41,053 nucleotides of DNA, from NCBI GenBank assembly GCA_009773155.1, contig WOVA01000029.1, forward strand, positions 1-41,053, in the 5' to 3' direction. Positions 1-41,053 of the stretch are shown one piece after another. The notes under the pieces are model-generated. The model saw only the letters and a list, made by a program, of their open reading frames with translations. It did not search any database and was not told the DNA's origin. Every line of letters starts with the position of its first letter. Position 1 is the first letter of the stretch. The translations under genes and the position numbers were made by a program. The DNA comes from Elusimicrobiota bacterium (GTDB taxonomy: Bacteria > Elusimicrobiota > Elusimicrobia > Elusimicrobiales > UBA9959).

Positions 1-1
1 A

Positions 2-739
2 TATCAGGCTTACGGCAAGCCCGTGATAATCTTATACGATCAGGCCGCCGCCGGAAACCCCTACTACTTCACTGCCAGGGAACTGGACGCCGAAACCGGC
101 CTGTATTATTACCGCGCCAGATACTATGACTGGCACAGGGGCGCTTTCACACAGGAAGACCCGATTGGGCTAAAAGGAGGGCACAATCTCTATGTATATG
201 CGTATAATCACCCAGTAAACTATATCGATCCGAGCGGAGAATTCGTTCAGGCGGTAATCCTTGGTGGGGTAATGGGTGGAATTTTAGGTGGGGCATCTAC
301 AGCTATCGGAGACTATGCAGCTAATGGCGCCACTTCAATGTCCGGTATCGGTAAAGGAATTGCAGTAGGTGTTGTAGTTGGAGCAATATTACCCATAGTC
401 ACAATGGAAATAGCTTTATCAGGTGCTACGATGGCAGGCTCTTCTGCTTTAGCACAGTATACCGGAGCCGCGGTCGTCGGCGGACTGGGGAATATTGCCC
501 AATATTCCTGGAGTACAGATGATTTCAGTTTGGGCAACATGATTAAAGCAGGTGGTGTCGGATTGGTTGCTGGGGGGATTGGTGGCTCGTTTAAGGGCAT
601 TCTTGGGATGCAGAATGTTCCTTGGCAAGTCTTAGCCCAAAAGAACGCAAGCTCATATGGTTTACGCGCGCTTGGAACAGGAATTACGGGTTCCTATATT
701 ACAAATGAGGCAACCTCCTGCCAAAAAGGAGAAAATTGA
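2..739 (+). CDS. Rhs/YD-repeat protein, C-terminal part (runs in from the left edge)
   Basis: The reading frame is open to the window edge, so this is the 3' part of a longer gene; the GTG at 23 is not a real start. The first about 75 residues are the end of an Rhs core: ARELDAETGLYYYRARYYD, then QEDPIGL, then the closing DPSGEF. The remaining about 165 residues are a Gly/Ala-rich hydrophobic variable tip (GGVMGGILGG, GAAVVGGLGN, STDDFSL). In Rhs proteins the core forms a shell and the tip after the DPxG motif is the effector or toxin. This tip is distantly similar to that of the copy at 2235-3962 (AQY-x2-ST and a Gly-rich end with a Cys tail). A small membrane protein gene starts at the stop codon. 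Membrane-active function is inferred from hydrophobicity only. Confidence 0.85.
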   Translation, partial: YQAYGKPVIILYDQAAAGNPYYFTARELDAETGLYYYRARYYDWHRGAFTQEDPIGLKGGHNLYVYAYNHPVNYIDPSGEFVQAVILGGVMGGILGGASTAIGDYAANGATSMSGIGKGIAVGVVVGAILPIVTMEIALSGATMAGSSALAQYTGAAVVGGLGNIAQYSWSTDDFSLGNMIKAGGVGLVAGGIGGSFKGILGMQNVPWQVLAQKNASSYGLRALGTGITGSYITNEATSCQKGEN

Positions 740-1074
740 TGAGGGCCAGTGGTTTTATTATTTTATTCGCGCTGAATGGCATCATTTTTGCGTTGATTCA
801 AGAGTTTAGATGGAAGTTCAAGTTTATCAGCAACGATAGCAAATGTGAGCTCAAAAAAACCAGTAAGAGAATTATCCTGGAGCCGACTTTATGGGATGCA
901 CTTGTATCAGTACTTATGAATCTAGTGGCGATACTAACTGTAATGGGGATGCTAATCGTTTATACTCAGCTAGTATCATACCGACCTAGCAGCAATGTTG
1001 CTTTTGGCGGCTTCATCATTTTTGCCATCTCTTACAAAACATTTACAAAATTAAAGGTGAGAGCTAAACGATGA
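739..1074 (+). CDS. Small membrane protein, candidate immunity partner of the upstream Rhs tip
   Basis: The protein is 111 residues with an N-terminal hydrophobic helix (FIILFALNGIIFALI), a basic soluble stretch, and two further hydrophobic segments around residues 55-80 and 88-102. It ends in a basic tail. The ATG shares one base with the stop codon of the Rhs tip gene (TGATG), which suggests translational coupling. Genes immediately 3' of Rhs tips usually encode the cognate immunity protein, and a membrane location would fit a membrane-acting tip. No family is recognised, so the immunity role is inferred from position alone. A TTG three bases earlier (736) is an alternative start. Confidence 0.6.
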   Translation: MRASGFIILFALNGIIFALIQEFRWKFKFISNDSKCELKKTSKRIILEPTLWDALVSVLMNLVAILTVMGMLIVYTQLVSYRPSSNVAFGGFIIFAISYKTFTKLKVRAKR

Positions 1075-1311
1075 TTCTTACGTCCGCAGCAAGTAGAACT
1101 TTGAAGCCTGGATTTAATAGCCATCCAAAAACCAGTAGCGGTCTTGGGATTTATTGTAGCATGACTAATAACTTTTTTGGTACACATTTGGCGCACCTAT
1201 CGCGAAATCAAGATTTTTAGAGCCAAGAACCGGCAGATTAAGTAGGCGACACTTGTGACACGAAAAGAATCAGTACTTATTATTAAAAACTTGGTCTCCA
1301 GATGATGTAAC

Positions 1312-1521
1312 ACCGGATGGAATGTCGGGGCTCAGTTGGGAGCATGGGGAGGATTGCAACGCGGCTACAGTCTTTGGGATGGTGACAACTAGGCACAGCC
1401 ATTCACCGAATATGGTCTCGTTACACCTGGATTTTCATTCGCAAAATACTATGTTGAAGAAATTTTTTCATGGTCGCCCAAACCTGGGAATCAGAACCAA
1501 TCATGCATAAATGAACGATAA
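1312..1521 (+). pseudogene. Decayed Rhs toxin-tip fragment 1 (in-frame stop)
   Basis: Reading from ACC at 1312 gives TGWNVGAQLGAWGG, continues to a TAG at 1390-1392, then carries on as a clean frame with EYGLVTPGFSFAKYYVEE and a polar Asn/Gln-rich tail, stopping at 1519-1521. It aligns along its length with the frame at 1775-1981 (shared GWNV and GLVTPGFS, and the YY-x-E-x-I pattern), so both are relics of one tip family cut off from their Rhs core. A stop lies just upstream and no start is visible. The frame overlaps the membrane-protein gene at 1511 by 11 bases, as in the second copy. Confidence 0.6.
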
Positions 1522-1717
1522 TATGTTTCACAACGTAGTAACCATTATTGCCGGGGCGATACTTGTTCTATATTCAGGGAAATTTGCATGGCATGCCGCA
1601 GAATGCCAGAAGAAAGCATTCAATCGGAAAGACACTCAACTTGAATTTAAAGTGGGTTTTATTTTAGGAGGCTTAATCCTCCTAATCTCCGGGTTATGGG
1701 CACTTCTGATGTCATAA
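1511..1717 (+). CDS. Small two-helix membrane protein, candidate orphan immunity protein (paralog A)
   Basis: The protein is 68 residues with two predicted membrane helices (about 8-22 and 46-66) joined by a polar loop carrying KKAFNR. It is clearly paralogous to the gene at 1972-2193: shared KAFNR motif, a basic/acidic loop and an FILGG/YILGG second helix. Its start lies 11 bases inside the end of toxin-tip remnant 1, the layout expected of an Rhs tip/immunity pair. No known family is recognised. It looks intact although its toxin is broken, which fits retained protection, but that is inference. Confidence 0.5.
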   Translation: MNDNMFHNVVTIIAGAILVLYSGKFAWHAAECQKKAFNRKDTQLEFKVGFILGGLILLISGLWALLMS

Positions 1718-1774
1718 AATCACAGGAGACTTAAGTGGCGAAAAGCGAAGCGGTGTTGTGGTTAATATTTAAGT

Positions 1775-1981
1775 TCCGGATGGAATGTTGCGACACAAGC
1801 AGGATGGTGGGTAGGCGGACAATATGGGTATAAACTATGGGGTGAAGAGAAGTGGGCCGAATCGTTTAAAGAAATTGGACTGGTTACGCCAGGCTTTTCA
1901 GCTACGGAGTATTATGCCGAAAAAATTTATGCTTGGCCGTGGCAAAATCACGAAAACAGAAGGCAGAGTGAATGCAACTGA
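1775..1981 (+). pseudogene. Rhs toxin-tip fragment 2 (core lost)
   Basis: The frame encodes SGWNVATQAGWWVGGQ, then YKLWGEEKWAESFKEIGLV, TPGFS and a tail with WPWQNHENRRQSEC before TGA at 1979-1981. It has no internal stop over 68 codons, but an in-frame stop lies a few codons upstream and there is no Rhs core or start codon, so it is an isolated 3' end. It is homologous to the interrupted frame at 1312-1521. The high Trp and Gly content gives no recognisable catalytic motif. The membrane-protein gene downstream starts 10 bases before its stop. Confidence 0.6.
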
Positions 1982-2193
1982 TAAACAGCGACAGAATATT
2001 CGACTTCATATTCGTAGCTATGGGATTAGTATTTTTGATATATCACAAGCGCCTCGCCAAAAGCGGGACTGAGTCTTATCGAAAGGCTTTTAACAGGGAT
2101 TTCGATGAATCAGGATTAAAAGCGGGATATATTTTGGGAGGAGTTCTTCTTTTTTTTATTGGCCTATACTCCATCCTATTCCCCTCACCATAA
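1972..2193 (+). CDS. Small two-helix membrane protein, candidate orphan immunity protein (paralog B)
   Basis: The protein is 73 residues with hydrophobic helices at about 10-24 and 48-70 around a polar loop containing RKAFNRDFDES. It is a paralog of the protein at 1511-1717 with the same two-helix plan and loop motif. The ATG overlaps the end of toxin-tip fragment 2 by 10 bases. The repeated tip/partner order at both places supports descent from a duplicated toxin-immunity pair. Function is inferred from context. Confidence 0.5.
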   Translation: MQLINSDRIFDFIFVAMGLVFLIYHKRLAKSGTESYRKAFNRDFDESGLKAGYILGGVLLFFIGLYSILFPSP

Positions 2194-2234
2194 CATACAC
2201 ACCGCTATGAAATATTTTTATTTAACGCGAATTA

Positions 2235-3962
2235 ATGACGCTATCAAGGTGTGTGAATAATCAGTACGAGGGCAATATGTTGCGCGTCGCCAATTTCAAT
2301 ACCTCGCTGGGCCGGAAGAAGCTCTATTTCTACGACAAGCTGTCCCGCGTCACCGAAGTTAAGGACCCTGCGGGTTACGCTATTACTTACAGCTACGACG
2401 TCGTCGGCAACCGCACCGCCATGACCACGCCGTGGGGGAAATACAATTACACCTACGACGCCCTGAACCGCCTGACGTCGATAGTCAACCCGCAGGGGAT
2501 AACTGTAACCCTGGCTTACGACGCAGTCGGCAGGCGCACCAAGAAAACTATCTTTAAGACAGTCTCGGGAACTCTCGCCGAGACCGATTATATCTACGAC
2601 AAGGCGGGGCAACTGCTCAATATCACCAACAAGGCTGGCGGCCAAGTGATCTCTTTCGCCAGGTATGAATACGACGCGGCCGGCAACCGCGTCTCCCGTG
2701 AAGACCGGGACGGCAGGACGACTTATTCTTATGACCTCGCCAACCGCCTGATACGCGCTGACGGCCCCATGGCCGCCGAAACCTTTGCCTACGACGATAA
2801 CGGCAACCGGCTCGCCGACAAAGAGGCCAAAGACTACGTCTATGACGCGGCGAATCGCATTCAGGCCAACAATCTTTACACTTTCGATCATGACCTGAGC
2901 GGCAACCTAACCGGCCGGACCAATAAAAACGACAGCACCACTATTACCTACGCCTACAACCCGGAACAACAACTTTCCGAAGTCATAACCCCGGAACACA
3001 CGGTCCAGTACAAATACGATCCCCTGGGCCGCCGTATCGAGAAAACCGTCGACGGCAATATCCAGCGATACGTCTACGACAATGAGGACATAATAGTTGT
3101 CCTGGACGCGGACGGGAACCCGCTCCAGACTTTCACCCACGGCCCCGGCATAGACGAGCCTCTGATAATGACCAAGGCCGACGGCGCCAACTACTTCTAC
3201 CACGCAGACGCCCTGGGCTCCATAGTGGCCTTGACAGACGATAAAGGCGAAACAGCCCAGACCATGAAATATCAGGCTTACGGCAAGCCCGTGATAATCT
3301 TATACGATCAGGTAGCCGCCGGAAACCCCTACTACTTCACCGCCAGGGAACTGGACGCAGAAACCGGACTATACTATTACCGGGCCAGGTATTATGACTT
3401 CCGCCGCGACGCTTTCACACAGGAGGACCCTATTGGGTTTAGTGGCGGCGATGTGAATTCATATCGTTATGTTACAGCTCAGCCAATAAACCATAATGAT
3501 CCGAGTGGCCAAATAACACCAGTACTGGCCCCGATAATTATTGGGGGAGGCCTGGGACTTGGGACTAGTTTTTTGGGCACTTTGGGTTCACAGCTGCTCA
3601 CAGAGAATATTGACTGGGGAGTTGTCGGAAAGTCAACGCTGGCAGGCGGATTGACCGGTGCGGCGATGCCCTTTCTTGGAACTGCAAAACTCGGGGCAGT
3701 TCTTTTAGGCGCTGGCGGTAGCGCGGCACAATATTATTTCTCGACCGGGGATGCGAATTTAAACACCAAAGATGCTCTTTTGTCCGTGCTGCTTGGTGCG
3801 GCCGGAGGGCATGTTGGTGGAACATTTGTTATGCCTAAACCGACTATTTTTGCGCCAACGCCTTGGTGGAGAATCGCAACCGATAATGCTACGTCTGTCG
3901 GCCTCGGACGAGGGGCTACAGGGGCATTTATCGGCGGGCTCAAAGAGAAGTGTGCCGAATGA
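2235..3962 (+). CDS. Rhs/YD-repeat protein, N-terminally truncated orphan tip
   Basis: The protein is 575 residues. Residues about 20-350 are tandem YD repeats (pattern YDxxGNR / YDxxNRL, about every 20 residues). They are followed by the Rhs-associated core end (ARELDAETGLYYYRARYYD, QEDPIGF, DPSG) and a Gly/Ala-rich hydrophobic tip of about 150 residues. Full Rhs proteins usually exceed 1000 residues and have a secretion signal or PAAR-like N-terminus; neither is present, and no ribosome binding site precedes 2235 (ATG at 2277 is an alternative). This is probably a displaced or recombined 3' module rather than a working effector. Segments repeat almost exactly in the window's other Rhs copies (1-168 and 4568-4945). 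It overlaps the next gene by ATGA. Confidence 0.8.
   Translation: MTLSRCVNNQYEGNMLRVANFNTSLGRKKLYFYDKLSRVTEVKDPAGYAITYSYDVVGNRTAMTTPWGKYNYTYDALNRLTSIVNPQGITVTLAYDAVGRRTKKTIFKTVSGTLAETDYIYDKAGQLLNITNKAGGQVISFARYEYDAAGNRVSREDRDGRTTYSYDLANRLIRADGPMAAETFAYDDNGNRLADKEAKDYVYDAANRIQANNLYTFDHDLSGNLTGRTNKNDSTTITYAYNPEQQLSEVITPEHTVQYKYDPLGRRIEKTVDGNIQRYVYDNEDIIVVLDADGNPLQTFTHGPGIDEPLIMTKADGANYFYHADALGSIVALTDDKGETAQTMKYQAYGKPVIILYDQVAAGNPYYFTARELDAETGLYYYRARYYDFRRDAFTQEDPIGFSGGDVNSYRYVTAQPINHNDPSGQITPVLAPIIIGGGLGLGTSFLGTLGSQLLTENIDWGVVGKSTLAGGLTGAAMPFLGTAKLGAVLLGAGGSAAQYYFSTGDANLNTKDALLSVLLGAAGGHVGGTFVMPKPTIFAPTPWWRIATDNATSVGLGRGATGAFIGGLKEKCAE
3269..3436 (+). repeat. Rhs core-end direct repeat, copy 2 (copy 1 is at 1-168)
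   Basis: About 168 bases encoding the YQAYGKP...ARYYD...QEDPIG segment are nearly the same as positions 1-168, at an offset of 3268. The codons match closely, so this is recent duplication or gene conversion. Identity stops where the variable tips begin, as expected for a tip-swapping recombination site. Confidence 0.85.
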
Positions 3963-4309
3963 ATTCAATGTGGTTAAAAATCTTGGCCAGTTCAATCTTA
4001 TCTGGCATAATTATCAGTTTTTTTGTCGGACTTCGTGACATTACGCGGACAGACGATATCCAAGAGTGCCACAAGTTCAGAAATAGATTGGCGGGCCGCA
4101 GAATTCAAGCGATTCGCAATAAGTTGTTTGCTCATTTTTCTGGATGGGGACGGGTTTTAATCATGGTTTTAGGATTAATTTCGGGGATCTTTCTACCACT
4201 TTACATTTTCTTCTATTCCCCGTGGGCATATTCGGAATTGACTGAAACAGGTTTGGCATGCTACTTACTTCTCGCAATGTTGGTGGTTAAGGTCGCGGAT
4301 GCGATGTAG
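3959..4309 (+). CDS. Membrane protein, candidate immunity partner of the Rhs tip at 2235-3962
   Basis: The protein is 116 residues with an N-terminal hydrophobic helix (about 5-23), a basic soluble stretch (HKFRNRLAGRR) and two more hydrophobic segments (about 65-85 and 95-115). The ATG overlaps the upstream TGA as ATGA, the typical signature of translational coupling. GTG at 3950 is an alternative start. Its position after an Rhs tip implies immunity, but no family is recognised. It shares the helix/basic-loop/two-helix layout with the protein at 739-1074 without obvious sequence identity. Confidence 0.55.
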   Translation: MNSMWLKILASSILSGIIISFFVGLRDITRTDDIQECHKFRNRLAGRRIQAIRNKLFAHFSGWGRVLIMVLGLISGIFLPLYIFFYSPWAYSELTETGLACYLLLAMLVVKVADAM

Positions 4310-4375
4310 ATTGCGACAATTTGTGCTGGACCCGGTGAGGGATATCAATGGCAAGCAAAGTAGAAAAAATCTACC

Positions 4376-5116
4376 ATGAACAAGGCCTTTATTAAAATCT
4401 TCATCCTGTTGTGTGCGCAGACATTGTCGTATGCTTCTTTGCCTGTATCAGACGCACACCACTATTCGCGCCCGACCAAAATCACACACCCGCATATTTT
4501 CCTGAACCGCCCGGTTGAAATCACGCAGGTCTTCGGGGGCGTGACATACACATTGCGCTATGTCTATGACGCGGCCGGCAACCGCGTGTCCCGGGAAGAC
4601 CGGGACGGCAGGACGACTTATTCTTATGACCTCGCCAACCGCCTGATACGCGCTGACGACCCCATGGCCGCCGAAACCTTTGCCTACGACGATAACGGCA
4701 ACAGGCTCGCAGATAAAGAGGCCAAAGACTACGCCTATGACGCGGCCAATCGCATTCAGGCCAACAGCCTTTACACGTTCGCCCACGACCCCAATGGCAA
4801 CCTGACCAACTGGACCAATAAGAGCGGCAACGCCACGATAACCTACGACTACAACCCGGAGCAGCGGCTTTCCGAAGTGAACACCCCGGACCGCAGTGTT
4901 AGCTACAAATACGACCCTTTAGGCCGAAGAATTGAGAAGGCTGTGGACGACGATTGGGAAAGAAGCTACTTCTCACAAGAAGACACGATTGGCCTAACAG
5001 GAAGACACAATCTCTATGCATATGCGCATAATTGACCAGTAAACTATATCGATCCGAGCGGAGAATTCGTTCGGACTGTAATCCTCGCTGGACAGATGAT
5101 TTCAGTTTTAGGATAA
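4376..5116 (+). pseudogene. Rhs/YD-repeat pseudogene with signal peptide, internal deletion and premature stop
   Basis: The frame starts with a plausible signal peptide (lysine, then a hydrophobic stretch to ASL near residue 22). After about 40 residues it joins YD repeats nearly identical to 2673-3050. At about residue 190 it jumps from EKAVDDDWERSY straight to SQEDTIGLTGRHNLYAYAHN, so roughly 110 residues of core present in the 2235 copy are missing. A TGA at 5033-5035 stands where the copy at the left edge has a His codon. The frame then continues as PVNYIDPSGEFV, skips most of the tip, and ends at TAA 5114-5116. It is a relic with two deletions and a stop. Confidence 0.8.
4568..4945 (+). 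repeat. YD-repeat direct repeat (partner at 2673-3050)
   Basis: About 380 bases match 2673-3050 at an offset of 1895. The first half is almost identical (VSREDRDGRTTYSYDLANRL segment) and divergence increases towards the 3' end. This supports duplication of the Rhs core followed by decay of the third copy. Confidence 0.8.
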
Positions 5117-5117
5117 T
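5089..5117 (+). promoter_or_regulatory. Candidate sigma-70 promoter for the frr operon
   Basis: TGGACA at 5089-5094 and GATAAT at 5112-5117 are separated by 17 bases, each hexamer matching consensus at five of six positions. They lie in the last Rhs remnant, about 80 bases before frr. Perfect short palindromes follow at 5129-5140 and 5151-5165. No other promoter is evident upstream of frr. Confidence 0.45.
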
Positions 5118-5195
5118 ATATTCAGTGACCTACGCGTAGGCCAATAGGCTGCGGCCCAGGGCCGCGCCGTATTCCCGTTTGCAAGGAGCGTGCTT

Positions 5196-5759
5196 ATGGA
5201 AGGGGTAAACGCCGTTATTGCCGGGGCCGGAGAGGCCATGAAAGGGAAGGTCGAGAAGTTCAGGCGCGAGCTGACCTCGCTGCGCACGGGGCGCGCCAAT
5301 CCCCAGCTGCTCGACTCCATCTACGTCGAATATTACGGTTCCCGCGTCCCGCTCAAGCAGGTGGCCGCCGTTTCCATCCCGGAAGCCCGCACGCTGGAAG
5401 TGCGCGTCTGGGACAAGGGCGCCGTGGACGCCGTAGAGGCCGAGCTCCGCAAGACGGACCTGGGCACTTCCCCCTCCCGCCAGGGCGACGTCATCAGGAT
5501 CAACCTGCCGCCGATGACCGAGGACCAGCGCAAGAAGATGGTCAAGGTCGTCCACTCCATGGGCGAGGACGCCCGCGTGGCGATACGCAACGAGCGCCGC
5601 GACGCGCTGGAGAAGATCAAGAAGGCCGAGAAGGCCAGGGAGATCTCCGAGGACGATATAGAGCGGCACGAAGCCGCCGTGCAGAAGCTCACCGACACCT
5701 ACGTGAAGATGATAGACGACGTGGCCGGCTCCAAGGAAAAGGAGTTGCTCACCGTCTGA
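5196..5759 (+). CDS. frr: Ribosome recycling factor
   Basis: The 187-residue protein matches the usual RRF length of about 185. With EF-G it splits the post-termination ribosome. Typical RRF segments are visible: LRTGRANPQLLDSIYVEYYG near residues 28-47, the PEARTLEVRVWDKGAV region, PPMTEDQRKKMVK, and a C-terminal helix with DDIERHEAAVQKLTD. ATG 5196 was chosen over GTG 5190 because AAGGAG at 5183-5188 is well spaced from it. In many bacteria rpsB-tsf-pyrH lie just upstream; here that place is taken by Rhs debris, so the operon has lost its usual leading genes or they lie elsewhere. uppS follows after two bases. Confidence 0.97.
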   Translation: MEGVNAVIAGAGEAMKGKVEKFRRELTSLRTGRANPQLLDSIYVEYYGSRVPLKQVAAVSIPEARTLEVRVWDKGAVDAVEAELRKTDLGTSPSRQGDVIRINLPPMTEDQRKKMVKVVHSMGEDARVAIRNERRDALEKIKKAEKAREISEDDIERHEAAVQKLTDTYVKMIDDVAGSKEKELLTV

Positions 5760-5761
5760 CG

Positions 5762-6475
5762 ATGCCCCCCTCCCGCCCAGAAGACGAGCTCGACCCCGCC
5801 CGGGTGCCCGCGCATGTCGCCATCATCATGGACGGCAACAGGCGCTGGGCCCGGGCGCGGGGCCTGCCCGCCGCCGCCGGCCACGCCGAGGGGGCCCGCT
5901 CGCTCAAGGCCGTGACGGCGGCCGCCCGCGACGCGGGAGTTAAAGTCCTTACCGTCTACGCTTTCTCCACCGAGAACTGGGCCCGGCCCAAGCTGGAAGT
6001 GCGGGCCATCATGACGCTGCTCTGCCGCGCGCTGCGCGAGTACGCCAGGGAGATGAAGGAGAAGGGAGTGCGCCTCGCCTTCAGCGGCCGGCTGGACGAG
6101 ATGCCCGCCGCGGTAAGGAAGCAGGCGGAGGAAACGACGCGCCTGCTGGAGGGCGGCCGCGACATCACGCTCAATATCGCCCTCAACTACGGCGGCCGCA
6201 GGGAGATAGTCGACGCCGTCAACGCGCTGCTCTCCGATAAAAAAGGGCCGGTGACGGAGGAGGATATTTCGCGCCGCCTCTACACCTGGCCGCTGCCGGA
6301 CCCCGACCTGCTGATACGGACCTCGGGCGAGATGCGCATCTCCAATTTCCTGCTCTGGCAGACCGCCTATTCCGAGTTTTACGTGACCGACACGCTCTGG
6401 CCGGCCTTCAAGGGGCCGGAGCTGCTCAAAGCCCTGCTGGACTACCAGCGCCGCGACAGAAGGAAAGGAACCTAA
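5762..6475 (+). CDS. uppS: Isoprenyl (undecaprenyl) diphosphate synthase
   Basis: The 237-residue cis-prenyltransferase condenses isopentenyl diphosphate onto farnesyl diphosphate to make the C55 carrier lipid for peptidoglycan and surface glycans. HVAIIMDGNRRWAR at residues 18-31 contains the catalytic Asp24. YAFSTENWARP and the C-terminal DPDLLIRTSGEMRISNFLLW motif are also diagnostic. It starts two bases after frr and is nine bases from cdsA, in the common frr-uppS-cdsA-dxr order. Confidence 0.97.
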   Translation: MPPSRPEDELDPARVPAHVAIIMDGNRRWARARGLPAAAGHAEGARSLKAVTAAARDAGVKVLTVYAFSTENWARPKLEVRAIMTLLCRALREYAREMKEKGVRLAFSGRLDEMPAAVRKQAEETTRLLEGGRDITLNIALNYGGRREIVDAVNALLSDKKGPVTEEDISRRLYTWPLPDPDLLIRTSGEMRISNFLLWQTAYSEFYVTDTLWPAFKGPELLKALLDYQRRDRRKGT

Positions 6476-6484
6476 GGAGCCCCG

Positions 6485-7294
6485 ATGCTGCTTCCACGCA
6501 TACTCACCGCCGTCATAGGCATCCCCCTCGTGGTGTACCTGGTAAACCTGGGAGGCATCCCCTATTCGCTCTTCATCCTGGCGATAATTGCCCTCTCTCT
6601 CTACGAGTACGCGACCCTGATGCGCATGGGCGCCCGGCCCGTGCAGGTCCCGGTCCTGATGATCTTCGGCCTGCTGCTGCCGGCCGCCATGTCGCTGGGC
6701 GATCTCGGCGTCTACCGGGAGGGCGGCGACAATTACGCGGGGCTTTTCCTGGTGCTGCCGGCGCTGGCCGCCTTCACCGCCGAATTCTTCTATAAGCAGA
6801 AGTACCTGGAGCGCATCGCTTTCACGCTGATGGGCGTCTACGGCCTGGCCTGGCCGCTCTGGCACATGGCCGCGCTGCGCGAGCTGCGGCCGGACGGCAA
6901 AGAACTCACCTTCCTGATGCTGGTCACCGTCTGGTTCATGGACACCGCCGCCTACGCCGCGGGCCGGGCCTTCGGCAGCCGCCGGCTCTCGCCGGTAAGC
7001 CCCAAGAAGACCTGGGAGGGCGCCATAGCCGGCTTCGCCGGGGCCTTCATCGCCGTCTTCGCGATACGGGTATTCATGAAGGATACGCTGAGCGCGCCGC
7101 TGGCGGTATGGCTGGCCGCGGCCATAGGGATAGGCGGCCAGCTCTCGGACCTGGCCGAATCCATGATCAAACGCGCCGTCGGCGCCAAGGATTCCTCGTC
7201 GCTGCTGCCCGGGCACGGCGGGATCCTGGACAGGTTCGACTCGTATATCTTCGTAGCGCCGCTCATCTATTACATAGTCGTGATCGCGAGGTAG
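6485..7294 (+). CDS. cdsA: Phosphatidate cytidylyltransferase
   Basis: The 269-residue polytopic membrane protein makes CDP-diacylglycerol from CTP and phosphatidate for phospholipid synthesis. The family signature is complete near the C-terminus: SMIKRAVGAKD, then LLPGHGGILDRFDS. Several hydrophobic helices run through the first 200 residues. A ribosome binding site (AAGGAG) lies just before ATG 6485. dxr follows after one base. Confidence 0.96.
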   Translation: MLLPRILTAVIGIPLVVYLVNLGGIPYSLFILAIIALSLYEYATLMRMGARPVQVPVLMIFGLLLPAAMSLGDLGVYREGGDNYAGLFLVLPALAAFTAEFFYKQKYLERIAFTLMGVYGLAWPLWHMAALRELRPDGKELTFLMLVTVWFMDTAAYAAGRAFGSRRLSPVSPKKTWEGAIAGFAGAFIAVFAIRVFMKDTLSAPLAVWLAAAIGIGGQLSDLAESMIKRAVGAKDSSSLLPGHGGILDRFDSYIFVAPLIYYIVVIAR

Positions 7295-7295
7295 G

Positions 7296-8489
7296 ATGAA
7301 ACGAGTAGCGATACTTGGCTCCACCGGTTCCATAGGGCGCAGCGCCCTGGCCGTCGTGCGCGCCCACCCGGAGGAATTACAGGTCGTGGCCGTGGCGGCC
7401 AATTCCAACGTCAAGGAACTGCTCCAGCAGATCTACGACTTCAGGCCCAGGTACGCCGCGGTCTTCGGCTACGAGGCGCACAAGGCGGCGCGCGACATCA
7501 TGCCGCGCGGCGTGAAACTGCTCCCCCCCGGCGTGGAGGGGCTGACGGAGATGGCCGCGCTCGGAGAGGCGGACGTCGTCCTCAACGCCGTTTCCGGCTC
7601 CGTCGGTTTCGCCCCGCTGATCGCCTCGATACGGGCTTCCAAGCATATCGCGCTCGCCAACAAGGAGCCGATGGTGATGGCCGGCGAGACCATCATGCGC
7701 GAGGTCTGGCGCTGGAAGGCGACCCTGCTGCCCGTGGATTCCGAGCCTTCGGCCATCTTCCAGTGCCTGGAAGGTTTCAAGACCAGGGATTACCCGGCCG
7801 TTATTTCGCGCGTTTTCCTGACGGCCTCCGGCGGGCCCTTCTACAAGACCAAAGGCAGCCTGGCCGCGGTCAGGCCCGAGCAGGCGCTCAGGCATCCGCG
7901 CTGGAAAATGGGCCCCAAGATCACGGTGGACTCGGCCACGCTGATGAACAAGGGCCTCGAGGCCATAGAGATAAAGAATTTCTTCTCGCTGCCGTTTGCG
8001 ACCATCGAGGTGCTGATACACCCGCAGTCCATAGTTCACTCGGCCGTGGAGCTCAAGGACGGCTCGGTGCTGGCCCAGATGTCGCTGCCCGACATGAAGC
8101 TGCCCATACAGTACGCGCTGACCTGGCCCGACCGGCTTAAATGCCCGGTGAAGCCGCTGAACCTCTGCGCGATAAGCAAGCTCGATTTCTTTAAGCCGGA
8201 TTTCAGGCGCTTCGAGTGCCTGGCGCTGGCTTTCGAGGCGGCGAAGAAAGGCGGCCTCTACCCGGCGGTGCTCAACGCCGCCAACGAGGTTGCCGTGGAG
8301 CGCTTCCTCGCCGGGGCGCTGCCGTTCACTTCGATCCCCAGGGTGGTGGAGGGAACGATGGCCGCCGGCAAGTGGCGCCCTTCCCCCCACCCGCCGAACT
8401 TCTCCGAGGTAATAGAGGCCGACGAATGGGCGCGGACCAGGGCGGCGGAGCTGGCCGCCGGCAGGCGCGCCAAAAAGGTCAAGAGGTAA
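7296..8489 (+). CDS. dxr: 1-deoxy-D-xylulose 5-phosphate reductoisomerase
   Basis: The 397-residue enzyme catalyses the second step of the DXP (MEP) isoprenoid pathway, NADPH-dependent conversion of DXP to MEP. Visible features are the nucleotide-binding GSTGSIG at residues 8-14, LANKEPMVMAGE, the metal/substrate motif VDSEPSAIFQC, and TVDSATLMNKGLEAIEI. The length is normal for the family. ispG in the same operon acts later in the pathway. The last about 20 residues are Ala/Lys-rich and poorly conserved. Confidence 0.97.
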   Translation: MKRVAILGSTGSIGRSALAVVRAHPEELQVVAVAANSNVKELLQQIYDFRPRYAAVFGYEAHKAARDIMPRGVKLLPPGVEGLTEMAALGEADVVLNAVSGSVGFAPLIASIRASKHIALANKEPMVMAGETIMREVWRWKATLLPVDSEPSAIFQCLEGFKTRDYPAVISRVFLTASGGPFYKTKGSLAAVRPEQALRHPRWKMGPKITVDSATLMNKGLEAIEIKNFFSLPFATIEVLIHPQSIVHSAVELKDGSVLAQMSLPDMKLPIQYALTWPDRLKCPVKPLNLCAISKLDFFKPDFRRFECLALAFEAAKKGGLYPAVLNAANEVAVERFLAGALPFTSIPRVVEGTMAAGKWRPSPHPPNFSEVIEADEWARTRAAELAAGRRAKKVKR

Positions 8490-8493
8490 AAAC

Positions 8494-9570
8494 ATGATAA
8501 CTTCGATAGTAGCCGTTCTGATCACTTTCGGGCTGGTGATATTCCTGCACGAACTGGGGCATTTCATCGTGTGCCGCCTGGCGGGCATAAAGGTCGAGGC
8601 CTTCTCGTTCGGCTTCGGACCCGAGCTCTGGGGCCGCACCAGCGGGCCCACCCGCTATTCGATAAGGGCTATTCCATTAGGCGGTTACGTCAAGCCGGCC
8701 GGCGAGAACATCGAGGAGGTCTCCGGCAATCCCGACGAGTACTTCTCGAAGCCCTGGTATACGCGGCTCGCCGTCGTTTTCGCCGGCCCTACGATGAACT
8801 ATGTCCTGGCCTTCTTCCTCTTCGCCGGCGTCATCATGGTCATGGGCGAGCCCGTGCCCTCCGACGAGCCGGTCATAGCCGAGCTCAACGCCGGCTACCC
8901 GGCCGAGCGGGCGGGTATACTCCCCGGCGACAGGATCGTAGCGGTGGACGGCAGGCCCGTCGCCACCTGGCAGGAGATGGCCGCGATAATACGCTCGAGC
9001 CCCGAGCGCGGCGTGGCGCTGGTCTACGAGAGGGAAGGCGCGAAAAAAGAACTGAGCATAACCCCGCAGAAGGATCCTAGCGGCAAGATCGGCCTCATCG
9101 GTATAGCCCCGGGGATCGACTACAAGAAAGTCCCGGCGCTCAAGGCCATGGAGATGGGCCTCGGCCAGTGCTGGTTCTGGACGGCATTCACCGTCAAGAC
9201 GCTGGCGCAGAACATCTACCGCCGCGAGAAGCCCGACCTCGCCGGCCCGATAGGCATCGTCGGCATAGTCAGCAAGGCGGCCCACTCGGGCATGGCCGAC
9301 TTCGTCTTCCTCATCGGGCTTATCTCGGTGGCCGTCGGTTTCTTCAACCTGCTGCCGATCCCGCTGCTAGACGGCGGCCACGCCGTACTCTACCTCTGGG
9401 AGGGCATCTCCGGGCGCAAGCTGACCGTGCGGCTGCTGCGGGCCGTCAACAGCGTCGGCATCGCGATGCTGCTTGGCATACTTGTCTTCGCCACCTACAG
9501 CGACATAATGCGTCTGCGCGGCCCCAGGAAAGCCGAACAGCCCGCGCAGCAGGAAGAGGTCAGGCCCTGA
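8494..9570 (+). CDS. rseP: Site-2 (RseP-type) membrane zinc metalloprotease
   Basis: The 358-residue M50 family intramembrane protease typically cleaves anti-sigma factors or leftover signal peptides in the membrane. HELGH at residues 19-23 supplies the zinc ligands and catalytic Glu, and LDGGH near residues 292-296 supplies the third ligand. A single PDZ domain lies around residues 115-190 (GYPAERAGILPGDRIVAVDG). E. coli RseP has two PDZ domains, so this is the shorter form. The gene ends overlapping the ispG start by one base (TGATG). No substrate anti-sigma factor is visible in the window. Confidence 0.95.
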   Translation: MITSIVAVLITFGLVIFLHELGHFIVCRLAGIKVEAFSFGFGPELWGRTSGPTRYSIRAIPLGGYVKPAGENIEEVSGNPDEYFSKPWYTRLAVVFAGPTMNYVLAFFLFAGVIMVMGEPVPSDEPVIAELNAGYPAERAGILPGDRIVAVDGRPVATWQEMAAIIRSSPERGVALVYEREGAKKELSITPQKDPSGKIGLIGIAPGIDYKKVPALKAMEMGLGQCWFWTAFTVKTLAQNIYRREKPDLAGPIGIVGIVSKAAHSGMADFVFLIGLISVAVGFFNLLPIPLLDGGHAVLYLWEGISGRKLTVRLLRAVNSVGIAMLLGILVFATYSDIMRLRGPRKAEQPAQQEEVRP

Positions 9571-10670
9571 TGTCCTCAGTGCTGGCCGGCCGGCGGCGCC
9601 GCACCCGGCAGATAAAGGCCGGCTCCGTCAGGATAGGCGGAGGCGCGCCGATAAGCGTGCAGTCTATGTGCAATACCCGCACGGAGGACGCGCGCGCCAC
9701 CGTCGACCAGTGCCGCCGGCTGGAGGCGGCCGGCTGCGAGCTCATACGCGTGGCCGTGCCCGACATGGCCGCCGCCCGCAAGCTCGGGCGCATAAAGGCC
9801 GCGCTCGGGGTGCCGCTGGTGGCCGACATACATTTCGACCACGCGCTGGCCCTGGAGGCCGTGCGCCAGGGCGCCGACAAGATCCGCATCAACCCCGGCA
9901 ATATCGGAGACAGGTCTAAAGTGGCCGAAGTGGCCAGGGCCTGCAAGGCCGCGGGCGTGCCGATACGCATCGGCGTCAACGCCGGCTCGCTCAAGGCTAT
10001 ACGCAATTCCCCCCGGCCGCGCTGGACCGCCGCCAAATGGGCCGCCGTCATGGTCAAGGAGGCGCTGGACGAAGTCCGCGTCCTGGAGTGCCTCGGCTTC
10101 CGCGATATCGCGGTCTCGCTCAAGGCCGACGACCTGGACCGCACCGTCCTGGCCAACCGGCTCTTCGCCCGCCGCTGCGATATCCCGCTGCACCTGGGAG
10201 TGACGGAGGCCGGCAGCGCGCTGGCCGGCACGGTAAAATCCTCCGCGGCGCTTTCGCTGCTGCTGGCCGACGGCATCGGCGACACGGTGCGCGTTTCGCT
10301 GACCGAGGCCCCGGCGCTGCAGGTGCGCGCCGCCTACGAGATACTCAAAGCCTTCGGCCTGCGCGAATACGGCCCCGACCTGGTCGCCTGCCCCACCTGC
10401 GGCCGCTGCCAGGTGAACGTGGAGAAGACCGTCAAGGAAGTGGAGAACGCCATCTATTCCAGCAGCGACCTGCTGCGCCGCTCGACGGGGATGAAGATCG
10501 CCGTCATGGGCTGCGTGGTCAACGGGCCCGGCGAGGCGCGTTCGGCCGACTTCGGCGTCGCCGGCGGCAAGGGCCGCGGCGTCTGGATAGAAAAAGGCAA
10601 ACAGATCAAAGTGGTGAAAGAGAAAGAGTGGGTCCGCGAGATAATCCGCAAGATCCGCTCCGCCCGTTAG
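9570..10670 (+). CDS. ispG: 4-hydroxy-3-methylbut-2-enyl diphosphate synthase
   Basis: The 366-residue enzyme reduces MEcPP to HMBPP using a 4Fe-4S cluster, the penultimate MEP-pathway step. Diagnostic features are ISVQSMCNTRTEDA near the N-terminus, IRINPGNIG, and the cluster cysteines 274 and 277 (CPTCGRC) with 315 in MGCVVNGPGEA. ATG 9570 was chosen because it overlaps the rseP stop as TGATG and gives the normal length; the open frame upstream merely runs through rseP. ispH is not in the window. Confidence 0.96.
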   Translation: MSSVLAGRRRRTRQIKAGSVRIGGGAPISVQSMCNTRTEDARATVDQCRRLEAAGCELIRVAVPDMAAARKLGRIKAALGVPLVADIHFDHALALEAVRQGADKIRINPGNIGDRSKVAEVARACKAAGVPIRIGVNAGSLKAIRNSPRPRWTAAKWAAVMVKEALDEVRVLECLGFRDIAVSLKADDLDRTVLANRLFARRCDIPLHLGVTEAGSALAGTVKSSAALSLLLADGIGDTVRVSLTEAPALQVRAAYEILKAFGLREYGPDLVACPTCGRCQVNVEKTVKEVENAIYSSSDLLRRSTGMKIAVMGCVVNGPGEARSADFGVAGGKGRGVWIEKGKQIKVVKEKEWVREIIRKIRSAR

Positions 10671-10710
10671 GGCCGCCGGGCGGCCGCATCACTGAGAGAA
10701 CAAGGAAGCT

Positions 10711-12267
10711 ATGAACAAACCCGCAGATCAGCAGAAGAAGCCCGCCTCCGCCGTTACCCCCCGCGCGCAGGACTACGCGCAGTGGTACCTGGACGTCATC
10801 AGGAACGCGGCCCTGGCCGAGCATTCCCCCGTGCGCGGCTGCATGGTCATCAGGCCCCACGGCTACGCCATCTGGGAGAAGATGCAGCGCGAACTCGACG
10901 ACAGGTTCAAGGCCACGGGCCATGAGAACGCCTATTTCCCGCTGTTCATCCCGCTCTCCTTCCTGGCGCAGGAGGAGAAGCACGCCAGCGGCTTCGCCAA
11001 GGAATGCGCGGTGGTGACCCATCACCGCCTCAAGTCCATCGACGGGCAGATAGTCCCGGACCCCGAGTCCAAGCTCGAAGAGCCGCTAGTCGTGCGACCC
11101 ACCAGCGAGACGATAATCTGGGCCCAGTATAAGAACTGGATACAGAGCTACCGCGACCTCCCGCTGCTTATAAACCAGTGGGCCAACGTCGTTCGCTGGG
11201 AGATGCGCACGCGCCTGTTCCTGCGCACGGCCGAGTTCCTCTGGCAGGAGGGCCATACGGCTCACGCCACCGAGGCGGAGGCCCGCGAGGAAGTCGCGCG
11301 CATGCTGGACGTCTACGCCGATTTCGCGGAGAACGTCATGGCCGTCCCCGTCGTGAAAGGGGCCAAGACCGAGGGCGAGCGCTTCGCCGGCGCGCTGGAC
11401 ACCGTCTGCATCGAGGGCCTGATGCAGGACGGCAAGGCCCTGCAGATGGGCACCAGCCATTACCTCGGCCAGAACTTCTCCAGGAGCGCCGACGTCAAGT
11501 TCCAGAACCGCGAAGGCCGGCTTGAATACGTCTACGCCACCAGCTGGGGCGTCAGCACGCGCCTGGTCGGAGCGCTCATCATGACCCATTCCGACGACGC
11601 CGGCCTGGTCCTCCCCCCCAGGCTCGCCCCCATACAGGTCGTGATAGTGCCCATCTACAAGACCGAAGAAGAGCTGGCCAGGACCGTCGAAGAGTCGCGC
11701 AAGGTCGCCGCCGAGCTGAGAGCGCAGGGCGTGGCCGTGCGCGTGGACGAGCGCGACGGCATGATGCCCGGCGCCAAGTATTACGAATGGGAGGGCAAGG
11801 GCGTGCCGCTGCGCATAGAGGTCGGCCCCAAGGACCTGGAGAAGGGTTCCATCTGCATCGCGCGCCGTTTCCTCTCCGATATCCCCGGCGAGACGCCCGA
11901 GCAGCAGCGCAAGCGCAGAAAGTCCTTCCTGCCGCGCGCCGAGGCCATCGCCTCGATAAAGCCCACGCTCGACGCGATGCAGAAGGAACTCCTCGAGAAG
12001 GCCCGCGCTTTCCGCGCCTCCCGCACGCGAGTTATAGACGCGCTCGAGGCCTACGAGAAATTCTTCAAAGAAGAGGGCGGCGGTTTCGCCTGGGTGCACT
12101 GGGCGGGAACGGCTGAGCAGGAGGACGAGATGGCCAAGCGCTTCGAGACCAGCGTGCGCTGTATCCCGTTCACGGACCAGCTCCCCGCGGAGGCCCGCGG
12201 CGAGGGCAAGTGCATACTGACCGGCAAGCCGTCCGCGATCCGGGTCCTGATGTCCAAGTCCTACTGA
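10711..12267 (+). CDS. proS: Prolyl-tRNA synthetase, class 3 (archaeal/eukaryotic-like)
   Basis: The 518-residue enzyme charges tRNA-Pro. The start RAQDYAQWYLDVIRNAALAE and class II motifs (RPTSETIIWAQYKNWI, NVVRWEMRTRLFLRTAEFLWQEGHTAH) match the compact archaeal-type enzyme. It lacks the editing insertion between motifs 2 and 3 found in the standard 570-residue bacterial form. A C-terminal anticodon-binding domain and a short zinc-type tail end in a C-terminal Tyr. proS after ispG is a common bacterial arrangement. The class-3 version also occurs in several bacterial phyla, so this is not evidence of recent transfer. Confidence 0.96.
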   Translation: MNKPADQQKKPASAVTPRAQDYAQWYLDVIRNAALAEHSPVRGCMVIRPHGYAIWEKMQRELDDRFKATGHENAYFPLFIPLSFLAQEEKHASGFAKECAVVTHHRLKSIDGQIVPDPESKLEEPLVVRPTSETIIWAQYKNWIQSYRDLPLLINQWANVVRWEMRTRLFLRTAEFLWQEGHTAHATEAEAREEVARMLDVYADFAENVMAVPVVKGAKTEGERFAGALDTVCIEGLMQDGKALQMGTSHYLGQNFSRSADVKFQNREGRLEYVYATSWGVSTRLVGALIMTHSDDAGLVLPPRLAPIQVVIVPIYKTEEELARTVEESRKVAAELRAQGVAVRVDERDGMMPGAKYYEWEGKGVPLRIEVGPKDLEKGSICIARRFLSDIPGETPEQQRKRRKSFLPRAEAIASIKPTLDAMQKELLEKARAFRASRTRVIDALEAYEKFFKEEGGGFAWVHWAGTAEQEDEMAKRFETSVRCIPFTDQLPAEARGEGKCILTGKPSAIRVLMSKSY

Positions 12268-12289
12268 TCCCGCCCTCGGCGGATGCCTT

Positions 12290-13069
12290 ATGCTTAAACT
12301 GACCGGCGCCTGTCTTCTTCTGACGGCGCCGGTCATCCTTTTCGGGGCGGCGACGGAGCCGCGTCCCCCCTCCCCCCCGTCGGAGATCTCCGCCCCGCTG
12401 CCATACGCGCTGCGGACGCGGCCTCCCGCTCAGTTCGACCGAGGTTACGGCGGCTACGACTGGAAGGCCGGACTGGTCTTTTTTTCCGACGCCTCCGGCC
12501 CGCTGCCGGCGCTTGAGCTCTGGCGCGGCGGCGCCGCGCTGGACAAGGGCGTGCTGCTCTACGCCTCGGGCATACCGGACCCCGACGACGACTACACTTT
12601 TCTCCGCGGTATTGGCTTGCCGGTCAAGCGGACCTATACCACGGTATACAACCAGGTCGCCGGCGCCTCCACCACCTATACCACCGACCAGATACACCGT
12701 TTCGATACACGCACCATTATGCTGGTCCCGTCGGTTTCCATGCCTTTAAAAGAGGGGCGCAATTTCCGGCTTGGCGGACTGCTGGGCCTGCCGCTGGCCT
12801 GGACTTCTTACGACCTGGACGCCGGCCTGGACGACGGCTCCCGTCTAAGGGAGGACGGGGAGGCTTTCGGGGCCGGGCTGGCCCCCGGCCTTTACGCGGG
12901 CGTGGCGCCGGGGGCGATGCCGGGCGCGGGGCTTACGCTGGACTTCTATCTTACCTATACCCGGCTCTGGTTCTTCTCCGGCGGGCGCAGGGCCCGGGAC
13001 ATGGGCCGCGAGCTGGACGAACTGCGGTTCGGTTTCGCCGCCGGCTGGCGGTTCAGGACATACAGGTAA
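12290..13069 (+). CDS. Putative secreted/outer-membrane beta-rich protein
   Basis: The 259-residue protein starts with a signal peptide (LKLTGACLLLTAPVILFGAA, cleavage likely near residue 20-21) followed by a Pro-rich linker. The rest is rich in aromatic and Gly residues in short alternating stretches (GLVFFSDAS, FRLGGLLGLPLAW, LTLDFYLTYTRLWFFSGG, FGFAAGWRFR). This suggests a small beta-barrel, consistent with a Gram-negative outer membrane. No family is recognised. It lies 22 bases after proS and may be read from the same transcript. Confidence 0.6.
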   Translation: MLKLTGACLLLTAPVILFGAATEPRPPSPPSEISAPLPYALRTRPPAQFDRGYGGYDWKAGLVFFSDASGPLPALELWRGGAALDKGVLLYASGIPDPDDDYTFLRGIGLPVKRTYTTVYNQVAGASTTYTTDQIHRFDTRTIMLVPSVSMPLKEGRNFRLGGLLGLPLAWTSYDLDAGLDDGSRLREDGEAFGAGLAPGLYAGVAPGAMPGAGLTLDFYLTYTRLWFFSGGRRARDMGRELDELRFGFAAGWRFRTYR

Positions 13070-13079
13070 CGGGGGGCGC

Positions 13080-13664
13080 ATGGACACGATATTCGAAAAG
13101 ACCGCTTTCATGAGGCACGCGCTGGACGCGGTGCCCTCCATACTGATGGTGGTGGACGAGGACGTCCGCGTGCTCTACCGGAACAAGGCCGCCCGTTCGC
13201 TTCTCAGCGGCGATAAGATATATAGCCGCCGCGCCGGCGACGTGATGCACTGCATGCACAGCTCCGACGCGCCCGGCGGCTGCGGCACCGGGCCCCATTG
13301 CGCCGACTGCGTGCTGCGCGGCTCGGTCAACAGCGCCTTCTCCGGAAAACCTGTCGTGCGTGCCTCGACGGAGGTGCGCGTTTCGGTCAAGGGCCGCGAA
13401 CTGGTCCTCCCGGCGCTCATCTCCGCTTCGCCCTTCACCATGGCCGGCCGGATGTACGCCCTGGTCGTGATGGAGGACATCTCCGAGCTGGCCGAGCTGC
13501 GCTCGGTGCTGCCCATCTGTGCCTCGTGCAAGAAGATACGCAGCGAGGAGGGCGGCTGGGAGCCGGTGGAGGCTTACATCAGGAGCCGCATCCCCGGCTC
13601 CCCCCTCTCCCACGGCCTCTGCCCCGACTGCCTCAAAAAACACTACCCCGCCCACTCGGACTGA
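13080..13664 (+). CDS. PAS-like sensory protein with two cysteine clusters
   Basis: The 194-residue soluble protein opens with a PAS-like segment (HALDAVPSILMVVDEDVRVLYRN). A conserved insert follows with CMH...GGCGTGPHCADCVLR near residues 57-80. The C-terminus is LPICASCKKIRSEEGGW through LCPDCLKK, a CxxC/CxxC module found at the end of many bacterial PAS sensor proteins and kinases, probably binding zinc. There is no kinase, cyclase or helix-turn-helix domain, so it is a stand-alone sensor or adaptor with unknown output. The family and motif assignment is from memory of the pattern. Confidence 0.7.
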   Translation: MDTIFEKTAFMRHALDAVPSILMVVDEDVRVLYRNKAARSLLSGDKIYSRRAGDVMHCMHSSDAPGGCGTGPHCADCVLRGSVNSAFSGKPVVRASTEVRVSVKGRELVLPALISASPFTMAGRMYALVVMEDISELAELRSVLPICASCKKIRSEEGGWEPVEAYIRSRIPGSPLSHGLCPDCLKKHYPAHSD

Positions 13665-13674
13665 CATCGGAATA

Positions 13675-13882
13675 ACTATTCCGGGGCTGACGGGGCATCA
13701 CTACGCAAAGACGTGCCCGGCAATCGGACTACCTATTCCGGGGGTATGTCGGGGCGGCAGCCCGCAAAACGCGGGTCGCGCACACCGTGCGCTCCCCTCC
13801 TCACTCGCCCGCCGCGCTTACGCAAGCGGCGGGCTTCGCGAAGGTTTTGCTAAGCTGCCGCCCCGTCATGCCCCGGCATAAT
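13675..13882 (+). repeat. Dispersed intergenic hairpin element, copy A
   Basis: Outer arms CCGGGGGTATGTCGGGGCGG (from 13738) and the complement of GCTGCCGCCCCGTCATGCCC (ending about 13878) pair imperfectly over about 30 bases. An inner hairpin, CCCGCCGC with GCGGCGGG, closes the middle. An extra half arm lies at 13681-13710. The same layout and ends recur at 26733-26892. No protein is encoded. The element may also fold as a terminator after the PAS gene. Confidence 0.65.
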
Positions 13883-13928
13883 TGCTCCTGCATGATGACT
13901 GGGCGGCGCTTTATTTAGGGGCGGTCAT

Positions 13929-13958
13929 TTGTTAGAATTTCTATTAATAAGATATCAA
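13929..13958 (+). promoter_or_regulatory. Candidate promoter of the catabolic cluster
   Basis: TTGTTA at 13929-13934 and TATCAA at 13953-13958 are spaced by 18 bases in a sharply AT-rich island between the hairpin element and the cyclase-family gene. A strong ribosome binding site (GGAGG at 13999-14003) follows before ATG 14009. No operator is recognised. Confidence 0.35.
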
Positions 13959-14008
13959 TAGCGGGCGGCCGGGCGGCTGCCCGGAAGACGGATTTTACGG
14001 AGGATAAA

Positions 14009-14824
14009 ATGAACAACAATGACTTCATGAAACTGATGCAGAAAGCCAGGATGTACGACCTGACCCAGCCGCTCAGCATCCACACCCCCCCGTGGCCCAG
14101 CTACATGCCGCTGCAGCTGCAGTACTTCAAGCGCATAGCCGGCGCGCACATGGGCCAGGGCGCCAACGGCCAGATCATGACCACCTCCAGCCACGTCGGC
14201 ACCCACATGGACGGCGAGATACACTTCTACAGCGCCGGCCGCACCATCGGCCAGGTGCCGATGAACGAATGGATAGGCAACGCCGTCGTAGTGGACATCT
14301 CCAAGGACGTGGGCGACTACGACCTCTACGAGCCCGAGCTGCTGATGAAGCGCGCCGATATCCGCAAGGGCGACATCCTCATCATCAACACCGGCTACCA
14401 CAAGTACGCCTGGTACGAGAAGGGCACCTGCGACGAGGTGCGCTATTTCTGCAAGCATCCCGGCCCGGGCCCCCGCTTCCACAAATGGGCGCTGGACATG
14501 AAGTTCAAGTGGATAGGCGTCGACTGCGGTTCCGCCGACCACCCGATGAACACCATCATCCGCAACTGGCATCCCAAACTCTTCGCCGAGGCCGAACAGA
14601 AGCTCGAGAAGAAATACGGCAAAAAATGGGACGAGCTGTTCCCGCAGGAGACCTATTACCAGGTCATGCACCTCAAGCTCTTCCCCAAGAAGCTGGTCCA
14701 CGCCGAGAACCTCGGCGGCGAGATAGACAAGCTCAACAACAAGCGCTGCTGGCTGGGCTTCTTCCCCCTCAACGGGCTCGAGATGGAGTCCGCCATGGGC
14801 CGCGTGGTGGCCTGGACCGCCTGA
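14009..14824 (+). CDS. Cyclase-family metal-dependent hydrolase (kynurenine formamidase / isatin hydrolase-like)
   Basis: The 271-residue protein has the family signature HVGTHMDGEIHF at about residues 65-76, where the His and Asp residues bind Mn or Zn, and an N-terminal MYDLTQPLSIHTPPWP typical of these enzymes. Members open amide rings or hydrolyse N-formyl or carbamoyl amides. It is the first gene of the cluster with the molybdenum hydroxylase, nitrilase and FdrA group, so a ring-opening or amide-cleaving step on an N-heterocycle is likely; the substrate cannot be read from sequence. Residues 140-270 include an unusually long Lys-rich region (KKYGKKWDELFPQ) compared with 210-residue bacterial kynurenine formamidases. 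Confidence 0.82.
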   Translation: MNNNDFMKLMQKARMYDLTQPLSIHTPPWPSYMPLQLQYFKRIAGAHMGQGANGQIMTTSSHVGTHMDGEIHFYSAGRTIGQVPMNEWIGNAVVVDISKDVGDYDLYEPELLMKRADIRKGDILIINTGYHKYAWYEKGTCDEVRYFCKHPGPGPRFHKWALDMKFKWIGVDCGSADHPMNTIIRNWHPKLFAEAEQKLEKKYGKKWDELFPQETYYQVMHLKLFPKKLVHAENLGGEIDKLNNKRCWLGFFPLNGLEMESAMGRVVAWTA

Positions 14825-14847
14825 GCGGACCGGATAAAGGAGCGGAT

Positions 14848-15741
14848 ATGCCGATAGCGACGCAGTTCGAATACGTGAAGCCCTCCGGCCTGGACGAGGC
14901 GCTGCAGGCCCTGGCCATGTACAAGGAAAAAGCCAGGCCGCTGGCCGGCGGTACGGACCTTATCGTCCACCTTAAAGAGGGCTTCGCCAGGCCCGAAGTC
15001 GTGGTGGACGTGAAAGGCCTCAAAGAGCTGTCCGGACTTTCGCTAAAGAACGGCGTCCTGCGCGCGGGCGCGCTGGTCACCTTCGCGGAACTCCTCGAGT
15101 CCGCGGCCGTGAAGAAGAACTTCCCGGACCTCTGGGAGGCCGCCGGCACGGTGGCCTCCACCGGCGTGCGCAACCGCGCCACGCTGGCCGGCAATATCTG
15201 CTCGGCCGTCCCGTCGGCCGATTCAGCCCCTCCGCTGCTGGCGCACGACGCCGTGGTGCGGGTCCGCTCGCACAGCGGCGAGCGGCTCATATCCATACAC
15301 GAATGGTTCACCGGCCCCAAGCGTACCGCGCTCGGACCGGACGAACTGGTGGTCTCCGTGGAGATGGCCGTGCCGGCGAAGAAGTACGGCGCCTGCTACA
15401 TGAAACTCTCGCGCTACGACGGCGAGGACCTGGCGCAGGGCGGCGTGGAAGCGGCGGTCTTCACGGACCACAATTACCGCGTGGCGTTCTGCGCCCTCGG
15501 TCCCGTGCCCGCCCGCGCGCTCAAGACCGAGGCGTACCTGAAGGGCAAAAAAGTGACGGAGCAGACCGTTAAGCGGGCCGGGGATATCCTGGCCGGCGAG
15601 ATCTCCCCCATCACCGACATCCGCTCGTCGAAGGAATACCGCCTCCACATGGCGCGGATCATGCTGGGCCGGGCGCTGGAGACCGCGGTCTCCCGCCTCT
15701 CCGGCCGCGGCCCCAGGTACGGTGAAGGAAATATCTGCTGA
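14848..15741 (+). CDS. Xanthine dehydrogenase family, FAD-binding subunit
   Basis: The 297-residue medium subunit of a three-part molybdenum hydroxylase passes electrons from the iron-sulfur subunit to NAD or another acceptor through FAD. FAD-binding motifs are LAGGTDLIVHL near residue 32 and ATLAGNICSAVPSAD near residue 111, followed by the CO-dehydrogenase-type C-terminal domain. ATG 14848 has AAAGGAG at 14836-14842; the longer frame upstream merely runs through the cyclase gene. The small subunit gene starts eight bases downstream. Confidence 0.93.
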   Translation: MPIATQFEYVKPSGLDEALQALAMYKEKARPLAGGTDLIVHLKEGFARPEVVVDVKGLKELSGLSLKNGVLRAGALVTFAELLESAAVKKNFPDLWEAAGTVASTGVRNRATLAGNICSAVPSADSAPPLLAHDAVVRVRSHSGERLISIHEWFTGPKRTALGPDELVVSVEMAVPAKKYGACYMKLSRYDGEDLAQGGVEAAVFTDHNYRVAFCALGPVPARALKTEAYLKGKKVTEQTVKRAGDILAGEISPITDIRSSKEYRLHMARIMLGRALETAVSRLSGRGPRYGEGNIC

Positions 15742-15748
15742 GGTCCTT

Positions 15749-16219
15749 ATGAAAAAACATCCCATAAGCTTCAAGCTCAACGGCGAACGGGTCTCCATAG
15801 AAGTGGAGCCCGGCGACGTGCTAGTGGACGTGCTGCGTGAGCGCCTGGGCATCAAGAGCCCCAAGGTCGGCTGCGACCGCGGCGACTGCGGCACCTGCAC
15901 CATAATCATGGACGGCCGCACCATGCGCTCCTGCCTAGCCCTGGCCGTCGAGGCCGACGGCGCCGAGCTCGTTACCCTCGAAGGCGCCAATACCAGCCGC
16001 AAGTGGACCCGGAAACTCCAGGAGAACTTCCACCGGAAGAACGCCTTCCAGTGCGGCTTCTGCGCGCCCGGCATCATCCTTTCCGCGACCGAGCTGCTCG
16101 AGAAGAACCCGAAGGCGGGCAGGCACGAGATCAAGGAAGCCATAGCCGGCAATCTCTGCCGCTGCACGGGCTATGAGCCGATAGTCGAAGCCATAGAGGA
16201 CGCGGCCAAGGGTAAATAA
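15749..16219 (+). CDS. Xanthine dehydrogenase family, 2Fe-2S subunit
   Basis: The 156-residue small subunit carries two 2Fe-2S clusters. The plant-ferredoxin-type cluster uses Cys42, 47, 50 and 62 (GCDRGDCGTC then SC). The second uses Cys102, 105, 137 and 139 (QCGFCAPG and LCRCTGY). All eight ligands are present, so it should be functional. ATG 15749 is preferred over GTG 15722, which would lie inside the FAD-subunit gene. The molybdenum subunit, normally next, is 3.4 kb downstream beyond an accessory block. Confidence 0.95.
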   Translation: MKKHPISFKLNGERVSIEVEPGDVLVDVLRERLGIKSPKVGCDRGDCGTCTIIMDGRTMRSCLALAVEADGAELVTLEGANTSRKWTRKLQENFHRKNAFQCGFCAPGIILSATELLEKNPKAGRHEIKEAIAGNLCRCTGYEPIVEAIEDAAKGK

Positions 16220-16221
16220 CA

Positions 16222-16425
16222 GTGACCAAGACCGACGCGAAACATATGGAGATCCTCCGGTCCAAAACCCCGGAGCAGCGTTTTGCCATGATGTGCGACC
16301 TTATGGACGCACAGTTCGAGTCCATGCGCGCCGGCATAAAATACTATAACCCTTCCGCCACGGAGGCGGAACTGGATCAGCTGGTCAAGGAAGGGTTACG
16401 CAAAAGCTATTCGCTGAAACATTGA
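16222..16425 (+). CDS. Small conserved-type hypothetical protein
   Basis: The 67-residue protein starts at GTG 16222, two bases after the iron-sulfur subunit. The sequence (EILRSKTPEQRFAMMCDLMD, then RAGIKYYNPSATEAELDQLV) resembles a widespread family of 65-90 residue helical proteins with a TPEqR motif followed by a GIr-x-x-P-A-x-E-x-E pattern. Those are often found beside nucleotidyltransferase or toxin-like genes. It marks the start of the inserted block or is the last original gene before it. No function is assigned. Confidence 0.55.
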   Translation: MTKTDAKHMEILRSKTPEQRFAMMCDLMDAQFESMRAGIKYYNPSATEAELDQLVKEGLRKSYSLKH

Positions 16426-16482
16426 ACTGGATCACCGCCGGGCTGGAGACAGGCAGCTCCAAGTGTTAAACGGAGTGTTTTT

Positions 16483-17298
16483 ATGGAAAAATTGAACGTC
16501 CTGGGAACCAAAATTTCCTATTACCACAAAAACCATCAGGACTATATTTCGTTAACGGACATGTTAAAAGCCAAGGATGGGGATTTCTTTATTTCAGATT
16601 GGCTTAGGAACAGGAACACCGTTGAATTTCTGGGCATCTGGGAACGCGTCTATAACCCGGCTTTTAATTATGGCGAATTCGCCATAATTAGAAGCCGGGC
16701 CGGGCTGAACAACTATAAAATCAGCGCTAAAGAATGGGTTAAAAAAACCAATGCCATCGGCTTAAAAGCGGCAGCCGGCAGATATGGCGGGACCTATGCG
16801 CATAAAGATATCGCTTTTGAGTTCGGCATGTGGATCAGCGCGGAATTCAAGATCTACCTGATCAAGGAGTTTCAGCGTTTAAAAGAAGAAGAAAGCAACC
16901 GTCTGAAATTAGGCTGGAATTTGCAGCGCACCCTGGCTAAAATAAATTATCGCATACAGACCGATGCTATAAAGGAAAATCTGATCCCACGGGAACTGAC
17001 TGCGACTCAAGTGAGCAGGATATATGCCTCAGAAGCCGATATTCTTAACATGGCTTTGTTCGGACTTACTGCCGGGGAATGGCGCGGCAAAAATCCGGAG
17101 AAGAAAGGCAACATCAGGGATTACGCCGATGTGTCGCAACTGGTATGCCTTTCAAATCTTGAGAACCTGAACGCGTTGTTTATCAGGGAAAACTTTTCGC
17201 GGGCGGATAGATTGTTTAAACTGAACAGGGTCGCCATACAACAAATGAAATTACTTGCCGAGGACCGGCGGATAAAGAAGTTGGAGACGGACAAGTGA
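16483..17298 (+). CDS. KilA-N domain protein
   Basis: The 271-residue protein has an N-terminal KilA-N-type DNA-binding region (residues about 10-130). Typical features are YISLTDMLKAKDGDFFISDWLRNRNTVEFLGIWE, a YGG-x-YAHKDIAFEFGMWIS stretch and FKIYLIKEFQRL. The C-terminal half is helical and unassigned. KilA-N genes are common in phages, plasmids and defence-type islands and in bacterial chromosomes as scattered accessory genes. Base composition is noticeably more AT-rich than the flanking dehydrogenase genes, supporting horizontal gain. ATG 16483 has GGAGTG upstream. Confidence 0.85.
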   Translation: MEKLNVLGTKISYYHKNHQDYISLTDMLKAKDGDFFISDWLRNRNTVEFLGIWERVYNPAFNYGEFAIIRSRAGLNNYKISAKEWVKKTNAIGLKAAAGRYGGTYAHKDIAFEFGMWISAEFKIYLIKEFQRLKEEESNRLKLGWNLQRTLAKINYRIQTDAIKENLIPRELTATQVSRIYASEADILNMALFGLTAGEWRGKNPEKKGNIRDYADVSQLVCLSNLENLNALFIRENFSRADRLFKLNRVAIQQMKLLAEDRRIKKLETDK

Positions 17299-17408
17299 AA
17301 GTCCGGGAATTGATAGAGGCACTTGTACGATTTTCCGGTATCGCAAGAGCTGATTTTTACGCCAGTCCGGAAAAAGCGAGAGAGTATTTTAAACGGGTCG
17401 GTATTTAA
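17295..17408 (+). CDS. Possible tiny ORF coupled to the KilA-N gene
   Basis: The ORF is 37 codons from a GTG that overlaps the KilA-N stop (GTGA). It reads VKVRELIEALVRFSGIARAD and ends SPEKAREYFKRVGI. The charged helical pattern looks protein-like, but it may be the tail of a deleted gene. The only support is the overlap and the composition. Confidence 0.25.
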   Translation: MKVRELIEALVRFSGIARADFYASPEKAREYFKRVGI

Positions 17409-17421
17409 GGGGGACGGGGAC

Positions 17422-17745
17422 ATGGTATACGCGATAATGCTGAAGCTGAAGGAAGGAAAAACTTTCGAGCCGGGCGTCATCCAGAGACATGTGGAGCACC
17501 TGCGGTCGCTCGACGACAACGGCAGGCTGGTGATCTGCGGCCCGTTCAAGGACGGCAAAGGCGGCATGCTGGTAGTCCGCGCCCAGTCGCAGGAAGAAGC
17601 CGAAGGCATGGCGAAGCGGGACCCCTTCATCGCCGAAGGCTTCGAGGACTACGAAGTCCGCGAACTCGTCGCCGCCAACCGCAACAACAACTATCTCCTC
17701 GACGCGAAAGTCCAGGAGTCGAGGACGGCCCCGAGAGACTTATGA
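17422..17745 (+). CDS. YciI family protein
   Basis: The 107-residue protein from ATG 17422 has the YciI-like dimeric alpha/beta-barrel pattern: YAIMLKLKEG, RHVEHLRSLDDNGRLVICGPF with its conserved His, and GGMLVVRAQSQEEAEGMAKRDPFI. YciI proteins are small enzymes or ligand binders with mostly unknown roles. GC content is higher than in the KilA-N and HEPN-like neighbours, so this gene may have a different origin. Its stop overlaps the ORF6N start as ATGA. Confidence 0.82.
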   Translation: MVYAIMLKLKEGKTFEPGVIQRHVEHLRSLDDNGRLVICGPFKDGKGGMLVVRAQSQEEAEGMAKRDPFIAEGFEDYEVRELVAANRNNNYLLDAKVQESRTAPRDL

Positions 17746-17971
17746 AGCAAGTGGTTGCAGCGATACAAATCGAGCAGCGGATATATTTCATCCGTAGCCA
17801 TAAAGTCATGCTGGACGTTCATCTGGCCGCTCTCTACAATGTCGCTACAAAGAACCTCAGTTCCGCGCCGTCTTTGAGGCCATACGAGAGATGTCGGATA
17901 AGCCGGAAAAGCCCAGGAAGCAAATCGGCTTCACCGCCCGCGACCGCCGCGCGCGGTATATCGCGAGATAA
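17742..17971 (+). pseudogene. ORF6N-domain gene, internally deleted and frameshifted
   Basis: The frame from ATG 17742 starts as an ORF6N domain (IEQRIYFIRSHKVMLDVHL, then AALYNVATKNL). From about 17858 a different frame continues as the conserved C-terminal part: QFRAVFEAIREMSDKPEKP and RKQIGFTARDRRARYIAR, ending at TAA 17969-17971. The middle of the usual 150-200 residue protein is missing and the ends are out of frame, so a deletion has joined start and tail. The first frame runs on into the next gene, making an artificial fused ORF. Confidence 0.75.
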
Positions 17972-17996
17972 AACAGGTAGTGAGGCTAGATACTTT

Positions 17997-18605
17997 ATGA
18001 CTGACGATTCAGTGGGAATCTGTGATAAGACTTACATCCATTTGGTAAGAGAAACACTGTTGCTGGCTCAGGAGAAAATTACGTACATGCAAACCACTTG
18101 TGCGCCTTATAATTCAAATTACCCCGCCCAATTTTATAAAGTGCGCGCGACTCATCTCTTGGCGATGTCTCTTATCGGTTTAACCGCAGAACATCTTCTA
18201 AAACTTATTTTAGCTAAACGCGGCCAAAAAATAGCAAGCCTGACTAAGCAAGGTGAGCACAAGTGGATCGGTTTTCATAAAGTAGCGGACTTGTTTATGC
18301 AGTTCAACTCCACGGATTACTATTCAGGAATAGTGCCGTACATTATGAATCCATTTCCTGACGAGTACAATGGGGATTCTTGTTTTGCTGAAAAAGAAAT
18401 AAAGCCCGAGAAGTGCGTGAAATTTATAAAAAAAATCAGGGACGCTTATGTACATTCTGCCCAGTCACACGGAGAGCAAAATGGCGTCATTTGGTATTGC
18501 TACAATTTTCTTGTTTGGTTAAGCCAAAAAGAATTTAATGCGGATTTTGATGATTTACCATATATTGGGTCCGAGGATGCCAAAAAAATATGGCAAAACA
18601 AATAG
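17997..18605 (+). CDS. HEPN-like helical protein, candidate RNase/toxin
   Basis: The 202-residue protein from ATG 17997 is mainly alpha-helical. LIGLTAEHLLKLILAKRG near residues 60-78 and KKIRDAYVHSAQ near residue 150 form the arrangement of HEPN domains, whose R-x4-H motif (here R-DAYV-H) is the RNase active site in many toxins and defence proteins. Longer frames starting upstream only read through the broken ORF6N gene. No nucleotidyltransferase or clear antitoxin gene is adjacent. Assignment rests on the motif and helical pattern and could be wrong. Confidence 0.5.
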   Translation: MTDDSVGICDKTYIHLVRETLLLAQEKITYMQTTCAPYNSNYPAQFYKVRATHLLAMSLIGLTAEHLLKLILAKRGQKIASLTKQGEHKWIGFHKVADLFMQFNSTDYYSGIVPYIMNPFPDEYNGDSCFAEKEIKPEKCVKFIKKIRDAYVHSAQSHGEQNGVIWYCYNFLVWLSQKEFNADFDDLPYIGSEDAKKIWQNK

Positions 18606-18696
18606 AAAACGGCAAAGTTTATGTTATCTAATTCCAAAAAAAAGCTATACCGCTCAGATAAAGTGATACACTACAAAATCGCCGTACTCAGATAAA
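18606..18696. other. AT-rich gap with short repeats
   Basis: No gene is seen. CAGATAAAGTGATAC at 18655-18669 is similar to CAGATAAATTGACCA at 18689-18703, which is also present as an inverted copy (one mismatch) at 18797-18811. These may be ends of a lost mobile element. Confidence 0.4.
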
Positions 18697-19012
18697 TTGA
18701 CCAGGTTCATGCGCATGAACTCCAAAAAGTTCTTACAGCACAAGGTTCAGAAGTTGAAAAACCGGATACTTGAAGAAAAAAACACATTCCACCATGTGGT
18801 CAGTTTATCTGATTATGAGTGGTCGATTTATCCGAGCGCTGTCGCCACAAAAGTTCCCAAAGAAGCGGCCGGCTATAGTTCTGCACTCTTTTTTTGATAA
18901 GCATATGCGAGAGGTTCTATTGTGGTTTAGTGTCGCAAGTGAGGAGGATGAAAACATACTCAAAGAGATATGTCAGGCAAAGCGCAAACAAACAAAACAG
19001 GCGAATTTATGA
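18697..19012 (+). pseudogene. Possible frameshifted hypothetical gene
   Basis: The frame from 18697 (or the ATG at 18712) reads NSKKFLQHKVQKLKNRILEE... to ...AAGYSSALFF and stops at 18895-18897, right after a T7 run at 18889-18895. The +1 frame continues smoothly as DKHMREVLLWFSVASEEDEN to ...KQANL and stops at 19010-19012, where the next gene starts with an ATGA overlap. The join at a homopolymer suggests a one-base indel in a single gene of about 100 residues, or possibly programmed slippage. No homology is recognised. Confidence 0.35.
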
Positions 19013-19485
19013 AATTTTCGTGGGACGAAATTATTCAGCAGTATGCTGCAATCTTGGAATACGGGCAGTATACTGCACGTTCTACTTCTGCACTTCAATT
19101 TCCTATTAAAGATATTCAAGATGCGTTGAATGCGGCGTGGATAATAACAGAATTGAGGGAAGACAAAGGTGATGTGTGGAAATTGAAATACCAGAATGCT
19201 TTAGAAGACAGCTATTTGCACATGGCAATATTTATCCCTCAGGAGGACTATGAAGTTGTTGCGCTTTACGAATCCTTGAGACAAGCCATAGCCGACAAAA
19301 GTATTTCTGACGTGAAGAGGCGGGAAGATTTACAAACATTAGGAGTTATAACCCCAAAATATATAGAAGTACAACGCAGTATCGCAACCAAAATGAGAAA
19401 GTTGGCAAGCGAATTACAGGAAATTAAAAACACACTTAAAGGATTGCAGGAAGTTAAAAATACACGTAAATTGGCGGGGTCTTGA
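19009..19485 (+). CDS. Hypothetical accessory protein
   Basis: The 158-residue protein from ATG 19009 overlaps the stop of the preceding frame; ATG 18970 is an alternative start. It is polar and mostly helical: KFSWDEIIQQYAAILEYGQY, a central LKYQNALEDSYLHMAIFIP, and a C-terminal coiled-coil-like segment with a short internal duplication (LQEIKNTLKG / LQEVKNTRKL). No domain is recognised. It is the last gene of the inserted accessory block before the molybdenum subunit. Confidence 0.5.
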   Translation: MKFSWDEIIQQYAAILEYGQYTARSTSALQFPIKDIQDALNAAWIITELREDKGDVWKLKYQNALEDSYLHMAIFIPQEDYEVVALYESLRQAIADKSISDVKRREDLQTLGVITPKYIEVQRSIATKMRKLASELQEIKNTLKGLQEVKNTRKLAGS

Positions 19486-19629
19486 TAATTCCGTTGAGTG
19501 ATATCGCGGGCATTAAATAGAGCGGATGGCCGTAGCGGTTGTAGAGGAAGTGAGGAGACAGCCGCCGGCACCGGAATAATTTGTGGATATGCGGGGCGGG
19601 ATTTGATAAAAGGTGAAGCGAGGCGAAAA

Positions 19630-22134
19630 ATGGACATAGATGAGATAATCTCCAAACCGAAGAAGACGGCGAAGCCGAAGGAGAAGACGCAGGACGACGG
19701 CCTGCGGGTGGTGGGCAAGAGCGTGCAGCGCATAGACGGCTGGGAGAAGATACGCGGCGCGGCCAGGTACACCGACGACCTGGAGTTCGGCCCAGGCCTC
19801 CTCTACGCCGCTCTCGTGGAAAGCCCTCATGCCCACGCCCGCATCAAGTCCATTGACACCACTGCCGCCGGGAAACTGCGTGGCGTCGTAAAAGTCGTCA
19901 CCGGCCGCAACTTCGTCCACAAGTTCGGCCTCTACATGAACGACCGCTACATCTTCGCCAACGACCGCGTCCGCTTCGTCGGCGAGCAGGTCGCCGCCGT
20001 CGTCGCCACCGACGCCAGGACCGCCCTGCGCGGCGCCGCGCTGGTTAAAGTCGTCTACGAGGAATTGCCGGCCGTCATGGACCCGGTCAAAGCCCTCGAG
20101 AAGGATTCCCCCCTCGTCCACCCCGACCTCAAGAACTACACCCATGTCCCGTGGTTCTTCCCCAAGCCCGGCACTAATATCGCCCACTGGCGCAAGATAC
20201 GCAAAGGCGACCTGGCCGGGGGGTTCAAGGACGCCGACCTGGTGATGGAAGATACCTACACCGTCCCCCGCTACGCTCATTGCGCCATCGAGAACCATTC
20301 GGCCATCGGCCTCTACGACGCCTCCGGCCGCCTCACCATGTGGACCTCGTCGCAGTCGCCGTTCACCCAGCGCCACGTCTTCGCCGAGACGCTCAAAGCT
20401 TTCGGCCTCGCCCATAAGGACGTGCGCGTGGTCAGCACCTATATCGGCGGCGGCTTCGGCGGCAAGGCCGGCGTCACGATGGAGATAATCGCGGCCGCGC
20501 TGGCCATAGCCGTGCCCGGCCGCCCGGTCAAGCTGCTCTGGAGCCGCGCGCAGGAGTTCTACAATACCTACCAGCGCCTCGGCGTCACCGCGAAGATAAA
20601 GATGGGCGCGACCAAGGCGGGCAAGATCACCGCGCTCGATTTCAAACTGCACTGGGACTCGGGCGCCTACGTCGAGTACGGCGCCAACGTGGTCAACGCC
20701 GCCGGCCTCTCGGCCAGCGGCCCTTACCGCGTGGATAATCTCAGCGTCGACTCGATGTGCACCTACACCAACCTCCCCCCCTGCGGCGCCTACCGCGGCT
20801 TCGGCTATTCCGAGTTCCTCTTCGGCCTAGAGTCGCATATCACGCGCATGGCGGAGAAGCTGGGCATAGACCCGGTCGAGTTCCGCAAGCGCAACGCCAT
20901 CAAGGAGGGCGAGACCCTTCCCTACGGCGCTCACATGAACCCCACCGGCATACAGGAAGCGATAGACAAAGCGGCCAAAGAGATAAAGTGGGGCGTACGG
21001 GAGAAGTCAAAGGACCCGCGCAAGGCCATCGGCAAGTCCGTAGTCTGCTTCTGGAAATCCCCCGCCATGCCGCCCAACGCCAGCTCCAGCGCTTTCCTCA
21101 AGTTCAACGAGGACGGCAGCGTGAATATACTGGTCTCGGGCATGGACATGGGCCAGGGCCTGCTGACCGTAATGGCGCAGATCGCCGGCGAGGTGCTGGC
21201 GCTGCCCGTCACGCGGATACGCGTAGAGACCCCCGATACCGACCGCAATCCCTATGAGTGGCAGACCGTCGGCTCGCACGTGACCTGGGGCTGCGGCAAC
21301 GCGGTCAAGCGGGCGGCGCTGGAAGCCCGCGAGCGCATCTTCGACCTGGTCCAGCGCGTGTACTGCCTGGACCGCAGCACGCTGTATCTGGAAGGCGAGG
21401 CCGTGCGCTGCCGCACCAAGCCGGACTTCCGCCTGCCCTTCAAGGACTTCGTGATAAACGGCATACAGGCCGACGACCACACCTTCAAGGGCGGGCCCAT
21501 CATGGGCTCGGGCGTCTTCATGCCCGAGTTCGCCTCGGCCATCAGCGACCCGGAGACCGGACAGGGCGGCCATCCCAACGTCCATTACACCACCGGCGCC
21601 GCCGGCGTGATACTGGAAGTGGACCGCGAGACCGGCAAGATGAAGATAAAGAAGGTCGCGCTGGCCGTGGACTGCGGCAAGGCCATCAATCCCGACCTGG
21701 TCAAGGGCCAGATCGTCGGCGGCCTGCTGCAGGGCTTCGCCACCGTCCTCTACGAGGACATGCGCTACACCGCCAAGGGCCGGCTGCTCAATCCCAACTT
21801 CTCCGATTACAAGATACCGACGTCCAAGGACATGCCGGACGAAGTGGTGCCGATAATAGTGGAAGTCCCCCAGCCCGACGGGCCGTTCGGCGCGCGCGGC
21901 GTGGGAGAGCATACGATGATCCCCTGCGCGCCGCTCATCGCCAACGCCGTAGCGGACGCGCTGGGCGTGCGCATCAAGTCGATGCCCGTCACCAAGGAAA
22001 AGGTCGCCCTGGCCGCGGCCGGATCAGGGCGGCATTTGCCGCAATCGGTGCCGGGGCCGGGCGACACAGCGCCCGGCACCTATGGAGCCGGAGGCTCGTT
22101 GTTCCGAACTCTGCGACCGGCCATGAAAAAGTGA
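19630..22134 (+). CDS. Xanthine dehydrogenase family, molybdenum-binding catalytic subunit
   Basis: The 834-residue large subunit hydroxylates an N-heterocycle or aldehyde at the molybdenum-cytosine-dinucleotide site. Key motifs are RIDGWEKIRGAARYTDDL at the start, the cofactor loop GGGFGGK at residues 273-279, PCGAYRGFGYSE, GMDMGQGL, and GARGVGEH with the catalytic Glu760. ATG 19630 was chosen because homology starts just after it; the open frame back to 19498 has no similarity. Xanthine, nicotinate, purine or another N-heterocycle are possible substrates. The last about 45 residues (Gly/Pro-rich) look like an added tail. It is separated from its FAD and iron-sulfur subunits by the accessory block but begins the downstream run of amidohydrolase and FdrA genes. 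Confidence 0.93.
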   Translation: MDIDEIISKPKKTAKPKEKTQDDGLRVVGKSVQRIDGWEKIRGAARYTDDLEFGPGLLYAALVESPHAHARIKSIDTTAAGKLRGVVKVVTGRNFVHKFGLYMNDRYIFANDRVRFVGEQVAAVVATDARTALRGAALVKVVYEELPAVMDPVKALEKDSPLVHPDLKNYTHVPWFFPKPGTNIAHWRKIRKGDLAGGFKDADLVMEDTYTVPRYAHCAIENHSAIGLYDASGRLTMWTSSQSPFTQRHVFAETLKAFGLAHKDVRVVSTYIGGGFGGKAGVTMEIIAAALAIAVPGRPVKLLWSRAQEFYNTYQRLGVTAKIKMGATKAGKITALDFKLHWDSGAYVEYGANVVNAAGLSASGPYRVDNLSVDSMCTYTNLPPCGAYRGFGYSEFLFGLESHITRMAEKLGIDPVEFRKRNAIKEGETLPYGAHMNPTGIQEAIDKAAKEIKWGVREKSKDPRKAIGKSVVCFWKSPAMPPNASSSAFLKFNEDGSVNILVSGMDMGQGLLTVMAQIAGEVLALPVTRIRVETPDTDRNPYEWQTVGSHVTWGCGNAVKRAALEARERIFDLVQRVYCLDRSTLYLEGEAVRCRTKPDFRLPFKDFVINGIQADDHTFKGGPIMGSGVFMPEFASAISDPETGQGGHPNVHYTTGAAGVILEVDRETGKMKIKKVALAVDCGKAINPDLVKGQIVGGLLQGFATVLYEDMRYTAKGRLLNPNFSDYKIPTSKDMPDEVVPIIVEVPQPDGPFGARGVGEHTMIPCAPLIANAVADALGVRIKSMPVTKEKVALAAAGSGRHLPQSVPGPGDTAPGTYGAGGSLFRTLRPAMKK

Positions 22135-22140
22135 GGCTTA

Positions 22141-22914
22141 ATGAAACTCGCCCTGTGCCAGTACGACATCAAGTGGGAAGATAAGGCGGCCAACAAGAAA
22201 CGGATAACGGAGCTCCTGGAGGGCCATCCGCGCAAGGCGGAGATGGACTGGATAATATTCTCCGAGATGACGCTCTCCGGCTTCACCATGAACACGGCCG
22301 CCGCCGAGCTGGACGACTCCGACCGCCGGTTCTTTGCGGACCTCGCGCAGCGCAACAACATCAATATCTCCTACGGCGGCGTCGAGGGCGGTTATAACAA
22401 GCTCATCACGCTAAACCGCCACGGCGACAGGGTCAACGAGTACTCCAAGATACATCTTTACGCCTTCGGCGGAGAAGATAAGCATTATAAAGCCGGCGAC
22501 AGGCAGTCCGTTTTTGAGCTCGAAGGCCTGCGCGTGATGCCCGCAGTATGCTTCGACCTGCGCTTCCCCTACCTTTTCTGGAGCAAGGCTCAGGACGTGG
22601 ACATATACATCGCTATCGCCGCCTGGCCGGCCCGCCGCGCCGGGCACTGGATGACCCTGCTGCGCGCCCGCGCCGTCGAGAACCAGGCCTACTGCGCCGG
22701 TGTGGACCGCATCGGCATGGAAGGCAAGCTTGAGTATTCCGGCAATTCCATGTGCTTCGACCCGCTCGGCAAGACCGTGATAGATTCCGGCACGGCCGAA
22801 GGTGTTTTTATTTCCGACACTAACATAGACAAAGGCCTGGTGGCCAAGACCAGGGAGCGCTTCCCCTTCATCGGCGAGCGCAAAGCCTTTCCCTGGCAGG
22901 AGGACAAAAAGTAA
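22141..22914 (+). CDS. Carbon-nitrogen hydrolase (nitrilase superfamily, omega-amidase-like)
   Basis: The 257-residue amidase has the full nitrilase-fold triad: Glu42 (FSEMTLSGF), Lys103 (YSKIHLYAFGGED) and Cys137 (AVCFDLRFP). The FDLRFP context and a short length of about 255 are typical of omega-amidase / YafV-type enzymes that hydrolyse short dicarboxylic monoamides. In this cluster a deamidation of an intermediate such as oxamate or a ring-opened amide is plausible but unproven. It starts six bases after the molybdenum subunit and its stop touches the next ATG. Confidence 0.9.
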   Translation: MKLALCQYDIKWEDKAANKKRITELLEGHPRKAEMDWIIFSEMTLSGFTMNTAAAELDDSDRRFFADLAQRNNINISYGGVEGGYNKLITLNRHGDRVNEYSKIHLYAFGGEDKHYKAGDRQSVFELEGLRVMPAVCFDLRFPYLFWSKAQDVDIYIAIAAWPARRAGHWMTLLRARAVENQAYCAGVDRIGMEGKLEYSGNSMCFDPLGKTVIDSGTAEGVFISDTNIDKGLVAKTRERFPFIGERKAFPWQEDKK

Positions 22915-23760
22915 ATGCCGCCACGAATATCCGCTCCGGTGAAACTGCTCTCATACGGCGACCTGATAGAGAAAGGCGAATACAAGCTGCACTACCGCTT
23001 CGAGCGCGCGGTCAATCTGCGCAAGGGCCAGGCCCTGCTGACCATACTGCCGGCGGGCCGGCCCGCCGGACCTTTCAACCTCGTCCTGGAGGAACTGCCG
23101 GAGAAGCTCTCCAGGGTGTCTTTCGACGGCAGATCATTCCGCATGAACGGGGACAAGGTCGTGGTGTCCCGCGGCGCGAAGTACGATTCCCGGCTGGCCG
23201 CCGCCAAGATCCCGGCCGCCAGGCTCACCGCCAACCTGCAGCATCTGCGCAAGCTCATCTGCGCCTCGGCCCCGCCCAAGAGCGCAGTATTCCTTCTCGA
23301 CGCCGCCAGGGAGAGCCGTTTTAAGAGCGGGTTCGAGCGCCGTTTCGTGGCGCGCATGAAGGAAGCCGCCGTCAGCCTCGCCATGGGCGCCTACGAGGCG
23401 GGAGCGGGCGGCATGAAAGGCCTGGGCTTCGGCATGACGCCGTCGGGCGACGATTTCCTCGGCGGCTACCTGCTGGGCATCAACGCGGCCGAGGTTTATT
23501 CCGGGAAGAACCTGGGGCTCGTTAAGGAGCGCGTCTATACCGCCTCGCTCGGCTCCAACCTGGTCTCGAACGCCTTCCTGACCGCTTCTTTCAAGGGCCG
23601 GGCCGACGAGCGCGTCAACGCCGTCATAAAGGCGCTGTTCTCCCCCTCTAACCGCTCCACGGCCAAGGCCGCCGAGGACCTGCTGGCGGTGGGCCATACT
23701 TCGGGCGGCGACATCGCGGCCGGCTTCCTCTACGGCTTCTACGGCGTGATGAATATTTAG
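22915..23760 (+). CDS. DUF2877 protein (YlbF/AllH-like subunit of oxamate carbamoyltransferase)
   Basis: The 281-residue protein carries the family signature GLGFGMTPSGDDFLGGYL at about residues 170-187 and a C-terminal GHTSGGDIAAGFLYG. Its E. coli relative YlbF (AllH) works with FdrA (AllF) and YlbE (AllG) in oxamate carbamoyltransferase of anaerobic allantoin breakdown. All three families occur here in a row (DUF2877, FdrA, DUF1116), so a common complex is very likely. It begins directly at the nitrilase stop (TAAATG). Confidence 0.88.
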   Translation: MPPRISAPVKLLSYGDLIEKGEYKLHYRFERAVNLRKGQALLTILPAGRPAGPFNLVLEELPEKLSRVSFDGRSFRMNGDKVVVSRGAKYDSRLAAAKIPAARLTANLQHLRKLICASAPPKSAVFLLDAARESRFKSGFERRFVARMKEAAVSLAMGAYEAGAGGMKGLGFGMTPSGDDFLGGYLLGINAAEVYSGKNLGLVKERVYTASLGSNLVSNAFLTASFKGRADERVNAVIKALFSPSNRSTAKAAEDLLAVGHTSGGDIAAGFLYGFYGVMNI

Positions 23761-23768
23761 GAAATCAT

Positions 23769-25325
23769 ATGCCGATAAAAACCACTATAAAGAAAGGCGC
23801 CTATTTCGACTCGGTGGCGCTGATGCAGGTGGCGAAAAAGCTCAATTCCGTGCCCGGTGTTATCGATTCCGCCGTCGTGATGGCCACCAAGGAGAACAAG
23901 AGCCTGATAAAGGCTTCCGGCCTCCTGACCGCGGAGGTGGAGCGGGCCGGCGAGAACGACCTGGCCATAGCCGTCAGCGCGCGCACCCCGGAAGCCGCCG
24001 AAGCCGCCTTCAATGCCGCCGAGGAACTGCTCAATAAGAAGCCCGCCGCCGCTTCGCCCGGCTCCGACCGCAAGGCCGCCGGTCTCGACGACGCTGTCGC
24101 TTCCCTGGACGGGGCGAACCTCGCCGTAATAAGCGTGGCCGGCCGCTTCGCCGGCGCATTGGCGGCCGACTGCCTGGACAAAGGCCTCAATGTCGTGCTC
24201 TTCTCGGACAATGTTCCCGTCGAGACAGAGGTCGCGCTTAAGAAAGAGGCCGTGAAGAAGGGCCTCCTCGTCATGGGGCCCGACTGCGGCACCGCCATTA
24301 TAAACGGGGCGCCTATCGCCTTCGCCAATTCCGTGCGCCGCGGCAATATCGGCGTGGTCGCCGCCTCCGGCACCGGCGCGCAGGAGGTGACCACCCTGAT
24401 CTCCAACGAAGGCGCCGGGATCTCCCAGTGCCTCGGGACCGGCGGCCGGGACGTCAAAGCCGAGGTCGGCGGGCTCACCTTCCTGCAGGCCCTCTCCATG
24501 CTCGCGAAGGACGAGGCCACGCAAGTGATACTGCTGGTCTCCAAACCTCCGCACCCGTCGGTTATGAAAAATATCGCCGCCGCCGTGAAGCGGATAAAGA
24601 AGCCGGTCGTGGCCGTGCTGCTGGGCGGCGAAGTGAAAGAGAAGGTCAAAAAGGATTTTTATCCGGCCAGGACGCTCGAGGAGGCCGCCTACAAGGCCGC
24701 CTGCCTGGGCAGGGGCCTCAAGGCCGCAAAGGCGAAAGAACTGATCTACGACATGAATCTGCGCGCCGAGGGCCTTGCTAAAAAAGAGGCGGCGAAGAAG
24801 AAACGGGGCCGTTTCCTCAGGGGCTTGTTCACCGGCGGCACTTTCGTCGGAGAGGCGCAGGTCGTGCTGCCCGAATTCACGGGGCCAGTTCTCTCCAACG
24901 CCCCGCTCGATAAGAAGTACAAGCTGAAGAACTCGGTGGCCCTCAGCGGCCACGCCGTCATCGATCTCGGCGAGGACGAGTTCACCGTCGGGCGTCCGCA
25001 TCCGATGATAGACTTCTCGCTGCGCAACAAAATGATCGTTTCCGAGGCGAAGAAACCCGAGGTCTCGGTGCTGCTGCTGGACCTGGTCCTCGGCTACGGC
25101 GCCAACCTCAGGCCGCTCGACGACATACTCCCCCCGCTCGCCGAAGCCTTCAAGGCGAACAGGGAACTCTCCATAGTCGCCTCGGTGACCGGCACCGAGG
25201 CGGACCCGCAGGTCCGTTCTAAGGTAGTGCGCGGCCTGGAAGCGGCGGGCGTGCTGGTCATGCCTTCCAACGCCGGGGCCTGCCGGCTGGCCGGCGAGAT
25301 AATACGCCTGGCGGCGAAGAGGTGA
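23769..25325 (+). CDS. fdrA: FdrA-like protein (acyl-CoA synthetase-related carbamoyltransferase subunit)
   Basis: The 518-residue protein resembles E. coli FdrA and the succinyl-CoA synthetase alpha fold. It contains VMGPDCGTAIINGAPIAF and IGVVAASGTGAQEVTTLIS near residues 165-215, GTGGRDVKAEVGG, and a C-terminal half with HAVIDLGEDEFTVGRPHPMI and LLLDLVLGYGA. FdrA is the subunit linked to phosphorolytic cleavage of a carbamoyl compound (oxalurate to oxamate plus carbamoyl phosphate) in E. coli. Its stop overlaps the next gene region (AGGTGA serves both). No carbamate kinase gene is visible next to it, although one is needed to turn carbamoyl phosphate into ATP. Confidence 0.93.
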   Translation: MPIKTTIKKGAYFDSVALMQVAKKLNSVPGVIDSAVVMATKENKSLIKASGLLTAEVERAGENDLAIAVSARTPEAAEAAFNAAEELLNKKPAAASPGSDRKAAGLDDAVASLDGANLAVISVAGRFAGALAADCLDKGLNVVLFSDNVPVETEVALKKEAVKKGLLVMGPDCGTAIINGAPIAFANSVRRGNIGVVAASGTGAQEVTTLISNEGAGISQCLGTGGRDVKAEVGGLTFLQALSMLAKDEATQVILLVSKPPHPSVMKNIAAAVKRIKKPVVAVLLGGEVKEKVKKDFYPARTLEEAAYKAACLGRGLKAAKAKELIYDMNLRAEGLAKKEAAKKKRGRFLRGLFTGGTFVGEAQVVLPEFTGPVLSNAPLDKKYKLKNSVALSGHAVIDLGEDEFTVGRPHPMIDFSLRNKMIVSEAKKPEVSVLLLDLVLGYGANLRPLDDILPPLAEAFKANRELSIVASVTGTEADPQVRSKVVRGLEAAGVLVMPSNAGACRLAGEIIRLAAKR

Positions 25326-25330
25326 ATTCT

Positions 25331-26722
25331 ATGAAGCTTTTTGAAACGGAACTTAAGGTGGTGAATATCGGCCTGGAATCTTTCCGGCAGGGGCTTAACG
25401 ACGCCGGCGTGAAGAGCGTGCAGGCGCAGTTCAAGCCGCCGCTCTCGACCGAGACTTCGCTTTTCGCGAAAGCCGCCAAGGCGTCGGGCCGCGTTGAGAA
25501 AGCCAACCGCAAGGCTCTTGACCGCATCCTCGGAGCCAAGCCGGCGCTCGTCGGCATGGGAGTGGCGCTCGAAGTCATTCCCGGGATGAGAAGGGACCTT
25601 ATATTGCACGCCGGCCCCCCCGTGACCTGGGACCGCATGTGCGGGCCGATGCGCGGCGGCATCATGGCCGCGCTGATGTACGAGGGTATGGCGAAAAAAC
25701 CGGAAGAAGCTGAGCGGCTGGCCGCCTCGGGGAAGATAAAGTACGCCCCCTGCCACGAGCACGGCGCCGTCGGCCCGATGGCCGGCATCATTTCCGCCTC
25801 CATGCCCGTCTTCATCGTCAAGAACGAGGCGGGCTCCAATTACGCCTACGCCACCCAGAACGAGGGACTGGGCAAGGTGCTGCGCTACGGGGCCTATTCC
25901 CGCGACGTGATAGAGCGGCTCAAGTGGATGGAGAAGACGCTTTACCCGGTGCTGAAGGCCGCGATAGAGTCGCTGGGCCGGATAGACCTCAAGTCCATGG
26001 TGGCGCAGGCGCTGCACATGGGCGACGAGGTGCACAACCGCAACCGCGCCGGGACCTCCCTGCTCTACAGGGCCATCGCCCCCGCCGTCATCAAGACCTG
26101 CCCGGACCCGGAGACCGCGGCGAAGGTGCTGGAGTTCGTCAACGACAACGATCATTTCTTCCTGAACCTTTCGATGGCGCTGTCCAAGGCCTCGCTGGAC
26201 GCCGGCCGCGGAGTCAAGGATTCCAGCGTCGTGGTGGCGATGGCCCGCAACGGCACGGATTTCGGCGTGCAGCTCTCGGGTACCGGCGGCAAGTGGTTCA
26301 CCGGTCCCGCCGAGGTGCCGGACGCGCTGTATTTTCCCGGCTACACTAAGGCTGACGCTAACCCCGATATCGGCGATTCGGCCATAACCGAGACCAACGG
26401 TCTCGGCGGTTTCGCGATAGCGGCGGCGCCGGCGATAGTGCAATTCGTCGGCGGCAGCGCCGCCGACGCCGTGAACTACACGATGGCGATGTACGGCATC
26501 ACGGCCGGCGAGAACAATATCTACAAGATCCCCTACCTCAACTTCCGCGGCACCCCTACGGGAATTGACGTCGTGAAAGTCGCGAAGACGGGTATCCTGC
26601 CGTTCATAGACACCGGGGTGGCGCACAAGAACCCGGGCGTGGGCCAGGTGGGCGCCGGAGTGCTCAGCGCGCCGGCCGAGCCTTTCCGCAAGGCCTTCGA
26701 GGCCTTCGCCAGGGGATTGTAG
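25331..26722 (+). CDS. DUF1116 protein (YlbE/AllG-like subunit of oxamate carbamoyltransferase)
   Basis: The 463-residue protein matches the DUF1116 family: KPALVGMGVALEVIPGMRRD, LHAGPPVTWDRMCGPMRGG, YAPCHEHGAVGPMAGI, a long NRNRAGTSLLYRAIAP stretch, and KTGILPFIDTGVAHKNPG near the end. ATG 25331 is preferred because AGGTGA overlapping the fdrA stop is at ribosome-binding distance; GTG 25322 is possible. It is the last gene of the cluster. It is followed by about 500 non-coding bases with hairpin repeats. Confidence 0.92.
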   Translation: MKLFETELKVVNIGLESFRQGLNDAGVKSVQAQFKPPLSTETSLFAKAAKASGRVEKANRKALDRILGAKPALVGMGVALEVIPGMRRDLILHAGPPVTWDRMCGPMRGGIMAALMYEGMAKKPEEAERLAASGKIKYAPCHEHGAVGPMAGIISASMPVFIVKNEAGSNYAYATQNEGLGKVLRYGAYSRDVIERLKWMEKTLYPVLKAAIESLGRIDLKSMVAQALHMGDEVHNRNRAGTSLLYRAIAPAVIKTCPDPETAAKVLEFVNDNDHFFLNLSMALSKASLDAGRGVKDSSVVVAMARNGTDFGVQLSGTGGKWFTGPAEVPDALYFPGYTKADANPDIGDSAITETNGLGGFAIAAAPAIVQFVGGSAADAVNYTMAMYGITAGENNIYKIPYLNFRGTPTGIDVVKVAKTGILPFIDTGVAHKNPGVGQVGAGVLSAPAEPFRKAFEAFARGL

Positions 26723-26732
26723 GGAAGAACCA

Positions 26733-26892
26733 TGCCGGGGTATGTCGGCGTGCCAGCACGCAGGACACGGACTCGCGCGCATAGCGCGTCGGTCCTCGGC
26801 TCTCGGCGCTCGCGCTTACGATGCTCGCGCCTCCGAGGCGGTCCTGCTTAGCGACGGCTTTGCTTAAGTGATGCCCCGCCATCCCCCGGCTA
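26733..26892 (+). repeat. Dispersed intergenic hairpin element, copy B
   Basis: It starts ATGCCGGGGTATGTCGGCGT and ends with GATGCCCCGCCATCCCCCGG, arms that pair imperfectly. CGCGCTTACG in the middle and TTTGCTTAAG near the end also occur in copy A (13675-13882). It lies at the 3' end of the catabolic cluster and does not code for protein. Confidence 0.6.
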
Positions 26893-26919
26893 TCTCCTTA
26901 TGGGACGCTTGACGGGCAG

Positions 26920-27031
26920 GGCTCCCTCGGCGGGCCTTCCGAAGCCGCATCGGAGGCTTTCCCCGAGCGTAGCGCCGGGTGTATTTTAGAAAGCCGAACC
27001 CGTGGCGGAGTGAAGGCCCGGCGAGGGAGTC
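26920..27031 (+). repeat. Long inverted repeat between the catabolic cluster and rimP
   Basis: The left arm at 26920-26940 (GGCTCCCTCGGCGGGCCTTC) pairs with the right arm at 27012-27031 (GAAGGCCCGGCGAGGGAGTC) with only two or three mismatches, enclosing about 70 bases that contain GAAGCCGCATCGGAGGCTTT. No gene is seen from 26723 to 27225 apart from this, hairpin copy B and the rimP promoter. Confidence 0.6.
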
Positions 27032-27073
27032 ACTGCTGGCGCCCGGAATAGTTCTCCATACCTACCCGGGCTC

Positions 27074-27102
27074 TTGCCCTTAAAGGGCTATAATGCTATT
27101 AT
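27074..27102 (+). promoter_or_regulatory. Candidate promoter of the rimP-nusA-infB operon
   Basis: TTGCCC at 27074-27079 and TATTAT at 27097-27102 are 17 bases apart, within an AT-rich patch with overlapping TATAAT words. A leader of about 120 bases follows and contains a stem of GGCCGCCG (27128-27135) with CGGCGGCC (27173-27180), a possible regulatory hairpin. Confidence 0.5.
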
Positions 27103-27225
27103 AATTATGCGGTGGCTTGATGTTCGGGGCCGCCGTTTTCATAGGACCTGCAGTTCACCCGCAGCAGTCCCGCGGCGGCCGCCAGGCCCCGCCGACCCGG
27201 AAGACATCGGTGGGATGGAAAGATT

Positions 27226-27696
27226 ATGGACAAGGATAGGCTTTTTCAGGAAATAGACGCCCTGCTCTCCGCGGAGGGCTTCGAACTCTCGGACCTCAGG
27301 GTCCTGCCCCAGCCCGGCGGCAAGCCGCTGATACAGATCTTCATAGACAAGGACCCGGGCGGCGTCACGCTGGACGACTGCGGCGCCTGGAGCGACAAGA
27401 TCGGCTCCCACCTGGACCTGGGCGACCTGCTGACCAGCGGCTACATCCTGGAGGTCTCCTCCCCCGGCGTGGACCGCGCGCTCAGGCGCGAAAAGGATTT
27501 TAAAAAGTTCGCCGGCAGCCGGGTCCATATCCGCCTGAAGCGCCCGGTCAACAACTCCCGCAACTACCACGCGGAGCTCAAGGGCTTCGCGGACGGCAAA
27601 GTGCTGCTTTCGGACGGTCTCGCTTTCTCCCTCGAGGACATCGAAGAGGCGAGGATAGAGCCCGATTACGACGAAATACTCAAAAAACACAAATAA
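27226..27696 (+). CDS. rimP: Ribosome maturation factor RimP
   Basis: The 156-residue 30S assembly factor has the normal length. Diagnostic features are LLSAEGFELSDLRVLPQPGG, the IDKDPGGVTLDDC motif, and the conserved YILEVSSPGVDRALRREKDFKKFAG. The C-terminal SH3-like domain follows. It is first in the classical rimP-nusA-infB-rbfA order, nine bases before nusA. Confidence 0.95.
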   Translation: MDKDRLFQEIDALLSAEGFELSDLRVLPQPGGKPLIQIFIDKDPGGVTLDDCGAWSDKIGSHLDLGDLLTSGYILEVSSPGVDRALRREKDFKKFAGSRVHIRLKRPVNNSRNYHAELKGFADGKVLLSDGLAFSLEDIEEARIEPDYDEILKKHK

Positions 27697-27705
27697 GAGG
27701 CTAAA

Positions 27706-29124
27706 ATGGAAAAACAGAAAAGCGAACTCTCCCTGGTCCTGGACCAGCTCGAAAGGGAAAAGAACATAAAGCGCGAGGACGTCTTCAAGACCATCACCGA
27801 TTCCCTCGTCTCCGCCCTGAGAAAATATTTCGGCAAGACCGCCCAGCTGACGGCCACCATCGACCCCGACACCGCCGAGATGCGCGGCTTCCTGGTCAAG
27901 AAAGTCGTCGAGGAGGTCTATACCCCCGACATCGAGATCACCCTCGAAGAGGCCCAGGCGTTCAGCCCCGAAGCCAAGCTCGGCGACGACCTGAGCATCC
28001 CCGTCGACATCAAGGACTTTTCCCGCATCGCCGCCCAGACGGCCAAGCAGGTGCTCATACAGAAGATACGCGAGATAGAGAAGGTCAAGATCTTCGACGA
28101 GTTCAAGCCGCGCGAGGGAGAGGTCGTCACCGGCCTGGTCCATCACGTCGCCGGCCGCGACATCTTCGTAGACCTCGGCAAGACCGAGGCCATTCTGCCC
28201 TTCTCCGAGCAGATCCGCCGCGAGCACTACACCGTCAACCAGCGCATCCGCGCCATCATCCACCGCGTGGACAAGGAGAACAAGGGGCTGCAGATCGTCC
28301 TCTCCCGCGCTTCCAACTCCTTCCTCAAGTCCCTCTTCGAGGCCGAGGTGCCCGAGATAGCGGAGAAGGTCATAGAGATCGTCAACGTCGCCCGCGAGCC
28401 CGGCTTCCGCGCCAAGGTGGTCGTGCGCAGCAACTCCACCAAGGTGGACCCCGTCGGCGCCTGCGTCGGCATACGCGGCTCCCGCATACGCGTCATCATG
28501 ACCGAGCTGGCCGGCGAAAAGATAGACCTCATCCCGTACAACGAGGAGACGCTCTACTTCATCGCCAAGGCCTTCTCCCCCGCCACCCCGACCTCGGTCA
28601 AGGTGCTGGACAAGGAGCACAGAAGGGCGCTGGTGATCGTCCCCGACGACCAGCTCGCCATCGCCATAGGCCGCGAGGGCCAGAATATCAGGCTCGTCTC
28701 GCGCCTGACCGGCTGGGAGCTGGAGGTGAAGTCCGAGGGCCAGAAGTCCGAAGAGACCCGCAAGACCACCGAGCTAGTGGCCAACGAGCTGCTCAAGGTG
28801 GACGGCATCGGCAACAAGGTCGCCGAGACCCTGATCACCATGGGCATCGACAGCATACAGAAGCTCTCGGTTCTCACGGCCGACCAGCTTTCCTCCTTCC
28901 AGGGCATCGGCCCCAAGACGGCCCAGCGGATGATAGACGGGGCCAAGAAGTTCCTGGAGGACAACCTCGGCTATGACGGTACGTCCACGCCCGCGGCGGC
29001 GGCTCCCGCTCCCGCGGCCGAAAAGCCCGCGGCCGAGGAACCCGCGGCGGAGCAGCCAGAGACCCCCGCCGCCAAAGATGAATCAACGGAGGCGTCGAAT
29101 GACCCAGAAAAAAACAAAGAATGA
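27706..29124 (+). CDS. nusA: Transcription termination/antitermination factor NusA
   Basis: The 472-residue protein has the N-terminal RNA-polymerase-binding domain (1-125), an S1 domain (about 130-200, GEVVTGLVHHVAGRDIFVDL), two KH domains (KVDPVGACVGIRGSRIRVIM and AIGREGQNIRLVSRL), and a helix-hairpin-helix region (KVDGIGNKVAETLI and FQGIGPKTAQRMIDG). The tail is an Ala/Pro/Glu-rich low-complexity stretch. Its 3' end overlaps the infB start by 26 bases. Confidence 0.97.
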   Translation: MEKQKSELSLVLDQLEREKNIKREDVFKTITDSLVSALRKYFGKTAQLTATIDPDTAEMRGFLVKKVVEEVYTPDIEITLEEAQAFSPEAKLGDDLSIPVDIKDFSRIAAQTAKQVLIQKIREIEKVKIFDEFKPREGEVVTGLVHHVAGRDIFVDLGKTEAILPFSEQIRREHYTVNQRIRAIIHRVDKENKGLQIVLSRASNSFLKSLFEAEVPEIAEKVIEIVNVAREPGFRAKVVVRSNSTKVDPVGACVGIRGSRIRVIMTELAGEKIDLIPYNEETLYFIAKAFSPATPTSVKVLDKEHRRALVIVPDDQLAIAIGREGQNIRLVSRLTGWELEVKSEGQKSEETRKTTELVANELLKVDGIGNKVAETLITMGIDSIQKLSVLTADQLSSFQGIGPKTAQRMIDGAKKFLEDNLGYDGTSTPAAAAPAPAAEKPAAEEPAAEQPETPAAKDESTEASNDPEKNKE

Positions 29125-31564
29125 CGAATTGAAGGAAGACGCCGCCCCGGGACAGGAAGAGGCCAAGCTTAAAGCCAAAAAGGCCGCGGCCAAGGGCGAG
29201 CCCAAGGCTAAGAAGCCGGCCGCCAAAAAGCCCGCGACGGCGGCGGACACCGACGTCCCCGCGGCTCCCAAAAAGGCCAAGGTCTCCAAACCCAAGGCCA
29301 AGAAAGCCGACGAAGAGGAGGAGGATCTCTCTCCCCGTGCCGGCCCTGTTTCCGCTTTCTCCCTCAAGCCCATAAGGCAGATCTCGGCCAGGAGAATGGT
29401 CGGGCCGCGGCCCACGCCGCCGCCTCCCCCGCCGCCCCCTCCGCCGGAGCCCGAAAAGCCAGTCGTCGAGGCCGCGCCGGCCCCCGTGGAGCCGCCCAAA
29501 CCCGAGACTCCCCCTGCCGCCCCGGAAAAGCCCGCCGCGCCCCAGAAGCCCGCGGAGCCGGCCAAGCCGAATCTGGCCAACATAAACTTCAAGTCGGAGA
29601 TAACGCTGCCCAGGGCGCCCGGTCCCGGCTACCAGGCTCCCAGGCCCCCGGGCCCGTCGCACCGCCCCCATCAGCGCTACGGCGTCCCGGCCCGCCCGAC
29701 TCCCGCCGCCGCCAGGCCCGCGCCGCCCCCTCCGCCCAGGCCGGAGCCCAAACCGGAGCCCAAGCCGGAGGAAAATACGGCGCTCGACACGCTCAAAACC
29801 CTCAAGATCTCCACGCAGATTACGGTTCGCGAGCTGGCCGAGAAGATGGAAGTCAAGCCCGTGGACCTGATCAAGAAACTGTTCGTCAACATGGGAGTCC
29901 CGGCCACCATCACGCAGCGGCTGGAGCCCGACGTGGCCGAACTGGTCGCGGCCGATTACGGCTTCAACCTGGAAATAGCGGAGCTCTACGACGACGAGGC
30001 CAAGGCGACGGAGGAGGCCGAGCAGGACGATCCGGCCACTCTCAAGCCCCGCCCCCCAATCATCACGATCATGGGCCACGTTGACCACGGCAAGACCACG
30101 CTGCTCGATGCGCTGCGCGAGTCGAACGTGGTGGACGGCGAGGCCGGCCAGATAACCCAGCATATCGGCGCCTATACCGTTAAGACCTCCAAGGGCCTGG
30201 TAACGGTGCTCGACACCCCCGGCCACGCGGCCTTCACGGCCATGCGTGCCCACGGCGTAAAGGTCACCGACCTGGTCGTGCTGGTGGTTTCCGCCGTCGA
30301 CGGCGTCATGCCGCAAACGCTGGAGGCCATCAACCACGCCAAGGCCGCCAATGTGCCGATAGTGGTGGCCATCAACAAGATGGACCTGCCGACGGCCAAC
30401 CCGGCCAGCATCAAGCAGCAGCTCGCCGGCCACGGCCTGAACCCCGAGGAATGGGGCGGCAGTACCGTCATGGTGGATATCTCCGCCCTTAAGCGTACCA
30501 ACATAGACAAACTGATGGAAATGGTCAGCATACAGGCCGAGCTCATGGAGCTCAAAGCCAACCCCGACAAGGCCGGCCTGGCCATCGTGGTGGAGGCCAG
30601 GCTGGACTCCAGGCGCGGCGTGGTCTGCACCGTCGTCTGCACCGGCGGCACTATAAAGGTCGGCCAGCCCTTCGTTGTCGGCACGGCCGGCGGCAAGGTT
30701 CGCGCCATAGTGGACGACCGCGGCCGCAGACTGGAGTCGCTGACCCCCGGCATGCCCGGCGAGCTGCTGGGCGTCGGGGGAGAGGTTCCCCACGCGGGCG
30801 ACATGTTCCGCGTCTATGAGTCGGACAAGGAAGCCAGGCACGTGGCCGAGACCCGCAAGATGCACAGGAAGCAGGACGCGCTGATACACCAGAGGCACGT
30901 AACGCTGCTCTCGCTCAAGTCCCAGGTCGAGCAGAAGCTGCTCAAGACGCTCAACGTGGTCCTCAAGACCGACGTCTTCGGCTCGCTGCAGGCCATCAAG
31001 GACTCGCTCGAGAAGCTCAGCACGCAGGAAGTGGCGATACACATACTCCACTCCGGCGTGGGCAACGTGACCGAGTCCGACGTGCTGCTGGCAAAGGCGT
31101 CAAACGCCGTCATCTTCGGCTTCAACGCCACCGCCGACTCCAAGTCGGAGGAAGCCGCCAGGGAAGCCGGCGTCGAGGTCAGGTCGTACAAGATCATCTA
31201 CGACCTGTTCGAGGACATCAAGGCCGCCATGAGCGGCATGCTCGAGCCCGAGATCGTCGAGACCGTCACCGGGCGGGCGGAGATCCTCAAGATCTTCGAC
31301 CTCAGCTCCGGGCGCGTGGCCGGCTCCCAGGTCAGGGAAGGCAAGATGGTGCGCAACCAGCCCGTGCGCGTGGTGCGCGGCGGGCAGGTGGTGGGCAGCG
31401 GCAGGATCTCCGGCCTCAAGCGCGTCAAGGACGACGTACGCGAGGTGGAGAAGGGCCTGGAGTGCGGCATCCTGCTGGAGGGGATCAAGGACTTCCAGGC
31501 CGGCGATATGCTGGAGGCTGTCACCAGGGAAGAGCGGGTGAGGCGCATAACGACCAATGTTTAA
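29099..31564 (+). CDS. infB: Translation initiation factor IF-2
   Basis: The 821-residue GTPase places initiator tRNA on the ribosome. The first about 235 residues are a Lys/Ala then Pro-rich linker with a poly-Pro run. An IF2-N module follows ([20 protein letters not shown]). The G domain has [17 protein letters not shown] and NKMD. Domains II-IV end with the normal C-terminus. ATG 29099 was chosen because GGAGG at 29088-29092 precedes it; the open frame further upstream is a shadow inside nusA. Confidence 0.96.
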
Positions 31565-31955
31565 GCGCTCGGAGAGGCTCAATGAACTGTTCATCGCGGA
31601 GGTTAACTTCGCGCTCAGGGACGTCAACGGCCTCAACTCCAACGGGATAGTCACGATAACGGGCGTGAAGATATCGCCGGACGGCAAGGACCTGGCGGTC
31701 TTCTACTCGGTCCTGGGTTCCCCCCAGGACCGGGAGAAGAGCGGGCTTATACTCCAGCGCGCCGTTCGCGAGGTGCGCGAGAGCCTGCGCAAGCGCCTGC
31801 GGCTCAAGTACATCCCGAACCTGGCCTTCCGTTACGACTCTACTCCGGAGGAAGCGGCCAAGCTGGAGAAGGTTTTCCGCAGGATAGAATCCCAGAAGCC
31901 CCCGCAGGGCGAGGATAAAGGCGATGAAGAAAAAGCCGGCGGAACTGAACTTTGA
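31557..31955 (+). CDS. rbfA: Ribosome-binding factor A
   Basis: The 132-residue 30S maturation factor has a KH-like fold. The sequence [21 protein letters not shown], a DGKDLAVFYSVLG strand, and the closing RLRLKYIPNLAFRYDST motif are typical. It overlaps infB by eight bases and extends 32 bases into the nrnA gene. The charged C-terminal tail after residue 108 is not conserved. Confidence 0.95.
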   Translation: MFKRSERLNELFIAEVNFALRDVNGLNSNGIVTITGVKISPDGKDLAVFYSVLGSPQDREKSGLILQRAVREVRESLRKRLRLKYIPNLAFRYDSTPEEAAKLEKVFRRIESQKPPQGEDKGDEEKAGGTEL

Positions 31956-32922
31956 AGAAGAGCTGAACAAGCTCGAGAAGGTCATAGCCGACGGCCGGAC
32001 CTTCTTCCTGGCCGGGCACGTGAACCCCGACGGGGACACCATCGGCTCGATGCTGGGCCTCGGTTCGGTGCTCAAGCGCCTGGGCAAGAAGGTCTACCTC
32101 TACTCGCGCGACGCGGCGCCGGACAATCTCGGTTTCCTCCGCAACGTAAGATCCATAAAGATAGGCCGCCCTCCCAAGGGCTCTTTCGACGCCGCGATAC
32201 TGCTGGAATGCTCCACCCCCGAGCGCGGCGGCGAGGATATCAAGGACGTCCTCGGGCGGGTAGGCACCGTCGTGAACATAGACCATCATAAGACCTCGGT
32301 GGCCTACGGCGACGTCAACGTGCTGGATATGCACGCCTCCTCCACGGCGGAGATCATCTACCGCCTGCTCTACGACATGAAAGTGGAGCTAAACAAGACA
32401 GAGGCCACGGCCCTCTACACCGGCATAGTGACCGACACCGGACGCTTCCATTTTCCGGCCACCAGCCCGCGCACGCTCGACGTCGCCGCGCGCCTCATGC
32501 AGACGGGCTTTAAGTTCTCCCGCATCAACGACCTGCTCTACGCCACCAGGGCCTTCGAGTCGATGAAGATACTCGGCCGGGCCCTGGAGAGCCTGGAACT
32601 GCTCAATGGCGGGCGCCTGGCGGTCATGACGCTCAAAGCCTCCGACTTCGAGGTCTTCTCCGCCCGCACCGAGCACAGCGAGAACGTCATCAACTACGGC
32701 ACTATGGTGCCTGGCGTGAAGATATCCATACTTTTCCGCGAGGACCAGGAGCGAGTGAACGTCACGTTCCGCTCCAGAGGCCACGCCGACGTCAGCCACC
32801 TCGCCCGCCGGTTCGGCGGCGGCGGCCACCGCAACGCGGCCGGCTGCCGCGTGAAGGCCACGCTGGCCGAGGCCAGGGAAAAGGTGCTGGCCGCCGCGCT
32901 GCCTCTTCTCAAGACAGCCTGA
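31924..32922 (+). CDS. nrnA: DHH/DHHA1 phosphoesterase (NrnA-type oligoribonuclease/pAp phosphatase)
   Basis: The 332-residue enzyme degrades short oligoribonucleotides and 3',5'-bisphosphate nucleotides. The DHH motifs are GHVNPDGDTIGSMLGLG near residue 38, NIDHHKTSVAYGDVNV near residue 119, and a TDTGRF region. The DHHA1 domain ends with FGGGGHRNAAGCRV. It sits between rbfA and truB as in many bacteria. Confidence 0.93.
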   Translation: MKKKPAELNFEEELNKLEKVIADGRTFFLAGHVNPDGDTIGSMLGLGSVLKRLGKKVYLYSRDAAPDNLGFLRNVRSIKIGRPPKGSFDAAILLECSTPERGGEDIKDVLGRVGTVVNIDHHKTSVAYGDVNVLDMHASSTAEIIYRLLYDMKVELNKTEATALYTGIVTDTGRFHFPATSPRTLDVAARLMQTGFKFSRINDLLYATRAFESMKILGRALESLELLNGGRLAVMTLKASDFEVFSARTEHSENVINYGTMVPGVKISILFREDQERVNVTFRSRGHADVSHLARRFGGGGHRNAAGCRVKATLAEAREKVLAAALPLLKTA

Positions 32923-32932
32923 GGCCCGTCCC

Positions 32933-33703
32933 ATGCTTTCCCCCGCCTCGGGCATCTTCCTCTTCGACAAACCCGCCGGCATAACCTCACACGACGCGGT
33001 CGGCCTGCTGCGCCGGGCGCTGGGCCACAGGCATATCGGCCATACCGGCACGCTGGACCCTATGGCCACGGGGCTGCTCGTCATGCTGGCGGGCGCCGCC
33101 ACCAAACTGCAGTCCGGGCTGCAAGGCTGCTCCAAGACCTATACGGGACGCATAAAGCTGGGCGAGACCACCGACACCTGGGACGCCGAGGGCGAGGTGC
33201 TGAGCTCCGCCGACCCGGCCTCCGTCACGCGTGAAGCCGTCGCCGCCGCCATCCCCGCCTTCGAGGGAAAGATGATCCAGCAGGTCCCGCCTTATTCCGC
33301 CGTCAAGATCGGAGGCCGCCAGCTTTATAAGATGGCCCGCAGGAAAGAGGCGATGCCCGTAGTGAAGCGGGAAGTGGAACTCCACTGGCTCTCCTGGGAC
33401 TGGCAGCCGCCTTTCATAGATTTCGGGATAGAATGCGCCGGCGGCACCTATATCCGCTCCGTGGCCCACGAACTGGGCGCGGCGCTGGGCTGCGGCGGCC
33501 ACCTGGCCGCGCTGCGCCGGACCCGCGTGGCCGGGTGGAGAGTGGAGGACGCCGTCACGGCCGACTTCCTGCGCTCCGCCCCGAGTGAAGCCGTGGTCTC
33601 GCGCCTGTTGCCGGCGGAGAAAGGTACTGGGACACCATGCGGCATGGTGTCCCCCGCCGATACACCATGCGGCATGGTGTCCCCCGCCGAAGGAAGGCTG
33701 TGA
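32933..33703 (+). CDS. truB: tRNA pseudouridine-55 synthase
   Basis: The 256-residue enzyme makes pseudouridine 55 in the T loop of tRNAs. Motifs are LFDKPAGITSHDAV, GHTGTLDPMATGLL with the catalytic Asp, QVPPYSAVKIGG, and GTYIRSVAHELG. It lacks a C-terminal PUA domain, the shorter TruB form. The last about 20 residues are an oddity: a ten-residue unit (TPCGMVSPA plus D/E) occurs twice because of a 30-base tandem repeat containing a palindrome. The stop overlaps the ribF GTG start. Confidence 0.95.
   Translation: MLSPASGIFLFDKPAGITSHDAVGLLRRALGHRHIGHTGTLDPMATGLLVMLAGAATKLQSGLQGCSKTYTGRIKLGETTDTWDAEGEVLSSADPASVTREAVAAAIPAFEGKMIQQVPPYSAVKIGGRQLYKMARRKEAMPVVKREVELHWLSWDWQPPFIDFGIECAGGTYIRSVAHELGAALGCGGHLAALRRTRVAGWRVEDAVTADFLRSAPSEAVVSRLLPAEKGTGTPCGMVSPADTPCGMVSPAEGRL
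33629..33691 (+). repeat. Tandem 30-base repeat carrying a perfect palindrome inside the truB end
   Basis: The unit at 33632-33661 is repeated at 33662-33691 with only the last base changed. Each contains the palindrome ACACCATGCGGCATGGTGT, extended to 25 bases in the first copy (33629-33653). Being 30 bases, it keeps the truB frame. It lies just ahead of the ribF ribosome binding site. Confidence 0.9.
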
Positions 33704-34614
33704 AACGTTCGTGTCTGACCATCGGCGCTTTCGACGGCGTGCACCTGGGCCACGCCCGGCTGATCAAGGCGGCCATCGCCGAGGGCCGCGCGCGCGGCTG
33801 GAAGAATTCGCTCGTCTATTTCCCTCTTCCCCCGAAGTTCGTCTTCTCCGCATTCCACGAGAACTGCCTGGTCACCCTCCCCTCAGAGAGGGAAGCGATG
33901 CTGCGCGGGCTGGGCCTGGATTCCATCACCCCCGTCCCTTTCACCGACGAGATAGCTTCGATGGACGCGGAGGCGTTCTTCGCCGAGATAATCCGCGGCC
34001 GGTTCCGGGCCGACGGCCTCTGCGTCGGGGCGGATTTTGCTTTCGGGCGCGGGCGCTCAGGGGGCGTTGATTTCCTGCGCGCGGCCTGCCGCCGGGAAGG
34101 CATGCTGTTCCGCTCGGTGCCTTTCGTCTCGCGCGGCGGCAGGAAGCTCTCGTCCACGCTCCTGCGCGAATTGCTCTGGGAAGGAAAGGTCGGGAAGGCG
34201 GCCGCCTGCATGGGCCGCAACTATTCCGTCAGGGGGCCGGTGATACGGGGAGCGGGGCTGGGCAGGAAACTCGGCTACCCGACGGCCAATATAGGGGCGG
34301 ACCCGCTCAAGATACTGCCGCCCGGTATCTTCGCGGCGCGCTGCCGCGTGGACGGGGAAGAATTCGCCTGTGTGGCCAACTGCGGCCGCCGCCCGACGGT
34401 CAACACCCTCGGCGGCAGGATGCTGCTGGAGGCGCATATACTGGATTTTTCCAGGGAGATATACGGCGAGACGGTGGAAGTGGAATTTCTCAGGCGGCTA
34501 AGGGAGGAGGCGAAGTTCCCCTCCAGGGAAGCGCTGGTCAGGGCGATAGACGGGGACGTCTCGTCCGCCCGGGCCTATTTCAGGCGCGCCGCGCGCCCGG
34601 CGTCACGCCGTTAA
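33700..34614 (+). CDS. ribF: Bifunctional riboflavin kinase / FAD synthetase
   Basis: The 304-residue enzyme makes FMN and then FAD. The N-terminal FAD-synthetase domain starts LTIGAFDGVHLGH (nucleotide-binding HxGH type). A GADFAFGRGRSGG motif follows. The riboflavin-kinase domain has GRKLGYPTANIG and VANCGRRPTVN. GTG 33700 overlaps the truB stop (GTGA) and is preceded by AAGGAAGG at 33690-33697; starts further upstream would fall in the palindromic repeat. It is the last gene of the operon, only two bases from the convergent amidohydrolase gene. Confidence 0.94.
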   Translation: MKRSCLTIGAFDGVHLGHARLIKAAIAEGRARGWKNSLVYFPLPPKFVFSAFHENCLVTLPSEREAMLRGLGLDSITPVPFTDEIASMDAEAFFAEIIRGRFRADGLCVGADFAFGRGRSGGVDFLRAACRREGMLFRSVPFVSRGGRKLSSTLLRELLWEGKVGKAAACMGRNYSVRGPVIRGAGLGRKLGYPTANIGADPLKILPPGIFAARCRVDGEEFACVANCGRRPTVNTLGGRMLLEAHILDFSREIYGETVEVEFLRRLREEAKFPSREALVRAIDGDVSSARAYFRRAARPASRR

Positions 34615-34616
34615 CC

Positions 34617-36002
34617 TCAGCTCCTGTTCCTTTTGACGTAGACGCCGCCCGGCCGGGCCGGCGAGACCAGTTTCCCCTCCGACATTACTATCCTCCCGCG
34701 CAGCACGGTGTGACGCGGGAATCCGTGGAGTTTCATGCCCTGGTAAGGCGAATAGTCCGACGCGTGGCCGAGGGCGCGCCAGTCGACCGGCCTGGCCGCG
34801 CGGGGGTCCAGCAGCGCGAAGTCGGCGTCCGAACCTTCCCGGATCACGCCCTTACGGGGATAGAGGCCCATTATCCGGGCCGGACCCGCGCAGAGCAGCT
34901 CGGCCAGCCTGGCCAGCGAAATTTTACCCTTCCTCACTCCCCGCGTATAGACCAGCGGCAGCAGCGTGGCCGTGCCCGGCAGCCCCATCGGCAGTTTCGA
35001 GAGGTCCCCCCTCCAGGCTTCCTTACGGGCCCGGGTGAAGGCGCAGCTGTCGGTGGCGATCACGTCGACGGCGCCGGAGGCGGCCGCGCGCCAGAGTCCC
35101 GCGACGGAAGCTTTGTCGCGCAGCGGAGGGCAGCAGGAGTAAAGAGGTCCGTCGCGGCGACGGAGCAAACTTTCGTCCAGCGACAGATACTGAGGGCAGG
35201 TCTCCACGTAGACGCGCGCCCCTAGCGTCCGGGCCTGCCGGGCTATATCCGTGGTCAGCGAATGCGAGACGTGCACGAGGTAGAGTTCTCCGCCGGTATG
35301 TCCGGCCCAGCCGGCCGCCGAGGAGGCGGCCGACCACTCGGTGGCCGGCGGCCGGGTGAGCGCGAGGGCGAAAGCGCCGGGCGCCTTCGGCGGCCTGGCA
35401 GAGAGCAGGTCTATGACCGGGCCGTTCTCGGCGTGGAGGCAGACCAGCGCGCCGGTCTCACGCGAGACCTCCAGGGCCTGGTAAAGCTCCTCTGCGCCGG
35501 TCATAAGGCCGCGGGCGGCGTAGGCGGAAAAGAACTTGAAGGTGGGAGCCCCGTCCTTCACCAGCCGCGCGATCTGGCCGGCCGGGTCCCTGAGGGCGCT
35601 CCAGGACGGCACCACGCAATGGAAGGCGTAGTCGCAATGGAAGCGGCCTTCCGTCTCGGCCAGGCGATCGTCCAGACCCCGCCGCAGCGGGACGCCCCGC
35701 CCCTGCCCCGTATAATCAATGATGGTGGTCACCCCGCCCAGCAGGGCCGCGGCCGAGCCGCTCTCAAAGGTTTCATCGTTCCAGGTCACGAGGCCGAGAC
35801 GCAGCCGGTAATGGACGTGGGCGTCTATCACGCCGGGCAGCACCAGCAGGCCGGCGGCGTCCAGTACCGTCGCGCCGGCCGGGGCCTTCAGGCCGCGTCC
35901 AATGGAGACGATCCTGCCGGCGCGGCATATGATGTCGGCGCGCGCCAGCGAACCTTCGCGGAGGACGGAGCCCCCGCGCACCAGCAGATGATTCCCGGGC
36001 AT
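34617..36002 (-). CDS. Dihydropyrimidinase / hydantoinase-like cyclic amidohydrolase
   Basis: The 461-residue binuclear-metal enzyme opens cyclic ureides such as hydantoin, dihydropyrimidine or allantoin. Metal ligands fit the family: HVH at residues 62-64, the carboxylated Lys156 (TFKFFSAY), His190 (LHAEN), His244 (HVSH) and Asp318. ETCPQYLSLDESLL and the closing LRGRIVMSEGKLV are hydantoinase-like. Where most D-hydantoinases have TDH after the strand, this has ATDSC, with His replaced by Ser. It could act with the purine/oxamate-type cluster 8 kb away, but it lies in another operon on the opposite strand, so the link is only inferred. Confidence 0.87.
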   Translation of the reverse strand: MPGNHLLVRGGSVLREGSLARADIICRAGRIVSIGRGLKAPAGATVLDAAGLLVLPGVIDAHVHYRLRLGLVTWNDETFESGSAAALLGGVTTIIDYTGQGRGVPLRRGLDDRLAETEGRFHCDYAFHCVVPSWSALRDPAGQIARLVKDGAPTFKFFSAYAARGLMTGAEELYQALEVSRETGALVCLHAENGPVIDLLSARPPKAPGAFALALTRPPATEWSAASSAAGWAGHTGGELYLVHVSHSLTTDIARQARTLGARVYVETCPQYLSLDESLLRRRDGPLYSCCPPLRDKASVAGLWRAAASGAVDVIATDSCAFTRARKEAWRGDLSKLPMGLPGTATLLPLVYTRGVRKGKISLARLAELLCAGPARIMGLYPRKGVIREGSDADFALLDPRAARPVDWRALGHASDYSPYQGMKLHGFPRHTVLRGRIVMSEGKLVSPARPGGVYVKRNRS

Positions 36003-36206
36003 TTACTCTTCCCGCGGCGGGGCCGCGAATAATACGGTGGAAGCCAGGAGAGTCGCTCCCGCGAAGGTGAGGCCGCAGAGGACCAGCCAGCCCCAGATGA
36101 TGGCGGGGTTATGCTCGGTCTGCACGATGATGTACGCGAGGTAGGCGAGAAAGGCCGTGGAGACGGCCCAGAAGAAACCGAAAACCGACTTGACGGCGCC
36201 TTTCAT
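36003..36206 (-). CDS. Small two-helix membrane protein
   Basis: The 67-residue protein from ATG 36206 (an upstream start at 36242 would overlap lysC) has helices at about 8-26 (FGFFWAVSTAFLAYLAYII) and 36-60 (IIWGWLVLCGLTFAGATLL), and a short basic N-terminus. No family is recognised. It sits between the aspartokinase and hydantoinase genes on the same strand, probably co-transcribed. Confidence 0.6.
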   Translation of the reverse strand: MKGAVKSVFGFFWAVSTAFLAYLAYIIVQTEHNPAIIWGWLVLCGLTFAGATLLASTVLFAAPPREE

Positions 36207-36238
36207 ATTGATAAATTTAATAGATTTGGGACCTGGTG

Positions 36239-37216
36239 TCAATCGCGGGCCGGTCCGCCGATGAAACCGGCGCGGGCCAGGGAGGAGTGGAGCTCTTTAA
36301 TGAGCGCTACGGGACCCGCTCCTCCGGGGCTGAACAGCGCCGTTCCCTTCTCCCTTCGGGAGGCGACGGCCCCGGCCGTCCGGGCTGCCGAGACCAGAAG
36401 GTCCGCGTCGAGACCGGAACTTACTACGGCGGCTTCGGGGCCGGACGGACCGTGGTAGAGCGAGAGGCAGGCCCTGCGCCCGGAGGCCTTGCCGGAGACG
36501 AGGGTCCCCCCTTCGCGGTGGAAAGCGGAACGGATATGGAGCCTGACGCCCAAACGCGCGGCGCGCCTGACGGCTCTGAGCTGCCTTACCTCCGTGCCGA
36601 AGAGGGCCAGGCGCTCAAGTTCCGCGTAGGTCATGGCCTTCAGCCTGCGGGCCTCCGGGACCAGCGCGGGATTGGCCGAATAGACGCCTTTCACGTCGGT
36701 GAGCAATTCGCAGGACTCCGCCCCCAGGGCGTGGGCCAGCTCCACCGCGGTAAGGTCGGAGCCGCCGCGCCCCAGCGTGGTGATGTTCCCCCGCCGGTCC
36801 GTTCCCTGGAAACCGCAGACCACGGCGACGCGGCCGGCGGCCAGTTTTTTTTTCAGGCGCGACGGAGAGACCTTCAGTACCCGCGCGGAACCAAAAGAGG
36901 AGTCGGTCAGGAATCCCGCCTGCGCGCCCGTCAGAGAGACGGCCGGTATGCCCATGCCTTCCAGCGCGGCGGCGAGAAGCGCGGCGCTCATCAGTTCGCC
37001 GCAGGAGAGCAGGGCGTCCAGCTCGCGCGCGGGCGGCCGGGGTGAAATTTCGGCCGCGAGGGAGAGCAGTTCGTCGGTCACTTCGCCCGGGGCCGAGACC
37101 ACGGCGGCCACGGCGAAGCCGGCCCGGCGGGCCGCCTTGACCCGCCCCGCGGCCAGGCGGAGCTTGCCGGGGTCGGCGAGAGAAGTTCCCCCGAATTTCA
37201 TCACAAGAGTTTTCAT
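36239..37216 (-). CDS. lysC: Aspartokinase, short form
   Basis: The 325-residue protein phosphorylates aspartate, the first step to lysine, threonine and methionine. The kinase domain is complete: KFGGTSLAD at the start, VVSAPGEVTDELL, the LGRGGSDLTAVELAHALGA motif, and TDVKGVYSANPALVPEARRL. Ordinary aspartokinases are about 400 residues with two ACT domains. After TLVS (about residue 243) only about 80 residues remain, so the regulatory region is cut to one shortened, weakly recognisable ACT-like segment. Feedback control is probably altered. It is the gene downstream of the PilB-type ATPase with a terminator between them. Confidence 0.9.
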   Translation of the reverse strand: MKTLVMKFGGTSLADPGKLRLAAGRVKAARRAGFAVAAVVSAPGEVTDELLSLAAEISPRPPARELDALLSCGELMSAALLAAALEGMGIPAVSLTGAQAGFLTDSSFGSARVLKVSPSRLKKKLAAGRVAVVCGFQGTDRRGNITTLGRGGSDLTAVELAHALGAESCELLTDVKGVYSANPALVPEARRLKAMTYAELERLALFGTEVRQLRAVRRAARLGVRLHIRSAFHREGGTLVSGKASGRRACLSLYHGPSGPEAAVVSSGLDADLLVSAARTAGAVASRREKGTALFSPGGAGPVALIKELHSSLARAGFIGGPARD

Positions 37217-37230
37217 ATCTCAGGCGTTCT

Positions 37231-37270
37231 AAAAAAACGGGGCCCCGTCCTTGTACAGTCCGGAGCCCCT
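37231..37270 (-). terminator. Rho-independent terminator after the PilB-type ATPase
   Basis: Read on the minus strand, GGGGCTCCG pairs with CGGGGCCCC (one G-U) across a 13-base loop and is followed by a run of seven T. It ends the transcript of the ATPase gene before lysC. Confidence 0.75.
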
Positions 37271-37286
37271 GGCGGCATACCCGGGC

Positions 37287-38639
37287 TTACACCATCGTGG
37301 CGGTGACGCGGATGACTTCAGAGAGCGTGGTGACGCCGGACCGGGCCTTGGTTATGCCGTCCATCAGCAGCGTGCGCATCTTGCCGGACTGCAGGGCGGA
37401 GCGCTTGATGAGGTCCGTCGGGGCGTGGTCCAGCACCTGCTTGCGCACCTCCTCGCTCATCAGCATGAGCTCGAAGATGCCGGTGCGGCCCTGGTAGCCC
37501 GTATTGCGGCAGGCGGGACAGCCCTTCTCCACCTTGTAGTCGGCGCCGGGCCTGAGTATGAGGTCCTTCACTATCCTGGCCTCCTCGGGGTCCATGTTCT
37601 TGACGAACTCGTTGACCACCGCCTCCGAAGGCGGGGCGGCCTTCTGCGCGCACTGCGGGCAGACCTTGCGCACCAGGCGCTGGCTCATGGCTCCCAGCAT
37701 GGAGGAGGCTATCAGGAAGGGCGGCACGCCCATCTCGAAGAGGCGCTCGATGATGCTGGGGGCGTTGATGGTGTGGATCGTGGTGAAGAGCAGGTGGCCG
37801 GTCAGCGCCGAGCGCAGGCTTATCTCGGCCGTCTCGTAGTCGCGTATCTCGCCGACCATGATGACGTCCGGGTCCTGGCGCAGGATCGTGCGCAGGCCCT
37901 CGGCCCAGGTGAAGCCGCTCTTGTTGTTGATCTGCGCCTGGTTGATCCCCTCCAACCGGTACTCGACGGGGTCCTCGAGCGTGATGATGTTGATCATCGG
38001 GGTGTTGATGTTGCGCAGCATCGCGTAGAGCGACGTGGTCTTGCCGGAACCGGTCGAGCCGGTGATGAAGAAGATGCCGTAGGGGTTGCGTATGAGCTTT
38101 TTGATTATCGCCAGGGCCTCGGGGTCTATTCCGGTCTGCTCCAGGTCCAGGCCCAGCTGCTGGCGGTCCAGTATGCGCAGCACCAGCTTCTCGCCGTTTA
38201 CGGTAGGGAACGAGGAGACGCGCACCTGTATGGCGCGGCCGGCGAGGATCTTCTGGAAGCGGCCTTCCTCGGTGCGGAAAGCGGCCGGGGGTTCCGGGTC
38301 GAAGCCGGCCAGCACGCGGATGCGCTGAGTGAGCGGTATTTCGGAGTTCTTGGGGGCGGTGAGCATGTCCTGCAGGATGCCGTCAACGCGGAAGCGGACG
38401 CGCAGGTTGGCGGCCTGGGTCTCTATGTGGACGTCGCTGGAGCGCTCGGCCACGGCGTGCTCGAGTATGAGGTCGCTGAGCTTGATGGCCAGGTCTATGC
38501 CGGGGGCGCGGCCCTTGGCCTTGACCAGTTCGTTATAGCCCTCTTCCAGGGTGCCGACGGGCGCTGCCCCGGCGGGATGGTGAACCGGCGGCTGTCCCTG
38601 CTGACCTTCGGATTCCTTGTCTTGTCCCCAGAATGCCAT
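37287..38639 (-). CDS. PilB/GspE-type assembly ATPase
   Basis: The 450-residue hexameric ATPase powers type IV pilus or type II secretion assembly. Features are SDVHIETQAANLRVRFRVDG (N-terminal domain), Walker A GSTGSGKTT, the LEDPVEYRLEGINQAQIN Asp box, Walker B with DPDVIMVGEIRD, a His box TTIHTINA, and a zinc tetracysteine pair CPQC ... CPAC. ATG 38639 is chosen because GAGAGGG precedes it; an earlier start at 38666 is unlikely. The N-terminal about 40 residues are a low-complexity Gln/Pro/His stretch instead of the usual N1 domain. No other pilus genes are in the window. Confidence 0.92.
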   Translation of the reverse strand: MAFWGQDKESEGQQGQPPVHHPAGAAPVGTLEEGYNELVKAKGRAPGIDLAIKLSDLILEHAVAERSSDVHIETQAANLRVRFRVDGILQDMLTAPKNSEIPLTQRIRVLAGFDPEPPAAFRTEEGRFQKILAGRAIQVRVSSFPTVNGEKLVLRILDRQQLGLDLEQTGIDPEALAIIKKLIRNPYGIFFITGSTGSGKTTSLYAMLRNINTPMINIITLEDPVEYRLEGINQAQINNKSGFTWAEGLRTILRQDPDVIMVGEIRDYETAEISLRSALTGHLLFTTIHTINAPSIIERLFEMGVPPFLIASSMLGAMSQRLVRKVCPQCAQKAAPPSEAVVNEFVKNMDPEEARIVKDLILRPGADYKVEKGCPACRNTGYQGRTGIFELMLMSEEVRKQVLDHAPTDLIKRSALQSGKMRTLLMDGITKARSGVTTLSEVIRVTATMV

Positions 38640-38687
38640 TTTTCCCTCTCCCGGCCCTAAGGCCAAAGGTGCTGATCGTCTGCGAAA

Positions 38688-38693
38688 ATTATA
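38688..38693 (-). promoter_or_regulatory. Consensus -10 box for the PilB-type ATPase gene
   Basis: On the minus strand the sequence reads TATAAT in an AT-rich island about 50 bases upstream of the ATPase start, between greA and that gene. The -35 position falls in the end of greA and is weak. Confidence 0.45.
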
Positions 38694-38704
38694 CTAAAAG
38701 CGGA

Positions 38705-39175
38705 TTACTTGTACTCAACGCCCAGTACCGTGAACACTTTCTCGCCGGAGGGCAGACGGATCTTCAGGCGGTCGCCCGCCTTGGCCCCCAGGAAGCCCTG
38801 TGCCAGCGGCGAGGAGACCGAGATCTTGCCCGATCCCGGGTCGGCCTCGTCCGCGCCGGCCAGGGTGTATGATTTTTCGGCTCCCGAGCCTTCGTCTCGG
38901 ACTTTAATAGTGGCCCCGATGCGGACCTCGTCCTTGTTGACGGCCAGGTTGTCGGTGATCTTGGCGTTGCGCAGCCTGGCTTCCAGTTCCGATATGCGGT
39001 TAAGGACCAGGGCCTGCTTCTCCTTGGCGTAGATGTACCCGGCGTTCTCCTTGAGGTCGCCCTGTTCCCTGGTCTCGCCTATCTCTTTTGAGAGCTCGTT
39101 CTTCTCGGCGTTGAGCCTGGCGATCTCCGAACGCAGCTTCTCATAGCCGTCCTTGGACATGTATATATCTGACAT
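38705..39175 (-). CDS. greA: Transcription elongation factor GreA
   Basis: The 156-residue factor rescues backtracked RNA polymerase. It has the N-terminal coiled coil with ETREQGDLKENAGYIYAKEKQ, whose acidic tip residues match the GreA GD-x-x-EN motif. The C-terminal FKBP-like domain ends with SSPLAQGFLGAKAGD and the VLGVEY closing. The region where most GreA have ENAEYH reads ENAGYI. It is transcribed away from tRNA-Met, with a terminator in between. Confidence 0.94.
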   Translation of the reverse strand: MSDIYMSKDGYEKLRSEIARLNAEKNELSKEIGETREQGDLKENAGYIYAKEKQALVLNRISELEARLRNAKITDNLAVNKDEVRIGATIKVRDEGSGAEKSYTLAGADEADPGSGKISVSSPLAQGFLGAKAGDRLKIRLPSGEKVFTVLGVEYK

Positions 39176-39194
39176 CTTTCTTTAAAACCCCCTG

Positions 39195-39264
39195 AAAAAT
39201 TCCCCGCCGCGGGTCCGTGCTGCCGATGCTGCCTGGCGCGGGAACCGGACGGCGGGCGGGGAAT
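39195..39264 (-). terminator. Rho-independent terminator downstream of tRNA-Met
   Basis: On the minus strand ATTCCCCGCC pairs perfectly with GGCGGGGAAT across a loop that itself contains partial pairing. A T run follows. It sits between the tRNA and greA. Confidence 0.65.
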
Positions 39265-39274
39265 GTAATTGTCG

Positions 39275-39347
39275 TGGCACCGAGTGGAATTGAACCACTG
39301 ACCTAGCGCTTATGAAACGCCCGCTCTAACCTCTGAGCTACGGTGCC
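39275..39347 (-). tRNA. tRNA-Met (anticodon CAT), elongator type
   Basis: The minus strand folds as a 73-base cloverleaf. The acceptor GGCACCG pairs with CGGTGCC, the D stem is GCTC/GAGC, the anticodon loop is TTCATAA, and the T arm is AGTGG/CCACT around TTCAATT. Base 1 pairs with base 72, so it is not an initiator. A CAT anticodon could also be lysidine-modified Ile2; elongator Met is the more common reading. The CCA end is not encoded. Confidence 0.92.
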
Positions 39348-39432
39348 ACTAAATCCGTTATAGCGGGCAGGTTTCTCCACCGGGGGTTTCTTTCCCGCCT
39401 GACGGGAAGTCTCCTTCGGGTGGAACGCAAAA

Positions 39433-39462
39433 AGTATAGCAAAATGCCCTGTTTTAAAACAA
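39433..39462 (-). promoter_or_regulatory. Candidate promoter of tRNA-Met
   Basis: On the minus strand TTGTTT (39457-39462) and TATACT (39433-39438) are 18 bases apart, about 85 bases upstream of the tRNA. Confidence 0.4.
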
Positions 39463-39502
39463 TTTCCCCGCGCCGGCGCCCGCCTATTGCCACGGGGTGC
39501 CC

Positions 39503-39531
39503 TTTTTATTAGAATTCCGTAGTTGTATAAC
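39503..39531 (+). promoter_or_regulatory. Candidate promoter of the malic enzyme gene
   Basis: TTTTTA at 39503-39508 and TATAAC at 39526-39531 are 17 bases apart. They are 28 bases before ATG 39559 with a GAGAGG ribosome binding site. The -35 match is weak. Confidence 0.3.
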
Positions 39532-39558
39532 CATCATCCCGGTCTGAGAGGTCCCGTC

Positions 39559-40905
39559 ATGGCTAATGAAACCAAAAAACTTACCAAGGAAGAGCTCCTG
39601 GCCAAGGCCAATAAGCCGGCCGAAGACTCGATGAAGCTGCATCCTTTCTACAAGGGCAAGATCGAGGTCACGCCCAAGTCCTGCATTCGCGGCATAGACG
39701 ATTTCGCCATCTGGTACACCCCCGGCGTGGCGGCGGTCTGCAAGGATATACACAAGAACCCCGGGAAGGTCTACGAGCATACCAACAAGGGCAATATGGT
39801 GGCCGTGGTCTCGGATGGCACGCGCGTGCTGGGCCTGGGCGATATCGGCCCCGAGGCCGGCCTGCCCGTCATGGAAGGCAAGGGCCTGCTGTTCAAGTAC
39901 CTCGGCGGCGTGGACGCCTTCCCGATCTGCCTCGACACCAAGGACCCCAAGGAGATCGTGCGCATCGTGCAGTGCCTGGCCCCCTCCTTCGGCGGCATCA
40001 ACCTGGAGGACATAGCCCAGCCCAAGTGCTTCGATATCCTCGACGAGCTGCGCGCCACGATGAAGATCCCCGTCTGGCACGACGACCAGCAGGGCACGGC
40101 CACGGTTTGCCTGGCCGGCCTTATCAACGCGCTCAAGATAGTCAAAAAAGACATCAAGGACGTGAAGATAGTGCTGTTCGGCGCCGGCGCGGCCAATATC
40201 CGCATCGGTACGCTGTATATGCACTACGGCGCCAAGCCGGAGAACCTGATCTACGTGGACTCGAAGAGCATCCTTAACAAGCAGCGCACGGACCTGCAGA
40301 ATCACCGCGAGAAATGGCATATGTGCCAGATCACCAACGGCAGGCAGATAGCGGGCAAACTGGAGGACGCGCTCAAGGGCGCCGACGTGCTCAGCGCCGC
40401 CTCCACCTGCGGCCCGGACCTGATAAAGAAGGAGTGGATAGCGTCTATGAACACGGACGCCATCTGCTTCCTGACGGCCAACCCGATACCGGAGATGTGG
40501 CCCTGGGACGCCAAAGAGGCCGGCGCGCGCGTGGTGGGCACCGGCCGCTCGGACTTCCCCAACCAGGTCAACAATTCGCTGGGCTTTCCCGGCATCTTCC
40601 GCGGCGCTCTGGACGTGCAGGCCAAGACCATCACCGACGAGATGTGCGTGGCGGCGGCCGAGGCGCTGGCCGGCTACGTGGTCAAGAAGGGCAAGATGAG
40701 CGAGGAGTACCTGCTGCCGCACATGGACGAGCCGGAGGTCTTCATCGACGAGGCCGTCGCCGTGGGGCTCAAGGCCATCGAGCAGGGCCTCGCCCGCAAG
40801 CCCATGAGCGAAAAGGAACTGCGCGCCAGCGCCGAGTTCTACGTTAACCGCGCCCAGAAGGACGTGGAGGTCCGCCAGCAGGCCGGCATCGTCAAGCTGC
40901 CCTGA
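39559..40905 (+). CDS. NAD(P)-dependent malic enzyme (malate dehydrogenase, decarboxylating)
   Basis: The 448-residue enzyme interconverts malate with pyruvate and CO2. The malic N-domain has [14 protein letters not shown] with the catalytic Tyr, [21 protein letters not shown], and [20 protein letters not shown]. The NAD(P)-binding domain has [16 protein letters not shown] 39559 is chosen for its ribosome binding site and homology start; 39523 is an alternative. The NAD-binding motif reads GAGAANIR where GAGAAG is common. It is a single-gene unit closed by a strong terminator. Confidence 0.94.
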
Positions 40906-40922
40906 CCTTCCCCCTCCCGACA

Positions 40923-40957
40923 TAAAAGAGCCCGGGTCCCCCCGGGCTCTTTTATTT
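40923..40957 (+). terminator. Rho-independent terminator after malic enzyme
   Basis: AAAAGAGCCCGGG pairs with CCCGGGCTCTTTT across a very short loop, then TATTTTAT. The extended stem with A and T flanks could work in both directions. Confidence 0.9.
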
Positions 40958-40961
40958 TATG

Positions 40962-41053
40962 GTGCGCGCGGCATGCGCGCACACTTGGGGGTGAAAGTCC
41001 CCTACGGGGGTTGATAGAACCTACCGTTAGCCAAAGGCAAGGGTGTCCGCCGT
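40962..41053 (+). mobile_element. 5' end of a group II intron (continues past the right edge)
   Basis: The sequence starts GTGCG four bases after the terminator. It then has GGTGAAAGTCC, a short hairpin CCCCTACGGGG and AACCTACCGTTAGCC followed by AAAGGCAAGGGTGTCC. These are domain I landmarks commonly seen at the start of bacterial group II introns. Insertion just after an intrinsic terminator is typical of bacterial class C introns. The reverse-transcriptase ORF and domains V-VI would lie outside the window. Confidence 0.72.

Follow-up and report, generated by a model that had tools for sequence, protein, structure and literature searches.

Palindromic repeats inserted in-frame into prokaryotic genes have been described in several systems. 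The intragenic REPs of the GTAG and CGTC super-families (Di Nocera et al. 2013, PMC3733652) are short palindromes of high copy number; they form dimers and enter unrelated proteins in-frame. According to the available part of that paper, such REPs occur in truB of S. maltophilia, E. litoralis and S. alaskensis and in DNA polymerase I, and its authors suggested that flexible linkers are where such insertions are tolerated. A REP family usually comes with a transposase of its own, according to the accessible text of PMC6006769. The TIR elements of TIRYTs and TIRtrons (subclass 2.1 in PMC6006769) have the terminal consensus GGGGWSAS (PMC3733652); TIR families that are dispersed and moderately abundant are also known, as are dimers. 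In Rickettsia, the palindromic elements (RPEs) are inserted in-frame in unrelated housekeeping genes and encode a conserved peptide, and RPE-1 also interrupts R. conorii truB (excerpts of PMC10969869, PMC2229807 and PMC3733652); the RPE positions in proteins are non-structured (PMC2996958, in the part available). That part of PMC2996958 also covers protein-coding palindromic repeats in genes of Wolbachia and Methanocaldococcus jannaschii.

The palindrome reported here lies at the end of truB in a bacterium of the phylum Elusimicrobiota. Like the intragenic REPs, it is short, of high copy number, present as dimers and inserted in-frame in unrelated proteins; with 25–27 bp and 116–129 places in the genome, it also resembles REPs in general, which are palindromes of 20–40 bp in high copy. 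Different from the intragenic REPs, it has no GTAG/GGAG or CGTC tag. Compared to the RPEs, which are ∼105–150 bp in length, it is much shorter (27–42 bp) and belongs to another phylum; the likeness to the RPEs is one of description, and the same holds for the elements of Wolbachia and M. jannaschii, whose hosts are unrelated. Since in-frame REPs (those in truB and polA included) and the Rickettsia elements are already in print, the kind of element is known. In the literature searched, we did not find the following three points in print: the phylum, a coding element that is a palindrome of the GGGGWSAS (TIR) type, and so strong a preference for one frame and for linkers. Elusimicrobiota has 0 occurrences in PMC3733652, the available text of which reports no frame bias of comparable strength for REPs; likewise, the sections of PMC3733652 and PMC6006769 at hand do not describe coding insertion of TIR-type elements. 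No published report of this palindrome family was found in the limited library searched.

The window, which is the whole 41,053-nt stretch analysed, has the gene order nusA–infB–rbfA–(DHH-type)–truB–ribF, in which all names except truB were assigned by eye. An Rfam scan of the window gave tRNA as the sole match. The features of the truB–ribF locus are as follows.

32933..33703, + strand: truB (tRNA pseudouridine synthase B), in which the element encodes a tail of 20 residues (ORF prediction, Pfam, AlphaFold2)
33623..33663, + strand: copy 1, long (class A) form, GGTACT-GGGACACCATGC-G-GCATGGTGTCCC-CCGCCGATAC (alignment of 89 genome copies)
33629..33653: palindrome of copy 1, GGGACACCATGC-G-GCATGGTGTCCC, with 12-nt arms 100% complementary and a 1-nt centre
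33662..33680: palindrome of copy 2 (tandem unit, without the outer GGG)
33632..33690, + strand: direct repeat of 29 identical nt with a period of 30 nt (10 codons)
33690..33697, + strand: likely Shine-Dalgarno sequence of ribF, AAGGAAGG, as read from the sequence
33700..34614, + strand: ribF, the GTG start of which (33700) overlaps the truB stop (GTGA)

The original prediction described a 30-base palindromic unit duplicated in-frame at the end of truB, and this was borne out. The 29-nt units at 33632–33660 and 33662–33690 are 100% identical, start 30 nt apart and are in frame inside truB; TRF reported a period of 30, 2.0 copies, 100% matches and a score of 118, the top score in the window. The two peptides assigned to TruB, TPCGMVSPAD and TPCGMVSPAE, are correct as judged from the translated truB ORF: the C-terminus reads ...EKGTGTPCGMVSPADTPCGMVSPAEGRL*, with GTGTPCGMVSPADTPCGMVSPA added shortly ahead of the final residues. 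Copy 1 is in a minority orientation and frame ('rev 0') and encodes the peptide GTGTPCGMVSPAD; on the − strand, C55:33624-33657 fits the long-form pattern with 0 mismatches. The Pfam matches of TruB are TruB_N (residues 27–174) and TruB_C_2 (175–216), and the palindrome copies are located at residues 236 and 246. In the AlphaFold2 model of TruB (made with 29 relatives), the mean pLDDT is 88 and the values are ∼90 or more over most of residues 1–230; residues 233–256 form the sole segment of ≥3 residues under pLDDT 50. As DNA, the 55-nt stretch 33629–33683 is predicted to fold at −25.6 kcal/mol (z −7.5). Elsewhere in the window, an AT-rich 30-bp tandem repeat (19413–19470, 1.9 copies, 85% match) lies in GC-rich surroundings.

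A mobile palindrome that had invaded a coding end was one reading given by the original prediction, and the genome-wide search, the truB comparison and the comparison of congeners described below support it. Far from being absent elsewhere, the 17-nt core (≤2 mismatches) was found at 129 places in the 2.76-Mb genome, 69 of them exact, and the reversed control pattern at 0. The 25-nt pattern occurs at 116 places in the own genome (G000), at 12, 9 and 7 places in three congeners and at 1 place in one other genome of the family; it has 0 places in the rest of 61 genomes. Within the phylum, the palindrome is present in 8/340 genomes, which are the own genome, the three congeners and four genomes with 1–3 places; these are draft assemblies, apparently metagenome-derived, and the named relatives are titled MAG. 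With TruB as the query, the closest named relatives found are records of Elusimicrobia. For the own genome, we examined 110 sites within the fetched loci, accepting those at which the 25-nt palindrome had ≤4 mismatches or the 17-nt core had ≤1; those of the 129 core places outside this set are weaker copies. One 782-residue Pro/Ala-rich protein of the own genome (G000:C73:140937-141837; L105:2111-4459), which has no Pfam match, contains five palindrome copies. In another genus, a single gene (G150:C91:4363-4750; L168) has three coding copies (PASxGDTIRHDVPVP).

Alignment of 89 own copies revealed two forms, bare and long. The bare form is the symmetric GGGGACACCATGC-S-GCATGGTGTCCCC, 27 bp or 9 codons in length, with unrelated flanks and no tag; as DNA, it is predicted to fold at −13.3 kcal/mol (z −4.9). 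The long form is asymmetric, 42 bp or 14 codons in length, and ends in G(T/A)AC on one side; in the usual coding orientation it reads GCATC(A/G)GCGGGGGACACCATGC-S-GCATGGTGTCCC(N)GT(A/T)C. Five of its six readings are stop-free. With the flank orientation fixed, the central base of 66 long-form copies is G in 33, C in 28 and A or T in 5; both G and C at the centre are expected if the hairpin flips, or is copied or inserted either way round. The arms are perfectly complementary in 45/66 of these copies. Tandem pairs 30 or 33 nt apart were observed at five places in the own genome and two in relatives: the 30-nt spacing of truB also occurs at C18, C29 and C34 of the own genome and in G145, and the 33-nt spacing at C18 and in G003.

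Variation in the long-form flanks is concentrated at third codon positions (66/260, vs 10/312 at first positions); the core is nearly invariant, with 3/416 changes at third and 1/416 at first positions. The same flank pattern is present in 11 non-coding copies, so protein-level selection as its cause is unsupported, although the variable positions are few.

Every copy was masked during gene calling, so the element was unable to influence the calls; these came from a purpose-made codon-usage caller trained on own-genome loci (GC3 0.83), the training set of which omits five overlapping loci (L016, L017, L021, L026 and L044). By these calls, 81/110 own copies are inside CDS and 29/110 outside. 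In this the element differs from REPs, which are mainly extragenic, and from the published intragenic REPs, which are mostly intergenic in the available text of PMC3733652. Given the 90.5% coding density of the sampled loci, the genic share of 74% is somewhat under random placement, a moderate depletion in CDS (p 3e-7). That most copies are intragenic, chiefly in one frame and in linkers, was overlooked by the original prediction.

The centre of 62/81 CDS copies is at the second codon position (phase 1), giving the reading GDTM(P/R)HGVP (binomial vs 1/3, p 2e-15); the proportion is 45/61 after collapsing to one site per 1.5 kb (p 1e-10) and, independently, 20/26 CDS copies in relatives (p 7e-6), where all three p-values assume an independence that related copies do not fully have. 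Once unmasked, 6 of the 81 sites have a stop; excluding them, 60/75 are in phase 1. For the long form, 41/51 genic copies share one orientation and frame, ASAGDTM-x-HGVPVP/Q, as do 14/16 in relatives. In the dominant phase, the opposite orientation runs into a TGA; the remaining four readings have no stop but are seldom used. In flank-only scoring, 19/24 gene-interior long-form copies are in the dominant frame and random positions are phase-uniform (602/626/634). A caller artefact favouring one phase is rejected by the masked-element calls together with the flank-only scoring.

The sites avoid Pfam domains. Among 30 scanned proteins, 24 had a Pfam match and the 6 matchless proteins were excluded; in these 24, 4/30 sites are inside Pfam domains vs 18.9 expected from coverage, and 0/200,000 simulations were as low, with domain envelopes taken as the best stretches, entered by hand and partly merged, and extra stretches of repeated domains left uncounted. 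In an ECF sigma factor, a copy separates sigma-70 regions 2 and 4; in a response regulator, a copy falls between the receiver domain and the DNA-binding domain. Methionine synthase (MetH) has one between its pterin and B12 domains, and a fumarate-reductase-like protein has one between its FAD domain and its C-terminal domain. Others lie in the tau-type tail of DnaX, in the linker of FtsK, after the 5′-3′ exonuclease of DNA polymerase I (PolA), and in the tails of ScpB and TruB. Several copies come after a signal-peptide-like stretch, as judged by eye.

To follow the history of the copies, we compared relatives. In truB, the copy is missing in 29/29 retrieved relatives (41 genomes were searched; G003 and G012 gave no truB match), and among these the tandem arrangement at truB–ribF is seen in this species only. 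For 23 own sites in four long stretches, the congeners are often empty and sometimes filled; no clear target-site duplication was seen by eye at these 23 sites. Within one PKS-like linker, G000, G003 and G031, the last from another genus, have a copy at an identical position, and the linker varies in every other relative; this copy is either old or recurrent. A bare copy also present in G003 shows a compensated pair difference, CACCATGC/GCATGGTG vs CACAATGC/GCATTGTG, which costs a Gly-to-Cys change. Compared to relatives without the element, the median net length is +2 codons for the long form and +7 for the bare form, in 47 comparisons that contain a few relatives with the element in another frame (7 comparisons were flagged 'has element', and at least 2 more were missed: C42:35097 with G002 and C18:18078 with G001). 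The small net gain means that linker loss or replacement accompanied insertion, or that linkers diverge too fast to tell; a simple clean insertion is not demonstrated by these sequence comparisons. In C27 of the own genome, two inverted copies (G000:C27:46949-47012 and 51086-51149) have 64 identical bases extending past the element, which suggests recombination between them.

The enzyme that may move the palindrome was sought among Y1 transposases. A PF01797 search identified three Y1 genes in the own genome and seven in the genus. Scored against the NCBIfam REP-associated tyrosine transposase model (REP_Tyr_transpos, cut-off 80), the three own proteins L031, L032 and L033 reached 83.6, 70.5 and 51.9, respectively, so that only L031 exceeds the cut-off. 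Six of the seven genus genes are flanked by inverted repeats starting GGGGAC. The palindromes flanking L033, L135 and L136 have GGGGACAC.AT in common with the dispersed element and a different inner half. In G000, G002 and G003, a Y1 copy beside a probable isoleucyl-tRNA synthetase gene (named by eye) has the palindrome GGGGACACAATACCTATTTC... on both sides, with GGGGACAC.AT as its outer part. In the dispersed element, GGGGACAC is present at both ends of most bare copies and fits the TIRYT consensus GGGGWSAS. As with TIRYTs, the terminal motif matches, and the own genome has related Y1 genes with GGGGACA inverted repeats. Different from TIRYTs and from REPs with a cognate RAYT gene bearing the same flanking repeat, the dispersed palindrome itself flanks 0/7 Y1 genes in the four, incompletely assembled, genomes of the genus. 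Since it flanks none of them, the link to a transposase is one that we infer: the palindrome is probably of REP/TIR type and related to the Y1 (REP-associated) transposases whose inverted repeats share GGGGACA. Its cognate enzyme may have been lost, may be missing from the assembly, or may not be the mover.

The palindrome is scattered over the genome, is present in some congeners and absent from others at individual sites, has the capacity to form a perfect hairpin and is mostly intragenic. We consider it likely that the pair in truB represents two tandem copies of a mobile palindrome, short and non-autonomous, which recently expanded in this Elusimicrobiota species and is tolerated in genes. 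The copies would move as hairpin DNA, probably with the help of a trans-acting Y1/HUH transposase of the REP-associated/TIRYT kind. Insertion would be roughly gene-blind and followed by purifying selection, which would remove out-of-frame, stop-bearing, Cys/Trp-rich or domain-breaking insertions and leave intergenic copies and in-frame linker insertions. In truB, the insertion may be largely neutral, situated in a disordered C-terminal tail and later duplicated by 30 nt. A further possibility, which we hold to be doubtful, is that the element is adapted to genes: its units are whole codons (27, 30 and 42 nt), five of the six long-form readings lack a stop, its ends fall at codon boundaries in the dominant phase and it would spread as a ready-made flexible-linker cassette, in which case the frame would be chosen at insertion or by the evolved sequence, not only by later purging. 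A spread that depends chiefly on recombination or gene conversion among GC-rich Ala/Pro linkers, and not on a transposase, is unlikely; it would fit the small net length change of the long form (median +2 codons), the two C27 copies with their 64 identical bases beyond the element and the failure to find a cognate transposase among the seven genus Y1 genes, but the bare copies have unrelated flanks, intergenic long-form copies have the same flanks as the others, and presence and absence differ between species at sites without flanking homology.

The original prediction also proposed that the hairpin tunes ribF translation, a claim that found no support beyond position. The end of the second palindrome is 19 nt ahead of the ribF GTG, which was placed from the aligned relatives L051 and L052, and the palindrome provides ATGs in the ribF frame; a longer predicted ribF ORF, from ATG 33637, begins within it. 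In the RNA fold of 33600–33740, the two copies are predicted to pair (z −4.5), a result that shows solely that both can pair with each other. Against this stands the truB–ribF junction of all 29 retrieved relatives, which lacks the palindrome and makes a conserved ribF switch unlikely; the GTGA overlap and a GGAAGG-type ribosome-binding site are also present in L052, which has no palindrome. In addition, truB is just one of ∼72 called genes with copies, and the pair is translated within truB, so ribosomes would open the hairpin. We regard tuning of ribF translation by the palindrome pair as quite improbable, and ribF regulation was rejected as the main reading because no retrieved relative keeps the hairpin. 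Overall, the interpretation of the original prediction is partly supported. Maintenance of the family for its encoded peptide (ASAGDTMPHGVPVP as a linker or tag), with spread by protein selection, is very improbable: one frame is dominant, linkers are the insertion sites, the PKS-like linker site is common to three genomes of two genera and the flanks of the long form vary mostly at third codon positions, but 29/110 copies are outside called genes, other frames give unrelated peptides (GTGTPCGMVSPAD in TruB), the core has no clear synonymous excess, which fits recent copying at the DNA level, and the third-position pattern extends to the 11 non-coding copies. A DNA signal (an uptake or protein-binding sequence) that is retained by the protein reading it, and that genes tolerate in a preferred frame, could explain the high copy number, the nearly invariant core and the preferred codon phase. 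Its length and hairpin form speak against an uptake sequence when compared to known ones; the adjacent 30-nt duplications, the 10-fold copy difference between congeners and the loss or gain in blocks, not single bases, also argue against such a signal, which we judge extremely improbable.

If the mobile palindrome reading is true, coding palindromes are not peculiar to reduced intracellular bacteria, as this 2.76-Mb genome would carry ∼80 genic copies, in core proteins and mostly in one frame. The copies would form a natural library for measuring the tolerance of in-frame insertions and would allow a test of HUH-transposase palindromes as drivers of linker evolution; annotation pipelines should then expect such peptides. 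If the element is in addition adapted to genes, interdomain linkers of replication, segregation and regulatory proteins would have been remodelled across a lineage. The genes for TruB and DNA polymerase I carry copies in this genome and have also been hit in Rickettsia or in other REP-rich bacteria; this raises the question whether the two are preferred as targets or simply tolerate insertion.

A second dispersed repeat, r2 (∼55 bp, GGCCGGATCAGG...GACCGGCC), has dozens of copies in this genome and is also present in congeners; examples are G000:C27:43589-43645 (L102:589-645), L103:7263-7317 and L103:17259-17316, among many others. As a within-genome contrast to the palindrome, 11/16 r2 places are in CDS with mixed phases, where some of the 16 places are from relatives and at least one locus (L104/L040) enters the count twice. 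In a polyketide-synthase-like gene (L103:7230-7350; G000:C18, ∼10264), r2 is nested in the loop of a long-form palindrome, in frame, reading SAGDTM-RPVAELPAPTAGNAALFR-HGVPVP. The N-terminus of ribF in L051 (WAS_Bin_5) has ∼15 extra residues at ∼4690–4760, just past the truB end, which look r2-like by eye; judging from L051, the truB–ribF junction may have been hit twice by different repeats.
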